This document shows, piece by piece, positions 1-64,000 of a stretch of 64,000 bases of DNA (the stretch's first letter is position 1; each line of letters opens with the position of its first letter). The notes beneath the pieces were generated by a model. That model searched no databases. It was not told the origin of the DNA and saw nothing but the letters and a program-made list of their open reading frames with translations. This stretch comes from Herbaspirillum sp. CF444. Lineage in GTDB: Bacteria; Pseudomonadota; Gammaproteobacteria; Burkholderiales; Burkholderiaceae_D. The DNA lies in the NCBI RefSeq assembly GCF_000282135.1, contig NZ_AKJW01000018.1:124001-188000 (forward strand), written 5' to 3'. The translations under genes were made by a program, and so were the position numbers.

Positions 1-750
1 GTCATGCTGGGTCGCCAGGTCAACATGACCTACCTGTCCACGCTGAAGTCCGACGTGATGGGACCGAACATCCACAGTATCGGCAATCTCGATGCTTACT
101 TGCCGAATGCACGCAGCGATAACGCCATTGGATATCTCGGGACCTTCTCCGACGTGACCGTGGGCGTAACCTACAGCTTCGGCCGCGACGCCACCGCCGC
201 AGGCGGTCCGGCATCGACCAACTGCGCCGGCGAGACCGCGGGCGACAGCAAGGCCTGCCGCCAGTACACCGGCCTGCTCGGGTACGACAACAAGTCCTTC
301 GGCGTCAACCTCGCGTACGACAAGCTCAACGGCGGTCCCAACGCGCTGCTGGGTTTGAACAGCAGCAGCTATACCGATACGCGCATCGGCCTGCACGGCT
401 ACTTCATGATCAGCGATGCGCGCATCGGCCTGGGCGTGCTGGATCGCAAGACGCAGACCGCGACCAAGAGCGATTCCGATCTGTACTACCTCGGCCTGAG
501 CTATCCGTTCACGGTGGCGCTGGTGCTGGATACGCAGATCTCGCGCCTGAAGTTCAAGGGCACGGCGAACTCCGCGACGCTGTCGGTGGCGCGCCTGACC
601 TACAACCTGTCCAAGCGCACCGCCTTGTACACGTCGCTCGGCTATATCAAGAATGCCGGCACCTCGGCGATTGCCGTCGATGCCGGCGGCACGGTCGGCA
701 CCGGCATGAACCAGCTGGGCGTCATGACGGGGATTCGCCATACTTTCTGA
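1..750 (+). CDS. Gram-negative porin, 3' part (5' end outside window)
   Basis: This is the C-terminal 249 residues of an outer-membrane trimeric porin of the Burkholderiales type. The frame is open to the left edge, so the start and signal peptide lie outside the window. The visible part alternates short amphipathic strands and loops and contains the family phrase YNLSKRTALYTSLGY. It ends in GIRHTF, the terminal Phe that the BAM machinery recognises in outer-membrane beta-barrels. A Cys pair (TNCAGETAGDSKACRQ) in a loop is unusual among the porins here and could form a disulfide. A 140-bp palindromic repeat and a terminator follow directly. The substrate is unknown. Confidence 0.85.
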   Translation, partial: VMLGRQVNMTYLSTLKSDVMGPNIHSIGNLDAYLPNARSDNAIGYLGTFSDVTVGVTYSFGRDATAAGGPASTNCAGETAGDSKACRQYTGLLGYDNKSFGVNLAYDKLNGGPNALLGLNSSSYTDTRIGLHGYFMISDARIGLGVLDRKTQTATKSDSDLYYLGLSYPFTVALVLDTQISRLKFKGTANSATLSVARLTYNLSKRTALYTSLGYIKNAGTSAIAVDAGGTVGTGMNQLGVMTGIRHTF

Positions 751-761
751 TGATATTTTTG

Positions 762-905
762 AGAACCTGTTCAAAGTCTGTAGCGAGAGGCCATCAGCTG
801 GTGGCGCCCGGAGCGGAGAAACCGGAGTGTACTTTAGTACATGAGGATTTCGAGCACCGGACGACGCCAGATCATGGCCTCGCAGTAAGACTTTGAACAG
901 GTTCT
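762..905. repeat. Palindromic intergenic repeat, family A copy 1
   Basis: An 18-bp perfect inverted repeat (AGAACCTGTTCAAAGTCT at 762-779, its complement at 888-905) encloses an imperfectly palindromic interior with the apex TGTACTTTAGTACA around 829-842, so the unit can fold into one long hairpin. The same unit occurs in reverse orientation at 30291-30430, and an end-only version lies at 62665-62707. It sits between the porin stop codon and the porin terminator. It is a non-coding, REP/MITE-like element. Confidence 0.85.
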
Positions 906-920
906 TGGCATCGTTGCCGG

Positions 921-956
921 AAGCGTGTCTTCTGAATGGACGACACGCTTTTTTTA
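921..956 (+). terminator. Rho-independent terminator downstream of the porin
   Basis: A stem AAGCGTGTC (921-929) and GACACGCTT (942-950) with a 12-nt loop is followed by a run of T residues. It ends transcription of the porin after the family A repeat. Confidence 0.8.
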
Positions 957-1054
957 TTTCTCCGTGTTTGCCCCGTCAGGGAGCACGACTGCCGATAACT
1001 GTGCAGGCGCGCAGAAGCTGCGCCTCATTGTCGTGCAAAACCTGGCTTGCCTAC

Positions 1055-1098
1055 CTGTATACAGCTTGGCATGAAATCTGCATACAGGTTTGGCATGA
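1055..1098 (+). promoter_or_regulatory. Tandem operator-like boxes before the GntR gene
   Basis: Two near-identical 20-21 bp units lie head to tail. CTGTATACAG (1055-1064, a perfect palindrome) and CTGCATACAG (1078-1087) are each followed by a TTGGCATGA-like tail. TGTATACA-type palindromes are typical targets of FCD-type GntR regulators, so autoregulation is likely. The second unit runs into the chosen start codon, so bound protein would cover the ribosome site. Confidence 0.5.
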
Positions 1099-1856
1099 CT
1101 ACATCATCCGAAATCAGCGACCGTATTCTTGAGTCCGTGCTGGCCAAGCGCCTGCTGCCGGGGGCGCGACTGAGCGAGCAGCAACTGGCGACCCTGTTCG
1201 GCTGCAGCCGGACCATCGTGCGCGAAGCCCTGACACGCTTGTCGGTGCGGCAACTCGTGGTGTCGAGCGTCGGCAGCGGCTGGTATATCGCCGCACCCAC
1301 GCAGGAAGAAGCGAGCGAAACCTTCGAAGCGCGGCGCGTCATCGAAACCGGCCTGCTGCGTAGCAGGGAGCGTCTCGACAGCGCCGGCCTCAAACGTCTG
1401 CGCCAGCATCTCCAGCAACAGCGCCGCGCGCTCAAGAGCGGCGATACCGGTTTGCGTAGCTTCTTGCTGGGCGACTTCCATGTCTGCCTGGCGCAATGCC
1501 TGGGCAACGCCGTGCTGGCCAATACCCTGAAAGACCTGACGGCGCGCACCACGCTGATCGCGATTGAACATCAGAGCGACGCCGATGCGGCGCATTCCTG
1601 CGAAGAACATGCACGGATCGTCGAAGCGCTCGATGCCGGCGATCTGGCGCGCGCAGAGAAACTGATGGCGGCGCATCTCGGCACCTGGCACCTCAAGTTG
1701 CCGATGCAGGATGAGACGGCTGCCGCCCGCGCTCCCGATCCCTTGATGGCGCTGCAGGAAGTCTTGCAGCCGCTGGATGTGCACGGCGCATCCCGGACTC
1801 CATCACCGAAAACCGCCGCAAAGGACCGCACTGCGCGGCCGTCCCGTTCAACCTGA
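1095..1856 (+). CDS. GntR-family (FCD) transcriptional regulator
   Basis: This is a cytoplasmic DNA-binding repressor or activator. Residues about 5-75 form the winged helix-turn-helix (QQLATLFGCSRTIVREALTRLSVRQLV). Residues about 85-225 are a helical FCD ligand domain with the spaced His pattern typical of metal-assisted carboxylate binding (GDFHVCLA, EEHARIVEALDAGD, MAAHLGTWH). I use the ATG at 1095 (253 aa) because the GntR domain begins there; ATGs at 1047 and 1071 would run through the operator-like repeats. It lies just upstream of, and co-directional with, a solute-binding protein and an amidase, which it probably regulates. The ligand is unknown. Confidence 0.85.
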   Translation: MTTSSEISDRILESVLAKRLLPGARLSEQQLATLFGCSRTIVREALTRLSVRQLVVSSVGSGWYIAAPTQEEASETFEARRVIETGLLRSRERLDSAGLKRLRQHLQQQRRALKSGDTGLRSFLLGDFHVCLAQCLGNAVLANTLKDLTARTTLIAIEHQSDADAAHSCEEHARIVEALDAGDLARAEKLMAAHLGTWHLKLPMQDETAAARAPDPLMALQEVLQPLDVHGASRTPSPKTAAKDRTARPSRST

Positions 1857-1870
1857 CCTGGAGTAAAGTA

Positions 1871-2668
1871 ATGATGACCATCACCAAACGTCGTTTTTTC
1901 CTAGCTGTCGCCGCGTTGGCGCTGTTCGCGTCGGCTTGCGGCGCACGGGCGCAGAGCGCGCTCGACGACATCCAGAAGACGAAGCAGATCCGCATTGCGA
2001 TTCCGACCGATTTTGCGCCTTACGGCTTTGTCGACGCCGACCTGCATCCGCAGGGGTTGGATATCGACATGGCCAATTACGTCGGCGCCAAACTGGGCGT
2101 CAAGGTGGTGCTGGTGCCGGTGACCAGCGCCAACCGCATTCCTTATCTGCAGACCAAAAAGGTCGATATCGTCATCTCCACGCTGGGCAAGAATCCCGAT
2201 CGTGAAAAGGCGATCGACTTCACGGTCGCCTACTCGCCGTTCTTCATCGGCGTGTTCGGTCCCAAGACCATGGCGGTCAAATCCGGCGCTGATCTGGCCG
2301 GCAAGTCTATCGCCGTCACACGCGGATCGATGGATGACATGGAGCTGACCAGGATCGCACCGGCGACGACCGGCCTGCGCCGCTTCGAGGACAACAACAC
2401 GACCATCTCCGCCTACATGGCCGGACAGACGCAATTGGTCGCCACCAGCGTGCAGGTGGCCGACGTGATGATGAAGAAAAGTCCGCAAATGGGCACCGAG
2501 TTCAAGTTCGTGCTCAAGGTGTCGCCGAATTTCATCGGCCTGGCCAAGAACGAAGACAAGCTGCGCGGCCGCCTGAACGAGATCCTGATGGAAGCGAAGA
2601 AGAGCGGCGAACTCGACAAGCTGTCGCAGAAATGGCTGAGCCGTCCTGCCGGCGACCTGCCGGAATAA
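1871..2668 (+). CDS. ABC transporter substrate-binding protein, family 3 (amino-acid type)
   Basis: This is a periplasmic solute-binding protein of 265 aa. It has an N-terminal signal (KRRFFLAVAALALFASACGARAQS) cleaved either at ARA-QS or at a poor lipobox ending in Cys. The mature part has the family 3 (SBP_bac_3) layout: IRIAIPTDFAPYGFVD at the start, GLDIDMANYVGAKLG, and a second-lobe crossover near KSIAVTRGSMDDMEL. A GGAG Shine-Dalgarno lies 8-10 nt before the ATG. It is 14 bp downstream of the GntR gene and 12 bp before the amidase, so the three probably form an operon. No permease or ATPase gene accompanies it here, so it must share membrane components encoded elsewhere. Confidence 0.85.
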   Translation: MMTITKRRFFLAVAALALFASACGARAQSALDDIQKTKQIRIAIPTDFAPYGFVDADLHPQGLDIDMANYVGAKLGVKVVLVPVTSANRIPYLQTKKVDIVISTLGKNPDREKAIDFTVAYSPFFIGVFGPKTMAVKSGADLAGKSIAVTRGSMDDMELTRIAPATTGLRRFEDNNTTISAYMAGQTQLVATSVQVADVMMKKSPQMGTEFKFVLKVSPNFIGLAKNEDKLRGRLNEILMEAKKSGELDKLSQKWLSRPAGDLPE

Positions 2669-2680
2669 GTTGATCAGCCG

Positions 2681-4096
2681 ATGAAAGACGAACTGTGGCG
2701 CCTCGACGCCGCGCAGCTTGCGGCCGGCTATCGCAGCGGCGCCTTCACGCCGGTGCAGGCGCTGGAGGCTTGCCTGGCCCGCATCGCGCAATGCCAGCCG
2801 GCGATCAACGCCATGGTGGTCATCGACGCCGACGGCGCGCGTGCTGCGGCGCAGGCCAGCCTTGCACGATGGAATGCGTCTGCGCCGCTCGGGCCGCTCG
2901 ACGGCGTGCCGGTCAGCGTCAAGGACAACATGCACGTTGCCGGCATGCCGACGACGTGGGGCAGTCGTTTGCTTCAGGGTTTCGTCGCAGCCAGGGATGA
3001 GTTGCCGGTGGCGCGTCTGCGCAGCGCCGGTGCGGTACTGATCGGCAAGACCAATCTGCCGGAGTTCGCCATGCAAGGGTATACATGGAACGGCTTGCAC
3101 GGCGCTTCGCGCAATCCCTGGAACACGGCATTGACGCCCGGCGGTTCGTCCGGCGGCGCGGCCGCGGCGGTTGCCGCCGGCTGCGGCCCGTTGGCGCTGG
3201 CGACCGACGGCGGCGGTTCGATCCGGCGTCCGGCATCGCATTGCGGGCTGGTGGGATTCAAGCCGTCAGCGGGCCTGGTGCCGCGCAGCGACGGCTTGCC
3301 GGAAATTTTTCTCGACTACGAAGTCGCCGGCGGCATCGGCCGCAGTGTTGCCGACGTCGCTGCATTCACCCGCGTGCTGGCCGGGTGCGATCTGACGGCG
3401 CCGGTACCGCATAGGGCGCGCATCCTGTTCGTGCCGCGCTTCGGCGGCCATCCCGTCGACGCCGGTATCGCTGCACAGCTGGCACAGGCGGCCGATCGGT
3501 TTGCCGCGCTCGGCCATGATGTCGTGCAGAGTGAATCCTTCGAGCTCGCGGAGGAGATCAATCAGCGCTGGTCTGCACTGTCGACTGCGGGATTGGTGTG
3601 GATGATGGAGCGCGTCGCTTCTTATCCGGAATTCGCCGCCGCGTGCGGTACCGGCACGGAGCCGGAACTGCTGTTGGGCAACGCTGCACGCGAGCATCTA
3701 TCGGCCGGTCGCAGGCAGGCGTCGTCGGCCCTGTTTGAGACGCTGGCTGCGGTGCGTACGCTCAAACTGCGTCTGTCCGGGATTTTCAGTCAGTACGACG
3801 CCATCCTGACACCGGCCACGGCGGCGCTGCCCTGGCCCGCAGAACAGACGCATCCGGCGGCGATCGCCGGCAGCGCCGTCGGGCCGCGTGGGCATGCAAT
3901 ATTCACCGCGTTTGCCAATGCCGCCGGATTGCCGGCGATCGCCTTGCCGACAGGCCTGGTCGAGGGCATGCCGACCGGTTTGCAATTGATAGGCATGCAG
4001 GGGCGGGACGCCGGGTTGCTGGCACTGGCGCAGCAATACGAGCATGCGCATCCCTGGCAGGAACGCTGGCCGGATGCGGGATACGTTCCTGTCTGA
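2681..4096 (+). CDS. Amidase (amidase-signature family)
   Basis: A 471-aa amidase-signature hydrolase of the GatA/AtzE group. The Ser-cisSer-Lys machinery is visible: Lys81 in VSVKDNMHVAG, the Gly/Ser-rich loop TPGGSSGGAAAA (Ser156/157), and nucleophile Ser180 in ATDGGGSIRRPA. The usual SIRIPA is SIRRPA here. It hydrolyses a carboxamide or carbamoyl bond; the substrate cannot be read from the sequence. It is not GatA, as no gatC or gatB lies nearby. Its place behind a GntR gene and a binding protein suggests a catabolic amidase for an imported amide. Confidence 0.85.
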   Translation: MKDELWRLDAAQLAAGYRSGAFTPVQALEACLARIAQCQPAINAMVVIDADGARAAAQASLARWNASAPLGPLDGVPVSVKDNMHVAGMPTTWGSRLLQGFVAARDELPVARLRSAGAVLIGKTNLPEFAMQGYTWNGLHGASRNPWNTALTPGGSSGGAAAAVAAGCGPLALATDGGGSIRRPASHCGLVGFKPSAGLVPRSDGLPEIFLDYEVAGGIGRSVADVAAFTRVLAGCDLTAPVPHRARILFVPRFGGHPVDAGIAAQLAQAADRFAALGHDVVQSESFELAEEINQRWSALSTAGLVWMMERVASYPEFAAACGTGTEPELLLGNAAREHLSAGRRQASSALFETLAAVRTLKLRLSGIFSQYDAILTPATAALPWPAEQTHPAAIAGSAVGPRGHAIFTAFANAAGLPAIALPTGLVEGMPTGLQLIGMQGRDAGLLALAQQYEHAHPWQERWPDAGYVPV

Positions 4097-4120
4097 TTGC
4101 AAGAATGCGTGGACCGGCGG

Positions 4121-4747
4121 CTACTTGGCCCAGCCGCGCGGTCGCGTCAGTTCGAAGTTGGCCTCGCTGCGCGTGCGGCCGTACCAGTCGCCGCCCATGC
4201 GCGAGAGCAGGTTCAGTTTTTCCGGATCGGGCAATTGCTTGTCGTTGAGGATGCGTTCATCGAAATGCGCCGCCAGCACGCGCGCCAGCAAGATATGGCA
4301 GGACGGCGCCTCGGCGGGGTAGGGCAGGCAACTGACCAGTGCGCATTCGAGACTGACCGGCGCCGCCGCGACACGTGGCGGACGCACCAGCGAAGACGGC
4401 GTGGAGGCGATGCCGCAGCGATCGAATTCGCTGATATCGGCGTCGTAGGAAAACGAAGTTTCATTCATGGCGTCGGCCAGTTCGAAGCCGACCAGGTTGA
4501 CCACCAGTTGCCCGGTTTCCTGCGCGTTGCGCACGGTGTCCTTGATGCTGCCGTCGCGTTGCACCAGCGGCGAGATCATCACCGTCGGCGGTTTGCCGGT
4601 GACCATCTGGAAAAAGCTGAACGGCGCCAGGTTGTTCACGCCCGATGCGGACACGGTCGATACCCAGGCGACCGGGCGGGGAATGACGGCCGAGGCCAAC
4701 CAGCTATAGGCCTGGCGCGGGTCGACGTTGCCAAAATCAATATACAT
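4121..4747 (-). CDS. Flavin reductase-like FMN-binding split-barrel protein
   Basis: A 208-aa protein of the DIM6/NTAB flavin-reductase-like group, which binds FMN in a split barrel. The start at 4747 (MYIDFGNVDPRQAYSWL) is preceded by GGAG. Typical phrases are SAVIPRPVAWVSTV, NNLAPFSFFQMV, PPTVMIS and TGQLVVNL. Family members reduce free flavin for two-component oxygenases or act as small redox enzymes. It converges on the amidase with 24 bp between stops and diverges from nicR. The nic pathway here needs no separate flavin reductase, since NicC is single-component, so its partner is unclear. Confidence 0.8.
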   Translation of the reverse strand: MYIDFGNVDPRQAYSWLASAVIPRPVAWVSTVSASGVNNLAPFSFFQMVTGKPPTVMISPLVQRDGSIKDTVRNAQETGQLVVNLVGFELADAMNETSFSYDADISEFDRCGIASTPSSLVRPPRVAAAPVSLECALVSCLPYPAEAPSCHILLARVLAAHFDERILNDKQLPDPEKLNLLSRMGGDWYGRTRSEANFELTRPRGWAK

Positions 4748-4999
4748 AACAACTCCAAAGTGGTGCGGCCATCGTGTGCCGCCGCAACCCAGACCTGCGA
4801 AGGCCGGGATTTGATCTGACGCAAGAACGCTTGCCTTTCGCCTGCCGGCGAACGCCTTCGCCGGTATACTTCGATTCTGGCATTGCCGGACCGTTGCCGG
4901 GCAGCTTTTACGCATTCGCTTGCACACCGGCTGTCTTTAGCTTGCTATTGCAGTCAGGAAAAGCGATAGTTTTACATATTCAGACCAAGACCAGAACCC
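4748..4999. promoter_or_regulatory. Divergent promoter region, flavin reductase gene / nicR
   Basis: 252 bp without a convincing gene between the divergent starts at 4747 and 5000. The right half is locally AT-rich (about 4935-4985), as expected for the nicR promoter. I could not assign convincing -35 and -10 hexamers, and I do not see the GTGT-N2-ACAC boxes found in the nicE/nicC promoter region. Confidence 0.4.
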
Positions 5000-5470
5000 G
5001 TGCCTAAAAGCAAAAATATTTCACCCGAGCAGGCCAAGGATGCCGATGCGCTTGGCAGCTATCATTTCTCCGAGCAAGTAGGCCATTTATTGCGCCGCGC
5101 GTATCAGCACCATGTCGCGATTTTCCAGCAGCATATTTCGGATTCGCAGCTCACCGCGGCGCAGTTCGTGACGATGTGCGCGATTCAGGAGCATGGCACG
5201 TGTTCCCTGAGCGATATCGTCAAAACCACGGCGATCGACCAGGCGACCATTCGCGGCATTATCGAGCGGCTCAAGCTGCGCGAGCTGATCGTGCTGTCGC
5301 ACGACGCCGCGGATCGCCGCAAGGTGCTGGTGACGCTGAGCGACGCCGGCGCATCGCTGGTAAAGTCGACCGTGCCGCATGCGGCGGATATCTCGGAAGC
5401 GACTTTCGGCAAGCTCAATCCGGCCGAGCGCGTTGCGATCATGTTCCTGCTGCGCAAGATGATCGACTGA
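5000..5470 (+). CDS. nicR: MarR-family regulator, NicR-like repressor of nicotinate catabolism
   Basis: A 156-aa MarR regulator with a GTG start at 5000. The winged helix-turn-helix spans about residues 45-125, with CSLSDIVKTTAIDQATIRGIIERLKLRELI and the wing DAADRRKVLVTLSDAG (the DxRxxxVxLT-type MarR wing). Its size and place beside nic genes match NicR of the aerobic nicotinate pathway, which represses nic promoters until 6-hydroxynicotinate is present. Its stop is 2 bp from the converging stop of the nicB molybdenum-subunit gene, so no terminator separates them. Candidate operators are at 11307-11342 and 11511-11522. Confidence 0.75.
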   Translation: MPKSKNISPEQAKDADALGSYHFSEQVGHLLRRAYQHHVAIFQQHISDSQLTAAQFVTMCAIQEHGTCSLSDIVKTTAIDQATIRGIIERLKLRELIVLSHDAADRRKVLVTLSDAGASLVKSTVPHAADISEATFGKLNPAERVAIMFLLRKMID

Positions 5471-5472
5471 TT

Positions 5473-7782
5473 TCAGTTCCTGCCTGCCGGTGCGGCCAGC
5501 GCCTGCAGAATCTTTTCTGCGGTAAAAGGAGGCTGGCGAAAACGCCGGCCGGTCGCGTCAAACAGGGCATTGGCGATTGCCGCCGCGCTCGGTACGGAAG
5601 CCGACTCGCCGGCGCCCAGCGGCGGTTCTCCCTGCCGCTCCATCAACACCAGTTCCACAGGCGGCACTTCGCCGAATTTCAATATCGGATAAGCGCCCCA
5701 TTCCAGGCTGTTCACTCCTTGCGCATCAAAGCGCACCTGCTCCTTCAATACCCGGCTCAGCGACTGGATGATGTTGCCGTGCATCTGATGCCGCACGCCG
5801 TCAGGGTTGACCATCATGCCGGTATCCTGTCCGACCACCACTCGGTTCACCGTCAACGCGCCCGATCGCGGATCGACGCTGATGTCGATTACCCATGCCG
5901 ACCATGCTGCGCCGAAGCCGGGGAATTTACTGTGGACGTAGCGTGCATAGGCGATGCCGCGTCCGAGCAGCAGGCCGTCCATCCCGGCGATGCCGCGCGA
6001 GCCCGCGGCGCGCGCTTTCCATTGGGCGCGTTCAGCCGTGGCTTGCAGCAATTCGGCGGCGCGCTGGTCGTCGAGATGGCGCAGGCGGTATTCCAGCGGA
6101 TCGGCGCCGGCTTCGTGTGCAAGCTCGTCCATGAAGGCATCGTGCGCGAAGGAGTTCGGCAGCGCCGAGACGCCGCGCAGCCATGCCGAGCGGACTACGG
6201 GGGCCGTGTCGTCGCAGGCGATGCGGGTGTGCGCATAGCGGTAGGGCGGCACGGAAGTGCGGTCGCCCATCTCGAGCACCCGCGGCTCGGAAGGGACGGC
6301 GCCGGTCAGCAGCAGGGCCAGCGTCGGCGCGTCGTTGGAGGGATAGCGCGTAATGAAGTCGTAGGCGCCGAGCTCGCCTTCGCCGTCGATGCTGCCGCGC
6401 ACGCGCATCAGTTGCGCGGCGCCTTTGGGTTCCCATGCGTGTTCTTGCTCGCGCGTCAGTTGGACGCGCACGGGACGGCCGACGGCACGCGACAGCAACG
6501 CGGCGTCGGCGCCGACATCATCGGCGCAATTGCGGCCGTAGCAACCTGCGGCTTCCATGCGGACGACTTCAATCTTGCCTTCATCGATTTGCAGCAGCTG
6601 CGCCAGATCGATGCGCAGCACATGCGGATTTTGCGTGCCCGACCAGACCGTCAGGCCATCCTCGCGAAAATCCGCCAGGGAGCACGAAGGGCCGATCGAC
6701 GCGTGCATCTGGTAAGGCCAGACATAGGTGCGTTCAAGCGCCACGCCATCGCCGGACCGCGCTCGGGAGAATGCGGCCGCGGCGTCGCCTTGCCGCAGCA
6801 GCTCGCGCCGTCGCGAGGGCAGGTTGTGCAAGGTGGTTTCGAGATCGGCCATATCCGGCAGCGGCTGCTGCGGCTTCCATTGCACCCTGAGTTCGCGCGC
6901 GGCGCGTTGCGCCTGTTCCTCGCGCTCGGCGACGATGCCGATGAAGTCGCCTTGCACCACGATTGCCACGATGCCGGGCAGATGAGCGACGGAGGCCTTG
7001 TCGACCACGATCAGGCTGGCGCCGACGAAGGCACCGCCGTCGCGTCCGGCATACGGCGGGCGCACCACGCGTGCGTGCAGCATGCCGGGAACACGCATGT
7101 CGTGGACGTACACCAGTTCGCCCGTCACCTTGGCGGGAATGTCGACGCGCCGCGTGCTGCGGCCGACGACGCGATACTGGTCGACAGGCTTGAGGGCCAC
7201 CTCGCCGGCCGACAGCGGCAGCTCGATGCGCCTGCCGCGCAGCAGGTGTGCGTAACTGATCGACTTGGCCGGATTGTCGGCGGTGCTTACGATGCCGTCG
7301 CGCACCTGCAGCGCAGCGACGTCGGCTTGCAGATGTTGCGCGGCCAGCGCCAGCAGTTGATGACGCGCCTGGGCGGCGGCTTTTCTGAGCGGAATGGCGG
7401 AAATCTGTATCGTCGCGCTGGCGATGGTGGGGCCTTGATTGGGCGCTTCTTCGGTATGGCCCAGCACCATGGTGACGGCGTCGGGCGCGACGTCGAGTTC
7501 CTCCGCGACGATTTGCGCCAGCGAGGTGCGGATGCCGGTGCCGAGGTCGACGTGGCCGTTGAACGCCATCACGCGCCCATCGCCGAACAGGGCGATAAAG
7601 ACGTCGGGCTCGCGCGGCACATAGGACGAGGCTGCGCCGGGTTGGCCGGGCGCAGGCTTGGCGGCCGCCTGCGGCGCGCGCGTCACCAGCAGCACGTCGC
7701 CGCTGTCGAGCAGGCGGCGGCGCGTGTCGCTGGGTACGAGGATCGCCGGCGAGGCGCGACCGTTCGTCTGCTGCTGATCCAT
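5473..7782 (-). CDS. nicB: Nicotinate hydroxylase molybdopterin subunit (NicB-type, without cytochrome domains)
   Basis: A 769-aa xanthine-dehydrogenase-type molybdenum subunit that hydroxylates nicotinate at C6. The start at 7782 (MDQQQTNGRAS) has GGAAGG upstream; a TTG one codon earlier is less likely. It opens with the NicB-type module (VDLGTGIRTSLAQIVAEEL, about residue 78 on), then KVTGELVYVHDMRVPGMLHARVVRPP, the GCYGRNCADDVGADAA loop, the substrate-pocket motif RGVSALPNSFAHDAFMDE and catalytic Glu726 in GAGES. Pseudomonas NicB carries three C-terminal cytochrome c domains on one chain. This protein stops after the Mo domain; the haem part is encoded at 13366-16374. It is last in the leftward nicE-D-X-F-B run. 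Confidence 0.8.
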   Translation of the reverse strand: MDQQQTNGRASPAILVPSDTRRRLLDSGDVLLVTRAPQAAAKPAPGQPGAASSYVPREPDVFIALFGDGRVMAFNGHVDLGTGIRTSLAQIVAEELDVAPDAVTMVLGHTEEAPNQGPTIASATIQISAIPLRKAAAQARHQLLALAAQHLQADVAALQVRDGIVSTADNPAKSISYAHLLRGRRIELPLSAGEVALKPVDQYRVVGRSTRRVDIPAKVTGELVYVHDMRVPGMLHARVVRPPYAGRDGGAFVGASLIVVDKASVAHLPGIVAIVVQGDFIGIVAEREEQAQRAARELRVQWKPQQPLPDMADLETTLHNLPSRRRELLRQGDAAAAFSRARSGDGVALERTYVWPYQMHASIGPSCSLADFREDGLTVWSGTQNPHVLRIDLAQLLQIDEGKIEVVRMEAAGCYGRNCADDVGADAALLSRAVGRPVRVQLTREQEHAWEPKGAAQLMRVRGSIDGEGELGAYDFITRYPSNDAPTLALLLTGAVPSEPRVLEMGDRTSVPPYRYAHTRIACDDTAPVVRSAWLRGVSALPNSFAHDAFMDELAHEAGADPLEYRLRHLDDQRAAELLQATAERAQWKARAAGSRGIAGMDGLLLGRGIAYARYVHSKFPGFGAAWSAWVIDISVDPRSGALTVNRVVVGQDTGMMVNPDGVRHQMHGNIIQSLSRVLKEQVRFDAQGVNSLEWGAYPILKFGEVPPVELVLMERQGEPPLGAGESASVPSAAAIANALFDATGRRFRQPPFTAEKILQALAAPAGRN

Positions 7783-7828
7783 CAATGCCTTCCGTGCGGT
7801 TGGTTGTCGGTGCCGGTCGATGTTCCGA

Positions 7829-8461
7829 TCAGGCCTTGCCGGCGCGGGCAGTTGCTTCCAGCGCCTCGGTCAACGGCAATACTGTCGCATATTTTTGCGC
7901 CATGTCGAACAAGTTTGCCTCATGCGGGGCAATCGCGCGGTCGCCGACGCAATCGGACACCACCAGCGGACGAAATCCCCATGACATCGCATCGACGACG
8001 CTGGCGCGCACGCAACCGCTGGTGACGGCGCCGGCGACCAGCAAGGTCTGCACGCCATGCTGCGTCAACCAGGGGGCCAGCGAGGTGCCGAAGAAAGCCG
8101 ACGGTACGGTCTTGCGCACCACCAGCTCGCCGGCGGCGGGCGTCAATTCCGCGACGATGGCGCTGTTGGGGGTGTCTTCGGTCAGCGTCATCATGCCCGG
8201 CACCTTGATGCCGAAAATATTGCGGTCGGACGCGTCGTCGGCGAAGACGATGCGGCTGTGCGCGACGGCCCAGCCCTGCTGGCGCGCATGCGCCAGCAGT
8301 TTCTCGGTCCGGGCGATGGCGGGGGCGATATTGCCGCCGCCGAAGACATCCGGATTGGCGAAGCCGTTGACGAAATCGACGATCAACAGGCCGAACGGCG
8401 CTTTGGCTTCCAGCGTCTGGCCGAAGCCCTGGCGCTCGTAGGTGGAGATTTCCTTGTGCAT
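7829..8461 (-). CDS. nicF: Maleamate amidohydrolase
   Basis: A 210-aa isochorismatase-fold hydrolase that converts maleamate to maleate and ammonia. The catalytic triad is Asp29 (LLIVDFVNGF), Lys117 (VVRKTVPSAFFGT) and Cys150 (GAVTSGCVRASVVDA). A non-proline cis-peptide is expected before the Cys loop. The start at 8461 (MHKEISTYERQGF) has AAGGA upstream. Length and N-terminus agree with NicF of Pseudomonas putida. It sits between nicX and nicB in the leftward nic transcription unit, 46 bp from the nicB start. Confidence 0.87.
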   Translation of the reverse strand: MHKEISTYERQGFGQTLEAKAPFGLLIVDFVNGFANPDVFGGGNIAPAIARTEKLLAHARQQGWAVAHSRIVFADDASDRNIFGIKVPGMMTLTEDTPNSAIVAELTPAAGELVVRKTVPSAFFGTSLAPWLTQHGVQTLLVAGAVTSGCVRASVVDAMSWGFRPLVVSDCVGDRAIAPHEANLFDMAQKYATVLPLTEALEATARAGKA

Positions 8462-8531
8462 GATCTGTTCCTTGCTGGATATGAGTCTGCCTATGAGGCT
8501 GCCCGAAAGAGGAGATAAAAGAGGCAATGAA

Positions 8532-9584
8532 TCAGGATTTGCCGTATGCGAAACCGTCGAGCACCTTGCCATTGCGCACGACGGCCTCGCCGTCCAGGGA
8601 AACCGTGCAGCGGCGCAGCGGGATGTCGATATGGCAGGCGGTATTGCGCTGGCCGCCGGCTTCGTTGTTGGGGCCGAAGGAGAACAGGAAGTTGCCCTCG
8701 TAGGCGCGCGCGTCCATGCCGATGGTGGCTTCGCGGTCGTACATGGCCAGCGTCGACCAGTGCGCGCGCGGTTGCAGGCCCCAGCCGATGTGCGACATCG
8801 CGTAGGCTTCCGGATCCTTGAACGAGGCCATGTATTCGCTCAGCAATTCGGCGTCGACGCCGCCTTCGATGTTGGTGACGAAACCATTGCGCACGGTGAC
8901 ATGGATCGGCTCCTGCGCGTACGATTTCATCGGCAGCAGGATATCGCCGCGATCGATGACGAGCGTGCCTTCGGTGCCGCGTTCGTTCGGCCAGGTCAGC
9001 ACGAAGCCGCTCGGCCAGTGATCCCAGCGCCCGGGCTCGTCGACAAAACCATATTCGCTGATCACCGGGAATTCACCCAGCGGGCAGCGCAGGTCGGTGC
9101 CGGCTTCCGAGCTGATGTGCATGTGCTTTGCGCCTTGCAGTTTCCTGGCGGCTTGCGTCACGCGTTGCTTGTCGTCGGCGCTCGGCACCATGCGCACCAA
9201 TACCTCGGGCGGTTCCACCGCCAGCAAAATTTTGGTTCCTGCCTTGAGTATCTCGTGCTGCTCGGGTGAGAACAGCAGCGTCATCAGATCGAGCACCAGA
9301 TCGCTTTCTTTCAGCGCCGCGATGGCGGCGCGATTGCCGGTCAGCGGCGTGGTGCCGAGATAGGCCAGCGAGTCGCGGCTGAGCGCCTTCTCCGCGTTGA
9401 CCGGCTGCAGGTCGAGCCGGTTGGCGGTCGCGCCGAGAAGGCCGATGGCGGTCAGCGCCGTCGACAGGGTTTGCGGGTGCGTGCTGCTGCTGGTAAGCAC
9501 CGTGACGATGTGCGCGGGTTCGAGTTTGGAAAGCGTCAACACCTGCTTCCAGGCTTGAATCAGATCGTAGTCGCTGACGGCCAT
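8532..9584 (-). CDS. nicX: 2,5-dihydroxypyridine 5,6-dioxygenase
   Basis: A 350-aa mononuclear Fe(II) extradiol-type dioxygenase that opens the ring of 2,5-dihydroxypyridine to N-formylmaleamate. The length equals that of P. putida NicX. The iron ligands known for that enzyme fall at the same numbers here: His265 (MSHIGWG), His318 and Asp320 (NTACHIDIP). The start at 9584 (MAVSDYDLIQAWK) is preceded by AAAGGA. It lies in the leftward run between nicD and nicF, 56 bp from nicD. The family is unrelated to cupin dioxygenases, so the call is specific. Confidence 0.92.
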   Translation of the reverse strand: MAVSDYDLIQAWKQVLTLSKLEPAHIVTVLTSSSTHPQTLSTALTAIGLLGATANRLDLQPVNAEKALSRDSLAYLGTTPLTGNRAAIAALKESDLVLDLMTLLFSPEQHEILKAGTKILLAVEPPEVLVRMVPSADDKQRVTQAARKLQGAKHMHISSEAGTDLRCPLGEFPVISEYGFVDEPGRWDHWPSGFVLTWPNERGTEGTLVIDRGDILLPMKSYAQEPIHVTVRNGFVTNIEGGVDAELLSEYMASFKDPEAYAMSHIGWGLQPRAHWSTLAMYDREATIGMDARAYEGNFLFSFGPNNEAGGQRNTACHIDIPLRRCTVSLDGEAVVRNGKVLDGFAYGKS

Positions 9585-9640
9585 GGCCTGTCCTTTCTGA
9601 AGAGGCGCCATGCATGCACACGGCGCAGTGAGTCAAACAA

Positions 9641-10465
9641 TTACAACGGAGCGCCGAGGAATTCGCCGAAGGCCGCATAGAAGCCTTCTTCGTCATCCCA
9701 GGGGATCATGTGGCCGGCGTTGTCGACCCGCGCCACGCCGACTTGCGGCAGCAGCGCGCGGATCTCGTCGATGTCGGCCGGCAGCAGCACGTCGCCGCGT
9801 CCGGCGACGATCAGCAGCGCCGGAATTTTTACCGCCGGCAGGTGCTGGTGGATGTCGTCGGCATGGAAGCCGTCGAAGCTGGCGATCACGGCGCGCTCGT
9901 CGCAGGTATGCAGCCATTCCGCGCGCAGGCGCAGCTGTTCTTCCGTCCAGGTGGGACAAAAGGCGCGCATCTGCCCGGCGCTGCAGCCTTCGCGCGCCAG
10001 TTCCATCGAGTCGACGTACCACGGCAGCTTGGATGGGTAGGCGCGCCGTCCAGGGCCGGAAACCGGCGGATCGATCATGACCAGGCTGTTCAGTCCGCGC
10101 GGACGGTGCGCGGCGGCGCGAATGCCGATGCGGCCGCCCATGGAGTGGCCGACGATGGCGTAGCGCTGCAGGCCCAGGGCTTCGGCGAAAGCGATGACGT
10201 CGTCGGCTTGCGCCTCCAGGCTGTAGTCCAGTTCGGTCGAGGCCGACGACAGGCCGCGTCCGCGCACGTCGATCACATACGTATCGAAGTGGCGGCCGAA
10301 GCGTTCGCCGACGAAGCCCCAGGTCGCCGCCGGGCTGGTGATGCCGGGAACGATGATCACGGCGTCGCGCGCTGCGCGGCCGCCTTCGGCGCCGCCGTAG
10401 CGAAGATAGTGCTGGCGGATGCCGTTGGCGCGGACGTTGGCGCCGTAGAGAAAAGTGCTGGTCAT
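9641..10465 (-). CDS. nicD: N-formylmaleamate deformylase
   Basis: A 274-aa alpha/beta-hydrolase that removes formate from N-formylmaleamate to give maleamate. The nucleophile elbow is GHSMGG (Ser108), the acid is probably Asp132 in VMIDPP, and the base is His252 in DNAGHMIPWDD. The oxyanion region is VPGITSPAATW. The start at 10465 (MTSTFLYGANVRANG) has AAGGA upstream; the open frame further 5' belongs to another frame of nicE. It is flanked by nicE and nicX. Context and the NicD-like N-terminus set it apart from generic hydrolases. Confidence 0.88.
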   Translation of the reverse strand: MTSTFLYGANVRANGIRQHYLRYGGAEGGRAARDAVIIVPGITSPAATWGFVGERFGRHFDTYVIDVRGRGLSSASTELDYSLEAQADDVIAFAEALGLQRYAIVGHSMGGRIGIRAAAHRPRGLNSLVMIDPPVSGPGRRAYPSKLPWYVDSMELAREGCSAGQMRAFCPTWTEEQLRLRAEWLHTCDERAVIASFDGFHADDIHQHLPAVKIPALLIVAGRGDVLLPADIDEIRALLPQVGVARVDNAGHMIPWDDEEGFYAAFGEFLGAPL

Positions 10466-10512
10466 GACGATCCTTGATGCGGGAGAGAGTGGGGCGTTCA
10501 GTGGCGTCGCCG

Positions 10513-11265
10513 TCAGTAGGCGCCGGACAGCAGCGCACCGGCGCCGGGCACGATGGTTTCCAGGTTGAGCCGCTTGAGCATGGCGTAGGTGGTGGCGACG
10601 GCGGCGGTGATGACCGGTTTGCCGGTCATCGCTTCCACTTGCGCGATCACCGGCAGCGACGGCATTTGCACGCAGGCCGACAGCACGATGGCGTCGACAT
10701 TGCGGGTATCCATCTGCGCAACGATGGCCGGCAGGCGCGACGGATCGTGGCGGCCGACTTCCAGGTTGTCGGGGATTTCCAGCGCGCGCCATTCGACGAC
10801 GTCGTAGCCTTCGTGGCGAATGTAGTCGACCACCAGTTCCGTCAAGGGCTTCATGTACGGCGCGACCACCACGATGCGCTTGGCGCCGATGACCTTGAGT
10901 CCGTCGATCAGCGCGCCCGCGCTGGTGACGACCGGCGCGTCCGCGCCATTGGCGGCGGTGTGGGCGGTCAGTCGCTGCTCGGACTTGCGGTGATAGCCGC
11001 GGCCCATGGCCATGATGGCAACCAGGCAGGCGTAGCCGAGCACGTCGACGCGGGCGTCGCTCAGTTCCACGGCGCAGCGGTCGGATTCGCCGTCCATGGC
11101 CGCCAGCTCGTCTTTCTCGACGCGCTTCATGCGCATGCGGCTGGAATGGAAGGTAAAGCGTTCGGGCCGGATCATCTGCCGCGCCGTCAGCATCGCGGGG
11201 ATCTCCGTTTCCATGGTGGTGTTCGAACTCGGCACGATCTGTCCGATGCGGTATGCCTTTTGCAT
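10513..11265 (-). CDS. nicE: Maleate cis-trans isomerase
   Basis: A 250-aa Asp/Glu racemase-superfamily enzyme that isomerises maleate to fumarate, the last step of the aerobic nicotinate route. The two catalytic Cys residues are Cys80 (LGYACLVAIMAMG) and Cys198 (VLSACVQMPSL). The N-terminus RIGQIVPSSNTTMETEIP is diagnostic of maleate isomerase. The length equals P. putida NicE. The start at 11265 follows GGAGAGACAA. It is the first gene of the leftward nic unit, and its upstream region is shared with divergent nicC. Confidence 0.9.
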   Translation of the reverse strand: MQKAYRIGQIVPSSNTTMETEIPAMLTARQMIRPERFTFHSSRMRMKRVEKDELAAMDGESDRCAVELSDARVDVLGYACLVAIMAMGRGYHRKSEQRLTAHTAANGADAPVVTSAGALIDGLKVIGAKRIVVVAPYMKPLTELVVDYIRHEGYDVVEWRALEIPDNLEVGRHDPSRLPAIVAQMDTRNVDAIVLSACVQMPSLPVIAQVEAMTGKPVITAAVATTYAMLKRLNLETIVPGAGALLSGAY

Positions 11266-11306
11266 TTGTCTCTCCAGGTGGTTGGCGTTGCCCGTGGAAA
11301 ACATGA

Positions 11307-11342
11307 GTGTTTACACGGAATATAGAGTGCATACGCTATATT
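11307..11342 (-). promoter_or_regulatory. Candidate NicR operator region before nicE
   Basis: GTGTTTACAC (11307-11316) is followed by a 24-bp imperfect palindrome, AATATAG (11319-11325) and CTATATT (11336-11342) around GTGCATAC. On the leftward strand the palindrome lies about 18 bp downstream of a TTGCCA -35-like hexamer, so it would cover the -10 or transcription start. The GTGT-N2-ACAC box recurs at the nicC promoter. Assigning it to NicR is inference. Confidence 0.45.
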
Positions 11343-11493
11343 TAATCATTTTATGGAAATTGGCAAGGCTCCTTTGTGGCTTCTGTAATTTTTATGATGA
11401 TCGTCCAAGATAGTGCTAAATATGCGCTAATTTGGCGCACTGCAAAATAATTTGCACGCAAAAAGTGATTTTAAATATCCGGGAAACATTTTC

Positions 11494-11522
11494 TTTACTT
11501 TGAAAAAAGCAGTGTGTACACT
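11494..11522 (+). promoter_or_regulatory. Candidate nicC promoter with overlapping operator
   Basis: TTTACT (-35, 11494-11499), a 17-bp spacer and TACACT (-10, 11517-11522) precede nicC by about 57 bp. The palindrome AGTGT-GT-ACACT (11511-11522) covers the -10 element, as expected for a MarR-type repressor site. The rest of the 313-bp region between nicE and nicC is AT-rich and holds no gene. Confidence 0.5.
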
Positions 11523-11548
11523 CAATTTCAGGTTGTAGTGCTTGTTGA

Positions 11549-12730
<1,182 letters not shown>

Positions 12731-12850
12731 CCGACGAGCAGGAAAGAGCAGGAAATGGCACAAATCCCGGACGGCTGGCCCGTTCGGGATGTGTGCCGAT
12801 AAGTTAACGCGCCAACCGGATCCGCCAGCAGCGATTTTCTGAGACTTGCC

Positions 12851-13369
12851 ATGTCAGCTTCCCGTCCACTGTCGATAGAGGTCAACCGCATCCGGCACAC
12901 GCTGGATGTCGCGCCCGACGTTCCTTTGCTGAACGTTCTGCGCAACGACCTTTGTCTCAATGGGCCGAAGTTCGGCTGCGGCCTGGGAGAGTGCGGCGCC
13001 TGTACGGTGCTGGTCGACGGCGTGGCGGCGCGATCCTGCGTGATCCCGCTGGTGGGTGTCGACGGGCGTTGCATCACCACGCTCGAAGGACTGGCGGCGC
13101 CGGCCGGTGACGGCCGGGCGCCGCAACTTGATCCGGTGCAGCAAGCTTTTATCGACGAGCAAGCCGCGCAGTGCGGCTACTGCATCAACGGCATGATCAT
13201 GACGATCAAGGCATTGCTGCTGCGCAAGCCCGAGCCGACTGAACAGGAAATCCGCTCCGAGCTTGAATTCAATCTCTGCCGCTGCGGCACGCACGTGGAA
13301 ATCATGCGCGCCGCCTTGCGGGCAGTCCAGCTGAACAAGGCAGCCGTCGCGAGCGAGGCAAGCCGATGA
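12851..13369 (+). CDS. nicA: Nicotinate hydroxylase [2Fe-2S] small subunit
   Basis: A 172-aa two-cluster iron-sulfur subunit of the xanthine-dehydrogenase family that passes electrons from the Mo site towards haem. The plant-ferredoxin-type cluster uses CGLGECGACTVLVDG with a further Cys (ARSCVIP). The second, helical cluster uses QCGYCINGM and NLCRCGTH. It overlaps the next gene by 4 bp (ATGA), so those two are translationally coupled, whereas the catalytic Mo subunit is made from the opposite strand about 5 kb away. Confidence 0.9.
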   Translation: MSASRPLSIEVNRIRHTLDVAPDVPLLNVLRNDLCLNGPKFGCGLGECGACTVLVDGVAARSCVIPLVGVDGRCITTLEGLAAPAGDGRAPQLDPVQQAFIDEQAAQCGYCINGMIMTIKALLLRKPEPTEQEIRSELEFNLCRCGTHVEIMRAALRAVQLNKAAVASEASR

Positions 13370-16300
13370 ACGCTGCGCTTCTTTCCCTCCGGCCGGATGC
13401 TGCGGACATGCTGTATGGCCGTGTCCTCAGGCCGCCTCGCCTGGACTGGAACGGCCGCGACTATACCGGCATGCATCTGGCGTGGCACGACGTCGCGTCG
13501 CTGGCGGACGTGCCTGGCATCGTCAGGCTGGTCGTGCGCGGCGACTTCATCGGCATCGTCGCGACGGAAGACCGCTACGCGTTGCAAGCGATCGCGCAAC
13601 TGCGGGTTCGATGGAAGGCGCACGAGGCATCGCCGCAATCGCTTCCCGCGGAACGGCAGTACAGCACCGTTTATGCACGCGGCGACGTCGCAGGTGCTTT
13701 CGGCGCATCGTCCTCCCCCATGGAGCGTTCTTACAGCTGGACGGCGACGGGCGTTTTGCCGGATGCCGGCGATCCGATGCTCAGCGCGATTGCGGATTGC
13801 AACGCCGGAGGTGCGCGTCTGTGGACCGCGTCGCCGCTTTCCGCCGTTGTGCGTCAGCAGATTGCCGCATTGATCGGGATGCCCGCGTCCATGGTGCAGT
13901 CGGATGTGGCGCAGTTCGACGAAGATTTTTTCAAGCGCGAACCGGGTCTTGCACAGATTCAGCAAGACGCCGCTGCGGACGCCGCACTCTTGTCGGCGGC
14001 GGCGGGACGTCCCGTCAGCGTCACCTTGTTGCCGGAACAGGCCGGCGTCATGACGCGGCGGATGGTGGCGCAGATCGAAGCCGGAATCGACACGCAAGTC
14101 GATGCAAAAAACGGCGGCGGCATACTCGCCTATCGTCACACGGCGCATGCCGCCAGCGGGAATTTTCCGCCGCTGGCGCTCATGCTGGCGGGGATTGCCG
14201 ATCCGGTCAGCGATGCCGCTTCCGGCGTGCATGATCAGTACGGCGCGCAGCTGCCGCCGTATGCCTATGCCAATGTGCAACTGGTTCAGCAGGGTCATGC
14301 CGGCGACTATGCCGCCGCGCATGTTTTTGCGCATGAGTCGTTCATCGACGAGGCAGCCCGTCAAGCCGGGGCGGATCCGGTGCAATATCGTTTGCAACAT
14401 CTGCAGGACGAGCGCGGTGCAGCGCTGGTGCACGCCGTTGCGCGGCAAGCCGGCTGGAACGGCGCGGCAGCAGAAAAGAAAGCCGGCGGCAATATGTTGC
14501 GCGGACGCGGATTTGCCTATGCCAGCGTCATCGACGAAGGCGGCAAGCCGGACGCAGCGCGCCGGCAATGGTCGGCGTGGGTGGCGGATGTCGAATACGA
14601 TCGCGATTCCGGCGACCTCAGCGTGACCCGCGTGGTGGTCGGACAAGACGTCGCCGAAGCCGGAACAGACATGCAGCCAGGCGACTTTCACCGCATTGAA
14701 GATGAGGCTTCGCGCAGCGACGCACAATCGGCGATGCGTGGATTGCTGGCAAGCGAAAGCAGCTTCGATGCCTGGGCAAAGCAGGAATACGGCATCAGCG
14801 TTGCATCCGCCGTGCAGGCATCGCTGCCCGCGGTGGAACTGGTGGGTCTGCCCGCCGCGAAGAACGGCGGCACGCCCGGGCCGGTTCGCCTGAGCGGCAA
14901 CGCCGCCTTTTCTCTTCCGGCGGCTGCTGCCGTCGCCAACGCGATTCACGACGCCACCGGCATCCGTTTGCGTTCGGCGCCGTTCAGCAGCGAACAGCTG
15001 CGTCTCGCGCTGGGGGAAGGCAAGACGGCGAAGAAGCGCATCCTCGGCTGGAAGGGCGGCATCTTCGGCGGCGTCGCCGCGACGCTCGCAGGCTTGTTCG
15101 TCATGGCGTCGCCGTGGCGCGCCGAGATCAAACCGATCGCCGCTCCCGACCCGACCCTGTATTCCGCCGCGACCATCGCGCGCGGCAAGCTGGTTGCCGC
15201 GGCGGGCGACTGCGTGGTGTGCCACACCGCGCCCAACGGCGTGCCCAACGCCGGCGGCCATGCCCTGGAAACGCCCTTCGGCACGGTCTACAGCACCAAC
15301 ATTACTCCGGATGAAAAGACCGGCATCGGCAACTGGTCGTTTGCCGCGTTTGAACGCGCCATGCGCGAAGGGATTCACCGCGACGGCCGTCATTTGTATC
15401 CAGCCTTTCCTTACACCGCATTCGCCAGGATCAGCGATGCCGACATGCAGGCGCTGTATGCCTACCTGATGGCGCAGGAACCGGTCGCGCATGCGCCGCC
15501 GGCAACCAGGCTGGCGTTCCCGTTCGGCGCGCGGCCGCTGATGGCGGGATGGAACCTGCTGTTTCACAAGAACGAACAATTCGTGCCGGATGCTTCGCGC
15601 TCGGCGCAATGGAATCGCGGCGCCTATCTGGTGGAAGGCGCCGGCCATTGCAGTGCCTGCCACTCGCCGCGCAACATGCTGGGGGCAGAAAAAGGCGGGC
15701 GCGCGTATCTCGCCGGCGGCAGCGCCGACGGCTGGGAAGCGCCTGCACTGACTTCCTTGTCGCGGGCGCCGGTGCCGTGGAGCGAAGCGGAATTGTTCAC
15801 TTATCTGCGCACCGGATTTTCGCCATTGCACGGCGTTGCCGCGGGTCCGATGGCGCCGGTGGTGGCCGAACTGGCGCAATTGCCTGCCGACGATGTGCGT
15901 GCCATCGCGCACTATCTGGCCTCGTTCAATGAGCCTGCGTTGCGGGAAAAATCGAAGACAACCGTTGCCGTCGCGGCCGATACGGAGACACCGGCGACAA
16001 CAACGATGCAGACACAAACCGTTGCCTCCGTCATGGGCGCCAATCTGTATCGCGGCTCCTGCGCCGTGTGCCATCAGGGCGATACCGGTCCGACCTTGTT
16101 CGGCGTCAAGCCGTCGCTGTCGCTCAACACCAATGTGCACAGCGCCGCGCCGGACAACCTGATCCGCGTGATTTTGCAAGGCATACGCGAGCCGGCCAAT
16201 CCCGAGCTCGGCTACATGCCCGGATTCGCCGATAGTTTCAATGACGAACAACTGGTCGAATTGTTGAAATACCTGCGTGCAAACTTTGCCGCGGACAAAC

Positions 16301-16374
16301 CGGCGTGGCCGGATCTGAAAGCCGACGTGGCGCGAATACGAGAGGCCGGCAAGGCCGCAGCGCTGACTCACTGA
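13366..16374 (+). CDS. nicB: Nicotinate hydroxylase cytochrome subunit: degenerate molybdopterin-like domain fused to three cytochrome c domains
   Basis: A 1002-aa fusion. Residues 1-550 align with the NicB-type Mo domain of 5473-7782 from that protein's residue ~230 on ([43 protein letters not shown]). The first ~230 residues are missing, as are the CYGRN.ADD loop and the RGVSALPN pocket motif. The catalytic GAGE is replaced by RLSG. A hydrophobic anchor lies at ~563-580 ([18 protein letters not shown]). Three haem c sites follow: CVVCH (616-620), CSACH (762-766) and CAVCH (899-903). The likely role is to receive electrons from NicA and pass them to the respiratory chain. The frame is intact, so it is not a pseudogene. 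The ATG overlaps the nicA stop. Confidence 0.82.
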
Positions 16375-16430
16375 CGAACGATGACGAACGACAAACGGAA
16401 TTTCCATACCTTGAGTGGAAGGGGCGGGGC

Positions 16431-18023
16431 ATGCTTGCGAATTTGGTAGTGGCCGATCAGAGCGCCCTCGCGTGGCGCGCGGAGGATCTTCATCTCGATG
16501 ACGATGAATACCTCATTACGCGCACCGATCCCGACGGCAAGATGGTCTACCTGAATTCGGCCTTCGTCGCCCGCAGCGGCTATGGCCATGACGAACTGCT
16601 GGGCCAGCCGGCCAGCCTGATGTACGCCCCCGACACGCCGCCGCAAGTCGGCGCCGATCTGTGGCGCACGGTCAAGGCGCAAGGCGCCTGGACCGGCGTG
16701 ATGCGGCACCGCTGCAAGGATGGTCGCTGTTTCTGGGCCAGCGCCACGATTACGCGGACCATGGTCGACGGCGTCCATGTCGGGCATACCACCGTCCGCA
16801 CCAAGGCGGCGATGTCCGACGTCGCGATGATGGCGCAGTTTTATGCGCAGCTGGCGGCGCGCCGCCGCAGTCGCCGCAAGCTCAGCGCCGGCGCGCTGGT
16901 GCAACGCGCGCCGTTCGGCTGGTGGCGCCTGTTCAGCGCGCCGAGCCTGCATGTGCGGCTGTTGACGGCGCAAGGCCTGAACGCCCTGGCGCTGCTGCTG
17001 TCCGCCTGGTCGGTGGCGACGACATGGCCGCATTACGAGCAAGCGGACATGCTGACATTGCTGATCAGCCTGCTGCTGGTGGTGACGCTTACCGCGATCG
17101 GGACGCGGGTGCGCGCGCCGCTGCAAGAACTTCTGAGCCATGCCCGCAAGATCGGCGCCGGCGATTTGACCAGCACCGTCGACGGCGATCGTGCGCGCCA
17201 TGACGAAATGTCGGTGCTGGCATCGAGCATGGGCGTGATGCAAAAAAGCCTTGCCAATCTGGTGCAGGACCTGCGCGTGGGCGTGCATACCGTGGATGTC
17301 GCGGCGGGAGAAATTTCGGATGCCAATCTCGATCTTGCCGCACGCACCGAAGAGACCGCCGCCGCGGTGGAACAGACCGCTTCCAAGATGAACGACCTCA
17401 GCCGCATGGTGCAGCAGAACGCCGCCAGCGCGGCCGAAGCGCGCAAGCTGGCGGGGACCTCCTCCGAGGTCGCCACGCAGGGGCATGCGATGGTCGGCAA
17501 AGTGGTGGCGACCATGGACGACATTTCACGCAGTGCGGCCGAGATCGCCGCCATTTCCTCGGTGATCGAAGGCATCGCTTTCCAGACCAATATTTTGGCG
17601 CTCAATGCGGCGGTGGAGGCGGCGCGCGCCGGTGCGCACGGACGCGGCTTCGCCGTGGTGGCGTCGGAAGTGCGCAACCTCGCGCAACGCAGCGCCCAGG
17701 CCGTGCAGGAAATCAATCGCCTGCTGGCGCAATCCGGAGAGCGTGTCGCCGTCGGCGTCAGGATCGCCGGCGATGCGGGCAAGACCATGCAGCAGATCGT
17801 GGCGTCGGCATCGCAAGTGGCGCAGATCGTCGGCCATATCGCCGATGCATCGGCGGCGCAAAGCCGCGACATCGGACAAGCCAATGAGGTCATCGCGCAG
17901 ATCGACGACGCCGTCAAGCAGAACGCGGCGATGGTCGAGCAGGCGGCAGCCGCAGCGGCATCGTTGGCGGAACAGAGCAGGAAGCTGGGCGGATCGGTAG
18001 CAATGTTCCGTTCCCGGCAGTGA
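16431..18023 (+). CDS. Methyl-accepting chemotaxis protein with N-terminal PAS domain (Aer-like)
   Basis: A 530-aa chemoreceptor. Residues ~25-125 form a cytoplasmic PAS domain ([30 protein letters not shown]). Two adjacent membrane helices follow at ~175-225 with almost no periplasmic loop, then HAMP and the signalling coiled coil with hairpin tip [40 protein letters not shown]-type sequence. This layout is that of Aer-type energy-taxis receptors, which sense an internal redox or metabolic state. The start at 16431 ([15 protein letters not shown]) follows GGAAGGGGCGGGG. It is 56 bp downstream of the nicotinate hydroxylase cytochrome subunit, suggesting taxis driven by nicotinate oxidation. 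Confidence 0.85.
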
Positions 18024-18033
18024 GGTCTTGGGA

Positions 18034-18071
18034 GCAACAGCAGGCGGGACGGCCGGCCTGCCTGCTGTTGC
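18034..18071. other. Strong GC-rich stem-loop after the chemoreceptor gene
   Basis: GCAACAGCAGGC (18034-18045) pairs perfectly with GCCTGCTGTTGC (18060-18071). There is no T-run, so this is not a classical terminator. It may stabilise the mRNA 3' end or cause Rho-assisted termination between the chemoreceptor and porin genes. Confidence 0.55.
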
Positions 18072-18189
18072 CCCGGGAGGTCCGGTCGCGCCGGCGAGGG
18101 GCTGGCGCGGCCGGGCTTGCAGTGCAATGGGAGCAATGAGAGTCACGGGAACAATGGGATATCACTTAACCAGCATAAGGGAAGGCAAC

Positions 18190-19233
18190 ATGAAAAAGGA
18201 ATTTGCGCTTGGCGCATTGGGTTTGTTGTGCGGGACGGGGTCGGCAATGGCCCAGTCCAACGTCACAATCTATGGCGTACTCGACACCTATATGGCATAC
18301 ACCAATGCCACCGGCAAAGGCAGTGTGGTGTCGATGGACGGCGGCGGCTATCAGGCCAACCGCATCGGCTTTCGCGGCACGGAAGACCTGGGCGGCGGTC
18401 TGCGCGCCAACTTCCAGTTGGAGAACGGCTTTTTGTCCGACACCGGCGGCCTGGCCGACAGCACGCGGCTGTTCAACCGCCAGTCGTGGATCGGCCTGGC
18501 CGGCGGCTTCGGCGAAGTGCGTGCCGGGCGCCAGAACTCACCGGGATTCCTGATGACTGCCCGCCTGGATGCCTTCGCAGGCGCAACTTTTGCTTCTTTC
18601 CTCAGCAATGTGACGGCCTATACCCCGCGCTACGACAACATGATCGGCTACATTTCGCCAAGCATGAACGGCTTGAAGCTGCAAGCCTATGTCGGACTCG
18701 GCGAGCAGGTGGCGCCGAGGAACGGCCAGAACTCGTACATGTTCGGTGCTGAATATGACAGCGGCCCGCTCTCGCTGTCCCTCAACTCGTCGTGGCAAAA
18801 CAGCGCCAACGACAACCAGTCGATCAAGTCGACCTTTGCCGGCGGCGCTTACGATTACGGCATGGGCAAGGTGTACCTGGGGTATTACCGCGGCAACAAC
18901 CTCGGCGCCGCCGCGGCGACCAACGTGGCCGGCGTGTATTACAGCGCGTATTCGATCTCGGCGAATTATCGCGTGACGGCGCAGGGTACGCTGGGCGCCG
19001 GCTATGGCTGGGCCAAGGACAGCAGCGGTGCGGACCGGAATGCGCGTCAGTTCAGCCTGATAGGCACTTACGATCTGTCCAAGCGCACCATGCTGTACAG
19101 CACCTACGCGCATCTGAGCAACAAGAACGGCGCAACGTTCTCGCTCAGCGGCGCAGGGCCGATCACCAAGAATGTGCCGACGGCAGGCGGCACCGTCAAC
19201 GGCGTGCAGGTCGGCATTCGCCATCTGTTCTGA
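18190..19233 (+). CDS. Gram-negative porin linked to the nicotinate locus
   Basis: A 347-aa outer-membrane porin with signal peptide KKEFALGALGLLCGTGSAMA-QS and mature start NVTIYGVLDTYMAYT. Family marks are FRGTEDLGGGLRANFQLENGF, LFNRQSWIGLAGGFGEVRAGRQ, YDLSKRTMLYSTYAHL and the terminal GIRHLF. The start at 18190 follows AAGGGAAGG. It lies between the nic genes and an ABC importer in the same direction, and a terminator separates it from the importer. It is probably the outer-membrane entry for the importer's solute, possibly nicotinate (inference from position). Confidence 0.88.
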   Translation: MKKEFALGALGLLCGTGSAMAQSNVTIYGVLDTYMAYTNATGKGSVVSMDGGGYQANRIGFRGTEDLGGGLRANFQLENGFLSDTGGLADSTRLFNRQSWIGLAGGFGEVRAGRQNSPGFLMTARLDAFAGATFASFLSNVTAYTPRYDNMIGYISPSMNGLKLQAYVGLGEQVAPRNGQNSYMFGAEYDSGPLSLSLNSSWQNSANDNQSIKSTFAGGAYDYGMGKVYLGYYRGNNLGAAAATNVAGVYYSAYSISANYRVTAQGTLGAGYGWAKDSSGADRNARQFSLIGTYDLSKRTMLYSTYAHLSNKNGATFSLSGAGPITKNVPTAGGTVNGVQVGIRHLF

Positions 19234-19287
19234 TGTTCTGATAGCGGCGGTGGGCGCCCGGCGTCCGCCGCGCAGGCTTGAAGTACC

Positions 19288-19308
19288 GACCGCTTGCGCG
19301 GTCTTTTT
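19288..19308 (+). terminator. Rho-independent terminator after the porin
   Basis: GACCGC-TTGC-GCGGTC (19288-19303) is followed by TTTTT. It lies 17 bp before the binding-protein start, so it probably limits read-through and lets porin expression exceed that of the importer. Confidence 0.8.
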
Positions 19309-19324
19309 AGAAAAGGGAATTATC

Positions 19325-20569
19325 GTGACTGAATTTCTTGGGTTTTCTCGTCGCCGCCGCGGCTTCTCGCAATTTTTGCAATTCTTGCAATGCGCAGTCG
19401 CCGTCTCGGCACTGGCCTGCACCGGCAGCGTCATGGCGCAAGCCACGATCAAGATTGGCGAAATCAACAGCTACAAGGCGCAGCCCGCCTTCCTCGAACC
19501 GTACCGCCATGGCTGGGAAATGGCGCTCGAAGAAATCAACGGCAGCGGCGGCGTGCTCGGCAAGAAGCTGGAAGTGATCGCCCGCGACGACAACGGCAAT
19601 CCGGGCGATTCCGTGCGCGTTGCGGAAGAACTGGTGACGCGCGAGCAGGTGGCCTTGCTGTTCGGCGGCTTCTTGTCCAACACGGGCCTGGCATTGACCG
19701 ACTACGCCAAGCAGCGCAAGATTTTCTTCCTGGCGGGCGAGCCGCTGACCGACAAGATCGTCTGGCAAAACGGCAACAAGTATACATATCGCCTGCGGCC
19801 CTCGACTTACATGCAGGTGGCCTCGCTGGTCAAGGAAGCCGCCAAGCTCAAGAAGAAGCGTTGGGCCATCGTCTACCCCAACTATGAATACGGCCAGTCG
19901 GCATCCGCCACGTTCAAGAAGCTCATGAAAGAGCTCCAGCCGGACATCGAGTTCGTTGCCGAACAGGCGCCGCCGCTGGGCAAGATCGATGCCGGCGCCG
20001 TCACGCAGGCATTGGCCGACGCCAAGCCGGATGCGATCTTCAATGCGCTGTTTGCGGCCGACCTCGGCAAGTTCGTGCGCGACGGCAATACGCGCGGTCT
20101 GTTCGAAGGCCGCGAAGTGGTCTCGCTGCTGACCGGCGAACCGGAATACCTCGATCCGCTGCGCGCCGAGGCGCCCGTCAACTGGATCGTCACCGGTTAT
20201 CCCTGGTATGCGTTGACCACGCCCGAGCACAAGAAATTCGTCGACGCCTATCGCAAGAAGTTCAATGACTATCCGCGCAATGGTTCATTGGTGGGCTACA
20301 CCGCGCTGATGTCGATTGCGGCAGGCTTGAAAAAGGCCGGCGCCGTGGATTCCGATAAACTGGCGGCAGCGTTTTCCGGCCTCAAGGTCGATACGCCGGT
20401 GGGGCCGATCATTTATCGCATGCAAGATCATCAATCGACAATGGGTGCTTTCGTCGGCCGCACCGGCGTCAAGGATGGCAAGGGGGTGATGGCCAGCTTT
20501 GTCTACGTGGATGGCGCGGCGGTGCAGCTGCCCGACGCGGAAGTAAAGAAGTTGCGTCCGGCCGATTGA
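19325..20569 (+). CDS. ABC transporter substrate-binding protein, branched-chain amino acid type
   Basis: A 414-aa periplasmic receptor (Peripla_BP_6 type). The GTG start at 19325 follows AAGGGAATTATC; the signal peptide runs to GSVMA-QA. The mature start IKIGEINSYKAQPAFLEPYRHGWEMALEEINGSGGVLGKKLEVIARDDNGNPGDSVRVAEELV is characteristic, as is the hinge region IVYPNYEYGQSASATFKKLMKEL. It heads a four-gene run of binding protein, fused permeases and two ATPases. Members of this family import amino acids, aromatic acids and other carboxylates. Its place next to nic genes, with no NicT-type permease visible, suggests nicotinate or a related pyridine carboxylate. Confidence 0.85.
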   Translation: MTEFLGFSRRRRGFSQFLQFLQCAVAVSALACTGSVMAQATIKIGEINSYKAQPAFLEPYRHGWEMALEEINGSGGVLGKKLEVIARDDNGNPGDSVRVAEELVTREQVALLFGGFLSNTGLALTDYAKQRKIFFLAGEPLTDKIVWQNGNKYTYRLRPSTYMQVASLVKEAAKLKKKRWAIVYPNYEYGQSASATFKKLMKELQPDIEFVAEQAPPLGKIDAGAVTQALADAKPDAIFNALFAADLGKFVRDGNTRGLFEGREVVSLLTGEPEYLDPLRAEAPVNWIVTGYPWYALTTPEHKKFVDAYRKKFNDYPRNGSLVGYTALMSIAAGLKKAGAVDSDKLAAAFSGLKVDTPVGPIIYRMQDHQSTMGAFVGRTGVKDGKGVMASFVYVDGAAVQLPDAEVKKLRPAD

Positions 20570-20666
20570 TCCTCCAATCGATTAATCATGTAGCAACCGG
20601 CGACGGGCGGTGGTTTTCCGGGAAACGCAGGAAAGCTGCCGCCAACCGCCTCAGGGAAATCAAGGT

Positions 20667-22595
20667 ATGACTCTCTCAAGTCTGATAGTACAGTTGATCA
20701 ACGGCCTGGCCGATGCTTCCACCATGTTTCTGGTGGCGGCGGGCCTGTCGCTGATCTTCGGCGTGACGCGCATCGTCAACTTCGCCCACGGCTCGTTTTA
20801 CATGCTGGGCATTTTCATTGTTTATTCACTGGTGAGCCTGATCGGCGCCAGCGGCGTCGGTTTCTGGAGTGCGGTGCTGTTGTCCGCCTGTGCCGTCGCA
20901 CTGCTCGGCGCACTGGTCGAGATCGTCATCTTGCGCCGTATCTACCGTGCGCCGGAGTTGTTCCAGTTGCTGGCGACCTTCGCGCTGGTGCTGGTGCTCA
21001 AGGATGCCGCGCTCTACATCTGGGGACCGGAAGATCTGTTCGGCCCGCGCGCGCCGGGCCTGGGTGGTTCGGTGCAGCTGCTGGGCCGACGCCTGCCGCA
21101 ATACGATCTGGTGCTGATTTTCATCGGCCCGGTCGTGCTCGGCCTGCTGTGGCTGCTGCTCAACCGCACGCGTTGGGGTACGCTGATCCGGGCCGCGACG
21201 CAAGATCGTGAAATGGTCGGCGCGCTGGGCATCAATCAGTCCTGGCTCTTCACCGGCGTATTCGCGCTGGGCTGTTTCCTCGCGGGCCTGGGCGGCGCGC
21301 TGCAAGGTCCGCGCATTCCCGCCAACCTGGCGCTCGATCTGGAAACGATAGGCAACGCCTTCGTGGTGGTGGTGGTCGGCGGCATGGGCTCGATCAGCGG
21401 CGCTTTTCTCGCCGCCTTGCTGATCGCCGAAATCAAGGCGCTCTGCGTGGCGATCGGGCAGGTATCCCTGTTCGGCATCGACGTGTCGCTGTCCAAGCTG
21501 ACGCTGGTGGTGGAGTTCCTGGTGATGGCTTTCATTCTCGTGGTGCGTCCCTGGGGCTTGCTCGGCAAACCGCAGGCAGCCAGCCGCGCCAGCGGACCGC
21601 CGGAAGCGCCTCTGCGCGCGGCCAGCACGATGCAGCGCAAGCTCGGCCTGGCCGGTCTGGCGTTGCTGGTGGCGGCGCCGCTGCTGTCGGGCAGCTTCCC
21701 TTACCTGACCGTGCTGCTGGTGGAAATTCTGATTGCCGTCCTGTTTGCCGCCAGTCTGCATTTCATGATGGGACCGGGCGGCATGCATTCCTTCGGTCAT
21801 GCCGCGTACTTCGGCCTGGGCGCCTATGCCGCGGCGCTGGTGCTGACCAAGCTGCATCTGCCGATGGAAGTGGCGATGATCGTCGGTCCCCTGGCGGCGG
21901 CGGCCGGCGCCTTGTTGTTCGGCTGGTTCTGCGTGCGCCTGTCGGGTGTGTATCTGGCGATGCTGACGCTGGCGTTTGCGCAGATCGTCTGGGCCATCAT
22001 TTATCAGTGGGATGACGTCACCGGCGGCAGCAACGGCCTGGTCGGCATCTGGCCGTCGGCTTGGGCGGCTTCGCCGGTAGCGTTCTATTACTTGGCGCTG
22101 GCGTTCAGCGTGATCGGCGTGCTGCTGTTGCGCCGCGTGCTGTTCTCGCCGTTCGGGTATGCCATGCGCGCCGGCCGCGATTCTTCGTTGCGCGCCGACG
22201 CCATCGGCATCGACGTCAAGCGCATGCAATGGATGGCTTTCGTGGTGGCGGGATTGTTTTGCGGCGTGGCGGGCGTATTGTTCGCGTTCTCCAAGGGCAG
22301 CATTTCGCCGGAAGCGATCAGCGTCGGACGTTCCGTCGACGGCCTGGTGATGGTCATGCTGGGTGGTTTGCAGACCTTGCTGGGGCCGGTGGTGGGCGCG
22401 GCGGTATTCACCTGGTTGCAAGACATCATCGCGCGCGAAACCGATTACTGGCGCGCACTGCTGGGCCTGATCATCCTGGCGCTGGTGCTGTTGTTCCCTG
22501 CCGGTATTGCAGGATTTTTCCAGAAACTGTTTGATCGCGGCGAAGAAGGCGAAGCAGCGTCCGTCCGGAACGACATCAGCAAGGAGGCGGCATGA
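20667..22595 (+). CDS. Fused LivH-LivM permease of a branched-chain-type ABC transporter
   Basis: A 642-aa protein joining two permeases that are usually separate. Residues 1-295 resemble LivH (GLADASTMFLVAAGLSLIFGVTRIVNFAHGSFYMLG; GLGGALQGPRIPANLALDLETIGNAFVVVVVGGMGSISG). After a linker (~298-320) residues ~325-625 resemble LivM (HFMMGPGGMHSFGHAAYFGLGAYAAALVL; AMRAGRDSSLRADAIGIDVKRMQWMAF; EAISVGRSVDGLVMVMLGGLQTLLGPVVGAAVF). The start at 20667 (MTLSSLIVQLING) is chosen for the LivH N-terminus. It overlaps the next gene by 4 bp. Confidence 0.88.
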   Translation: MTLSSLIVQLINGLADASTMFLVAAGLSLIFGVTRIVNFAHGSFYMLGIFIVYSLVSLIGASGVGFWSAVLLSACAVALLGALVEIVILRRIYRAPELFQLLATFALVLVLKDAALYIWGPEDLFGPRAPGLGGSVQLLGRRLPQYDLVLIFIGPVVLGLLWLLLNRTRWGTLIRAATQDREMVGALGINQSWLFTGVFALGCFLAGLGGALQGPRIPANLALDLETIGNAFVVVVVGGMGSISGAFLAALLIAEIKALCVAIGQVSLFGIDVSLSKLTLVVEFLVMAFILVVRPWGLLGKPQAASRASGPPEAPLRAASTMQRKLGLAGLALLVAAPLLSGSFPYLTVLLVEILIAVLFAASLHFMMGPGGMHSFGHAAYFGLGAYAAALVLTKLHLPMEVAMIVGPLAAAAGALLFGWFCVRLSGVYLAMLTLAFAQIVWAIIYQWDDVTGGSNGLVGIWPSAWAASPVAFYYLALAFSVIGVLLLRRVLFSPFGYAMRAGRDSSLRADAIGIDVKRMQWMAFVVAGLFCGVAGVLFAFSKGSISPEAISVGRSVDGLVMVMLGGLQTLLGPVVGAAVFTWLQDIIARETDYWRALLGLIILALVLLFPAGIAGFFQKLFDRGEEGEAASVRNDISKEAA

Positions 22596-23362
22596 GCCTG
22601 CTACAAGTCAACAACATCAGTAAAGCCTTCGGCGGCGTCAAGGCGGTCAACGGCGTGTCCTTCGATCTGCCCGGCGGCCAATTGCTGGCCCTGCTGGGGC
22701 CCAATGGCGCCGGCAAATCGACCTGCTTCAATATTCTCAACGGCCAGTACCGGCCCGACACCGGCTCGATCCGTTTCGACGGCCACGAAATCGGCGGCAT
22801 GAAGCCGCGCGACATCTGGCGCCTCGGCGTCGGTAGGACGTTTCAGATATCGGCGACTTTCAGCTCCATGACGGTGGTGGAGAACGTGCAGATGGCATTG
22901 ATGTCGCGCGAGCGCAAACTCTTTCAGTTGTGGCGTCCGGCGGCGTCTTTCTTCCGCGACGAAGCGATGGAATTGCTGGAGCAGGTCGGCATGGCGGCGC
23001 AGGCGCAACGTCCTTGCGGCGTACTGGCCTACGGCGACGTCAAGCGTGTGGAGCTGGCGATCGCCATGGCCAATCGCCCGCGCCTGCTATTGATGGACGA
23101 GCCCACCGCCGGCATGGCGCCCAAGGAGCGCAACGCCTTGATGGCGTTGACCAAAAAGCTGGTGGTCGAACGCAACCTGTCGGTGCTCTTTACCGAACAC
23201 AGCATGGACGTCGTGTTCGCCTTTGCCGATCGCATGATCGTGCTGGCGCGCGGCCAGCTGATCGCCGAAGGCGACGGCGAAACCATTCGCAATCATCCAA
23301 AAGTGCAGGAAGTGTATTTCGGTTCCGGCAAGACATTTGAAAAAGAGGAGGCCGTCTCGTGA
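22592..23362 (+). CDS. LivG-type ATPase of the nic-linked ABC transporter
   Basis: A 256-aa cytoplasmic ATPase with Walker A GPNGAGKST, Q-loop in VGRTFQISATFSSMTVVEN, a weak signature region (AYGDVKRVELAIAMA in place of LSGGQ, as often in LivG), Walker B LLLMDEPTAGMAP and the switch His in LFTEHSMDVVF. The ATG overlaps the permease stop, and its own stop overlaps the GTG of the next ATPase, so the three are translationally coupled. Confidence 0.9.
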   Translation: MSLLQVNNISKAFGGVKAVNGVSFDLPGGQLLALLGPNGAGKSTCFNILNGQYRPDTGSIRFDGHEIGGMKPRDIWRLGVGRTFQISATFSSMTVVENVQMALMSRERKLFQLWRPAASFFRDEAMELLEQVGMAAQAQRPCGVLAYGDVKRVELAIAMANRPRLLLMDEPTAGMAPKERNALMALTKKLVVERNLSVLFTEHSMDVVFAFADRMIVLARGQLIAEGDGETIRNHPKVQEVYFGSGKTFEKEEAVS

Positions 23363-24123
23363 GCGCCGTCATGAATGAAATCAATCCGGTACAAGTCGGG
23401 GCAGCCGCCGGCGGCGAGGTCTTGCTCAAGGTGGAAGCCCTCAACGCTTTCTACGGACGCGCCCATATCCTTTTCGATGTCGGGCTGGAAGTGCGGCGCG
23501 GCGAAGTGGTGGCGCTGATGGGGCGCAACGGCGCCGGCAAGTCGACCACCATGAAGGCCGTCATGGGCCTGATGGATCGCGCGCAAGGCAGCGTGAGTTT
23601 TCTCGGCAACGACATCAGCCGCGCCAAGCCGTATCAGATCTCGCGCATGGGCATGGGCTTCGTGCCGGAGGATCGCCGCGTGTTCGCCGACCTGACGGTG
23701 CTGGAAAATCTGGAAGTCGGCCGCCAGCCGTCGCGTCCCGACGCCGTCGAGTGGACGCCGCAAAAACTGTTCGATCTGTTTCCCAACCTCGGCGAAATGC
23801 CGCTGCGTCCCGGCGGCCAGATGAGCGGCGGCGAGCAGCAGATGCTGACGGTGTCGCGCACCTTGATGGGCAATCCCTATCTGGTGCTGCTGGACGAGCC
23901 GTCCGAAGGCGTGGCGCCGGTGATCGTCGAGCAGATGGCCAACATGATCATGACGCTCAAGCGTGAAGGCATGTCGATTCTGCTGTCGGAGCAAAACCTC
24001 CATTTCGCCGAACTGGTCAGCGATCGTGCCTACGTCCTCGAAAACGGCCACATCCGCTATCAGGGCACGATGGCGCAGCTGGCGGCGGATGAGGATGTGC
24101 GGCGCGCTTATCTTTCCGTATAG
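23359..24123 (+). CDS. LivF-type ATPase of the nic-linked ABC transporter
   Basis: A 254-aa ATPase partner of the preceding LivG-type protein. It has Walker A GRNGAGKST, MGMGFVPEDRRVFADLTVLENLEVG (LivF-typical), signature MSGGEQQMLTVSRTLM, Walker B LVLLDEPSEGVAP and the H-loop replaced by LLSEQNLHFAE, as usual in LivF. The GTG at 23359 overlaps the previous stop and follows GAGGAGGCC. It is the last gene of the nic-side rightward block. Confidence 0.9.
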   Translation: MSAVMNEINPVQVGAAAGGEVLLKVEALNAFYGRAHILFDVGLEVRRGEVVALMGRNGAGKSTTMKAVMGLMDRAQGSVSFLGNDISRAKPYQISRMGMGFVPEDRRVFADLTVLENLEVGRQPSRPDAVEWTPQKLFDLFPNLGEMPLRPGGQMSGGEQQMLTVSRTLMGNPYLVLLDEPSEGVAPVIVEQMANMIMTLKREGMSILLSEQNLHFAELVSDRAYVLENGHIRYQGTMAQLAADEDVRRAYLSV

Positions 24124-24464
24124 CAAGGACGGCGCGCCTGTCCTTGCGAGCCGGGGGCAGGCGCGTCCGGTCTGCTTCCCGCGGGCTCCCGGTCCCCCCT
24201 CTGGTACGGTTGCGCGGACATAGCACAAGACATTCCGTCGTCAAAGCGGCGCAGGGGGAATGTCGCCTTTCGCACACGTTGCCCGGCAGAAGCATGTTTA
24301 AAGCGATGCTTTTGTGCGTTAATTCCGTCTGTCGAATTTCTACAATTCAAAGAATTTCCGCAGGAAAATGTCGCCGGCTTGCAAAAGCATCCGGACGGTG
24401 GGGAAACTTGCCGCTCAGGCATTGGTGCAGATAGGGATGCAAAATTAATCGTTTACGGAAGGTC
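24124..24464. other. Non-coding region between the importer and the diguanylate cyclase
   Basis: 341 bp with no convincing gene. A GC-rich stem-loop, GCAAGGAC and GTCCTTGC (24123-24147), follows the last ATPase gene at once and may end its mRNA, though no T-run follows. The rest presumably holds the promoter of the diguanylate cyclase; I could not assign hexamers with confidence. Confidence 0.45.
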
Positions 24465-25928
24465 TTGAGGATCAATGGCGTCCTGCTGGTCGCCATGATG
24501 TGCGGCTTGTGCGCCTGGGTGCTCTATCGGAGCCATGAAGAGGCGCGCCACTACGCCGTCGAGACCTCGCAGAACATCACGCTCATCGCGCAGCGCGATA
24601 TCGTCAGGAACATCGAGATCCTGTCCCTGTCCCTGGATGCGCTGGCCAATCGCTATCAGAACGCCATGTATGCGACGCTCACGCACAACCAGCAACATTC
24701 CTATCTGTTCGGCAGCACGCTGGCGGCAAAGCATGTCGTCGTCATGGCGGTGCTGGACCGCACAGGCAAGGTCGCGGTTTCGTCCCTGCCGGGCGCGCCT
24801 GCCAATACCTATGGCGACCGGCCTTACTTCACCATCCAGCGCGACCAGCCCGACGTCGGTCTGTACATCTCCAAGCCCATCGTTGCCAAATTCGCCCAAG
24901 ACCTGCGGGTGATCGTGCTGTCCAAGCGGCTGTCGAAGGCCGACGGCAGCTTTGACGGCGTCGTCGTCATGGCGTTGGACCTGGCTTATTTCCGCGAATT
25001 GTTCAGCGGCGTCGCGCTTGGGGAAAACGGCGTGATGTCGCTGTATTCCGGCGACGGCGTGGTATATATGCGCTTGCCGTATTCTCAGTCCCTGATCGGT
25101 CGCGACGTCAGCAGCAGCGCCGGCTTCCTGCAGATCCGGTCGCTGATGCAGCAGGACAGCGGCAGCTTCTTTGCGCGCGCGGTCAACGACGGCGTGCGGC
25201 GCCTGTATGCGTTCAGGCGGATTCCGGAAACGCAGCTCGTCGTGTTCGTGGGCCGTGCCGAGAAAGACATCTACAAACATTGGACCGACAATCTCTACAC
25301 CATCGTCACCATGATGTTCCTGTTCGTGCTGGTGTGCATGGTCTTGTTCCTGGTATTGCGCAAAGAGCTGAAGAAGCGTGTCGAGGCGGAAGAGAAACTG
25401 CGCCAGCTGGCGCGTATCGACGGCCTCACCGGCCTGCTCAACCGCCGCGCGCTGGATGACATGCTGCGCGATCTGTGGAATCGCAACCGGCGCAGCAACG
25501 GCATCTTCTCCATCCTGTTCATCGATGTCGATTATTTCAAGTTCTACAACGACACCTACGGACACCAGAAGGGCGATGACGTCCTGGTGTCCGTCGCGCG
25601 CGCCATCTCGGTCCAGCTGCCGCGCAGCGCCGACATCGCGGCACGCTACGGCGGCGAAGAATTCATTGCGGTGCTGCCGGAAACCGACCAGGGAGGCGCT
25701 GTCGTGGTCGGCGAAAAAATCAGGCGCGCCATTGAAGCGCTGCAGATTCTGCATTCAAAAAGCCAGAGCGGGCATGTGACGGCGAGCATCGGAGTCGCCA
25801 CGTACGAGCATGGCGTGCATGACTCCATCGACGCGGTGCTGAACGCCGCAGACGGCGCCTTGTATGCGGCCAAGGGCAGGGGCCGCAACAACGTGCAGTC
25901 GAGCCGGGAGCTTGCCGGCGCGGCCTGA
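24465..25928 (+). CDS. Membrane-bound diguanylate cyclase with periplasmic Cache-type sensor
   Basis: A 487-aa protein making cyclic di-GMP. A helix near residues 3-20 (GVLLVAMMCGLCAWVLY) and another near ~275-298 (IVTMMFLFVLVCMVLFLVL) flank a periplasmic PDC/Cache-like sensor (VLDRTGKVAVSSL, YGDRPYFTIQRDQPD). The GGDEF domain occupies ~315-480 with the active motif GGEEF at 396-400 and an allosteric inhibition site RSAD exactly five residues before it, so product inhibition is expected. The start is uncertain: only TTG at 24465 fits, 3 nt after GGAAGG, and a stop lies 33 nt upstream in frame. It may form its own transcription unit. Confidence 0.85.
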   Translation: MRINGVLLVAMMCGLCAWVLYRSHEEARHYAVETSQNITLIAQRDIVRNIEILSLSLDALANRYQNAMYATLTHNQQHSYLFGSTLAAKHVVVMAVLDRTGKVAVSSLPGAPANTYGDRPYFTIQRDQPDVGLYISKPIVAKFAQDLRVIVLSKRLSKADGSFDGVVVMALDLAYFRELFSGVALGENGVMSLYSGDGVVYMRLPYSQSLIGRDVSSSAGFLQIRSLMQQDSGSFFARAVNDGVRRLYAFRRIPETQLVVFVGRAEKDIYKHWTDNLYTIVTMMFLFVLVCMVLFLVLRKELKKRVEAEEKLRQLARIDGLTGLLNRRALDDMLRDLWNRNRRSNGIFSILFIDVDYFKFYNDTYGHQKGDDVLVSVARAISVQLPRSADIAARYGGEEFIAVLPETDQGGAVVVGEKIRRAIEALQILHSKSQSGHVTASIGVATYEHGVHDSIDAVLNAADGALYAAKGRGRNNVQSSRELAGAA

Positions 25929-25939
25929 CTGGCGGTGTC

Positions 25940-26647
25940 TTACAGATACTGTTTCGGCAGCGGATAATTCCATTCGCCGCGCTTGCTGGTGTGCAGGCCC
26001 AGCCGCACCAGGCTTTCGGCAAAGGTCACGGCAGCGCTGACGCCGTCGATCACCGGTACGCCCAACGTTTTGCTGATGGCCTGGCACAAATCGGCCATGC
26101 CGGCGCATCCCAGTACGATGCAGTCGACGTTATCCTGTTCCAGTGCGAGGCGGCATTCCTGCATGATCGCGGCGTAGGCGTCGGAAGCCGGATTGTCGAG
26201 ATCGAGCACGGCGATTTCGCAGGCGCGGATGTTGCGGCAGAAGCGCTGCATGCCGTAGCGTTCCGCCAGATGCGCGGCGATGCCGCAGGTTCTTCCCAGC
26301 GTGGTGACGATGCTGAAATGCTTGCCCACGAAACTGGCTGCGTGCATGGCAGCTTCGGCGATGCCGAACACCGGGCCGCTGGCGATTTCGCGCGCGGCTT
26401 CGAGGCCGGGATCGCCGAAGCAGGCGATGATGTGAGCGTCGGCGCCGGCGGTTTCGGCGCGGCGGATTTCGGCGAGCAGGCCGGGCACGCACATGGCTTC
26501 ATCGTAATGGCCTTCGATCGATACCGGTCCGGTGGCGGGATTGCAGGCCCAGATCTCGGTATCCGGCGCAGCGACCTGGCGTGCGCAGTCGCCGATCTTG
26601 GCCGTCATGCCGGCGGTGGTGTTGGGATTGACGATATTGATTTTCAC
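25940..26647 (-). CDS. Asp/Glu/hydantoin racemase family protein
   Basis: A 235-aa racemase of the hydantoin/allantoin racemase group. MKINIVNPNTTAGMTAKIG is the family N-terminus. The catalytic pair is likely the Cys in HIIACFGDPGL and the Cys in VLGCAGMADL. It would epimerise a small cyclic ureide or amino acid. The GTG at 26647 overlaps the stop of a 29-codon ORF, itself coupled to the ATPase gene, placing the racemase at the end of the leftward ABC operon. No hydantoinase or carbamoylase lies nearby, so the substrate is unresolved. Confidence 0.82.
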   Translation of the reverse strand: MKINIVNPNTTAGMTAKIGDCARQVAAPDTEIWACNPATGPVSIEGHYDEAMCVPGLLAEIRRAETAGADAHIIACFGDPGLEAAREIASGPVFGIAEAAMHAASFVGKHFSIVTTLGRTCGIAAHLAERYGMQRFCRNIRACEIAVLDLDNPASDAYAAIMQECRLALEQDNVDCIVLGCAGMADLCQAISKTLGVPVIDGVSAAVTFAESLVRLGLHTSKRGEWNYPLPKQYL

Positions 26648-26733
26648 GTTGTCTCGATTGTTCTTGGCGGTTGATGCGGGGTCTTGCGCTTGCTCATGTT
26701 CGTGCTTATGGTCGTGCTTATGGTCGTGCTCAT
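26644..26733 (-). CDS. Tiny coupling ORF (29 aa) with tandem STTI repeats
   Basis: A 29-codon frame beginning MSTTISTTISTNMSKRK. Its ATG overlaps the stop of the LivF-type ATPase gene (ATGA), and its TGA overlaps the GTG of the racemase gene, so ribosomes could pass from one gene to the next. The first half comes from a 12-bp unit repeated about three times (26695-26733). I do not recognise the peptide. It may be only a translational bridge or repeat expansion rather than a functional product. Confidence 0.4.
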   Translation of the reverse strand: MSTTISTTISTNMSKRKTPHQPPRTIETT

Positions 26734-27494
26734 GCGCCCAGGTACAGGCGCTTGATGTCGGGATGGTCGAGCAGTTCGCGCGAGACGCCTTCGAGTTCGA
26801 TGCGGCCGGTGGCGAGGATGTAGGCGTAGCGCGAGATCATCAGCGCCATGCGGCTGTTCTGTTCGACCAGCATGATGGTGACGCCTTCGTCCTTGTTGAT
26901 TTCGAGGATGGTGCGCGCGATCAGGCGGATGAATTGCGGCGCGATGCCCAGCGACGGTTCGTCCAGCAACAGCAGGCGCGGACGCGCCATCAGCGCGCGG
27001 CCGATGGCGACCATCTGCTGTTCTCCGCCGGACAGGCTCGACGCCTGCTGGCCGAAGCGTTCCTTCAGGCGCGGAAAGCGCGTCAGCACCTTGTCCAGGT
27101 CCGCCGCGATGCCGCCCTTGTCCGAGCGCGTGTAGGCGCCCATCAGCAGGTTGTCCTTGATCGACATGAAGGGAAAGACGTGACGGCCTTCGGGCACCAT
27201 CGCCACGCCTTGCTCGACCAGCTTGTGCGCCGAGGTGCCGGTGACGTCGGCGCCGTTGAGCAGCACCTGGCCGCCGCATACCGGCGACAGGCCGGTGACG
27301 GCGCGCAGGGTCGACGACTTGCCTGCGCCGTTGGCGCCGATCAGCGCCACCACGCTGCCTTGGTCGACGCGCAAGCTGACGTCTTGCAGCGCGCGCACCT
27401 GGCCGTAATTGAGCGAGATGTTTTGCAGTTGCAGGTGCGGGATGGCGCTTGTTGCCGGCACGACGGGCGCAGCGGATTCCAGTATCGCGTTCAT
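26730..27494 (-). CDS. LivF-type ATPase of the second branched-chain-type ABC transporter
   Basis: A 254-aa ATPase with Walker A GANGAGKSS, VAMVPEGRHVFPFMSIKDNLLMG, signature LSGGEQQMVAIGRALM, Walker B LLLLDEPSLGIAP and LVEQNSRMAL at the switch position. About 22 residues rich in Ala and Pro precede the ATPase core. The start overlaps the LivG stop by 4 bp. It belongs to the leftward operon porin / binding protein / LivH / LivM / LivG / LivF / mini-ORF / racemase. Confidence 0.9.
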   Translation of the reverse strand: MNAILESAAPVVPATSAIPHLQLQNISLNYGQVRALQDVSLRVDQGSVVALIGANGAGKSSTLRAVTGLSPVCGGQVLLNGADVTGTSAHKLVEQGVAMVPEGRHVFPFMSIKDNLLMGAYTRSDKGGIAADLDKVLTRFPRLKERFGQQASSLSGGEQQMVAIGRALMARPRLLLLDEPSLGIAPQFIRLIARTILEINKDEGVTIMLVEQNSRMALMISRYAYILATGRIELEGVSRELLDHPDIKRLYLGA

Positions 27495-28327
27495 AGGCCG
27501 ATGTCCTCGTCTTCCTTGCCCAGATAGGCTTCGATCACCTGTTCGTTGTTGCGGATGTCTTCCGGCGTGCCTTCGGCGATTTTCTTGCCGAAGTAGAGCA
27601 CGTGGATATGGTCGGAGATTTTCATCACGGCTTTCATGTCGTGTTCCACCAGCAGGATGGAGACGCCGCTGGCGGCGATCTTGCGCGTCAGTTCGACGGC
27701 GCGGTCGGTCTCGTCGGGATTGAGGCCGGCGTAGGGTTCGTCCAGCAGCAGCACCTTGGGACTCGCGGCCATGCCCATGGCGATGCCTAGCAGACGCAGG
27801 TAACCGTGCGGCAGCGTCTTGGCGACGCTGTCGGCGACGCCGTCGAGATCGAGGAAGCGCAGGATCTCCAGCGCGTCGGCGCGCATGCGCTCTTCGTCGC
27901 GCCGCGCCGAGGCGGTGTTGGCGAACACCTGTAAGTCGTTGGCGCTGCGCGATAACTGCCGTGCCAGCGCGACGTGTTCGAGCGCGGTCAGCTCGGGGAA
28001 AATCGTGGTTTCCTGAAACGTGCGCACCAATCCCTTGGCGGAAATCCTGTGCGGCGTCAGGCCGGTGATGTCTTCACCGAACAGGCGCACCTTGCCGGTG
28101 GTCGGCGTGCAGAATCCCGCCAGCATTTTGAAGAAAGTGCTTTTTCCTGCGCCGTTGGGGCCGATCACGGACGTAACCTTGCCGCTCTCGGTGCCGAGCG
28201 AGAGCGAGACGTCGTCGTTGGCCAGCAGGCCGCCGAAGCGTTTGCTCAGGCCGCTGGCTTCGAGGATGATGCGTTTGTCCGGTGCAGGGACCACCGACGG
28301 ACTCACCGGGTTCATCGATGCGCTCAT
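27491..28327 (-). CDS. LivG-type ATPase of the second branched-chain-type ABC transporter
   Basis: A 278-aa ATPase with Walker A GPNGAGKST, KGLVRTFQETTIFPELTALEHVALA, LPHGYLRLLGIAMGMA at the signature position, Walker B VLLLDEPYAGLNP and switch ILLVEHDMKAV. The start overlaps the LivM stop (ATGA). An N-terminal extension of ~18 residues is present before the ATPase core. Confidence 0.9.
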   Translation of the reverse strand: MSASMNPVSPSVVPAPDKRIILEASGLSKRFGGLLANDDVSLSLGTESGKVTSVIGPNGAGKSTFFKMLAGFCTPTTGKVRLFGEDITGLTPHRISAKGLVRTFQETTIFPELTALEHVALARQLSRSANDLQVFANTASARRDEERMRADALEILRFLDLDGVADSVAKTLPHGYLRLLGIAMGMAASPKVLLLDEPYAGLNPDETDRAVELTRKIAASGVSILLVEHDMKAVMKISDHIHVLYFGKKIAEGTPEDIRNNEQVIEAYLGKEDEDIGL

Positions 28328-29325
28328 TTCGCCTCTCCTTTGCGGAACGGCAGCGAGAACGAGAAGCCGCGCAGCGCCATCAATCCATTCGGCAGCGTCA
28401 ACATGACCACGATCATCAGCACGCCGTAGATCAGCGACTGATATTGCTGGAAGTCTTGCAACAGCTCGAACAGGATGGTCAGTGCAAACGCGCCGATCAT
28501 CGCGCCGCTGACATATTCCAGCCCGCCCAGGAAGCAGAACAGCATGTAGTAGATGCTGTGTTCGACCGTGAAGCTTTGCGGATAGACGCTCTGCGTGAAC
28601 ACCGAGAAATAGCTGCCGCCTAATCCACCCAGCGCGCAGGCGATGGAGAAGGCCAGGATGCGGTAGCGCCAGACGTTGACGCCGAAGCTTTCGGCCAGGT
28701 CTTCATTGAGACGCATGGCGCGGAAGATGCCGCCCAGACGCGAATAGTGCACGCGCCAGACCACGCCGAGCGCGATGGCCAGCAGGGCTATGCCGACGTA
28801 ATACAAAGGCAGCGGCGAGTCGCCCGAAAACGGCTGCGGCAAACCGGTGATGCCCTTGGAGCCTTGCGTCAGGCTGCCGCCGTTGAGGAAGGCGAGACGA
28901 ATCGCTTCGGTCAGGCAAATGGTCAGCATGGAAAAATAAATGCCCTTGAGCTTGAGGATGACGCTGCCGATCAGCGCGCCGCACAGTGCCGACGCCAGGC
29001 ACGACAGCGGCAGCGCAATCCAGAAGCTGAATCCGGCCTTGGCGATCAGGATGGCGGTGACGTAGCCCCCGATCAGCGCGAAACCGGCCTGGCAGATATT
29101 GATGCGACCGATGCAAAAGGTCAGCCACACGCCGCTGGCGATGACGGCCACGCCGGCGCAGTTCATCAGGACCGACATCAGGTAGCGCGAGTGGCCGATG
29201 CCCAGCGGCAGCACGATCAGCGCGCCGAGTATCAGCAGGATCATGGAAAAATCGCGGCGTTTGTCGAGTTTCATGGAGCCTCGTGAAGACACGGAAGTGA
29301 GCAGGGAATGGAGAGGTGTCGTCAT
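28324..29325 (-). CDS. LivM-type permease of the second ABC transporter
   Basis: A 333-aa inner-membrane permease with about eight to ten helices and the LivM phrases GRINICQAGFALIGGYVTAIL, GIYFSMLTICLTEAIRLAF, FRAMRLNEDLAESFGVNVWRYRILAF and GGLGGSYFSVFTQSVYPQSF. Two starts are possible. The ATG at 29325 is 2 bp after the LivH stop. The ATG at 29274 (MKLDKRRDFSMILL, 316 aa) has GAGG upstream and gives a more usual N-terminus. The longer form is listed. Confidence 0.85.
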   Translation of the reverse strand: MTTPLHSLLTSVSSRGSMKLDKRRDFSMILLILGALIVLPLGIGHSRYLMSVLMNCAGVAVIASGVWLTFCIGRINICQAGFALIGGYVTAILIAKAGFSFWIALPLSCLASALCGALIGSVILKLKGIYFSMLTICLTEAIRLAFLNGGSLTQGSKGITGLPQPFSGDSPLPLYYVGIALLAIALGVVWRVHYSRLGGIFRAMRLNEDLAESFGVNVWRYRILAFSIACALGGLGGSYFSVFTQSVYPQSFTVEHSIYYMLFCFLGGLEYVSGAMIGAFALTILFELLQDFQQYQSLIYGVLMIVVMLTLPNGLMALRGFSFSLPFRKGEAK

Positions 29326-29327
29326 GC

Positions 29328-30194
29328 TCAGCCCCAGGGTTTGCCGAACAGGCCGTTCGGTTTGAAGATCAGGAACACGATCATGGCGACGAAGATCAGT
29401 AGGTAAGTCATGCTGCTCGGCAGCAGGTCGTAGCCGACTGCTTCGGCCATGCCGAGCACGAAGCCGCCGACGATCGCGCCCGACGTCACGCCGGCGCCGC
29501 CGATCATGATCATGATGAAGGCCTTGGTCGAGATGTTGGTGCCGACGCCGGCATTGACGCCGTACAGCGTCACCAGCAGGCCGCCGGCGATGCCGGCCAG
29601 CGCCGCGCCGATGGCAAATCCCAGCGTGGTGATGAACTTGACGTTGACGCCTTGCAGCAGCGCCGCTTCCTTGTCCTGCGCCACGGCGCGCAAGGCGCGG
29701 CCGGGTTTGGTGTATTGCACGAACAGCAGCAGCGCGACGATGAAGCCGATCGAGATCGCGGCGACCGCGAGATTGGAATAGGGCAGATAGGCGTCGCCGT
29801 CGTTGAGGATCAGCACGCCGTCGATCAGCGTCGGCACGCCGCGCTGTTTTTCGCCGAACAGCGAGAGCGCGACATTTTCCAGCAGCAGGGCGGTGCCGAC
29901 CGCCATCAGCATGCTGCTTTCTTCGCGCTTGGAGGTCGCCAGCACGGGCTGGAACAGCAAGCGGTTGAACGCCATGCCGATCACGCCGAGTGTGGCGCCC
30001 GCCAGCAGCAGCGCCAGCCAGAACGGGAAGCCGAATTGTCCGTACAGGTAGTACATGACGAAGCCGCCCAGCATGTACATCTGGCCGTGCGCGAAATTGA
30101 CCACGCGCATGATGCTGAAGACCATGGTCAGTCCCAGCGCAATGAGCGCATAGGCCGAGCCGAGGATGAGTCCGTTGATGAGAATTTGCAGCAT
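29328..30194 (-). CDS. LivH-type permease of the second ABC transporter
   Basis: A 288-aa permease with LIALGLTMVFSIMRVVNFAHGQMYMLGGF and GIAGGLLVTLYGVNAGVGTNISTKAFIMIMIGGAGVTSGAIVGGF, both characteristic of LivH. It is the first membrane component of the leftward operon. The 328-bp gap to the binding-protein gene is mostly taken up by a family A palindromic repeat, which may set a lower membrane-to-receptor ratio. Confidence 0.9.
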   Translation of the reverse strand: MLQILINGLILGSAYALIALGLTMVFSIMRVVNFAHGQMYMLGGFVMYYLYGQFGFPFWLALLLAGATLGVIGMAFNRLLFQPVLATSKREESSMLMAVGTALLLENVALSLFGEKQRGVPTLIDGVLILNDGDAYLPYSNLAVAAISIGFIVALLLFVQYTKPGRALRAVAQDKEAALLQGVNVKFITTLGFAIGAALAGIAGGLLVTLYGVNAGVGTNISTKAFIMIMIGGAGVTSGAIVGGFVLGMAEAVGYDLLPSSMTYLLIFVAMIVFLIFKPNGLFGKPWG

Positions 30195-30290
30195 GTCGGT
30201 TGATGAATCCTATGTTGTTGCATGCATGAACGTCCAGGTATTGTCTGCACCGGAAGGGAGGCCGGCGCAGACAATGGGTGAAGCAGACTA

Positions 30291-30430
30291 AACCTGCTTA
30301 TGGTCTTACTGCGAGGCCGTGATCCGGCGTCGGGCGGTGCTCGGAATCCTCACGTACCTGAGTACGTTCCGGTTCCTGTGCTCCGTCCGCCACCGGCTGA
30401 CGACCTCTCGCTACAGACCCTAAACAGGTT
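30291..30430. repeat. Palindromic intergenic repeat, family A copy 2
   Basis: 140 bp from AACCTG to CAGGTT, colinear over its whole length with the reverse complement of the copy at 762-905. The apex reads ACGTAC-CTGA-GTACGT, where copy 1 has a T-A pair in place of a C-G pair, a compensatory change that keeps the stem. It lies inside the operon between the binding-protein and LivH genes. The remaining ~190 bp of the 30195-30522 gap hold nothing I can assign. Confidence 0.85.
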
Positions 30431-30522
30431 TTTTTGTTACTAACTACTACTTTGCTTCTACTAAACCCGCCTCGCGCGGGATAACGCTCGGCGGGGTACA
30501 ACAACGCTCGTTGCAACTGCGA

Positions 30523-31713
30523 TCAGTTCGCGACCTGGCCGACGTAGACCGCTTCGAAGCCGCCGCCCTTGTAGGCATTGACCACCAGCGGCACGCCTAC
30601 CTGCGATTGGCGGCCGAAGTCTTTCTTGCCGACGAATTGCAGCGTGGTCTTGTCCTTCACAAACGGATTGCTCATCTTGAACGACGGCATCTCCTTGCGG
30701 AATTGCTCGACGTCGGTCAAGGCCTTCGGGTTTTTTTGCAGCACGGCCAGGATCAGTTCCAGCGCATAAGCCTTGGTGCCGGCTTCGTCATTCCACTCGC
30801 CGACGCGCTTCTTGTAGACCTCGACGAATTGCTTCATGTAGTCGGACTGGATCGCCGGCGTCGATGCGCCGCCGACGGAGAGGAAGCCTGCCGCTTTTTC
30901 ACCGGCGACCTGTTCCAGGATCTTGGCGTCCTGTCCCGTCTCGGTCGACAGCTGGCCCTTGAAGCCGAGGTCGCGTGCGGCCTTGATCAGCAGCGGCGCG
31001 TCCGATGGCGCCACGCCCGACAGCACGATGGCGTCAGGCTTGGCGCGCACCAGCTTGGACATGATGGGCATGAAGTCGGTGGTGCCGGGCTCGTAGCTTT
31101 CCTTGTCGGCCAGCACCTTCAGGCCCAGGCTCTTGGCCGCGGCCACGCCTTCTTCCTGCTGGTTCTTGGCGTCGGATTCGTTGCGCGCGACGAAGGAAAT
31201 GCTCTTCACGCCTTTCTTGTCCATCAGGTATTTGTAGACCACCGGACCGACCTGGTACGAGGCCACCATGCCGAGCACCGAGGCGTTGGCCGGCGCGGTG
31301 TACAGCTCCTTGGAGAAGGCGTAGGGGAAGTTCATCGCCCTGGCGCGTTCCATCACCGGCTTGACGGCGATGGCGGTGGTGTCGATGTTCGGTCCGATGA
31401 TGTACTTGATGCCGTCGCTGGCGAGTTTTTCGGCGTTGGAAATGGAAATCTTCGGATCGTTCTTGTCGTCGAGCGCGACGATTTCGATCTTGTACTTCTT
31501 GCCGCCGATGTCGACGCCGCCTTTGGCGTTGTACATCTCGGCGGTGGTCTCGGCGCAGTATTTGTTGACCAGTCCCCACGATGCAGCGGCGCCGGACATG
31601 ACGCCGTTGACGCCGATCTTCAGGACGTTGTCGGCAGCGTGCGCCACCGGCACGGCGGCGAACATGGTCAGCGTCAATGCGGCCAGGGTTTTCAAGGACA
31701 TGCGTTTGTTCAT
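30523..31713 (-). CDS. ABC transporter substrate-binding protein, branched-chain amino acid type
   Basis: A 396-aa periplasmic receptor with signal peptide MSLKTLAALTLTMFAAVPVAHA-AD and mature start LKIGVNGVMSGAAASWGLVN. ISNAEKLASDGIKYIIGP and IVLSGVAPSDAPLLIKAARDLGFKG are typical of Peripla_BP_6 proteins. Of the two adjacent ATGs, 31713 is better spaced from GGGAG than 31716. It is the receptor for the leftward LivHMGF set. The ligand is unknown; the linked racemase hints at an amino acid or cyclic ureide. Confidence 0.85.
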   Translation of the reverse strand: MNKRMSLKTLAALTLTMFAAVPVAHAADNVLKIGVNGVMSGAAASWGLVNKYCAETTAEMYNAKGGVDIGGKKYKIEIVALDDKNDPKISISNAEKLASDGIKYIIGPNIDTTAIAVKPVMERARAMNFPYAFSKELYTAPANASVLGMVASYQVGPVVYKYLMDKKGVKSISFVARNESDAKNQQEEGVAAAKSLGLKVLADKESYEPGTTDFMPIMSKLVRAKPDAIVLSGVAPSDAPLLIKAARDLGFKGQLSTETGQDAKILEQVAGEKAAGFLSVGGASTPAIQSDYMKQFVEVYKKRVGEWNDEAGTKAYALELILAVLQKNPKALTDVEQFRKEMPSFKMSNPFVKDKTTLQFVGKKDFGRQSQVGVPLVVNAYKGGGFEAVYVGQVAN

Positions 31714-31827
31714 CATTACTCCCGTTTGAAAAAAGGAAAACAGAAAAGTCGATTCAGAAATTCTCAGGTGAAGATCAAGCAAGGATCACGCCGTGCCGTT
31801 CTTTATCTGTATGTGCAGCATCTCTCA

Positions 31828-32913
31828 TCAGAACGTGTGGCGGATGCCCAGCGCCAGTGCGGTCTGGTGCTGATTGGCAAAGCCGCCGCCGATGGCGGTC
31901 GAGTTGGTGCTGATCAGCGATTCGGTGGCGCCGTCGCCGTTGCTCAGATACGCCAGGTTGGCGATCAGGCTGGTGCGCTTGGACAGGCTGTAAATACCGA
32001 GCAGGCGATACACCTTGGTGTTGTTGGAGAGCGTGGTGTTCTTGCGATAGAGCACGTCGGCCGAACCGGTGAAGGCGGGGGTGAAGGTGTAGTCGACGCC
32101 GGCTTCCACCGCGTAGGCTTTGCGCGCGGTCGGCAGCGAAGGAATCGACTGGAACGTGCCGGGGCCGGAGATGTCGCTGCGCGCGGCGCCAAGACGCAGT
32201 TTGAGTGCGTTGATGGTGTAGCTGGCGCCGAGCGTGGTCAGCTTCAGCACGTTGCCGGTGTTGGTGAGGCCGAGGGTCGCGTCCTGTTCGCGGTCGAAGG
32301 TGATGCCGACGAAGAACGGCCCTTGCACGTATTTCGCCGCGATGTTGTACACCTGGCCGGTGCGCAGGCTGCCTGCGGCTTCGCCGAAGCCGTACATCAC
32401 GCCGCCCTGGAAGCCGCCGACTTCAGGCGACACGTACTTGATGGTGTTGTTGTAGATTTCGCTGACCGCATCGAACTCGGAAAACTTGAAGATCGCGCCG
32501 GAGTTGTAGCCGCCCTTGAACACGCTGCCCACCAGCCAGTCATCGTTGAAGTTCCATTGCTTGCCGACGGTGAGTGCGCCGGACGAGCTTTCCAGGCCGA
32601 CCAGCGAATTGCGCGAGAACAGCTGGCCGGTGGCCGACTGTGAGCCGTTGGTCGGATTGAAGCCGGCCTGCAGGTTGAACACTGCATTGAGGCCGCCGCC
32701 CAGGTCCTCCTTGCCGCGGAAGCCGACGTTGGACACGCCCAGGATGCTGTTGAGCATGCCGACCTTGTTTTGCGAACCATTGCCGGCGTTGCTGGTGTAG
32801 CCGAAGCCGGTGTCGATGACGCCGGAAACGGTGACGCTCGATTGTGCACAGGCGACGCCGCTGGCGCCCAGTGCAAGGATGGCTGCCGCCCCGAGTTTAT
32901 TGAAAGTGCTCAT
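31828..32913 (-). CDS. Gram-negative porin (operon with second ABC transporter)
   Basis: A 361-aa outer-membrane porin with signal MSTFNKLGAAAILALGASGVACA-QS. Family marks are VSGVIDTGFGYTSN, GFRGKEDLGGGLNAVFNLQAGFN, LFSRNSLVGLESSSGALTVGKQW, YSLSKRTSLIANLAYL and GIRHTF at the C-terminus. The start at 32913 follows AAGGAAAAC. It is 114 bp upstream of the binding-protein gene in the same direction and faces the divergent GntR gene, so it is likely the first gene of the regulated operon. Confidence 0.88.
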   Translation of the reverse strand: MSTFNKLGAAAILALGASGVACAQSSVTVSGVIDTGFGYTSNAGNGSQNKVGMLNSILGVSNVGFRGKEDLGGGLNAVFNLQAGFNPTNGSQSATGQLFSRNSLVGLESSSGALTVGKQWNFNDDWLVGSVFKGGYNSGAIFKFSEFDAVSEIYNNTIKYVSPEVGGFQGGVMYGFGEAAGSLRTGQVYNIAAKYVQGPFFVGITFDREQDATLGLTNTGNVLKLTTLGASYTINALKLRLGAARSDISGPGTFQSIPSLPTARKAYAVEAGVDYTFTPAFTGSADVLYRKNTTLSNNTKVYRLLGIYSLSKRTSLIANLAYLSNGDGATESLISTNSTAIGGGFANQHQTALALGIRHTF

Positions 32914-33102
32914 GTTTTCCTTCTTGTCTTGATAGATGTTTGCCATATCGGTCCGATCCCTGCTCCCTGTCGGACCTGCTTTTCACGAGTTGTCACGAGG
33001 ATTACCGAGGTACCTGTACTGCATGCTGCCTGTTCGCTGCACGCGCCGATGCAAACTTTTACGTATCGGCGGCGTTGTCACGATGAATACAATTTCAATT
33101 AG

Positions 33103-33116
33103 GATTGTGCACAATC
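33103..33116. promoter_or_regulatory. Perfect 14-bp operator-like palindrome
   Basis: GATTGTGCACAATC is a perfect palindrome and the best match in the set between the divergent porin and GntR genes. It is probably bound by the GntR protein encoded at 33544. Confidence 0.5.
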
Positions 33117-33307
33117 TTGGAATTGGTGATAAGCGAGAAGCGTGCCAGTAGGCTTGGAAAATGGCGGTCGTTGTGGTGGAAAGCGTTGTGGGAGAAGCTT
33201 TTCAGCAGCTAAATGCAGGTCGGATGTGGGATTTTCTCCGAGGCTGGAGGAAGGGGGAATGCTGTCGGCTGGCTGACGAAATCGAGGTTTGTGCACTTTC
33301 TTGTCGC

Positions 33308-33320
33308 GATTGTGCGCAAT
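33308..33320. promoter_or_regulatory. Operator-like palindrome, second copy
   Basis: GATTGTGCGCAAT differs from the perfect box at one position. A weaker TTTGTGCACTTT lies about 10 bp to its left (33288-33299), so two boxes sit side by side. Confidence 0.42.
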
Positions 33321-33497
33321 TTGCGGGCCGTGATGAGATCTTGGTGCGAAAACAGGCGAGGCGTGCAAACAGTCGCTTTTCCTCGGCTTGGCGCGCCATG
33401 CAAGGCCGTTCCCGGATTGTGCTCGACTTGTGCAGGCCGCGGGCGAAGCACTTATACTGTGAACATATGTACAAATATTTTCTACGATTTATGCGTC

Positions 33498-33510
33498 GAT
33501 TGAGCACAAT
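33498..33510. promoter_or_regulatory. Operator-like palindrome near the GntR start
   Basis: GATTGAGCACAAT, one mismatch from the perfect box, lies 33 bp before the GntR start codon. This position suits autorepression. Confidence 0.42.
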
Positions 33511-33543
33511 AGCTTGCCATTCTGCCATTGGTCCGGAGGTTGA

Positions 33544-34275
33544 ATGAGCGAGGCCAAAGGGGAGAGGGGCAAGGAGCTGAACAAGGAATTGAGTAACGAC
33601 GCCGTCGACGCCCGTATATATATGGCGATCATCGACGCTATCCTCGATCACAAGCTTCCGCCCGGCACGCGCCTGGTCGAAGCGCCGTTGTGCGAGGCCT
33701 TCGGCGTCACCCGCGGGACCTTGCGACGCGTCTTCGTCAAGCTGGCGCATGAGCGCGTCATCGAGCTGCAGCCCAATCGCGGCGCCATTATCGCCCTGCA
33801 CGACATCGGCGAAGCGCGCGAAGTCTTTGAGGCGCGGGTCATTCTTGAGGTCGGTTCCGTCAAGGGGCTGGCCGCCAAGCCGGGTAACAAGAGCAAGGCG
33901 TTCGCCGAACTGCGCGAGATGATCAGGAAAGAGCATGCGCTGCGCGAGGACGGCAACTGGCGCGACTGGATCCGGCTGTCGGGCGAATTCCACATCAAGC
34001 TGGCAGAGGTGAATCGGAACGACATCGTCAGCGGGTATCTGCGCACACTGATCGCGCGCACCTCATTGCTGATCGGTCTTTATGAGACGCCCAAACGCAA
34101 CAGTTGCTCGGCCGACGAACACGTCGCCATCCTGGATGCGATTGAACAAGGCCAGCCGGCGCTGGCGGCGCGCTTGATGGAGCATCATCTTGGCGAATAT
34201 GCACTGGGATTGCTGGCCGAGCCGACGCAGCCGGTGGAAATCGATTTCGGCAAGCTGTTTGCGCCGGTGCGCTGA
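33544..34275 (+). CDS. GntR-family (FCD) transcriptional regulator
   Basis: A 243-aa regulator. The winged helix-turn-helix spans ~20-90 (LPPGTRLVEAPLCEAFGVTRGTLRRVFVKLAHERVIELQPNRGAII), with FCD domain ~95-225 (EAREVFEARVILEVGSVKGLA, SGEFHIKLAEV, DEHVAILDAIEQGQPALAARLMEHHLGE), whose His residues fit the metal-binding FCD subtype. The start at 33544 has GGAGG upstream. It is divergent from the porin/ABC/racemase operon and faces repeated ATTGTGCACAAT boxes, so it probably controls that operon and itself. Confidence 0.88.
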   Translation: MSEAKGERGKELNKELSNDAVDARIYMAIIDAILDHKLPPGTRLVEAPLCEAFGVTRGTLRRVFVKLAHERVIELQPNRGAIIALHDIGEAREVFEARVILEVGSVKGLAAKPGNKSKAFAELREMIRKEHALREDGNWRDWIRLSGEFHIKLAEVNRNDIVSGYLRTLIARTSLLIGLYETPKRNSCSADEHVAILDAIEQGQPALAARLMEHHLGEYALGLLAEPTQPVEIDFGKLFAPVR

Positions 34276-34337
34276 GTCGTTCGTTTCGAAAATTTCTGAC
34301 GGCGGTTTTGCTGCCGTCGTCGCATAAATTGGAAAGA

Positions 34338-34370
34338 GGGTTAGCAGATTCTGCTAACCCTTTGTTTTTT
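34338..34370 (+). terminator. Rho-independent terminator after the GntR gene
   Basis: GGGTTAGCAG-ATT-CTGCTAACCC (34338-34360) followed by TTTGTTTTTT. Confidence 0.9.
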
Positions 34371-34814
34371 CATCTACGTTCTTGCGAGTAGGTGAATTCA
34401 TATTTGCTTGCCCTGACGCAATCTTGCCTGTTTCTCATCGAACTCATTCCTGATAGCAAGCTTTCATTCCGCTTGTCAACTTCCAAACACGTCAAAATGT
34501 AGTTTTAAAACTAAGTGCAAGTAACAAAGTTACTTGTAACATTAGTACACATATTATTCGGCGTTATGGGAAAAGAGTGTTGTAATTCGCATTAAATCTA
34601 TTGAATCTCTGTAGTTGGGGTAAAAAAATAATGGAAATAAAATTTTTAATGTGTAGAATTAAATAAAATTTTTAGTAAAACTACATAAAATGTAGAGAGG
34701 CAAAAGGAAGTGCGGACCGTTACATGGTCGTGCGGAAATAATGCCAATAAGAAAGAATTCGGGTGCAATGCCCGAAAAATAGTGGAAGTCCCACAAGCAA
34801 ATTTAGGAGATGAA
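34371..34814 (+). promoter_or_regulatory. AT-rich control and leader region of a porin gene
   Basis: 444 bp without a gene, clearly AT-richer than its surroundings. Small palindromes include AGTTTTAAAACT (34501-34512), AAGTAAC-AAA-GTTACTT (34519-34535) and CTACAT-AAA-ATGTAG (34681-34695). A leader hairpin TTCGGG-N7-CCCGAA (34758-34776) lies before the Shine-Dalgarno. The density of palindromes and probable long leader suggest strong, regulated porin expression. Confidence 0.45.
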
Positions 34815-35912
34815 ATGAAAAAAGCTTCAAAAGTCGCATTCATTGCGAAGCCGCTCGCTATTGGTGCCGTCCTGGCATGCGCATCCGCCGGCGTCCAGGC
34901 TCAGACCAACGTGACCATTTACGGCCGTATCGATGCCGGCATCAACTACCAGAGCAACCAGACTACTGCTAGCGGTGGCCGCGGCAGCAAGTGGGGTATC
35001 GATGGTAACGAATGGGGTACCAGCATGTTCGGCTTCAAGGGCAACGAAGATCTGGGCGGCGGTCTGAAAGCCTTGTTTACCCTGGAAAGCGGTTTCGACG
35101 CGTCCACTGGACAAGTCAACGGCGGCAGCGGTCTCTGGACACGTCGTTCTTTCGTCGGTCTGAGCGGTTCCAGCGGTACTCTGAAGATGGGTAAAGACCT
35201 GGCGATCCAGAGCGACCCGATCTGGGCAATCGACCCAACCGGCCAACAGGCTCTGAGTACAGCGACACTGGTCAAGGAACGCAACTGGCCACAAACCAAC
35301 AACATGGTCAGCTATGAATCGCCAAACTTCGGCGGCTTCTCGGCAACCGTGATGCATGGCTTCGGCGAAGCTGCGGGCTCGTTCACCAAGGGAACCGGCA
35401 CAACCAACACCAACAACGGCAGCCGCGATGGTATCTCCCTGGCTTACGTGCAACCGACCTATGAACTGCGCGCCATCTATGATGTGCAACGCGACACCAA
35501 CGGTCAGTTCTCGACGCTGTTCGCTTCCTCCAAGGAACTGACTCTGGGCGGCACCTTGACCATCGATAAGCTGAAGCTGTTCGCCGGTTATGAAAACCTG
35601 CGTGCGCCGTCTGCGGCAACCGGTAATCCAGATCGCGCCAATCACTACTGGTTGGGCGCCAACTACCAGATCACCCCGGCCCTGACGCTGATCGGTGCGG
35701 CTTATCACGTCAACGTCAACGCTGGCGTTGGCAGCGCGAACCTGTTCGTCGTCGGCGGCAACTACAGCCTGTCCAAGCGCACGCTGTTGTACGCGACCGT
35801 CGGTACGGTTCGCAACGGCGCCAACTCCGACTTCTCGGTTGAGTACGGCGGCGGCGGCATCAAGGGCCAAAACCAGAACGCGTTCTACACAGGTATCAGC
35901 CACTCGTTCTAA
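34815..35912 (+). CDS. Gram-negative porin, probably a major one
   Basis: A 365-aa outer-membrane porin with signal peptide ending SAGVQA-QT and mature start NVTIYGRIDAGINYQ. Marks are FGFKGNEDLGGGLKALFTLESGFD, LWTRRSFVGLSGSSGTLKMGKD, YSLSKRTLLYATVGTV and terminal GISHSF. The start at 34815 follows AGGAGATGAA; an out-of-frame ATG lies 5 nt earlier. Compared with the other porins here it uses more of the codons common in highly expressed genes (for example GGT, CTG, AAC, AAG), consistent with abundance. It stands alone between two terminators. Confidence 0.88.
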   Translation: MKKASKVAFIAKPLAIGAVLACASAGVQAQTNVTIYGRIDAGINYQSNQTTASGGRGSKWGIDGNEWGTSMFGFKGNEDLGGGLKALFTLESGFDASTGQVNGGSGLWTRRSFVGLSGSSGTLKMGKDLAIQSDPIWAIDPTGQQALSTATLVKERNWPQTNNMVSYESPNFGGFSATVMHGFGEAAGSFTKGTGTTNTNNGSRDGISLAYVQPTYELRAIYDVQRDTNGQFSTLFASSKELTLGGTLTIDKLKLFAGYENLRAPSAATGNPDRANHYWLGANYQITPALTLIGAAYHVNVNAGVGSANLFVVGGNYSLSKRTLLYATVGTVRNGANSDFSVEYGGGGIKGQNQNAFYTGISHSF

Positions 35913-36134
35913 TTGTTCTGACGTAAGACAAGCCCGGGGTCGTATGACCCCGGCACCGTCCTCGTGGGCATGATTCTGTCGTTAATAGTCGCGGCAGGGT
36001 CGTCCTGCGCGGGTCTGCAGCAAACGTGCTGTACTTTAGTCGGGCGGCACACGTAACGCAGAGTAGTCGTAGGTGTAGTGACATCCTGAGGAACTCCCCC
36101 TCTTGGCCCGTTCGATGTTGAGCGGGCTTTTTTA
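35913..36134 (+). other. Long structured 3' region of the porin mRNA or a small RNA
   Basis: No protein gene is visible. A stem-loop CCGGGGTC-GTAT-GACCCCGG (35934-35953) lacks a T-run. About 150 bp later comes the only clear terminator. A further stem near 36029-36056 carries GTACTTTAGTC, resembling the apex of the family A repeat. The layout would suit a long porin 3' UTR or a processed or independent small RNA. Confidence 0.35.
36105..36134 (+). terminator. Rho-independent terminator
   Basis: GCCCG (36106-36110) pairs with CGGGC (36123-36127), extended by flanking pairs, followed by a run of T residues. It ends transcription from the porin side, about 200 bp past the porin stop. Confidence 0.7.
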
Positions 36135-36190
36135 TGCCCGCCGTATTGTCATCCTCGCCATTCCGGGGTCAGTCGGCAGTTAGCCAGCAG

Positions 36191-37258
36191 TTAGCCTGTA
36201 GTTAGCCTGTCATGCAGCGCATCGAAAGCTGCGCACCACTCGGTGCGCCAGCGGCGTCGCAGATCATCGGCTATCCAGGCGGCATCAAGGCCATTGAGCA
36301 TGAAGTTGCGCATGTCGTCCACGCCGAAACCGAATTCCGTCATCATCAGCCAGGCGCCTGTCGGCGTGACCAGGTGCAGCGTCGGATCGTCGGTGTTGGG
36401 ATGCACGCGCACGCCGGCGTTGACCATGGCGCGAATCGGATGGTCCTGCGCCCAGCGTTCCGGCGGCAGGGTGCGCAGGTAGTACGAATTGGTCGGCACG
36501 ACGGTGAAGATCACGTCTTTGGCGATGCACTCTTGCATGTACGTCGGATTGTCAACGATGGTGTAGCCGTGATCGACGCGGTCGACCTTCAGCAACTCGA
36601 TCGCCGTTTCCACGTTGACCCATGGCATGCCGAATTCGCCGGCGTGCGCCGTTGTTCTGAAACCGAAAGCCTGCGCATCGCGATAGGCTTGCAGGAACAG
36701 TTCCGGAGGACGATCGTTCTCGCGGTAATCCATGCCGATGCCGATGACTTCCGGCTGGCGATGCTCGGCCATCCATCGCACCATGGCGACGGCTTCCAAC
36801 GGATCGGCTTCGCGGTCGATGCTCGGGATCAGGCGGCCGATCACGCCGAAGTCGCGTTGCGCCTCGCGAATCGCCAGCACGATCGCCGCCTGCGCCGAAG
36901 CGTAGCTGATGCCGGACACGCGCACCGTGCCGGTCGGATTCCAGAAGAATTCCGTATAGCGCACGCCGTGGCTGTGCAGGTCTTCGAGATATTCGTAGGT
37001 GATGCGATGCAGGTCGCTTGGTCCGAGGATCAGGTATGCATCCAGCGCGCGCAATACGCGCAGCACGCCGACCGGTTTCTCGCCGCGGCTGTAGAACGCA
37101 TCGATTTCTTCACGCGAGACGCGATTGCCCGATTTTTCCGCCAGATCGATGAAGGTCTGTTTGCGCACGGTGCCGAAGAGATGGCAATGCAATTCCATCT
37201 TCGGCATGGCGCGCACGAATTGTTCCAGGCTCAGCGGCGTTGCATTATTGCTCTGCAT
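36191..37258 (-). CDS. Adenosine deaminase family protein
   Basis: A 355-aa zinc-dependent purine deaminase. Metal and catalytic motifs are KMELHCHLFGT (HxH), TTAHAGEFG (His and catalytic Glu), VDHGYTI (His) and HPNTDDPTLH (Asp pair). The canonical SLNTDDP is HPNTDDP here, and the N-terminal motif carries Phe where many enzymes have Asp or Glu, so preference for adenosine, adenine or another aminopurine is open. The start at 37258 follows GGGAG. It is the last gene of the leftward run with a nucleoside hydrolase and an ABC importer. Confidence 0.85.
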   Translation of the reverse strand: MQSNNATPLSLEQFVRAMPKMELHCHLFGTVRKQTFIDLAEKSGNRVSREEIDAFYSRGEKPVGVLRVLRALDAYLILGPSDLHRITYEYLEDLHSHGVRYTEFFWNPTGTVRVSGISYASAQAAIVLAIREAQRDFGVIGRLIPSIDREADPLEAVAMVRWMAEHRQPEVIGIGMDYRENDRPPELFLQAYRDAQAFGFRTTAHAGEFGMPWVNVETAIELLKVDRVDHGYTIVDNPTYMQECIAKDVIFTVVPTNSYYLRTLPPERWAQDHPIRAMVNAGVRVHPNTDDPTLHLVTPTGAWLMMTEFGFGVDDMRNFMLNGLDAAWIADDLRRRWRTEWCAAFDALHDRLTTG

Positions 37259-37387
37259 GACGCGCTCCCTGAGTCGTGCACATCCCGGATGGCGTGGCAA
37301 TGGCGGATGAATCAACTGCTTTCATAAAACCTGAATCCATTCTGTTGTGCTGTCGTTTTGTTCTGTTCCGTGCCGTTGAAATCCGGA

Positions 37388-38356
37388 CTACGACAACGTA
37401 CCCAGCAATTCCTGCATCATGCATGCCATGGCGCGCGGACCATCGACGGTCATGGCGACTTCGGTATTGGCTTCGGCGCGGCGCGGCACGCGGAATTCGC
37501 ACACCGTCATGCCGCGCGTGAGGCGACCTTGCACTTCAATGTCCACGCGCGCCGGCTTGAAGGCAAACAACTCCGGCCGGCGCAGGTAAATCGCCACCGC
37601 CGGGTCGTACATCGGCATCGGCACGGAGCCGTCGGCGCTGCGAATGCGCAGGTAGGCATCGAAGTATCCCGCCAGCCATTTGGCGCGCGGCGTGCCGAGC
37701 GCGCGCACTTGCTGCACTTCGGCCGACGTCACCAGCAACTGGCGGCACAGGTTCAGACCGAACATGCGCAGAGGGATGCCGGCATTGAAGACGATGTCGG
37801 CCGCTTCCGGATCGGCAAAGATGTTGAATTCCGCCGCGGCGGTGTGGTTGCCCTGGTCGGCCGAGCCGCCCATGAGGATGATTTCCTTGATCTGCGCGGC
37901 GATGTCCGGCGCCCGCTGCAGGGCGGTGGCGATATTGGTCATCGGCGCGATGCACATCAGCGTCAGTGCGCCGGGATGCTTGCGCACGGCTTCGATGAGC
38001 GCGTCGACGGCGTGGGGCAGCGGGCTGCGCTGCTCGCGCGCTTCCTGTTCCGCTTCCGATTGGCGGATGTCGACGGTCGGCAACGGCTCGCCGGTGGTTT
38101 CCATGCCGTCTGCGCCGAGGATGCATTGCGCGGTTTCCTGCGCGCCTGCCAGTGGCGCATCGCAACCGGCGTACACCGGCACGTCGAGGTGGTAGTGCTT
38201 CTTGATGCGCAAGGCATTGTCATAGGTTGTCGCCAGCGGCGCATTGCCGGCCACGACCGAGACGCCCAGCCATTGCACGTCGAGATTGGCCGACAGCATC
38301 AGCATCGCGAGCCAGTCGTCGAAGCCGGGATCGGTATCCAGCCATATTTTTTGCAT
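37388..38356 (-). CDS. Inosine-uridine preferring nucleoside hydrolase family protein
   Basis: A 322-aa ribohydrolase that splits nucleosides to base and ribose. The Ca2+-binding signature DTDPGFDDWLAML lies at residues 7-19, and the second-shell motifs ALTLMCIAPMTNIATAL and ILMGGSADQGNHTAAAEFNIFADPEAADIVF are intact. It lies between the ABC ATPase gene and the deaminase gene in the leftward operon, suggesting that imported nucleosides are split and then deaminated. Confidence 0.9.
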   Translation of the reverse strand: MQKIWLDTDPGFDDWLAMLMLSANLDVQWLGVSVVAGNAPLATTYDNALRIKKHYHLDVPVYAGCDAPLAGAQETAQCILGADGMETTGEPLPTVDIRQSEAEQEAREQRSPLPHAVDALIEAVRKHPGALTLMCIAPMTNIATALQRAPDIAAQIKEIILMGGSADQGNHTAAAEFNIFADPEAADIVFNAGIPLRMFGLNLCRQLLVTSAEVQQVRALGTPRAKWLAGYFDAYLRIRSADGSVPMPMYDPAVAIYLRRPELFAFKPARVDIEVQGRLTRGMTVCEFRVPRRAEANTEVAMTVDGPRAMACMMQELLGTLS

Positions 38357-38404
38357 GATGTGTTCTTTCTTGCGTGTGATTTTCTTGTTGTTTTTCTTGT
38401 TGCT

Positions 38405-39421
38405 CTAGGCCGGTAAAAACAAGGCGCTGTCCGACGGCAGATCGAACGAGACCGTGTCACCTTCGCGCCACGTCGCAAAGCGTGCTTCGGCAAAACCCTT
38501 GACTTCGCCCAGCGGGGTTTGCAGCAGGTATTCCACCGCATCGCCGAGAAAGCCGCGCGACAGGACGGTGCCGCTGTAAGCGCCGGCGCCGACGATCACG
38601 CGTTCCGGACGCCAGCCGATGCAGGCGGTGCCGGCGGGCACGGTCGCATCGAACGGAAGTTGCCGGCCGTTGCCGTGCAAATTGCCGTCGCGATAATCGA
38701 AGATGTTTTCAAAGCCCATGAAGTTGGCGACGAAACGCGTGCGCGGTTGGCGGAACAGGCTTTCCGGCGCATCCATCTGTTCGATCTTGCCGGCGTTCAT
38801 CACGACGATGCGGTCCGACAGCGCCAGCGCTTCTTCCTGGTCGTGGGTGACGTACAGCATGGTGATGCCGAGCTCGCGCTGGATGCGGCGCAATTCGGCG
38901 CGCATCTGCACGCGCAGCTTGGCGTCGAGGTTCGACAGCGGCTCGTCCAGCAACAACAGTTTGGGTTCGATGACGATGGCGCGCGCCAGGGCGACGCGCT
39001 GCTGCTGGCCGCCCGACATCTGGGCCGGCAGGCGGGCTTCGAAACCGGCCAGGCCGACGGCGGCGATGACTTTCTCCACCTTCGCGCGCAGCGTCTTGTC
39101 GTCGACCTTGCGCAGGCGCAGGCCGAAGGCGACGTTGTCGAACACGTTCAGATGCGGGAACAGGGCGTAGGATTGAAACACCATGCCGATGTTGCGTTTG
39201 TTGGGCGGCAGGCGGCCGATGTCGCGGCCGTCCAGCGTGATGCTGCCGGCGCGCAGGTCGATCAGGCCGGCGATGGCGCGCATGGTGGTGGTCTTGCCGC
39301 AACCGCTCGGGCCGAGCAGCGAAATCAGTTCGCCCTGTTCGACCGACAGATCCAGCTTGTCCACCGCGGCATTGCTCTTGCCGTAACCCAGCGCCAGTTG
39401 GCGCAGTTCCAGATAACTCAT
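38405..39421 (-). CDS. ABC transporter ATPase, PotA/FbpC-like
   Basis: A 338-aa ATPase with a C-terminal TOBE-type domain. It has Walker A GPSGCGKTT, Q-loop [25 protein letters not shown], signature MSGGQQQRVALARAI, Walker [17 protein letters not shown] and switch YVTHDQEEAL. The TOBE region includes IGWRPERVIV. It serves the two permeases encoded just upstream (7-bp gap). Confidence 0.9.
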   Translation of the reverse strand: MSYLELRQLALGYGKSNAAVDKLDLSVEQGELISLLGPSGCGKTTTMRAIAGLIDLRAGSITLDGRDIGRLPPNKRNIGMVFQSYALFPHLNVFDNVAFGLRLRKVDDKTLRAKVEKVIAAVGLAGFEARLPAQMSGGQQQRVALARAIVIEPKLLLLDEPLSNLDAKLRVQMRAELRRIQRELGITMLYVTHDQEEALALSDRIVVMNAGKIEQMDAPESLFRQPRTRFVANFMGFENIFDYRDGNLHGNGRQLPFDATVPAGTACIGWRPERVIVGAGAYSGTVLSRGFLGDAVEYLLQTPLGEVKGFAEARFATWREGDTVSFDLPSDSALFLPA

Positions 39422-39428
39422 CGTGCTC

Positions 39429-40208
39429 TCACATGTATTTTGAAATTCCCAGCACCTTTTCGGTCGCCAGCACGAAGGCCATGGTGAACAAGACCAGCAA
39501 GGTCGACAGGGCGGCGATCGAAGGATCGAAACTGTTTTCCATATGGCCCAGCATCTCGATCGGCAAGGTGCTGATGCCGGGACCGGTCAGGAACAGCGAC
39601 ACCGGCACCTGGTTGAAGGAGGTGACGAAGGCCAGGAAGAAGGCGGCAATGACCGCGCTGCGGATATTCGGCAGCACGATCAGGAAGAAGGTCTGCGCGC
39701 GCGAGGCGCCCAGCGTGATCGCGGCTTCTTCGATGTCGACGCGCAGGTTGACCAGGCTGGCATACACCACGCGCACCGCATACGGCGTGAGCAGGCCGAT
39801 ATGGCCGACCAGCAGGCCGAGGAACACCGGCGCATCCACCAGCAGCACGAAATGGCGCAGCAGGCCGAGACCCACCAGCATCGCCGGCACGATCAGCGGC
39901 GAGGTCAAAATTTGCTTGATCGCACCCATGCCCGGCGGCGGCATGCGCGACATGGCGTAGGCCACCGGCACGCCGAGCAGCAGCGCAATCACGGTCGCCA
40001 GCAAGCCGATTTCCAGGCTGGTCCGGAAGGCGCGCTGGAATTCTTCCGCCGCCAGCACCTCAAAGATCCAGCGCAGCGAATAGGACGTCGGCGGAAACGC
40101 CAGCGTTTCTCCGGCGCTGAAGCCGGCCAGGAAAACAATGACGAACGGCCCCAGCAGGAACAGGAACACCAGCCACAGCATGGTGCGGGAAAACAGACCT
40201 TCTTTCAT
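39429..40208 (-). CDS. ABC transporter permease (PotC-like)
   Basis: A 259-aa inner-membrane permease with about six helices and the cytoplasmic EAA loop EEAAITLGASRAQTFFLIVLPNIRSAV, which contacts the ATPase. The start overlaps the stop of the other permease gene by 4 bp. Confidence 0.88.
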   Translation of the reverse strand: MKEGLFSRTMLWLVFLFLLGPFVIVFLAGFSAGETLAFPPTSYSLRWIFEVLAAEEFQRAFRTSLEIGLLATVIALLLGVPVAYAMSRMPPPGMGAIKQILTSPLIVPAMLVGLGLLRHFVLLVDAPVFLGLLVGHIGLLTPYAVRVVYASLVNLRVDIEEAAITLGASRAQTFFLIVLPNIRSAVIAAFFLAFVTSFNQVPVSLFLTGPGISTLPIEMLGHMENSFDPSIAALSTLLVLFTMAFVLATEKVLGISKYM

Positions 40209-41047
40209 GCGGTGCTCCGGCTGGAAGAGATGCGTTTCAATCCGGCGTTGACGGCAAGCGTCATGGCGACCAGGATCACGGCGATCACATTGGCGGTGCC
40301 GAAATCGCTTTCGACGCTGACTTTTTGGTAGAGCAGGGTTTCCAGCATCAACACCTTGGGGCCGCCCAGCAATGCCGGCGTGACATAGGCGGTGACGCAG
40401 CCGGTGAAGACCAGCGTGCCGCCGACGATCAGGCCTTCCTGCGTCAACGGCAGCGTGACGCGGGTGAATACCTGCCAGGCATTGGCGCCGAGGGTGGAAG
40501 CGGCCAGCGTGATGTCGCGCGAGAGGTTTTCCATCGAACTGACCAGCGACATCAGCATCAGCGGCAGCAGCAATTGCAGCAGGCCGACGAACACCGCCAT
40601 TTCGCTGAACAGCAGGCGCTGCGGCTCATCGGCCAGGCCCAGGTGCAGCAGGGTGGAATTGATCGCGCCGTTGCGGCCGAACAGGACGATCCAGGCGTAG
40701 GTGCGCGCGATCGGCGACACCATCAGCGGCAGGATCATCATGCCCAGCACCAGCCCGCGATAGCGCGGCGACACGCGCACGATGGCTTGTGCCGCCGGAT
40801 AGGACAGCAGGGCCGAGAACAGCGTCACCAGCGCGGCGATGCGCAAGGTGCGCATAAAAACCTGGCGATTAAGCGGTTCGGCAAAGAAGGCGATGAAGCG
40901 ATCCAGCCCCCAATGCGCGACCGGGCCGTCGACCCGGAAGGCGTCCAGCAGCAAGGCCAGCACCGGCAACAGGAAGCAGACCACCGTGAAGATCAGGGCC
41001 GGCGTCACCAGCAGGATGCCTAAGCGTTTTTTATCATGTGCAACCAT
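40205..41047 (-). CDS. ABC transporter permease (PotB-like)
   Basis: A 280-aa inner-membrane permease with an EAA-type loop LAASTLGANAWQVFTRVTLPLTQEGLIVG and the family phrase MMILPLMVSPIARTYAWIVLFGRNGAIN. It pairs with the downstream permease. A GC-rich stem-loop lies between it and the binding-protein gene. Confidence 0.88.
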   Translation of the reverse strand: MVAHDKKRLGILLVTPALIFTVVCFLLPVLALLLDAFRVDGPVAHWGLDRFIAFFAEPLNRQVFMRTLRIAALVTLFSALLSYPAAQAIVRVSPRYRGLVLGMMILPLMVSPIARTYAWIVLFGRNGAINSTLLHLGLADEPQRLLFSEMAVFVGLLQLLLPLMLMSLVSSMENLSRDITLAASTLGANAWQVFTRVTLPLTQEGLIVGGTLVFTGCVTAYVTPALLGGPKVLMLETLLYQKVSVESDFGTANVIAVILVAMTLAVNAGLKRISSSRSTA

Positions 41048-41088
41048 GTGTTGCGACTCCGTTTACTTGCGGTGCATCAGATGCGCAA

Positions 41089-41118
41089 GCCCGGGACAGC
41101 GTGGTTGCGATCCCGGGC
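41089..41118. other. Intercistronic stem-loop
   Basis: GCCCGGGA (41089-41096) pairs with TCCCGGGC (41111-41118). It sits between the binding-protein and permease genes and lacks a T-run. It probably protects the binding-protein mRNA and lowers read-through, giving an excess of receptor. Confidence 0.55.
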
Positions 41119-41144
41119 GTTGAGTGAGGCTTCAGCGCCTCTAA

Positions 41145-42188
41145 CTATTTACTGATGCCCTTGTTCCACTGTTCCAGCCACGCCGAGCGGTGCTTGAGCA
41201 GAGTTTCCGGCTTGACGAACTTGAGCGAGGCAATATGCTCGCCGCCGTAGGTATTGAACTCGGCCTTGTCTTTCGGCAGCACCACCTGGGTGTTCACGGG
41301 CGAATCGACCAGATCCATCGCCAGCGCGGTCTGCACCTCTTTCGACAACCAGAAATCGATCAACTGGTAGGCCAGGTCGGCGTTTTTGGATTTGTTGACG
41401 ATGCCCATCACGTTCATGCCGGCGGCCTGGCCTTCTGCGGGGATGCTCCATTTCAGCGGCATGCCGGTCTTCATCAGTTGCGCCCAGGTGAAGCGCGCCA
41501 CCGGCGCAGCCCAGATTTCATCCTGCGCGAACAGCGAGGACAACTGGGCGCTGTTCTTGGAGAAGGTCACCACGTTGTTCTTGATGGCCAGGATCTTTTG
41601 CATGCCGGTGCTGAAATTTTCCGTCTTGCCGCCCCAGGCGATGTCGGCCATTTGCAGCGCCAGCGGACCTTGCGTGGTGCTGACGTCGGGCAGCGCGATG
41701 CGGCCCTTCATGTCGTCGCGCCACAGGTCTTTCCACGAGGTCAGCGACTTGATCTTGTCGGTGCGATACACCAGGCCGACGGAATAAATGGTGTAGCCGA
41801 CCGCGTAGTTGCCGCCGATGGGATTGCGCGCGAACGGATAGATCTGGCTGTAGTTCTTGAGCTTGCCGTAGTCGAGCGGCTGGATGAGTCCCTTGCGCGA
41901 CGCTTCCAGCATGCCGAAGTCCGACAACAACACCAGATCGACCACCGGATTGTCGCGACGCGCATCCAGCTTGGCGATACGATCGGCGTTGTTGCCGGTT
42001 TCGACCACGATTTCACAGCCGCACTTTTCCTTGAACGGCGCATACACGTACTTGTTGAACAGCGGCTGTGCGATCGGGTAGGCGGACAATACCAACGTAC
42101 GTTTCTCGGCATGGGCTGGGGAGACTGCCAGGGTGAGCAGGCCCGTGCCGAGCAGGGCAAGCATGCCCGCCAAACTTGCTTTTTTCAA
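41145..42188 (-). CDS. ABC transporter substrate-binding protein, family 1 (PotD/iron type)
   Basis: A 347-aa periplasmic receptor with signal peptide MKKASLAGMLALLGTGLLTLAVSPAHA-EK. The mature start LVLSAYPIAQPLFNKYVYAPFKEKCGCEIVVETGNNADRIAKLDARR and WKDLWRDDMKGRIALPDVSTTQG are typical of the polyamine/Fe3+/thiamin receptor group. A Cys pair (EKCGCE) is present. Its operon encodes a nucleoside hydrolase and adenosine deaminase, so the ligand may be a purine nucleoside rather than a polyamine (inference). Confidence 0.82.
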   Translation of the reverse strand: MKKASLAGMLALLGTGLLTLAVSPAHAEKRTLVLSAYPIAQPLFNKYVYAPFKEKCGCEIVVETGNNADRIAKLDARRDNPVVDLVLLSDFGMLEASRKGLIQPLDYGKLKNYSQIYPFARNPIGGNYAVGYTIYSVGLVYRTDKIKSLTSWKDLWRDDMKGRIALPDVSTTQGPLALQMADIAWGGKTENFSTGMQKILAIKNNVVTFSKNSAQLSSLFAQDEIWAAPVARFTWAQLMKTGMPLKWSIPAEGQAAGMNVMGIVNKSKNADLAYQLIDFWLSKEVQTALAMDLVDSPVNTQVVLPKDKAEFNTYGGEHIASLKFVKPETLLKHRSAWLEQWNKGISK

Positions 42189-42267
42189 AATGGATTTCCT
42201 TTAGACATAATCAGACGCGATGCCTATTTTAGGCCTGTCCATGGGAAGACAGGCCCGTGACTGCAAT

Positions 42268-43386
42268 TTAGAATACGTGGCGCATGCCCAGCATCAAGAC
42301 ACCCTGATGCTTGTCGCTCGACGACGGGAAGCCGAAGATGGTGGCGTTCTTGGCGTCGCCGGCAGCGATCTGGTAGCTGTAGGTGATGGCGACGTCGGTG
42401 CGCTTGGACAGGAAATAGTCGGCCTGGAAGTTGACCTGATGCCACTTCGGATTGGTGTTGATGGTGTCGTACTTGCCGACGGTGTAGAAGTAGGAGGCGC
42501 CCAGGTTCAGCGCCGGCGTCATGTGGTGCACCAGGTTCAGATCCAGGTTTTGCAGCGTCAGCTTGGTGTTGTCCAGGTAGTCGTATTTGACGTTGCTGTA
42601 CATCATGCCGAAGTCGGTATCGCCCACGGTGTAAAAGCCGCCGGTGCCGAGGATGCGTTGCTTTTGCACGCCGAACGCGCTGTTCACGGCGCTCTTGTTG
42701 AACAACAGCAGCGAGCTGGCATAGTCGTTGGACATCGCGCCGTCCGGGCTCTTGGCGCTGTTCGGCGTATCCATCTGGGTGTAAGCGACGGCCCATTTGA
42801 AGCGTTCGCCCTTGTAGCCCGAGCCGATGCTCATGACGCGGTTGATGCTGGTGTCGCCGGCTGCTTCACCGAAACCGTACAGCGCGGTGACGTTGAAATT
42901 GTTGAACGTCGGGCTGATGTACTTGACCGAATTCTGCGCGCGCAGGTTGTTGTAGCCGTTGTCGTTGTCGCCGATATGCACGCCGTTACTGGCGATCACC
43001 ACCGGGCCGAGATAGTCCTTGACCGCCTCGTACTGGCGGCCCAGCGTCAGGGTGCCCATGCTGTTGCTGCTCAGGCCGACGTAGGACAGGCGGCCGAACA
43101 GGCGACCGTTTTGCGATGCTGCGCCGGTCATCATGTTGAAGCCGTTTTCCAGGTTGAAGATGGCCTTGTTGCCGCCGCCCAGATCTTCCTGGCCGCGGAA
43201 ACCGATACGCGGATTCTGGTTGGTGCCGCTCAGGGCTTCCAGGTTGTGCGGGCCGCCCTGATTGCTCAGATAGCCGATGCCGCCGGAGATCAAACCATAA
43301 ATTTCCACCTTGCTTTGCGCTTGCGCCTGGGCGCCCGCCAGCAGCGCCGGAATTGCCATTGTGCCGATCATCCATTGCTTCATCAT
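42268..43386 (-). CDS. Gram-negative porin (purine-type operon)
   Basis: A 372-aa outer-membrane porin with signal peptide ending GAQAQA-QS and mature start KVEIYGLISGGIGYLSN. Marks are GFRGQEDLGGGNKAIFNLENGFN, LFGRLSYVGLSSNSMGTLTLGRQYEA, YFLSKRTDVAITYSYQ and terminal GMRHVF. Of three adjacent starts (GTG 43389, ATG 43386, ATG 43383) the middle one is best spaced from GGGGGGA. It leads the leftward operon and is divergent from the LysR gene. Confidence 0.87.
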   Translation of the reverse strand: MMKQWMIGTMAIPALLAGAQAQAQSKVEIYGLISGGIGYLSNQGGPHNLEALSGTNQNPRIGFRGQEDLGGGNKAIFNLENGFNMMTGAASQNGRLFGRLSYVGLSSNSMGTLTLGRQYEAVKDYLGPVVIASNGVHIGDNDNGYNNLRAQNSVKYISPTFNNFNVTALYGFGEAAGDTSINRVMSIGSGYKGERFKWAVAYTQMDTPNSAKSPDGAMSNDYASSLLLFNKSAVNSAFGVQKQRILGTGGFYTVGDTDFGMMYSNVKYDYLDNTKLTLQNLDLNLVHHMTPALNLGASYFYTVGKYDTINTNPKWHQVNFQADYFLSKRTDVAITYSYQIAAGDAKNATIFGFPSSSDKHQGVLMLGMRHVF

Positions 43387-43574
43387 CACATCCCCCCGGA
43401 ATAACGGGCGCAGAGCCCGAGAAAATAAAAATACGTTTTAGGCGTTATGCCACCGGATGCAGAATATGATAATTGGATAAATAATATAATTTGTTTATTT
43501 TTATAATTTCATAAATTTAACTTATAACCGACCGGCCTGGAATGTGCATGGGCGGGGAAAAGCGAGCCATTGCC

Positions 43575-44498
43575 ATGATTAAGCTCAATAACAAGGTTAC
43601 CTTGCGCCACCTGCAGGCGCTGGCGACGTTGGCTTCCACCAACAGTTTCAGCAAGGCGGCGGAACAGCTGTCCGTGACCCAACCGGCGCTGAGCGCCTCC
43701 ATCAAGCAGCTGGAAAACCAGTTGGGCACCAAGCTGTTCGACCGCACCACGCACCAGATCGGCCTGACCGCGCAGGGCGCGGTGGTGCTGGAATACGCCA
43801 GGCACCTGCTCAATACGGCGGCCAATACCTTTGACGACATCCAGCACGTCATCGGCACCGGACGGCATCGCATCCGCATCGGCGCAATTCCATCGGCGGT
43901 CACGCTGACCGCGGCGGTGATCGCGCGCTACAACGCCGCCCATGAAGAACACGTGGAAATCATGTTGTCGGATATGCCCAACGACGCCCTGCTGGCGGCG
44001 TTGCATACCGGCAAGCTGGACTTTTGCGTCGGCATCAAGCCGCCCGAGCCTGACTCGGCGTCGCTGGATAGCGTGACGCTGTTCGAGGATGAACTGGTGC
44101 TGATCGTGTCGCGCGAGCATGCTTTGGCCGGCTCCAAGGAAGTGCACTGGCGCCAGATGGCGGGCGAGGAGATCGTCCTGTTCACCCAGGGCAGCGTATG
44201 GGAATTCGCCTCGGCGGCCTTGCTGCAGCATGGCTTGTCGTCGTCCAAGCGCTATCAGGTGGTGCACAGCGAGTCGCTGTACGGCGTGGTGCGCTCGGGT
44301 ATCGCCATCGGCATCATGCCGAGTCTGTACACCAGCTATCTGCGCGACGATACGCTGCACGTCGCGCCGCTGCGCTTTCCCACGCTCAAGCGCAAGATCG
44401 TGCTGATGCGGCGCAATGAAGTGAGCCGCAGCGAATGGACCGATCATTGCTTCCGCGAGTTGCGCAACGACCTGAAGCAGGCCAATCACTGGTTTTGA
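43575..44498 (+). CDS. LysR-family transcriptional regulator
   Basis: A 307-aa regulator. The helix-turn-helix is LRHLQALATLASTNSFSKAAEQLSVTQPALSASIKQLENQLGTKLFDRTTHQIGLT (residues ~9-65), followed by a periplasmic-binding-like effector domain (IRIGAIPSAVTLTAAVIARY, GKLDFCVGIKP, VRSGIAIGIMPS). I prefer the ATG at 43575 (MIKLNNKVTLRHLQ); the ATG at 43542 has a weaker ribosome site. It is divergent from the porin/ABC/nucleoside hydrolase/deaminase operon across a very AT-rich promoter region (43440-43525), so it probably regulates that operon. Confidence 0.88.
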   Translation: MIKLNNKVTLRHLQALATLASTNSFSKAAEQLSVTQPALSASIKQLENQLGTKLFDRTTHQIGLTAQGAVVLEYARHLLNTAANTFDDIQHVIGTGRHRIRIGAIPSAVTLTAAVIARYNAAHEEHVEIMLSDMPNDALLAALHTGKLDFCVGIKPPEPDSASLDSVTLFEDELVLIVSREHALAGSKEVHWRQMAGEEIVLFTQGSVWEFASAALLQHGLSSSKRYQVVHSESLYGVVRSGIAIGIMPSLYTSYLRDDTLHVAPLRFPTLKRKIVLMRRNEVSRSEWTDHCFRELRNDLKQANHWF

Positions 44499-44545
44499 GG
44501 GGCTGATGCCGTTTGATTAAATTTATTACCGTCTTTCATAGTTCA

Positions 44546-44628
44546 CCGTCGTCCCAGCGAACGCTGGGACCCAGTGGCGTGACAACCGTTGCTACGACAC
44601 TGGGTCCTGACTTTCGTCAGGACGACGG
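44546..44628. repeat. Palindromic repeat, family B copy 1
   Basis: An 83-bp unit with outer arms CCGTCGTCC and GGACGACGG. Two inner hairpins are GTCCCAGCG-AA-CGCTGGGAC and a TCCTGAC/GTCAGGA stem, so it can fold as a branched cruciform. The second copy is at 51975-52057 in the same orientation. This one lies between LysR and the glk-hexR terminator. Confidence 0.85.
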
Positions 44629-44669
44629 CGAAACAAGCTTTTGCACCAAGCTGGCAAGGTGCAAAGAAA

Positions 44670-44706
44670 AACCGGCAAGACCCAAAGGTCTTGCCGGTTG
44701 TCTTTT
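44670..44706. terminator. Bidirectional Rho-independent terminator
   Basis: AACCGGCAAGACC-CAAA-GGTCTTGCCGGTT (44670-44699), followed by GTCTTTT on the + strand and by TTTCTTT on the - strand. It separates the converging LysR and glk-hexR genes. Confidence 0.88.
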
Positions 44707-44785
44707 ATGCAGAAGGCTTATATGTTTCATCTGCCTTCCTTGTCTCCGCCGATTAACTGATGAACTGATCGAGCGATACGCCTGC

Positions 44786-46747
44786 TTACTTGGTATGCGA
44801 GATCAGGTTGGGTTTGCCGCCTTCGTCGCCGCGATGATCGGCGGAACGGTCGTCGGCAGCCGCCACCTTGTCGCCGATCACGTCATGCGTGGACGCGATG
44901 TGGGCCAGGATGCCGCGCTTGGCCTGGCGCTGCAGCTCGGCGAACGGGCTGGAGCGGTTCAGCGACACGCCCACCGCCAGCACGTCGACCAGCAACAGCA
45001 TCAGGATGCGCGACACCATCGGGATGTGCATCATGCTGCCTTCGTCGTGCTCGACCGCCAGGGTGAAGTCGGCGCGTTTGGCCAACTGCGAATTGCTCGG
45101 CGCCAGCGCGATGATGGTCGCGCCGGAGTTGACCGCGACTTCGACCGTGGTCGCCAGGTGGCGCAGGCGGCCGGAGTTGGAGATGATCACGGCGACGTCG
45201 GTGTTCTTCAGCAGCGATGCCGAGACTTCCTGCAATTGCGGATCGGTATAGGCGGTCGACGGAATGCCGAGGCGGAAGAACTTCTGCTGGGCGTCTTCGG
45301 CCACCAGACCGCAGCTGCCGAAGCCGTAGAATTCCACGCGCGTGGCGTGGCTCAGTACCTCGATGACTTTGCTCAGCGTGTCCGCGTTGAGGCTGTCGCG
45401 CACTTCCATCATGGCGGCGATGGTGTTGTCGACCACCTTGACGCCGACGTCCAGCGACGAGTCGCCGACGTGCACCTGGCTGTGCGCGACCGGTACGGTC
45501 CCGGTGACGCCCGAGGCGAGTTTCAGCTTGAAGTCGGCCAGGCCCTGGCAACCCATGGTGCGGCAGAAGCGGATCACGGTCGGCTGGCTGACGTTGGCGC
45601 GGCGGGCGATTTCCGAAATCGGTTCGCTCATGACGGCGCGCGGGTGCGCCAGGATCAGGCTGGCGACGCGTTCCTCTGCCGGCGAGAACTGCGAGCGCGC
45701 CTTGCGGATGCGTTCCAGGAAAGGCACGGCATTGCCGCCGCCGAGGCGTTCGGCCAGGATCGCGGCGACGCCGACGAAGGCCGGGTAGGGCGCGGTGATG
45801 ACATAGGTCGGGATCTTTTGCATGTAGGCGTCGAAACGCCCCTTGCTTTCGAAACGGGCGCGGAAGGCCGAGCGCGCGAAGTAATCGCCCAGGTGCGGCA
45901 CCACGCCGCCGCCGATATAGATGCCGCCCAGCGTGCCCAGCGTGACGGCGACGTTGGACGCCAGCGTGCCGAGCATGGCGCAGAAGCAGTCGACCACTTC
46001 CAGGCACAGCGGATCTTTCTGGTTCAGCGCGCGGTCGACGATTTGCGGCGCGGCCAGTTCTTCGGCGTTCTTGATCTTGTTGATCTCGCACAGGGCGCTG
46101 TAAATCATTTCCAGGCCGGGGCCGGAGATCAGGCGTTCGGCCGAGACGTGTTTATAGGTGCGCCAGCAATACTGCAGGATCGCCGCTTCTTTTTCGTCGG
46201 CAGGCGAGAACGATACGTGACCGCCTTCGCTGCCCAGCGCGATCCAGCGGCCTTCGCTGGGGATCAGGCCGCCCACGCCGAGGCCGGTGCCGGCGCCGAC
46301 CAGGCCGATCACGCCGCCTTCAAGCCCCTGGCCGCCGCCGATCTGCACGCAATGCGATTGCTCCAGATGCGGCAGCGCCATCGACAGCGCGGTGAAGTCG
46401 TTGACCACCAGCAGCGTGTCGAGACCGAGCAGCTTGCGCGTCTCTTCGATCGAAAACGCCCAGTGGTGATTGGTCATCTTGATCTGGTCGCCCTGCACCG
46501 GATTGGCGATGGCGATGGCCGCGTGATGAATCGCGGGATGGTCGTTGGTCGCCAGATAGGCTTTGACCGCCTGCGAAAACTCCGGGTAATCGGCGCAGCG
46601 CAGCGTCTGGATGGTGTCTATCTGCCCGGGCGCGCGTTCCAGCGCGAAGCGGGCATTGGTGCCGCCGATATCAGCCAACAAGCGCGGACCATCCATGAAG
46701 GTGTTCGACGGGTTGTAACTGCCATGTATGAGCGATGCTGAAGACAT
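44786..46747 (-). CDS. glk: Bifunctional glucokinase / HexR (RpiR-family) regulator
   Basis: A 653-aa fusion. Residues ~20-345 are a Glk-type glucokinase that phosphorylates glucose with ATP (LLADIGGTNARFALE phosphate loop; VVNDFTALSMALP with catalytic Asp; GLVGAGTGLGVGGLIPSEGRW; SEGGHVSFSP). Residues ~350-425 are an RpiR helix-turn-helix (ISEIARRANVSQPTVIRFCRTMGCQGLADFKLKLA). Residues ~460-600 are a SIS sugar-phosphate domain (EFYGFGSCGLVAEDAQQKFFRLG; VAVIISNSGRLRHLA), where HexR senses 2-keto-3-deoxy-6-phosphogluconate. Such fusions are known in Burkholderiales. It is downstream of zwf on the same strand. Confidence 0.92.
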   Translation of the reverse strand: MSSASLIHGSYNPSNTFMDGPRLLADIGGTNARFALERAPGQIDTIQTLRCADYPEFSQAVKAYLATNDHPAIHHAAIAIANPVQGDQIKMTNHHWAFSIEETRKLLGLDTLLVVNDFTALSMALPHLEQSHCVQIGGGQGLEGGVIGLVGAGTGLGVGGLIPSEGRWIALGSEGGHVSFSPADEKEAAILQYCWRTYKHVSAERLISGPGLEMIYSALCEINKIKNAEELAAPQIVDRALNQKDPLCLEVVDCFCAMLGTLASNVAVTLGTLGGIYIGGGVVPHLGDYFARSAFRARFESKGRFDAYMQKIPTYVITAPYPAFVGVAAILAERLGGGNAVPFLERIRKARSQFSPAEERVASLILAHPRAVMSEPISEIARRANVSQPTVIRFCRTMGCQGLADFKLKLASGVTGTVPVAHSQVHVGDSSLDVGVKVVDNTIAAMMEVRDSLNADTLSKVIEVLSHATRVEFYGFGSCGLVAEDAQQKFFRLGIPSTAYTDPQLQEVSASLLKNTDVAVIISNSGRLRHLATTVEVAVNSGATIIALAPSNSQLAKRADFTLAVEHDEGSMMHIPMVSRILMLLLVDVLAVGVSLNRSSPFAELQRQAKRGILAHIASTHDVIGDKVAAADDRSADHRGDEGGKPNLISHTK

Positions 46748-46761
46748 GTAGTAAAACTTTC
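46747..46761. promoter_or_regulatory. Possible HexR half-box at the glk-hexR start
   Basis: TGTAGTAAAACT matches the left 12 positions of the HexR palindrome, but the right TACA arm is missing. It overlaps the glk-hexR start codon. Weak. Confidence 0.25.
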
Positions 46762-46850
46762 CGAATAAAAACGGTTATGCGTTATCGGTGATTCTGAACG
46801 GTATCAAATCGCAGTGGCGTATAGTAGCTCGCTTTGCGCAAATCCGTTTT

Positions 46851-46951
46851 GGTAAAGCTGTAACGCCAAGCTGGCGTTGTTGTGCCATCTGGTCGTACCT
46901 CCGTACTGCCTGCGATGGCACGCCTAGCCATCTTGGCGTTACAGCTTTACC
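46851..46951. repeat. Palindromic repeat, family C
   Basis: A 101-bp unit with 20-bp perfect inverted ends (GGTAAAGCTGTAACGCCAAG at 46851-46870, its complement at 46932-46951). A partly palindromic interior has the apex GTAC-CTCC-GTAC. It occupies most of the gap between zwf and glk-hexR, where many relatives have pgl. Its apex pattern resembles that of family A although the arms differ. Confidence 0.8.
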
Positions 46952-46958
46952 AATTTGA

Positions 46959-48434
46959 TCACCGGTCTTCTGGCCAGTGCGCGCCGGCGCGCGACATCAT
47001 CGCCGACGATGCACTGGGTCCCCAACTTCCAGCCAAATACGATTTCGGCGCGGCCGAGGTGCTCTGCCAGTGGTTCAGCAGCGGCTCCACCCAGCGCCAG
47101 GCGGCCTCTTGCTCATCGCGCCGCACGAACAGCGAAAGATTGCCGCGGATCACGTCCAGCAGCAGGCGTTCATAGGCATCGGCTCGCTTTTGCTTGAACG
47201 CCTGGTCGAAGGCCAGGTCCAGCGCCACGGGCTGGATGGTCATGCTGTCGCCGGGTTCTTTGGCAAAGCAATGCAGTTGTATCGATTCTTCCGGCTGCAA
47301 GCGGATCACCAGGCGGTTGCTGGTCGGGATGCCGCTCGGCATCGGCAGGATTGCGTGCGGAATCGGGCGGAAGGTAATCACGATTTCCGCGGTGCGTTCC
47401 GCCAGGCGCTTGCCGGTGCGCAAGAAGAACGGCACGCCGGCCCAGCGCCAGTTGTTGATTTCGGCATGCAGGGCGATGAAGCTCTCGGTCTTGGACTGCG
47501 CCGGGATGCCGGCTTCCTGGTGGTAGCCGACGACCGGTTGGCCGCGTACCGCGCCGGCGGCATATTGGCCGCGCACGGCGTGCGATTCCAGGTCGTCGCG
47601 GCTGAACGGTTTCAGGGCGCGCAGCACGCGGACTTTTTCATCCCGTATCGCATTCGCATCAAGCGAAGTCGGCGGTTCCATCGCCACCATGCACAGCAGC
47701 TGCAGCAAATGGTTCTGCACCATGTCGCGCAAGGCGCCGGTGCCGTCGTAGAACTCGCCGCGGCCTTCCACGCCAAGCTGCTCGGCGATGGTCAGTTGCA
47801 CGTGTTCAATCGATTCGCGCCGCCACAGCGGCTCGAACAGGCTGTTGGCGAAGCGCAGCGCCAGCAGGTTCTGCACCGACTCCTTGCCTAAATAGTGATC
47901 GATGCGATAAATCTGGTCTTCCGCGAACACGCGCGCCACGGCGTCGTTGATCGCGCGCGAGGATTGCAGGTCGTGGCCCAGCGGCTTTTCCAGCACGACG
48001 CGGGCGTTGTCGAGAGCGATGCTGCCGGCCGCCAGATGATTGCAGATCGGCTCGAACAGCTTCGGCGACGTCGCCAGATAGAACACCGTGACGGCTTCGC
48101 TATTGAGCTGCCGGCCGAGCAGGGCGTAGTCGGCGGCGTTGGTGGCGTCCAGCACGACATAGGTAATTCTTTGAAGAAAACTCTGCCATTTTTTTGCATG
48201 CTCACCGGCAATGCCTTCACTGACGTGGGCGCCGGCCTGGGCGTGGGCCCAGTCGAGATAGGCGTCCTGGCTCAGTTGCTGGTTGGAAACGCAAATAATG
48301 CGACCGTCTTGATGCAATTTGCCGTCAAGATGCGCGGAGAACAGCGCCGGAATGATCTTGCGCATCGCCAGATCGCCTGTCGCTCCAAACAGGACGAAAT
48401 TGAACAAGGTCGCTTCTTCTGGAATGGCGTGCAT
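46959..48434 (-). CDS. zwf: Glucose-6-phosphate 1-dehydrogenase
   Basis: A 491-aa cytoplasmic enzyme oxidising glucose 6-phosphate to 6-phosphogluconolactone with NAD(P)+. The nucleotide site is [19 protein letters not shown]; the substrate site with catalytic His is [33 protein letters not shown] and RTGKRL are also present. It is the first enzyme of the Entner-Doudoroff and pentose phosphate routes, and is divergent from gtsA across HexR-like boxes. The expected 6-phosphogluconolactonase gene is not next to it. Confidence 0.95.
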
Positions 48435-48444
48435 GAGATTTCTA

Positions 48445-48459
48445 TGTAATTAAACAAAA
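48445..48459. promoter_or_regulatory. HexR-like box 1
   Basis: TGTAATTAAACAAAA carries a full left half-site of the TGTA-N7-TACA HexR pattern with a degenerate right half, 11 bp from the zwf start codon. Confidence 0.35.
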
Positions 48460-48477
48460 CTTATATTGCAATGTTAC

Positions 48478-48492
48478 TGTAGCATTACTACA
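48478..48492. promoter_or_regulatory. HexR-like box 2 (best match)
   Basis: TGTAGCATTACTACA has both TGTA and TACA arms and agrees with the HexR palindrome at all but one position. It lies 44 bp upstream of zwf and 191 bp upstream of gtsA, well placed to control both in response to Entner-Doudoroff intermediates. Confidence 0.6.
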
Positions 48493-48549
48493 ATTACAAG
48501 CGAGCGACGGGAGTTCGCCCTAATAATTAAATTTTATTGAGGCAGTTTT

Positions 48550-48564
48550 TGTAGTTTAAGTAAA
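48550..48564. promoter_or_regulatory. HexR-like box 3
   Basis: TGTAGTTTAAGTAAA has a full left arm and two mismatches on the right. It is nearest to the gtsA side of the divergent region. Confidence 0.35.
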
Positions 48565-48682
48565 GTGAACCGGCAAAGAGTGTCCACCAGGCACCGCCAA
48601 CCAGTAGCAAGTTCTCCCCCGGGAACGCTGACCTTGCCGCGATGCAAGTCGCCGGCAATTTTTAAAACACAGGAGATAAAAA

Positions 48683-49936
48683 ATGATGTTGAAGCACGCC
48701 ATTAAAAAAAGTCTGATCGCCACCAGCCTGATCGCAGCTTCCACCGTAGCGTATGCCGCGGAAGTGGAAGTGCTGCACTACTGGACTTCCGGCGGTGAAG
48801 CAAAATCGGTTGCCGAACTGAAAAAAATCATGGAAGCCAAGGGTGTGACCTGGAAGGATTTCGCGGTCGCCGGCGGCGCGGGTGAAAACGCGACGACCGC
48901 CCTGAAGGCGCGCGTCATCGCCGGCAGCCCTCCGACTGCCGCCCAGATCAAGGGCCCTGCCATTCAAGAGTGGGGTCAGGAAGGCGTGCTGGCCAACATC
49001 GACTCCGCCGCAACCGCCGGCAAGTGGGATTCCCTGCTGCCGAAGTCGGTGTCCAGCGTGATGAAATACCAGGGCCATTATGTTGCCGCACCGGTCAACG
49101 TGCACCGCGTCAACTGGCTGTGGATCAACCCGGAAGTGCTGAAGAAAGCCGGCGCCAAGACGCCGACGACCTGGGATGAATTCTTCGACACTGCAGAAAA
49201 GATCAAGAAAGCCGGCTTCGTCGCCGTTGCCCATGGCGGCCAGCCATGGCAGGACGCCACCGTGTTTGAAACCGTCGCCCTGGGCGTCGGCGGCGCCGAC
49301 TTCTACCAGAAGGCCCTGGTGAAACTGGACCAGACAGCCCTGACCAGCGCCAACATGGTCAAGACTTTCGACACACTGGGCAAGATCAAGACCTACATCG
49401 ACAAGGATTCCGCAGGCCGTGACTGGAACCTGGCAACCGCCATGGTCATCAACGGCAAGGCCGGCATGCAATTCATGGGCGACTGGGCCAAGGGCGAGTT
49501 CACCACCGCCGGCAAGCAACCGGGCAAGGACTATCTGTGCGTGGCAGCACCGGGCACCGACAAGTCCTACACCTTCAACATCGACTCGATCGCCATGTTC
49601 AAGGTCAAGAATCCTGATTCGCAAAAAGCACAGCTGACGCTGGCAACCGCGATCATGAGCCCGGAATTCCAGGAAGTCTTCAACCTGAACAAGGGTTCGA
49701 TCCCGGTCCGTCCAGATGTGCCGCGCACCAAGTTCGACAGCTGCGCGACCAAGTCGATGGATGACTTTGCCGCATCGAGCAAAGCCAATACACTGGAGCC
49801 GAGCATGGCCCACGGCATGGCCGTCAGCTCGGCAGCACAAGGCGCGATGTTCGACGTGATTGCCAAGTTCATGAATTCCAACATGACTTCGCAAGCCGCC
49901 GTGCAAGCGCTGGCAAAAGCCGCGAAAACGCAATAA
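48683..49936 (+). CDS. gtsA: Glucose/mannose ABC transporter substrate-binding protein
   Basis: A 417-aa periplasmic sugar receptor (SBP_bac_1) with signal peptide ending STVAYA-AE. The mature phrases VEVLHYWTSGGEAKSVAELKKIMEAKG, VAGGAGENATTALKARVIAGSPPTAAQIKGPAIQEW, VPVNVHRVNWLWINPEVLKKAG (as APVNVHRVNWLWINPE here) and AHGGQPWQDATVFE closely match GtsA of pseudomonads. Cys residues near LCVAAPG and FDSCATKS suggest a disulfide. GGAG precedes the ATG. It heads the glucose import operon, divergent from zwf. Confidence 0.9.
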   Translation: MMLKHAIKKSLIATSLIAASTVAYAAEVEVLHYWTSGGEAKSVAELKKIMEAKGVTWKDFAVAGGAGENATTALKARVIAGSPPTAAQIKGPAIQEWGQEGVLANIDSAATAGKWDSLLPKSVSSVMKYQGHYVAAPVNVHRVNWLWINPEVLKKAGAKTPTTWDEFFDTAEKIKKAGFVAVAHGGQPWQDATVFETVALGVGGADFYQKALVKLDQTALTSANMVKTFDTLGKIKTYIDKDSAGRDWNLATAMVINGKAGMQFMGDWAKGEFTTAGKQPGKDYLCVAAPGTDKSYTFNIDSIAMFKVKNPDSQKAQLTLATAIMSPEFQEVFNLNKGSIPVRPDVPRTKFDSCATKSMDDFAASSKANTLEPSMAHGMAVSSAAQGAMFDVIAKFMNSNMTSQAAVQALAKAAKTQ

Positions 49937-50097
49937 TAAGTAATATGTATTAAGGACCTGTTCCGCAGCGCGCTCCGGCGTGCCTGCGGACAGGGTATTT
50001 ACGGGGCGGGCGCAGCGGTCGGGCGCCCACCGTCGTGAAAGGCCGGCAAGATTGTTCGACCGGCTTCGCGATATTTCCCCGGGTTCAGGAGACATGC

Positions 50098-51063
50098 ATG
50101 TCCAACTCAACAGTTTCCCTGTCGTCGACTGGCGCTGGCGGCAGCCCCGCAGCCGGCAAGGCCACGCCCCGACGCAGTGGAAAATTCGCCGCGCTGGCCG
50201 ACAACTGGCTGCCGCGCCTGGTCTTATCGCCGACCATCATTTTGTCGCTGGTCTTTGTTTACGGCTTCATCGCACTCACCGGCTATCTGTCGCTGACCAA
50301 TTCGCGCCTGATGCCCAACTACGAATTCGCCGGCTTCGATCAATACTCCCGACTGTTCGCGCTCGACCGCTGGTGGACGGCGGCCAGCAATCTCGGCATC
50401 TTCGGCGGCCTATTTATCTTGCTGTGCCTGGCCATCGGCCTGTTCATGGCGATCCTGCTGGATCAGAAGATCCGTGCCGAAGGCGCCTTGCGCGCCATCT
50501 ACCTGTACCCGATGGCGCTGTCCTTCATCGTGACCGGCGCCGCCTGGAAATGGATTCTCAATCCCGGCCTCGGCCTGGAAAAAATGATGCATGACTGGGG
50601 CTTCGCCAACTTCAGCTTCGACTGGCTGGTCAACTCCGACATGGCGATCTACACCGTCGTCATCGCCGGCGTGTGGCAATCGTCCGGGTTCGTGATGGCG
50701 CTGTTCCTGGCCGGCCTGCGCGGCATCGACGACGCCATCATCAAGGCCGCGATGGTCGACGGCGCCAGCTTGCCGACCATCTATCGCCGCATCGTGATTC
50801 CGGCGCTGCGCCCGGTGTTCTTCAGCGTGCTGCTGGTGCTCGGCCACATCGCCATCAAGAGCTTCGACCTTGTGATGGCATTGACCGCGGGCGGACCCGG
50901 CACCTCGTCGGACTTGCCGGCGATCTTCATGTATCAGTTCTCCTTCACGCGCGGACAACTCGGCCTCGGCGCCGCTTCCGCCGTGATGATGTTGGCGACC
51001 GTGCTGGCCGTGCTGGTGCCTTTGATGTATCTGGAAACGAAAGGAACCCGCAATGGCCGTTGA
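50098..51063 (+). CDS. gtsB: Glucose ABC transporter permease
   Basis: A 321-aa MalF-type permease with six predicted helices and the EAA-type loop AAMVDGASLPTIYRRIVIPALRPVF. The start at 50098 follows CAGGAGACATGC. It overlaps the next permease gene by 11 bp. Confidence 0.9.
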   Translation: MSNSTVSLSSTGAGGSPAAGKATPRRSGKFAALADNWLPRLVLSPTIILSLVFVYGFIALTGYLSLTNSRLMPNYEFAGFDQYSRLFALDRWWTAASNLGIFGGLFILLCLAIGLFMAILLDQKIRAEGALRAIYLYPMALSFIVTGAAWKWILNPGLGLEKMMHDWGFANFSFDWLVNSDMAIYTVVIAGVWQSSGFVMALFLAGLRGIDDAIIKAAMVDGASLPTIYRRIVIPALRPVFFSVLLVLGHIAIKSFDLVMALTAGGPGTSSDLPAIFMYQFSFTRGQLGLGAASAVMMLATVLAVLVPLMYLETKGTRNGR

Positions 51064-51952
51064 TACTTTTGCGCCCAAAGGCGGGCCCAACCAGGAGCGC
51101 AAGCCGCTCACCATCGGCCGCGTGCTGATCTATGTGCTGCTGGTGCTGGTGGCGCTGTACTACCTCGCGCCGCTGTACGTGATGATCACCACCTCGCTGA
51201 AATCGCTCGACGAAATCCGCACCAGCAACCTGCTGGCGCCGCCGATGTCGCCCACGGCCGCGGCCTGGGGCAAAGCCTGGGACAGCGCCTGCACCGGCGT
51301 CGACTGCGGCGGCCTGGCGCCGTTCTTCTGGAACTCGATCAAGATGACGATTCCGGCGGTGCTGATCTCCACCCTGATCGGCTCGCTCAACGGCTACGTG
51401 CTGGCGCACTGGCGCTTCCGCGGTTCCGAAGCGTTGTTCGCCGGGCTGATGGTCGGCTGCTTCATCCCGTTCCAGGTGGTGATCCTGCCGATGGCGCGCC
51501 TGCTGGGCATGTTCGACCTGGCCAACACCACGCCGGGCCTGATCTTCGTCCACATCGTCTACGGCATCGCGTTCACCACGCTGTTCTTCCGCAATTACTA
51601 CGTGACCGTGCCGGAAGAACTGGTCAAGGCGGCGCGCATCGACGGCGCAGGATTCTTCCTGACCTACCGCAAGATCATCTTCCCGCTGTCGCTGCCGATT
51701 TTCATGGTGTGCTTCATCTGGCAGTTCACGCAGATCTGGAACGACTTCCTGTTCGGCGTGGTGTTCGGCGGCTCGGATGCCAAACCGGTGACCGTGGCGC
51801 TCAACAACCTGGTCAACACCTCGACCGGCGTGACCGAGTACAACGTCAACATGGCGGCGGCGATCATCGCTGCGCTGCCGACGTTGCTGGTGTATATCCT
51901 CGCTGGTAAATATTTCGTGCGTGGCCTGACGGCTGGCGCAGTCAAAGGTTAA
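51053..51952 (+). CDS. gtsC: Glucose ABC transporter permease
   Basis: A 299-aa MalG-type permease with the EAA loop KAARIDGAGFFLTYRKIIFPLSLPIFMV and YLAPLYVMITTSLKSLDEI. The ATG lies within the gtsB end, after AAGGAACCCGC. The ATPase gene follows after 157 bp that contain a family B repeat. Confidence 0.9.
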   Translation: MAVDTFAPKGGPNQERKPLTIGRVLIYVLLVLVALYYLAPLYVMITTSLKSLDEIRTSNLLAPPMSPTAAAWGKAWDSACTGVDCGGLAPFFWNSIKMTIPAVLISTLIGSLNGYVLAHWRFRGSEALFAGLMVGCFIPFQVVILPMARLLGMFDLANTTPGLIFVHIVYGIAFTTLFFRNYYVTVPEELVKAARIDGAGFFLTYRKIIFPLSLPIFMVCFIWQFTQIWNDFLFGVVFGGSDAKPVTVALNNLVNTSTGVTEYNVNMAAAIIAALPTLLVYILAGKYFVRGLTAGAVKG

Positions 51953-51974
51953 GCAGTTAATCCTCAGTTCCTGG

Positions 51975-52057
51975 CTGTCGTCCCAGCGAACGCTGGGACC
52001 CAGTGTCGTAAAGACGGTCGATACGACGCTGGGTCCTGACTTTCGTCAGGACGACAG
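51975..52057. repeat. Palindromic repeat, family B copy 2
   Basis: 83 bp, same orientation and fold as the copy at 44546-44628, with outer arms CTGTCGTCC and GGACGACAG. The arm change relative to copy 1 (CCG/CGG to CTG/CAG) is compensatory and keeps the pairing. It lies inside the gts operon between the permease and ATPase genes. Confidence 0.85.
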
Positions 52058-52109
52058 TTATACAGTTGGGCTTAACTGAATAGAAAAGAATTCATGGAGA
52101 TGTAAGAAA

Positions 52110-53252
52110 ATGGCAAGCTTATCAATTCGCAACGTACGCAAGGTCTACCCGAACGGTAACGAAGTCCTCAAGGGCATCGACCTGGAAATCGAAGACGGCC
52201 AGTTCCTGATCCTGGTCGGCGGCTCCGGCTGCGGCAAGTCGACGCTGCTCAACATGATCGCCGGTCTGGAGACCGTCTCCGAAGGCGAGATCATGATCGG
52301 CGACCGCGTCGTCAACAACGTCGCCCCGAAAGAGCGCGACATCGCTATGGTGTTCCAGTCGTACGCGCTGTACCCGACCATGACCGTGCGCGAAAACATT
52401 TCCTTCGGCCTCGGCATCCGCAAGATCCCCAAGGCCGAACAAAAGGAAATCGTCGAGCGCGTCGCCAACATCCTGCAGATCACCCATCTGCTGGACCGCA
52501 AGCCGGCCCTGCTGTCCGGCGGCCAGCGCCAGCGTGTCGCGATGGGCCGCGCGATCGCGCGCGATCCCTCGCTGTTCCTGTTTGACGAACCGCTGTCGAA
52601 CCTGGACGCCAAGCTGCGCGTCGAAATGCGCGCCGAAATCAAGCGCATGCACCAGCGCCTGGGCAGCACCATCGTCTACGTCACGCACGACCAGATCGAA
52701 GCGATGACCCTGGGCGATCGCATCGCCGTCATGAAGGACGGCGTGGTCCAGCAGTTCGGCAGCCCGCAAGAGATCTACGACTCGCCGAGCAACCTGTTCG
52801 TGGCCGGCTTCATCGGTTCGCCGTCGATGAACTTCCTGCGCGGCAAGCTGGCCACCGACGGCTCGGCCCCGGCATTCGAACTGGACCACGGCGGCCGCAA
52901 GACCCTGCTGACCCTGCCGCTGAACGGCCACACCGACGCCGTCGCGAAATGGGTAGGTCGCGACATCGTGCTCGGCATTCGTCCGGAACACGTCACCGAC
53001 GCCATGAGTGCGCGCAATGGAGATCCACTCAGCACCACCGGCAGCTACCGCCCGACCGAAGTCGACTGCACCATCGAACTGACCGAGCCTACCGGCCCGG
53101 ATACTTTGGTGGTGGCGCGCTTCAACGATGCGCCGGTGACTTGCCGCACGCATCCGCGCGCAGGTGCTTTGCCGAATGAGCCGTTGAAGCTGGCGTTTGA
53201 TCTGACCAAGGCCTTGTTGTTTGATCCGGCTTCGGAGCAGCGGATTGCCTGA
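52110..53252 (+). CDS. Sugar ABC transporter ATPase, UgpC/MalK family (GtsD-like)
   Basis: A 380-aa ATPase with Walker [11 protein letters not shown]-loop [25 protein letters not shown], signature [16 protein letters not shown], Walker [28 protein letters not shown], switch [19 protein letters not shown] and a C-terminal TOBE/OB region ([11 protein letters not shown]). It energises the GtsABC glucose importer, though such ATPases are often shared among sugar systems. The bidirectional terminator at 53271 ends the operon. Confidence 0.9.
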
Positions 53253-53270
53253 AATAAAGCGTAGATAAAA

Positions 53271-53307
53271 AAGCCCCGCGACAGTGATGTTGCGGGGCTT
53301 TTTTTAT
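53271..53307. terminator. Bidirectional terminator at the left edge of the island
   Basis: AAGCCCCGC (53271-53279) pairs with GCGGGGCTT (53292-53300), with T-runs outward on both strands. Its 28-bp core is similar at 23 positions, loop included, to the hairpin at 56727-56754 on the other side of the island. Confidence 0.88.
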
Positions 53308-53477
53308 TGTTAAATTGTAGACAAGTGCTAGTTTTCATCAAATTCCCCTAGCAGAAATTTTGAACGAGCACCGGCGTTAGATGGAAGATCCCAGTTAAGA
53401 TAGTCCGAAAATATACAACGGCTTGGACTAGGAATCACAGCATGGAGTTTCGAGCGCTATCCAAATAGGGGGGATTG

Positions 53478-55787
53478 ATGACTATTAAAAACATCGCAAA
53501 GCTAAGCGACTTTGGCATATTTAAGAATCATACAAATAAAGATCTTCAGGATTTCGGAAAGTACAATCTTATCTTTGGGTGGAACGGCACTGGAAAATCT
53601 ACGCTCGCTGGCCTTTTCCACTGTCTTGAGCATAGGGCCCCTTCTTCCAAATTTCCTAGCTCTCAATTCTTGATTGCCTTGGAAGGAGGAACTTCAGTCA
53701 CTCAAAATACAATAGCCGCGACCGACCTGAAGATCTACACTTTCAATCAAGATTTTATTGACGAGAACATTTCCTGGGATAGTCATGTAAAAAGCATATT
53801 ATTAGTAGACCAAACTAAGATTGCTGAACGCAAGAAGTTAGATGAACTCCAAGTTCAGCAAAAAAAAGATAATGAAAGTCACCTGAAAGAAAAAAAAGAA
53901 ATAGGACGACTTGAGGACGCGATATCAAAATTCGGTACCGATAGCGCAAGGCATCTGAAAAATAGTTTGCAATCTATAGATACTACAGATAAATATTATT
54001 TGAACTACGACAAACGTAAATTTGATGCGTTTATTTTATCCAACCTCCAAAACACAATTTTAGACCAAGCAATATTGACCGAAGTGCAGGTTCTAGAATT
54101 CACCAAAGCTGCTAGACCGGAACAAAAAGCGGAGATCTCATTCTTCTCTTCAGAACTCAATCAAGAGACGTTTTCTAAAGCCAAATCTCGACTAGAAAAT
54201 CTTTTAAAGTCGAGTGTCGTTAGTAAGGTCATCGAGCGTCTGACAAAAAACAACGATATTAAAACTTGGGTTCAGACCGGGATTGAAATTCATAAGAAGC
54301 ACGATAGTTCGGTATGTGAATTTTGCAGCAGTCAACTCCCTGAAGGCAGAATCGCAGCCTTGGAAAACCATTTTAATGATGAATATAAAGCCTTTCAGGA
54401 TCGGCTAGAGAAAGCCGACGAATGGCTCAAAAGCCAGTATTTCTCTTTTCCCATACTTCCTGCGGCAAGTGACTTCTACGATGAGCTAAGAACCGAATAT
54501 GGGGAGGCGATCAAGGTCACAGAGAATGTGACAAAAACGTTGAATGATGGAATCCAAGGCTGGCACTCGACTCTGCAAAAGAAAATCGCTAATCCGCTCG
54601 ATGTTACTTTGACTGTGGAAGACGTCTCGCCAGAGGCAATCTTAGAGGTAAACACTGTCATCAAGAAGATTGTGAGTGTGATAGAAAAGCACAATCATAA
54701 GTCGAAGAATTTTCAGCAAGAGACTAGCAAGGCAAAGAAGAAGCTCGAACTTCACTATGCGGCTACCGAGATGCGGTCGTTCAAACTCGACGACAAGAAA
54801 AAAGCAACCAAGACTCGCACCGAAACCAACAATACGCTGAAGGCCGCGATTGATGCACGTGCTTTAGAAATAAAAAAACTTGAGGACTCGCTTGCAAACG
54901 AAAGTTTGGGTGCAGAGAAATTTAATGCTTCGCTTCACAAATTTTTAGGCCGTAGCGAACTTACTTTACGCTTCAATGCAAACAAAAAGGGATATGAAAT
55001 ATTGCGTAACGGTTCGTATCAGGTGAAAAGAAATTTAAGTGAGGGAGAAAAAACAGCGATCGCCTTTGTATATTTTATTGTCAAAATTTCGGAGAACGAT
55101 AACAAGATAAATGAAACTATCGTTGTCGTTGATGACCCGGTATCAAGCTTCGACTCAAACCATTTATTTCATGCCTACTCATTTTTACGGAATAACTGCG
55201 ACGAAGCCAAACAGATATTTGTACTAACACACAATTTCACCTACTTTAAACTCGTGCGCGACTGGTTCAATGGAGTTAACCGCGGTCGCATTCGCAAGAA
55301 GAAAGATCCAAATGCTTTCTTCTTTTCAATCGAATCTACCGCGGACCTTCCTCGGGCCTCGGCTCTCAAGAATGCGGCTAATAGTTTGGTAGATTACAAC
55401 TCTGAATATCACTACATATTTTCAAAGCTGTATCACTACAAAGACAACGCAACCTTATCTCGTGAAGAAGCATTCCTCACTGCGAATCTTGCTCGGAAAA
55501 TATTGGAATCATTCTTCAGTTTTAAATTTCCCAGACATCGATCAGATGTAGCGGCGCTCATGGATGCAGGGCTAAAAGGTTGTACTAGTATCGACGAAGG
55601 TATTAAAGAGAAAATATATCGATTCATCAACAAATACTCTCATAGCATCGTGATCGATATAAACGAAGATGCCTCGGAGAACTTGGCTGGCGAGAGCCAA
55701 AATGTTATTCAACATATTTTTGCTTGGCTTAAAGAAGTAGATGAAGTCCATTTCAATGAAATGGTCGAAGTGATCACCACTCAATGA
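53478..55787 (+). CDS. RloC/PrrC-like AAA ATPase with zinc-hook motif and candidate C-terminal ribonuclease domain
   Basis: A 769-aa protein of the AAA_13 (PrrC/RloC) group. It has Walker A GWNGTGKST (34-42), long coiled coils on either side of CEFC (Cys280/Cys283, like the RloC/Rad50 zinc hook), ABC-type signature NLSEGEK (~519-525), Walker B IVVVDDPVSSFDS (Asp552/553) and switch LTHNF (His585). The C-terminal helical part has RKILE (Arg673, Glu677) and KYSHS (His722), recalling the Arg-Glu-His triad of PrrC-type anticodon nucleases, whose fold is HEPN-like. The ATG at 53478 follows GGGGGG. Codon use is much AT-richer than in its neighbours. The likely role is phage-triggered tRNA cleavage. 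Confidence 0.75.
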   Translation: MTIKNIAKLSDFGIFKNHTNKDLQDFGKYNLIFGWNGTGKSTLAGLFHCLEHRAPSSKFPSSQFLIALEGGTSVTQNTIAATDLKIYTFNQDFIDENISWDSHVKSILLVDQTKIAERKKLDELQVQQKKDNESHLKEKKEIGRLEDAISKFGTDSARHLKNSLQSIDTTDKYYLNYDKRKFDAFILSNLQNTILDQAILTEVQVLEFTKAARPEQKAEISFFSSELNQETFSKAKSRLENLLKSSVVSKVIERLTKNNDIKTWVQTGIEIHKKHDSSVCEFCSSQLPEGRIAALENHFNDEYKAFQDRLEKADEWLKSQYFSFPILPAASDFYDELRTEYGEAIKVTENVTKTLNDGIQGWHSTLQKKIANPLDVTLTVEDVSPEAILEVNTVIKKIVSVIEKHNHKSKNFQQETSKAKKKLELHYAATEMRSFKLDDKKKATKTRTETNNTLKAAIDARALEIKKLEDSLANESLGAEKFNASLHKFLGRSELTLRFNANKKGYEILRNGSYQVKRNLSEGEKTAIAFVYFIVKISENDNKINETIVVVDDPVSSFDSNHLFHAYSFLRNNCDEAKQIFVLTHNFTYFKLVRDWFNGVNRGRIRKKKDPNAFFFSIESTADLPRASALKNAANSLVDYNSEYHYIFSKLYHYKDNATLSREEAFLTANLARKILESFFSFKFPRHRSDVAALMDAGLKGCTSIDEGIKEKIYRFINKYSHSIVIDINEDASENLAGESQNVIQHIFAWLKEVDEVHFNEMVEVITTQ

Positions 55788-55827
55788 GTGGCCTTTGTGC
55801 ATTTTCTGAATAGTGAGATTACATAAG

Positions 55828-56589
55828 ATGACTACCACAAGCATCGCACTAGCTAAGTTAGCTGGAATTCACAAGGCCTTAAGTGGCACCATAGGCCCGG
55901 ACGGACCTCTTCGCCCAATTCAAAGTTTTAAAAAGACGGCGGTACAACATTATTTTGATGGCGCTAACGCGCAACTTGTCATTTTGAAGGAGGCTGCACC
56001 AGAATTGTTTGCTGATTTTGTTATGGCAACGCCAGAGCCAAATGCGATCTCAGGACTAGAAGAAAATGTACCGTTGTATATGCGAGAAAAAGTCCGCCGC
56101 CTGATTAACGACATTGACCAGATATTGGAGATCCGAGCGAATAGCGAACTGACACTCACAGTTTCTACGTCCCAAAAGCTAGGTCGGGTGTTCATTTCTC
56201 ATGGTCGATCCGGAGATTGGCGTGAAGTTCAGGCCTTCTTAGAGAGAGATCTCGGCTTAGCGACGCTTGAGTTAGCTCAGGAGCCCAATCAAGGCATGAC
56301 AGTAATTCAAAAGCTCTCCGCAGCTGCGGATCAGTGCGATAGTGCGGTAATCGTTATGACAGGTGACGATATAGATGCTGATGGGGTTGCTAAAGCACGC
56401 GAGAATGTGATGCATGAAATCGGCTATTTTCAGGGCAGATATGGACCATCACGTGTCTGTTTGCTTCACGAGGAGGGTGTAAATATTCCCAGTAACATGC
56501 AAGGGTTGGTTTACTCGGCGTTTCCAAAGGAGGCCGTGCATGCCTGTTTTGGGTTGCTTACCCGTGAGATGAAAGCGTTTTATAAGTAG
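55828..56589 (+). CDS. TIR-like domain protein (CAP12/Pycsar-type TIR)
   Basis: A 253-aa protein. Residues ~1-115 are helical and not recognised. Residues ~119-232 match the TIR-like fold of PF10137 type: RVFISHGRSGDW (119-131), EPNQGMTVIQKL, AVIVMTGDDIDADG, ARENVMHEIGYFQGRYGPSRV with candidate catalytic Glu197, and IPSNMQGLVYSAF. Such TIRs act as NAD+-consuming effectors in Pycsar and CBASS defence. The ATG at 55828 gives a 40-bp gap from the ATPase gene, so the two are co-transcribed; a GTG at 55813 is an alternative start. No cyclase gene is present, so activation would have to come from the ATPase partner. Confidence 0.75.
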   Translation: MTTTSIALAKLAGIHKALSGTIGPDGPLRPIQSFKKTAVQHYFDGANAQLVILKEAAPELFADFVMATPEPNAISGLEENVPLYMREKVRRLINDIDQILEIRANSELTLTVSTSQKLGRVFISHGRSGDWREVQAFLERDLGLATLELAQEPNQGMTVIQKLSAAADQCDSAVIVMTGDDIDADGVAKARENVMHEIGYFQGRYGPSRVCLLHEEGVNIPSNMQGLVYSAFPKEAVHACFGLLTREMKAFYK

Positions 56590-56725
56590 AACTGTGATCG
56601 AAGGTATGGAAAGCAATATCGGACAACGAGTTTTAAAGCGTTCTGGTCAAATTCAAAGCCGTAGATGGAAGGTCTGAGTCTTATATCTGTAATTCGCCAG
56701 AGGCTAGCCAGCAATAAGAAGTAAG

Positions 56726-56759
56726 ATGCCCCGCAACATTTATGTTGCGGGGCATTTTC
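56726..56759 (+). terminator. Terminator at the right edge of the island
   Basis: A 30-bp hairpin, ATGCCCCGCAACAT-TT-ATGTTGCGGGGCAT (56726-56755), followed by TTTTCATTTTT. It ends the island operon. A similar hairpin at 53272-53299 brackets the other side. On the - strand it lacks a T-run, so it is a weaker stop for czcA. Confidence 0.85.
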
Positions 56760-56763
56760 ATTT

Positions 56764-59700
56764 TTACGACGACGAAATGATCTTGCGCTTACCCATGCGT
56801 AGCCAATCTTGTAAGCGGCTACGCCATGATGGTGATTTTCCGACCACGTCATCATCTTCTAAGTCTGACGCATGCACCAACCGATACAACAACGGCAACA
56901 CCAGCAACGTCAACACCGTCGACGACAAAATCCCCCCGATGACCACAGTCGCCAATGGCCGTTGCACCTCGGCCCCGGTCCCGGTTGCCAGCGCCATCGG
57001 CACGAATCCCAGCGAGGCCACCAGCGCGGTCATCAACACCGGCCGCAGGCGCGTCATGGCGCCTTCGAAGATGGCGTCGTCGAGCGAGCGGCCTTCTTCG
57101 CGCAGGGTGCGGATGAAGGCGATCATCACCAGGCCGTTGAGCACCGCCACGCCTGACAGCGCGATGAAGCCGACGGCGGCGGAGATCGACAGCGGGATGC
57201 CGCGCATCGCCAGCGCCAGCACACCGCCGGTCAGGGCGAACGGGATGCCGGTGAAGACCAGCAGGCCGTCCTTGACGTTGTTGAACATCGCAAACAGCAA
57301 CACGAACACCAGCAGCAAGGCAACCGGTACGACGATTTGCAGGCGTTGCGTGGCCGATTGCAGGTTCTCGAACTGGCCGCCCCACGCAGTCCAGTAACCG
57401 ACCGGGATCTTCACCTGCGCGCCGATCTGGCGTGCGGCATCGTCGACGAAAGAACCGAGATCGCGGCCGCGCACGTTGGCGCTGACGACGATGCGGCGCT
57501 TGCCGTTTTCGCGGCTGACCTGATTCGGCCCCGGTGCGATGTCGAAATCGGCCACTTCGCCCAAGGGGATGAAGCTGATCTTGCCGTCGCCATGCGGCAA
57601 GGGTATCGGCAGGCGTTTGATGGCGTCGAGGTCGTTGCGCTCTCGTTCCGGCAGGCGCACGATGATGTCGAAGCGGCGGTCGCCCTGGAACAACGTGCCG
57701 GTTTCCTTGCCGCCGATGGCCATCGCCACCGTGTCTTGCACGTCGCCGATGTTGAGGCCGTAGCGGGCGGTCTTTTCCCTGTCTATCTTCACGGTCAGCA
57801 TCGGCAGGCCGGTCGATTGCTCGATCTTGACCTCGGTTGCGCCCGGCACCTTGCCGAGCACTGCCGCGATCTTGGCGGCGGTGTCGTTGAGCACCTCCAT
57901 GTCGTCGCCGAAGATTTTCACCGCGACGTCGCTGCGCACGCCCGATATCAGCTCGTTGAAACGCAACTGGATCGGTTGTGAAAACTCATAGCTGTTGCCG
58001 GGCAGGGTAGCGACGGTCTTCTGGATGGCTTCCTGCAGTTCCGCCTGTGTCTTCTTCGGCTCCGGCCATTCGTCTTGCGGCTTGAGCATGATGTAACCGT
58101 CTGAAATATTCGGCGGCATCGGGTCGGACGCCACTTCGGCGGTGCCGGTGCGGGCGAATACGCGCTCGATCTCGGGGAATTTGTCCTTGAGCGTGCGTTC
58201 CAGTTGCTGCTGCATCTCGACCGATTGCGTCAGGCTGGTGCCGGGGATGCGCAAGGCCTGGATCGCCAGGTCGCCTTCGTTGAGGCTGGGCACGAATTCG
58301 CTGCCCAGTTTCGCTCCGAGCAAGGTGCACAGCACGATGACGGCGGCGGCCAAGGACAACACAATCGGCTTGTTGACCATCGAGCGTTGCAGCAAAGGCG
58401 CATAGCTGCGCTTGGCAAAACGCATCAGAGCGTTTTCCTTTTCGTCGACCTTGTCGCCGATGAACAAGGCGATCGCCGCCGGGATGAAGGTGACCGACAG
58501 GATCATCGCGCCCAGCAAGGCCGCCACCACCGTGAACGCCATCGGCTGGAACATCTTGCCTTCGACGCCGGTGAGCGCAAACATCGGCAGGTAGACGATC
58601 ATGATGATCAGCTGGCCGAACAGCAGCGGCCTGCGCGCCTCGCGCGAGGCGGCGAAGACTTCGTGGAAGCGTTCGCTGCGCGTGAGCGGCCGGCCGTGAT
58701 GCTGTTGCGCATGCGCCAGGCGGCGCACGCAGTTTTCCACGATCACCACGGCGCCGTCGATGATGATGCCGAAGTCGAGCGCGCCGAGACTGAGCAGGTT
58801 GGCGCTGACGTGGTTGGACACCATGCCGGTGAAGGTGAACAGCATCGCCAGCGGGATCACCGTCGCCGTGATCACGGCCGCGCGGATGTTGCCGAGGAAC
58901 AGGAACAGCACCGCGATCACCAGCACCGCGCCTTCGATCAGGTTTTTCTTGACGGTGTTGATGGCCTTGTCGACCAGCACCGTGCGGTCGTACACGGTGA
59001 CGGCCTGCACGCCTTCGGGCAGCGAGCGGTTGATTTCGGCCATCTTCTTGTCGACCGCCTGCGACACCGTGCGGCTGTTCTGGCCGATCAGCATGAAGAC
59101 GGTGCCGAGCACGACTTCGCGACCATTCTCGGTGGCGGCGCCGGTGCGCAGTTCGCGGCCGATGCCGACTTCGGCGACGTCGCGGATGCGGATCGCCACG
59201 CCCTGCACGTTGCCGAGGATGATGTTGCCGATGTCGTCGATCGAGGCGACCTGTCCCGGCGCGCGGATCAGGTATTGCTCGCCGCGTTTCTCGATGTAGC
59301 CGGCGCCGACGTTGGCGTTGTTGCGTTCCAGCGCGGTCGCGACGTTTTGCAGCGTCAGGCCGTAGGAAGCCAGCTTGGCCGGCGAGGGCGCGACGTGATA
59401 TTCCTTGGCGTAGCCGCCGATGGAATTGATCTCGGTCACGCCGGGCACGTTGCGCAGTTGCGGCTTGATGATCCAGTCCTGGATTTCGCGCAGGTCGGCC
59501 GGTGAATAGGGCGTGCCGTCGGCTTTCTTCGCGCCGTCCTTGGCTTCGACCGTCCACAGGTAGATTTCGCCGAGGCCGGTGGAGATCGGTCCCATCGCGG
59601 GATCGATGCCGGACGGCAGCTTGCTGCGCGCTTCCTGGATGCGTTCGTTGACCAGCTGGCGCGCGAAGTAGATATCGGTGCCGTCTTTGAAGATCACGGT

Positions 59701-59979
59701 CACTTGCGACAGGCCGTAGCGCGACAGCGAGCGCGTCTGTTCCAGGTTGGGCAGTCCGGACATGACCGTCTCGATCGGGAAGCTGATGCGCTGCTCGGTC
59801 TCCAGCGGCGAATAGCCCGGTGCGGAGGTATTGATCTGCACCTGTACGTTGGTGATGTCGGGGACGGCGTCGATGGGCAGCTTCTGGTAGCTGTAGACGC
59901 CGTAGGCGGCCATGCCGAAGACGGCCAGCATGACCAGCCATCGATGCTCGATGGCGAAGCGGATGATGCGTTCAAACAT
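56764..59979 (-). CDS. czcA: Heavy-metal efflux RND transporter CzcA/CusA-type
   Basis: A 1071-aa inner-membrane proton-driven pump that exports divalent metal ions to the outside with CzcB and CzcC. The start at 59979 (MFERIIRFAIEHRWLVM) follows GAAGGA; a longer frame upstream lacks support. TM4 reads LDFGIIIDGAVVIVEN, the DFG-N3-DG-N5-EN pattern of the HME group that includes CzcA (Co/Zn/Cd), with the proton-relay Asp and Glu present. Twelve helices in two repeats and two large periplasmic loops are as expected. It is the last gene of the leftward czcICBA operon and converges on the island. Confidence 0.9.
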   Translation of the reverse strand: MFERIIRFAIEHRWLVMLAVFGMAAYGVYSYQKLPIDAVPDITNVQVQINTSAPGYSPLETEQRISFPIETVMSGLPNLEQTRSLSRYGLSQVTVIFKDGTDIYFARQLVNERIQEARSKLPSGIDPAMGPISTGLGEIYLWTVEAKDGAKKADGTPYSPADLREIQDWIIKPQLRNVPGVTEINSIGGYAKEYHVAPSPAKLASYGLTLQNVATALERNNANVGAGYIEKRGEQYLIRAPGQVASIDDIGNIILGNVQGVAIRIRDVAEVGIGRELRTGAATENGREVVLGTVFMLIGQNSRTVSQAVDKKMAEINRSLPEGVQAVTVYDRTVLVDKAINTVKKNLIEGAVLVIAVLFLFLGNIRAAVITATVIPLAMLFTFTGMVSNHVSANLLSLGALDFGIIIDGAVVIVENCVRRLAHAQQHHGRPLTRSERFHEVFAASREARRPLLFGQLIIMIVYLPMFALTGVEGKMFQPMAFTVVAALLGAMILSVTFIPAAIALFIGDKVDEKENALMRFAKRSYAPLLQRSMVNKPIVLSLAAAVIVLCTLLGAKLGSEFVPSLNEGDLAIQALRIPGTSLTQSVEMQQQLERTLKDKFPEIERVFARTGTAEVASDPMPPNISDGYIMLKPQDEWPEPKKTQAELQEAIQKTVATLPGNSYEFSQPIQLRFNELISGVRSDVAVKIFGDDMEVLNDTAAKIAAVLGKVPGATEVKIEQSTGLPMLTVKIDREKTARYGLNIGDVQDTVAMAIGGKETGTLFQGDRRFDIIVRLPERERNDLDAIKRLPIPLPHGDGKISFIPLGEVADFDIAPGPNQVSRENGKRRIVVSANVRGRDLGSFVDDAARQIGAQVKIPVGYWTAWGGQFENLQSATQRLQIVVPVALLLVFVLLFAMFNNVKDGLLVFTGIPFALTGGVLALAMRGIPLSISAAVGFIALSGVAVLNGLVMIAFIRTLREEGRSLDDAIFEGAMTRLRPVLMTALVASLGFVPMALATGTGAEVQRPLATVVIGGILSSTVLTLLVLPLLYRLVHASDLEDDDVVGKSPSWRSRLQDWLRMGKRKIISSS

Positions 59980-60032
59980 GAGTGTGTCCTTCTCGCTCGG
60001 AGTGGGAGGTGCAGTCGTTATTGAGCAAATAT

Positions 60033-61340
60033 TCAATGCGCATGTTCGGCGCTCCCTTTGCCCAGTTCTGCCTTGATGACGAAGCTGCCGGCGGCGGCGT
60101 AGGCGTCGCCTGCGCTGAGGCCCTTGAGGATTTCGACGCGCTTGCCGTCGCTGCGGCCGAGCGTGACTTCCTGTTTCCTGAAGCCGTCAGGTGTACGCAC
60201 GAAGACCACCTGTTTTTGCTCGACCGATTGCACGGCATCGACGGCGACGGCAAGCGCTACCTCGGTTTCCTGCGCCAGCACGTCAACGTTGACGAACAGG
60301 CCGGGACGCCAGGCATTGCCGGGATTGGGCAGCACGACGTGCGCCTTGGCGGTGCGCGTTTGTTCGCCCAGCAAGGCGCCGACGTAGGCGATCCTGCCGC
60401 TCGCGCTGGAGGCGAATGCGGTGGCGTTGACGGTGACGTTTTCGCCGACGCGCACGGCGCTCATGTCGCGGGCGGCGACCGTGATTTCGGCCCAGACGCT
60501 GGACAGGTCGGAGATCGTGAAGACGTTGGCGTCTTCCTTCACCGCTTCGCCGAGCGCCAGGTGCTTTTCGACCACGACGCCGTCGAAGGGGGCGCGGATT
60601 TCATAGCGGTTCAGCCCGGACGAGGCACTCCCTGCGCCGATGGCGGCCAGCTTCTGTTGCGCGTTGCGTACGGCGATTTCGGCTTCCTTCAATGCCTGTA
60701 CGGCTTGCAGGTAATCCTGTTCGGCGGAGATTTTTTCCTGCCACAAGGTTTTTTCGCGTGCATGCGTCGATTGCGCCAGCGTGAGGCGCTGCTGCGCGTT
60801 CAGCAATTCGCTGCGTTGCTCGGATACCGTGCTGCTGCTGACGATGGCGAGCACTTGTCCTTTCTTCACATGCTGGCCGAGATTGGCGCTGACCGATTCG
60901 ACCACGCCGTTGACCTTGGGGACGACGTGCGCAGTGCGGTCCTGGTTGAAGCGGATTTCACCGGGCAGTTGCAGGCTGGTGCGGATGCGGCCCGGGGCGG
61001 CGGTGTCGAGGACGATGCCGGCGGCTTTCAGTTGCGATTCGCTGAAGGCGACGGCGTTTTCTTCGTCATGGCCATCGTCATTGCCATGGTCACGGCGGCC
61101 GGCTTCTTTGCGTCCGTCTTCCTTATGTTCATCTTCTTTGTGTCCATCTTCTTTGTGTCCATCTTCTTTGTGCTCCTCCTTTGCGTTCTTTTCTGCGGCA
61201 TGGTCGTGCCCGCTTTCGGCGTGGGTGTCGGCTTCATTGGCCTGTTCCGCCTTGCCGGAACCGCCGAGCAGGATCAGCGCGGCCAGCAGCGCAGTGATGG
61301 CCGCAATGGCGGCGAGGGTGAGTTTCTGTTTCTTGGTCAT
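60033..61340 (-). CDS. czcB: RND metal efflux adaptor protein CzcB, with His/Asp/Glu-rich repeat region
   Basis: A 435-aa periplasmic membrane-fusion protein linking CzcA to CzcC. An N-terminal anchor is followed by a metal-binding stretch (about residues 38-92) containing HDH, repeated HKEDG units and HGNDDGHDEE. Then come the lipoyl/hairpin region (VVPKVNGVVESVSANLGQHVKKGQVLAIVSS), a coiled-coil hairpin and a beta-barrel (RYEIRAPFDGVVVEKHLALGEAV; LSSVWAEITVAARDM). The stop is 53 bp before the czcA start. It ends in HAH. The acidic/His repeats arise from 15-bp DNA units and probably bind Zn2+, Co2+ or Cd2+. Confidence 0.9.
   Translation of the reverse strand: MTKKQKLTLAAIAAITALLAALILLGGSGKAEQANEADTHAESGHDHAAEKNAKEEHKEDGHKEDGHKEDEHKEDGRKEAGRRDHGNDDGHDEENAVAFSESQLKAAGIVLDTAAPGRIRTSLQLPGEIRFNQDRTAHVVPKVNGVVESVSANLGQHVKKGQVLAIVSSSTVSEQRSELLNAQQRLTLAQSTHAREKTLWQEKISAEQDYLQAVQALKEAEIAVRNAQQKLAAIGAGSASSGLNRYEIRAPFDGVVVEKHLALGEAVKEDANVFTISDLSSVWAEITVAARDMSAVRVGENVTVNATAFASSASGRIAYVGALLGEQTRTAKAHVVLPNPGNAWRPGLFVNVDVLAQETEVALAVAVDAVQSVEQKQVVFVRTPDGFRKQEVTLGRSDGKRVEILKGLSAGDAYAAAGSFVIKAELGKGSAEHAH
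61110..61187. repeat. 15-bp tandem repeats inside czcB
   Basis: About five units of 15 bp, the central two identical over the unit CTTCTTTGTGTCCAT as read on the + strand, encode HKEDG-type pentapeptides. Unit number could vary between strains without shifting the frame. Confidence 0.75.
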
Positions 61341-61352
61341 GATGGCGTCCGG

Positions 61353-62585
61353 TTATTGGTTGGGGCCGGCGGAACCGAGCAGGCGCTCCAGTTCGGCCGA
61401 GGCGAGATGGGCATCGGAGATCGCGCGCAGGTATTGCGAGCGCGCCTGGAACAAGGTGCGCTGGGCGTCGAGCACTTCCAGGAAATTGAACTTGCCGAGT
61501 TCGAAGCCCTTGCCGGCGGCGGCATAGGCGCTCTGTGCGCCGGGCAGGATGTCGCTGTGCAGGACGGCGACTTCGGCGTGGGCGTTGCGCAGCTTTTCAT
61601 ACGCTTGCGCGATGTCGGTGCGCACGCGCGTCTCTGCGGCGGCCAGTTCGTCGCGCGCCTTGTCGGTGCGGCGCAGGGCTTCTTCCAGGTTGCCGCGATT
61701 GTTGTCGAAGAAAGGCAACGGCATCGATACGCCGACCACCCACATGCTGCGGCCGGCTTCTTCGTCGCGTTTCCTGCCCAGGCTCAGCGTGGCGTCGGGA
61801 ATGCGCTTGCTGCTTTCGATCTTGCTCAATGCCTGGCGGCGTTCGACCTCGAGCCGGGCCAGCCGCAGTTGCGGCGCGTCGGCGCTGCGTTCCGCGATGT
61901 CGGCGATGGCCGGCAGCGGCGGCAATTGTGCGGCGCTGCCTTCGGCCAGCGTGAAGCGCGGCTGGGCGTTGCCCCACAGGGCGGCGAGGCGCCGCCGCGA
62001 GAGATCGAGTTCACCGTCGGCCTGACTCAGTTCGAGCCGTGCAGAAGCAGCGGCAACGCGCGCCCGAGTTTCTTCGACCGGCGAGATCTTGCCGGCCGTG
62101 ACGCGGCGGCCGGTGGCGTCGGCTGCGCTACGGGCAAGGTCGGCGGATTCCTGCGCCAGGCGCCGGCGTTCCTGTGCCGTCAGTACGGCGAAGAACGCAG
62201 AGGTAGCGGCGATGCGGATTTCGTCGCGCCTGATCGCCAGTTCGATACGGGCGGCGTCGCGTGACCGTTCGGCGGCGCCGATGCGGGCATCGCGCTTGCC
62301 GCCGAGTTCGATCGGCTGATTGAGCTGGATGGTCGTGGTGCGCGTGCTTTTGCGCGTGTCTTCCATCAGCGTCGACAGTTCGGGATTGGGGCGTGCGCCG
62401 GCTTGCAGGACCGCGGCGTCAACCGCTTCGAGTTCGTGCCGGGCGGAGGACAGTTCAGGGTTGTTGTCGAGCGCGAGCGCGACGGCGTTGCTTAGCGTGA
62501 GGGGCGTTGCCGCCTCCTGCGCATGCGTGTAGGCAGGACAGGCGAGCAGAAGCGCCAGTCCCAGCGGATAGAAACGGGTGTACAT
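61353..62585 (-). CDS. czcC: Outer-membrane efflux protein CzcC (TolC-like)
   Basis: A 410-aa outer-membrane factor with signal peptide ending YTHA-QE and two OEP repeats. The first is LTLSNAVALALDNNPELSSARHELEAVDAAVLQAGARPNPEL, the second includes PQLRLARLEVERRQALSKIESSKRIPD and VGVSMPLPFFDNNRGNLEEA, the latter typical of CzcC. It ends the tripartite export path. Its stop is 12 bp from the czcB start. Confidence 0.9.
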   Translation of the reverse strand: MYTRFYPLGLALLLACPAYTHAQEAATPLTLSNAVALALDNNPELSSARHELEAVDAAVLQAGARPNPELSTLMEDTRKSTRTTTIQLNQPIELGGKRDARIGAAERSRDAARIELAIRRDEIRIAATSAFFAVLTAQERRRLAQESADLARSAADATGRRVTAGKISPVEETRARVAAASARLELSQADGELDLSRRRLAALWGNAQPRFTLAEGSAAQLPPLPAIADIAERSADAPQLRLARLEVERRQALSKIESSKRIPDATLSLGRKRDEEAGRSMWVVGVSMPLPFFDNNRGNLEEALRRTDKARDELAAAETRVRTDIAQAYEKLRNAHAEVAVLHSDILPGAQSAYAAAGKGFELGKFNFLEVLDAQRTLFQARSQYLRAISDAHLASAELERLLGSAGPNQ

Positions 62586-62664
62586 CGAATTCTCCGATTA
62601 AAGGGAAGGAATTCGGCGAGCGCTCAGCAGTGGTGAGGTAAAGAGAAAGACGGCTCGCCGGCGC

Positions 62665-62707
62665 AGAACCTGTTCAAGGTCTCGCAGCAAGACCTTGAGC
62701 AGGTTCT
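62665..62707. repeat. Family A repeat, ends-only copy 3
   Basis: AGAACCTGTTCAAGGTCT (62665-62682), 7 bp, then AGACCTTGAGCAGGTTCT (62690-62707). The terminal arms of family A are kept, with one mismatch between them and one coordinated change from copy 1, and the ~100-bp interior is gone. It ends exactly at the czcI stop codon and lies between czcI and czcC. Confidence 0.8.
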
Positions 62708-63057
62708 CAGGCGGTGAGTTTCCAGTCGGGCTCTTCGGGGGATTCTCCGATGTGGGAGAGATAGCGGGCAGGAGTTGATACGGTAAAGCGGTCTTTGTCA
62801 GCGGCGGCGGGCGCCCAGGTCACGAGCGGATTCAGCGGCTTGCTGCAGGAAAAATGGCAAAAGCTGCAATCGGCGTCGTCGCCTTCGCTCAGTTTTTTTT
62901 CCGGAGTCTGGTCCTGCTTGCTGCCGGCATCGGCTTCATGGTGACCGAGATGCTGCGTGCTGCTTTCAGTTTCATGCTGGCAATACGACGCGACCGCCGC
63001 CCAGGAGAACTGGAACGGCAGGAGCAGCAGCAGGAAAATGATCAGGTAGCGTCGCAT
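62707..63057 (-). CDS. czcI: CzcI-like periplasmic protein of the metal-efflux operon
   Basis: A 116-aa exported protein starting MRRYLIIFLLLLLPFQFSWA-AV, the N-terminus typical of CzcI. The mature part is rich in His and Cys (SYCQHE, HLGHHE, DADCSFCHFSCSKP), which could bind metal. CzcI lies at the head of czc operons and is thought to modulate their expression; its mechanism is not settled. It is the first gene of the leftward run. Confidence 0.8.
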   Translation of the reverse strand: MRRYLIIFLLLLLPFQFSWAAVASYCQHETESSTQHLGHHEADAGSKQDQTPEKKLSEGDDADCSFCHFSCSKPLNPLVTWAPAAADKDRFTVSTPARYLSHIGESPEEPDWKLTA

Positions 63058-63066
63058 GGCGCGGCA

Positions 63067-63098
63067 ATTATAGCCGTACTTGTCGAGAGGGTGCTCAA
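63067..63098 (-). promoter_or_regulatory. Candidate czc operon promoter
   Basis: On the leftward strand, TTGAGC (63093-63098), a 20-bp spacer and a perfect TATAAT (63067-63072) precede czcI. The -10 ends only 9 nt before the ATG, so the mRNA would be leaderless or nearly so. A 19-20 bp spacer is typical of promoters twisted open by MerR-type metal regulators, but no clear dyad is visible in it. Confidence 0.45.
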
Positions 63099-63336
63099 AT
63101 ATGAATGACTCCTGAACGAAGCATTTATTTTTGATGAGTAAATAGAAAATTCGCGATTAAAAGAATGGATTTCAATCTCTTACAACTGCGTCGTCAACAC
63201 GCGCCGTCAGGACATCGTTGTTGGTCCAGTCCTTGGGAGCGGAGCTGTGCAAGGCAGAGGATGTCTCTCAGGCAAGGCGTCGATTGCAGACTTTCCCGGG
63301 TCGATCGACATGTTAGTTATTTTTCGAAGGTAAATC

Positions 63337-63588
63337 ATGCATTACATTTTGATGTTTATCGTTGGTATTGTCGTTGGCGCGATTGCTCGCCTTGTTGTTC
63401 CGGGGAGCGAGCATTTCGGCATCTTGCTGACCGGAGTGTTGGGTATCGTCGGTTCGGTCGTCGGCGGCCTGATCGCCCGTCTGTTCAGCAAGCCTGTCGA
63501 TGGGGCGTTCTTCCATCCGGCAGGCTTGATCCTGTCGGTGATCGGTGCGGTGGTGGTTCTGCTGGCCTATAACCACTTTCTCCGTTGA
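63337..63588 (+). CDS. GlsB/YeaQ/YmgE-family small membrane protein
   Basis: An 83-aa inner-membrane protein with three hydrophobic segments (ILMFIVGIVVGAIARLV, FGILLTGVLGIVGSVVGGLIARLF, LILSVIGAVVVLLAYNHF) and the Gly-rich pattern of the transglycosylase-associated / GlsB stress family. The start at 63337 follows GAAGGTAAATC. The biochemical function of the family is unknown; members are often stress-induced. The upstream ~280 bp hold no other gene that I can support. Confidence 0.85.
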   Translation: MHYILMFIVGIVVGAIARLVVPGSEHFGILLTGVLGIVGSVVGGLIARLFSKPVDGAFFHPAGLILSVIGAVVVLLAYNHFLR

Positions 63589-63627
63589 TGCGTTATTGAT
63601 GGCGCTGTTGTTTCCGGCCGCGTGACG

Positions 63628-63664
63628 AAAAACGCCCCCGGGCAAAATTGCCAGGGGGCGTTTT
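63628..63664. terminator. Bidirectional terminator
   Basis: AACGCCCCC (63631-63639) pairs with GGGGGCGTT (63654-63662), with A-run left and T-run right. It separates the converging glsB-like and MFS genes. Confidence 0.85.
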
Positions 63665-63688
63665 CATTGATGCGTCGGCAGGGCTGTT

Positions 63689-64000
63689 TTATGCCAGCGC
63701 TCTCGCAGCGCGACGGTCCAGCAGCGCCGAGGTCAGCACGGTCAGAAAACCCAGCACCGATACGCTTGCGCCCAGCAGCGGCAAATCGGTGAGCGGCAAG
63801 CCTGCAGAAATCGCCAGGCCGCCCAGCCATGCACCCGTCGCATTCCCTACATTGAAGGCGCCCTGGTTGAGCGTCGACGCCAGGTTCGGCGCATCCTTGG
63901 CCTTGTCCAGCACGCGGATCTGCGCCGCCGGCACGACGGCGAACGAAAAAGCGCCCCAGATGAACATGGTGATCAGCGTCGGCAATTGATAATGGCTGCT
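63689..64000 (-). CDS. MFS transporter, C-terminal part (5' end outside window)
   Basis: The last ~103 residues of a major-facilitator protein of the DHA1/AraJ type. The frame is open to the window edge. Three helices are visible, with phrases PTLITMFIWGAFSFAVVPAAQIRVLDKA, APNLASTLNQGAFNVGNATGAWLGGLAISAGL and LPLLGASVSVLGFLTVLTSALLDRR, typical of sugar or drug efflux permeases. The substrate cannot be inferred. Confidence 0.8.
   Translation of the reverse strand, partial: SSHYQLPTLITMFIWGAFSFAVVPAAQIRVLDKAKDAPNLASTLNQGAFNVGNATGAWLGGLAISAGLPLTDLPLLGASVSVLGFLTVLTSALLDRRAARALA

Follow-up and report, generated by a model that had tools for sequence, protein, structure and literature searches.

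In the 64,000-nucleotide stretch of DNA from Herbaspirillum sp. CF444 analysed here (the window), the open reading frame at 13366-16374 on the plus strand probably encodes a membrane cytochrome subunit belonging to a three-part nicotinate dehydrogenase. This subunit would have arisen from a duplicated nicB and have retained an apparently dead Mo domain for docking. The enzyme concerned serves the degradation of vitamin B3 (nicotinate).

The cytochrome subunit and its degenerate Mo domain

The nicB2-like frame spans 1002 amino acids with zero internal stops, and its GC content by codon position is coding-like both in the Mo-type domain (0.72/0.51/0.72) and in the cytochrome part (0.64/0.53/0.76). 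Its ATG overlaps the stop codon of nicA by 4 nt. An earlier note on this DNA had described an intact frame with three CxxCH cytochrome domains, and these were recovered with haem sites at residues 616-620 (15211-15225), 762-766 (15649-15663) and 899-903 (16060-16074). Residues 573-993 match chain A of 8gy3 (E 3.2e-99); judged by the three CxxCH and by this homology to known chains, the predicted product is a three-haem cytochrome subunit of a membrane dehydrogenase. The membrane anchor proposed in the same note is probable only. A hydrophobic peak (Kyte-Doolittle mean 1.67) at residue ~564 precedes the cytochrome part, and Lys/Arg lie N-terminal of the segment (residues ~564-582, 15055-15111), but hydropathy alone is not discriminating, as the intact Mo subunit (1.82) and NicA (1.68) have comparably high peaks that need not be membrane segments. 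Among the matches listed, 89 of 93 dead-type or fused ORFs show a peak of at least 1.4 within 90 residues N-terminal of the first CxxCH.

The degenerate domain occupies residues 1-555 (13366-15030). Residues 15-549 align with the intact Mo subunit of the same cluster from its residue 235 onward (BLASTP, 34% identity, E 1e-61), which means that the N-terminal ~230 residues are missing. In the Pfam search, MoCoBD_1 was barely above the cut-off (28.2 vs 27) and MoCoBD_2 was not listed for this ORF; the intact subunit scored 100 and 125 for the two families. CYGRN.ADD, RGVSALPN and GAGE are all missing from the domain, and so is GHVDLGTG of the N-terminal MoCoBD_2 part. The earlier reading of the first ~550 residues as a degenerate NicB Mo domain without four elements (the N-terminal ~230 residues, CYGRN.ADD, RGVSALPN and the catalytic Glu of GAGE) is therefore borne out. 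It had been made dependent on two points, that no Mo-cofactor residues are kept and that the domain does not belong to another family: the motifs are absent, and BLASTP, Pfam and the fold match uphold the family and rule out a different one. A model of the dead domain superimposed on 8gy3_C with Z 28.6 and rmsd 6.8 over 474 aligned residues, and a model of the intact subunit with Z 34.7 and rmsd 2.8 over 679. This chain was the best fold match for both Mo-type domains, and according to the models the dead domain keeps the overall fold of the xanthine-oxidase family.

The same losses were found in the homologues. GHVDLGTG, CYGRN, RG[VA][SA]x[LM]P and GxGE each occur in 0 of the 64 dead-type ORFs among the matches listed (window not counted), a low score for the N-terminal MoCoBD_2 part being one of the sorting rules for this class. 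Separate Mo subunits among these matches carry GHVDLGTG, CYGRN and RGxSxLP in 63/63 cases each and GxGE in 62/63, and the listed fused NicB proteins the first three in 29/29 each and GxGE in 28/29 by pattern; consistently differing sites between these two groups are few and scattered. At the catalytic GxGE column, none of 50 aligned dead domains has Glu (two have Asp), while it is present in 39/39 main-group Mo subunits (counted on 39 of the 42 aligned, with L061, L065 and L100 left out) and in 14/14 non-alphaproteobacterial fused NicB. Identical motif losses in all 64 listed homologues are more than chance would give. Hence, the Mo domain of the cytochrome subunit is apparently dead (pseudo-catalytic), and its motifs predict no binding of the Mo cofactor.

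The catalytic counterpart is encoded in the same cluster. The intact, nicB1-like Mo subunit (~769 aa) contains GHVDLGTG, CYGRN, RGVSALPN and GAGE together with MoCoBD_1 and MoCoBD_2. It was rightly taken as complete before, at 5473-7782; the gene lies on the minus strand at 5473-7785, with its ATG at 7782, and is the last one of a divergent nicEDXF operon. The cytochrome subunit gene directly follows nicA, which encodes a [2Fe-2S] subunit of 172 aa with Fer2 and Fer2_2 (12851-13369, plus strand). The nicC-like FAD monooxygenase upstream of nicA (11564-12730, plus) was named from family matches below the cut-off, and the nicE-like maleate isomerase (10513-11304, minus) and the nicR/bpsR-like MarR-type regulator (5000-5470, plus) from related-family matches below it, in each case with an equivalently placed gene in AP028202.1 (FAD-dependent monooxygenase, maleate isomerase and bpsR, respectively). 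Related-family matches below the cut-off and synteny with AP028202.1 likewise point to a nicD-like alpha/beta hydrolase (9641-10480, minus) and a nicF-like isochorismatase-type amidohydrolase (7829-8572, minus), both with an uncertain start. The nicX-like 2,5-dihydroxypyridine dioxygenase (8532-9611, minus) has no NCBIfam match and is named by position only, after the gene list in the excerpt of the Delftia paper (PMC4572682). The nicEDXF-Mo subunit and nicC-nicA-cytochrome subunit groups diverge from a promoter region at 11305-11563, in which a near-palindrome at 11320-11342 may serve as operator. Altogether, 5473-16374 has the gene order of AP028202.1 and, by its predicted genes, the tripartite NicA/NicB1/NicB2 layout: nicA, a separate intact Mo gene and a cytochrome gene in one nic cluster.

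Distribution and origin

Besides the window, we found at least 64 dead-type ORFs (at least 61 distinct), mostly in Burkholderiales, and at least 54 loci (at least 52 distinct) with one dead-type ORF and one separate Mo subunit. The named-genome scan covered 597 stretches with 231 relatives, of which the best 80 were kept, and the genome searches kept the best 30 loci or fewer each. Dead copies and fused NicB do not occur together in any of the loci listed, including at least 29 fused loci, six of which (L054-L059) span only some 4.6 kb. The arrangement is thus common to the whole clade, beyond what a single sequence could show, and not a local accident. A recent pseudogene or a sequencing error is ruled out by the open frame in the window and in at least 64 homologous ORFs, together with dN/dS values far below 1 in 11/11 pairs.

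The domain tree was built from 26 of the 60 dead domains, 31 of the 62 Mo subunits, 16 of the 29 fused proteins and 7 of the 22 distant relatives; L043, L083, L143 and L157, which are copies or a fragment, had been removed before. In a quick tree, the dead domains formed one clade (26/26, SH-aLRT 98) and the Mo subunits a separate one (28/31, SH-aLRT 99), the Mo subunits of L061 and L065 falling outside the main split clade. In the free tree, the dead clade branched outside a group of fused NicB and Mo subunits; branches were long, and some were flagged as meeting. AU tests, in which nine further rows were omitted, rejected neither a clade of dead domains and Mo subunits (p 0.378) nor one of dead domains and fused proteins (p 0.416), and the cytochrome tree grouped the dead-type cytochromes at only 67/82.

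We propose that the ancestor was a fused NicB, with Mo domain, membrane segment and three haem c, adjoining nicA. This nicB would have been duplicated, and the order of the following events is equally conjectural: one copy may have shed its cytochrome part and turned into the catalytic Mo subunit that closes the divergent nicEDXF operon, and the copy left beside nicA may have lost the first ~230 codons as well as the motifs for cofactor binding and catalysis.

Constraint and possible role of the dead domain

A docking role for the dead domain is plausible. It fits the way in which each dead domain pairs with one intact Mo subunit, as well as the purifying selection and the retained fold. By a positive-inside reading of the membrane segment, the dead domain would lie on the cytoplasmic side, where it may tether both NicA and the catalytic subunit to the membrane; electrons from nicotinate hydroxylation would then pass from Mo via 2Fe-2S to the cytochrome. 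In six Burkholderia/Paraburkholderia records, the domain is reduced to roughly its C-terminal half, beside an intact Mo subunit, and retains the FAxES, GRGFA, (S/T)AWV and ANALxDATGVRFRAPPF stretches. The lengths thereby form a series of ~750 aa in the live fused proteins, ~555 aa in the dead domain and ~350 aa in the half (annotated Paraburkholderia gene). Since these six records keep little else, what counts is probably the C-terminal half, which adjoins the membrane segment. Slow decay, too, would be consistent with the faster rate of the domain and its shortening in Burkholderia/Paraburkholderia. A more far-reaching version, that complementary loss after duplication yielded a live subunit and an obligate pseudoenzyme subunit now being pared to its docking core, is an idea we hold tentatively, at somewhat below even chances. 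If true, the surviving half marks the surface that holds a Mo/Fe-S dehydrogenase to its membrane cytochrome.

The domain might instead have become jobless after the split, a stably folding remainder that does not harm the cytochrome and is deleted piecemeal. We regard such an eroding relic as unlikely, even if its fast evolution (mean distance 1.09, compared with 0.40 in the Mo subunit and 0.44 in the cytochrome part) and the N-terminal shortening in the six reduced records would suit it. Median dN/dS (NG86; 11 non-overlapping pairs out of 56 close ones) was 0.231 for the dead domain, 0.076 for the cytochrome part and 0.080 for the Mo subunit, which is about threefold that of its partners, but the values stayed within 0.064-0.389 in 11/11 pairs. 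The domain evolves faster than its partners and yet is under constraint. Further points against a relic are the steady length from start to cytochrome (501-680 aa, median 582, in 53 loci, the reduced records not among them) and 24 invariant columns in 50 aligned dead domains, five diverged ones left out; the structure alignments comprised 49 of 54 loci and 41 of 61 loci, each with the window. In L061 and L065, the Mo subunit stands beside a cytochrome subunit without a Mo-like domain, so split enzymes without the domain exist. Together with 8gy3 and probably Comamonas NdhM, which we take to be a cytochrome subunit of this kind, they indicate that the dead domain is not needed in principle; among the loci listed, however, no main-clade Mo subunit has a cytochrome-only partner.

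Many xanthine-oxidase-family enzymes form homodimers of the Mo subunit. The dead domain could replace the second Mo subunit, so that a live and a dead protomer make up an obligate heterodimer; we see just as modest a chance of this as of erosion. The fold shared with the live subunit and the one-to-one pairing would agree with this, as would the co-divergence, in which the Mo subunit ranked first (0.56; 38 of 53 loci, chosen for having all four controls) as long as column numbers differed. When each protein contributed 150 columns, the partial correlations were 0.42 for the Mo subunit, 0.42 for NicA and 0.37 for the control NicF; the lead vanished, so co-divergence is a hint only and picks out no single partner. 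Moreover, the interface could not include the part that is missing in Burkholderia/Paraburkholderia, and not all relatives dimerize in this way: PaoABC, according to the excerpt of PMC3958847, does not. Least probable, with little in its favour, is an aid in assembly that captures NicA during translation or assists cofactor loading of the Mo subunit and has no role in the finished enzyme, as the co-divergence with NicA and an available start codon that overlaps the nicA stop by 4 nt in 42 of 53 loci with a dead-type ORF (starts assigned in 53 of 61 by a rule favouring this offset) are countered by the same overlap in 7/7 fused NicB checked, which looks inherited.

Docking is our preferred reading. 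The dead Mo domain recurs across many species, paired with a live partner, and its variants form a natural deletion series in which to study how electrons get from a Mo/Fe-S hydroxylase to a membrane cytochrome. In these bacteria, the whole enzyme may require more than NicA and the Mo subunit, and annotating the cytochrome subunit as a Mo enzyme from its first domain would presumably mislead.

Relation to known dehydrogenases

NicB of the Pseudomonas putida type is fused. The 29 fused homologues listed (P. putida lies outside the records checked) resemble the window's protein in their place after nicA, domain order, hydrophobic segment and cytochrome part with CxxCH, but combine a live Mo domain and a three-haem cytochrome on one chain, whereas the window's copy has no live Mo domain. 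For the cytochrome part, the best match by sequence is chain A of 8gy3, the membrane-bound aldehyde dehydrogenase of Gluconobacter oxydans; in contrast, the cytochrome chain of that enzyme has 444 residues and thus no Mo-like domain. In the nicotinate dehydrogenase of Eubacterium barkeri (3hrd), a nicotinate-oxidising relative, the Mo part is also distributed over two chains (PMC10331938, in excerpt). These chains, with 425 and 330 residues, each correspond to a different portion of a single domain, while the window encodes a whole live and a dead one; two halves of one live site in the E. barkeri manner are ruled out, as the separate Mo subunit is complete by itself and the loops are absent from the dead domain. 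Comamonas testosteroni NdhSLM likewise has separate Fe-S, Mo and third subunits, the last being NdhM with 46 kDa (PMC10331938, in excerpt), but the window's cytochrome subunit additionally carries a Mo-like domain of 555 residues.

Closest is the tripartite nicotinic acid hydroxylase NicA/NicB1/NicB2, named for Bordetella and Burkholderia gladioli in the excerpt of PMC10269826. It shares the three genes, and Delftia acidovorans Cs1-4, where nicB2 adjoins nicA and nicB1 lies at the opposite end, has the gene order of the window, according to the excerpt of PMC4572682. The three-part enzyme is thus already published. The excerpts of both papers name the subunits only, without mention of a degenerate Mo domain on NicB2; in the literature searched, partly as excerpts, no text describing a dead Mo domain in such an enzyme came up. 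The Delftia locus (L146) and the Bordetella loci (L125, L137) themselves carry the dead domain.

The cytochrome subunit and its degenerate Mo domain

The cytochrome subunit is encoded by a stop-free frame of 1002 residues (13366-16374, plus strand), whose residues 1-555 form a degenerate Mo domain, here called the dead domain. Residues 15-549 share 34 % identity with the intact Mo subunit (5473-7785, minus strand), and the alignment starts at residue 235 of the latter. The dead domain is followed by a hydrophobic stretch at about residue 564 and by the cytochrome part with three CxxCH sites, for which the best match of known structure is 8gy3_A (E 3.2e-99), the cytochrome chain in the Gluconobacter aldehyde dehydrogenase. 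Another Mo-subunit-like frame of the same genome (G000:C59:183208-184758) is 35 % identical to the dead domain.

The surrounding nic cluster includes a MarR-type regulator gene and consists of nicE, nicD, nicX, nicF and the Mo subunit gene on the minus strand and, in divergent orientation, nicC, nicA and the cytochrome subunit gene, which overlaps the end of nicA by 4 nt at its start codon. Single gene names are based on related-family matches below the curated cut-offs (nicX without any match), on the same order in the annotated Paraburkholderia record AP028202.1 and on a Delftia gene list. The divergent promoter region (11305-11563, 259 bp) contains a near-palindrome at 11320-11342, a possible operator of the MarR-type regulator. 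Downstream of the cluster (18028-22595), a porin-like protein and parts of an ABC transporter, which resemble urea/branched-chain amino acid transporters with scores below the cut-offs, possibly serve to take up nicotinate or a similar compound.

The motifs GHVDLGTG, CYGRNCADD, RGVSALPN and GAGES are all found in the intact Mo subunit of the window and none of them in the cytochrome subunit. Among the listed loci from other genomes (L036-L161), each of the four was present in 0 of 64 dead-domain cytochrome ORFs. Three motifs occurred in all 63 separate Mo subunits and all 29 fused NicB proteins, which carry a live Mo domain and the cytochrome part on one chain after nicA; GxGE was present in 62/63 and 28/29, respectively. 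The sorting of these ORFs included the profile score of the N-terminal part, so that the absence of this part is partly given by definition; the CYGRN, RGxS and GxGE motifs played no role in it. In a joint alignment, 193 columns were at least 95 % constant across Mo subunits and fused NicB, and 116 of these had a different majority state among the dead domains, with at least 35 falling within the absent N-terminal part. The catalytic Glu column held Glu in 0 of 50 dead domains. In three Achromobacter cytochrome subunits (L123, L127, L145), four CxxCH are present and the most N-terminal of them falls within the dead domain, probably by chance.

Distribution and pairing with a live Mo subunit

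Searches at the family and order level matched 38 of 294 genomes (E 1e-20) and 57 of 399 genomes (E 1e-40), and a scan of named genomes retained the best 80 loci of 231 relatives. Sorting of loci L036-L161, window excluded, by profile yielded at least 64 dead-domain cytochrome ORFs, 63 separate Mo subunits, 29 fused NicB, three cytochrome-only ORFs, 22 distant relatives, one partial fused form and six others. One dead-domain ORF and one separate Mo subunit each were found in at least 54 loci (at least 52 without two duplicate records), with hosts including Herbaspirillum, Cupriavidus, Achromobacter, Bordetella, Alcaligenes, Advenella, Pusillimonas, Delftia and Caballeronia. The dead-domain ORF stood without partner in 10 listed loci, all short or abutting a contig end, so the partner may lie outside of them; for genome G598, with the dead-domain ORF alone at its locus, a 776-aa frame is listed elsewhere on the contig. 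Seven listed loci contained the Mo subunit alone. Four of them span only 4.6 kb, and a second frame of unconfirmed identity is listed for those genomes; one, from Herbaspirillum frisingense, is divided between two contigs (L042, L043), L111 has a truncated partner and L156 breaks off close to nicA.

A class-wide search at E 1e-60, a threshold that would miss more distant fused NicB, matched 3 of 369 genomes: the window's own, G384 with a cytochrome-only layout, and G1041, which lies outside the order and encodes an intact Mo subunit together with a dead-domain cytochrome ORF. Pseudomonas sp. BYT-1 has, on a conjugative plasmid (L168, NZ_CP072560.1), an ORF at 8530-10986 that adjoins an IS6100 transposase gene and combines a live-type Mo domain, represented by its later part with GSGES retained, with three CxxCH. 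This ORF resembles a NicB relative truncated at its 5' end and differs from the dead-domain clade.

Constraint, fold and history of the dead domain

For 11 close, non-overlapping pairs, the median dN/dS (NG86) was 0.231 for the dead domain, 0.076 for the cytochrome part and 0.080 for the Mo subunit; the YN00 values were 0.187 (10 pairs), 0.049 and 0.045. The dead domain is therefore constrained, but less than the other two. In a structure model, block means over residues 11-460 were mostly 70-97 with dips to 51-65, while residues 465-484 and 499-503 were poor. The top fold matches were Mo subunits, with Z 28.6, rmsd 6.8 and 474 aligned residues for the Mo-type chain 8gy3_C, compared to Z 34.7, rmsd 2.8 and 679 for the intact Mo subunit against this same chain. 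Since the cytochrome part was modelled poorly (pLDDT <50 for much of 567-736), the model gives no reading of the relative placement of the parts.

Among seven proteins compared over 38 of 53 loci, the Mo subunit was the one that the dead domain tracked best in its pairwise distances (partial 0.56; own cytochrome part 0.12). With 150 random columns each, the values were 0.42 for both the Mo subunit and NicA, 0.37 for NicF, 0.25 for NicC, 0.16 for NicX, 0.05 for the cytochrome part and -0.04 for NicD. Thus, the dead domain does not simply follow its own cytochrome part, and co-divergence gives a hint without singling out an interaction partner.

Six Burkholderia/Paraburkholderia records from a plasmid collection (L166, L170-L174) encode shorter cytochrome subunits with open frames of 818-879 aa; the gene annotated in AP028202.1 has 2424 bp and is labelled 'c-type cytochrome'. 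Their profile match to the dead domain begins at about position 251-268 of 524, and all six retain the FAxES helix region, GRGFA, the AWV strand and the ANALxDATGVRFRAPPF helix alongside an intact Mo subunit; Caballeronia (L154, L167, L169) is intermediate between the full and shortened forms. Because the shortened records keep it, the C-terminal half is the part most likely to be functional; alternatively, the shortening may reflect slow decay.

A quick tree calculated for the shared domain placed all 26 dead domains in one clade (SH-aLRT 98), on long branches outside both the Mo subunits and fused NicB; a second clade comprised 28 of 31 Mo subunits (SH-aLRT 99) and adjoined same-order fused NicB. 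The AU test did not reject grouping of the dead domains with Mo subunits (p 0.378) or with fused NicB (p 0.416), and the cytochrome tree grouped the dead-type cytochromes at only 67/82. An ATG at exactly -4 relative to nicA was assigned in 42 of 53 loci by a start-choice rule that favours this offset, and 7 of 7 fused NicB overlap nicA. Gene position and overlap argue that the cytochrome-bearing copy beside nicA would be the old nicB, still in its original place. Duplication of nicB, followed by complementary loss in the two copies, would be the simplest account. In L133 and L144, 680 and 667 aa precede the cytochrome part (median 582), reflecting either inserts or misplaced starts.

Membrane topology and known systems

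Inspection by eye revealed no clear export signal in Mo subunits and fused NicB, and the Mo-type domain lies N-terminal of the hydrophobic segment, preceded by Lys/Arg; the Mo and Fe-S centres would therefore seem to be in the cytoplasm. Attachment of haem c, by contrast, takes place in the periplasm. A single probable membrane segment separates the two sides (window 5473-16374), which makes the electron crossing a puzzle common to the whole NicAB group.

According to the accessible parts of the literature, the three-part enzyme is already known: B. gladioli and Bordetella are described as having NicA/NicB1/NicB2 (PMC10269826), the three genes are listed for Delftia (PMC4572682), and a review gives 21, 82 and 46 kDa for Comamonas NdhS/L/M (PMC10331938). 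Growth of Alcaligenes aquatilis QD168 on nicotinate (PMC6460240), together with the dead-domain subunit in two of its genus-mates (L131, L136), hints no more than indirectly at a working split enzyme. The accessible parts of these four papers make no mention of a degenerate Mo domain.
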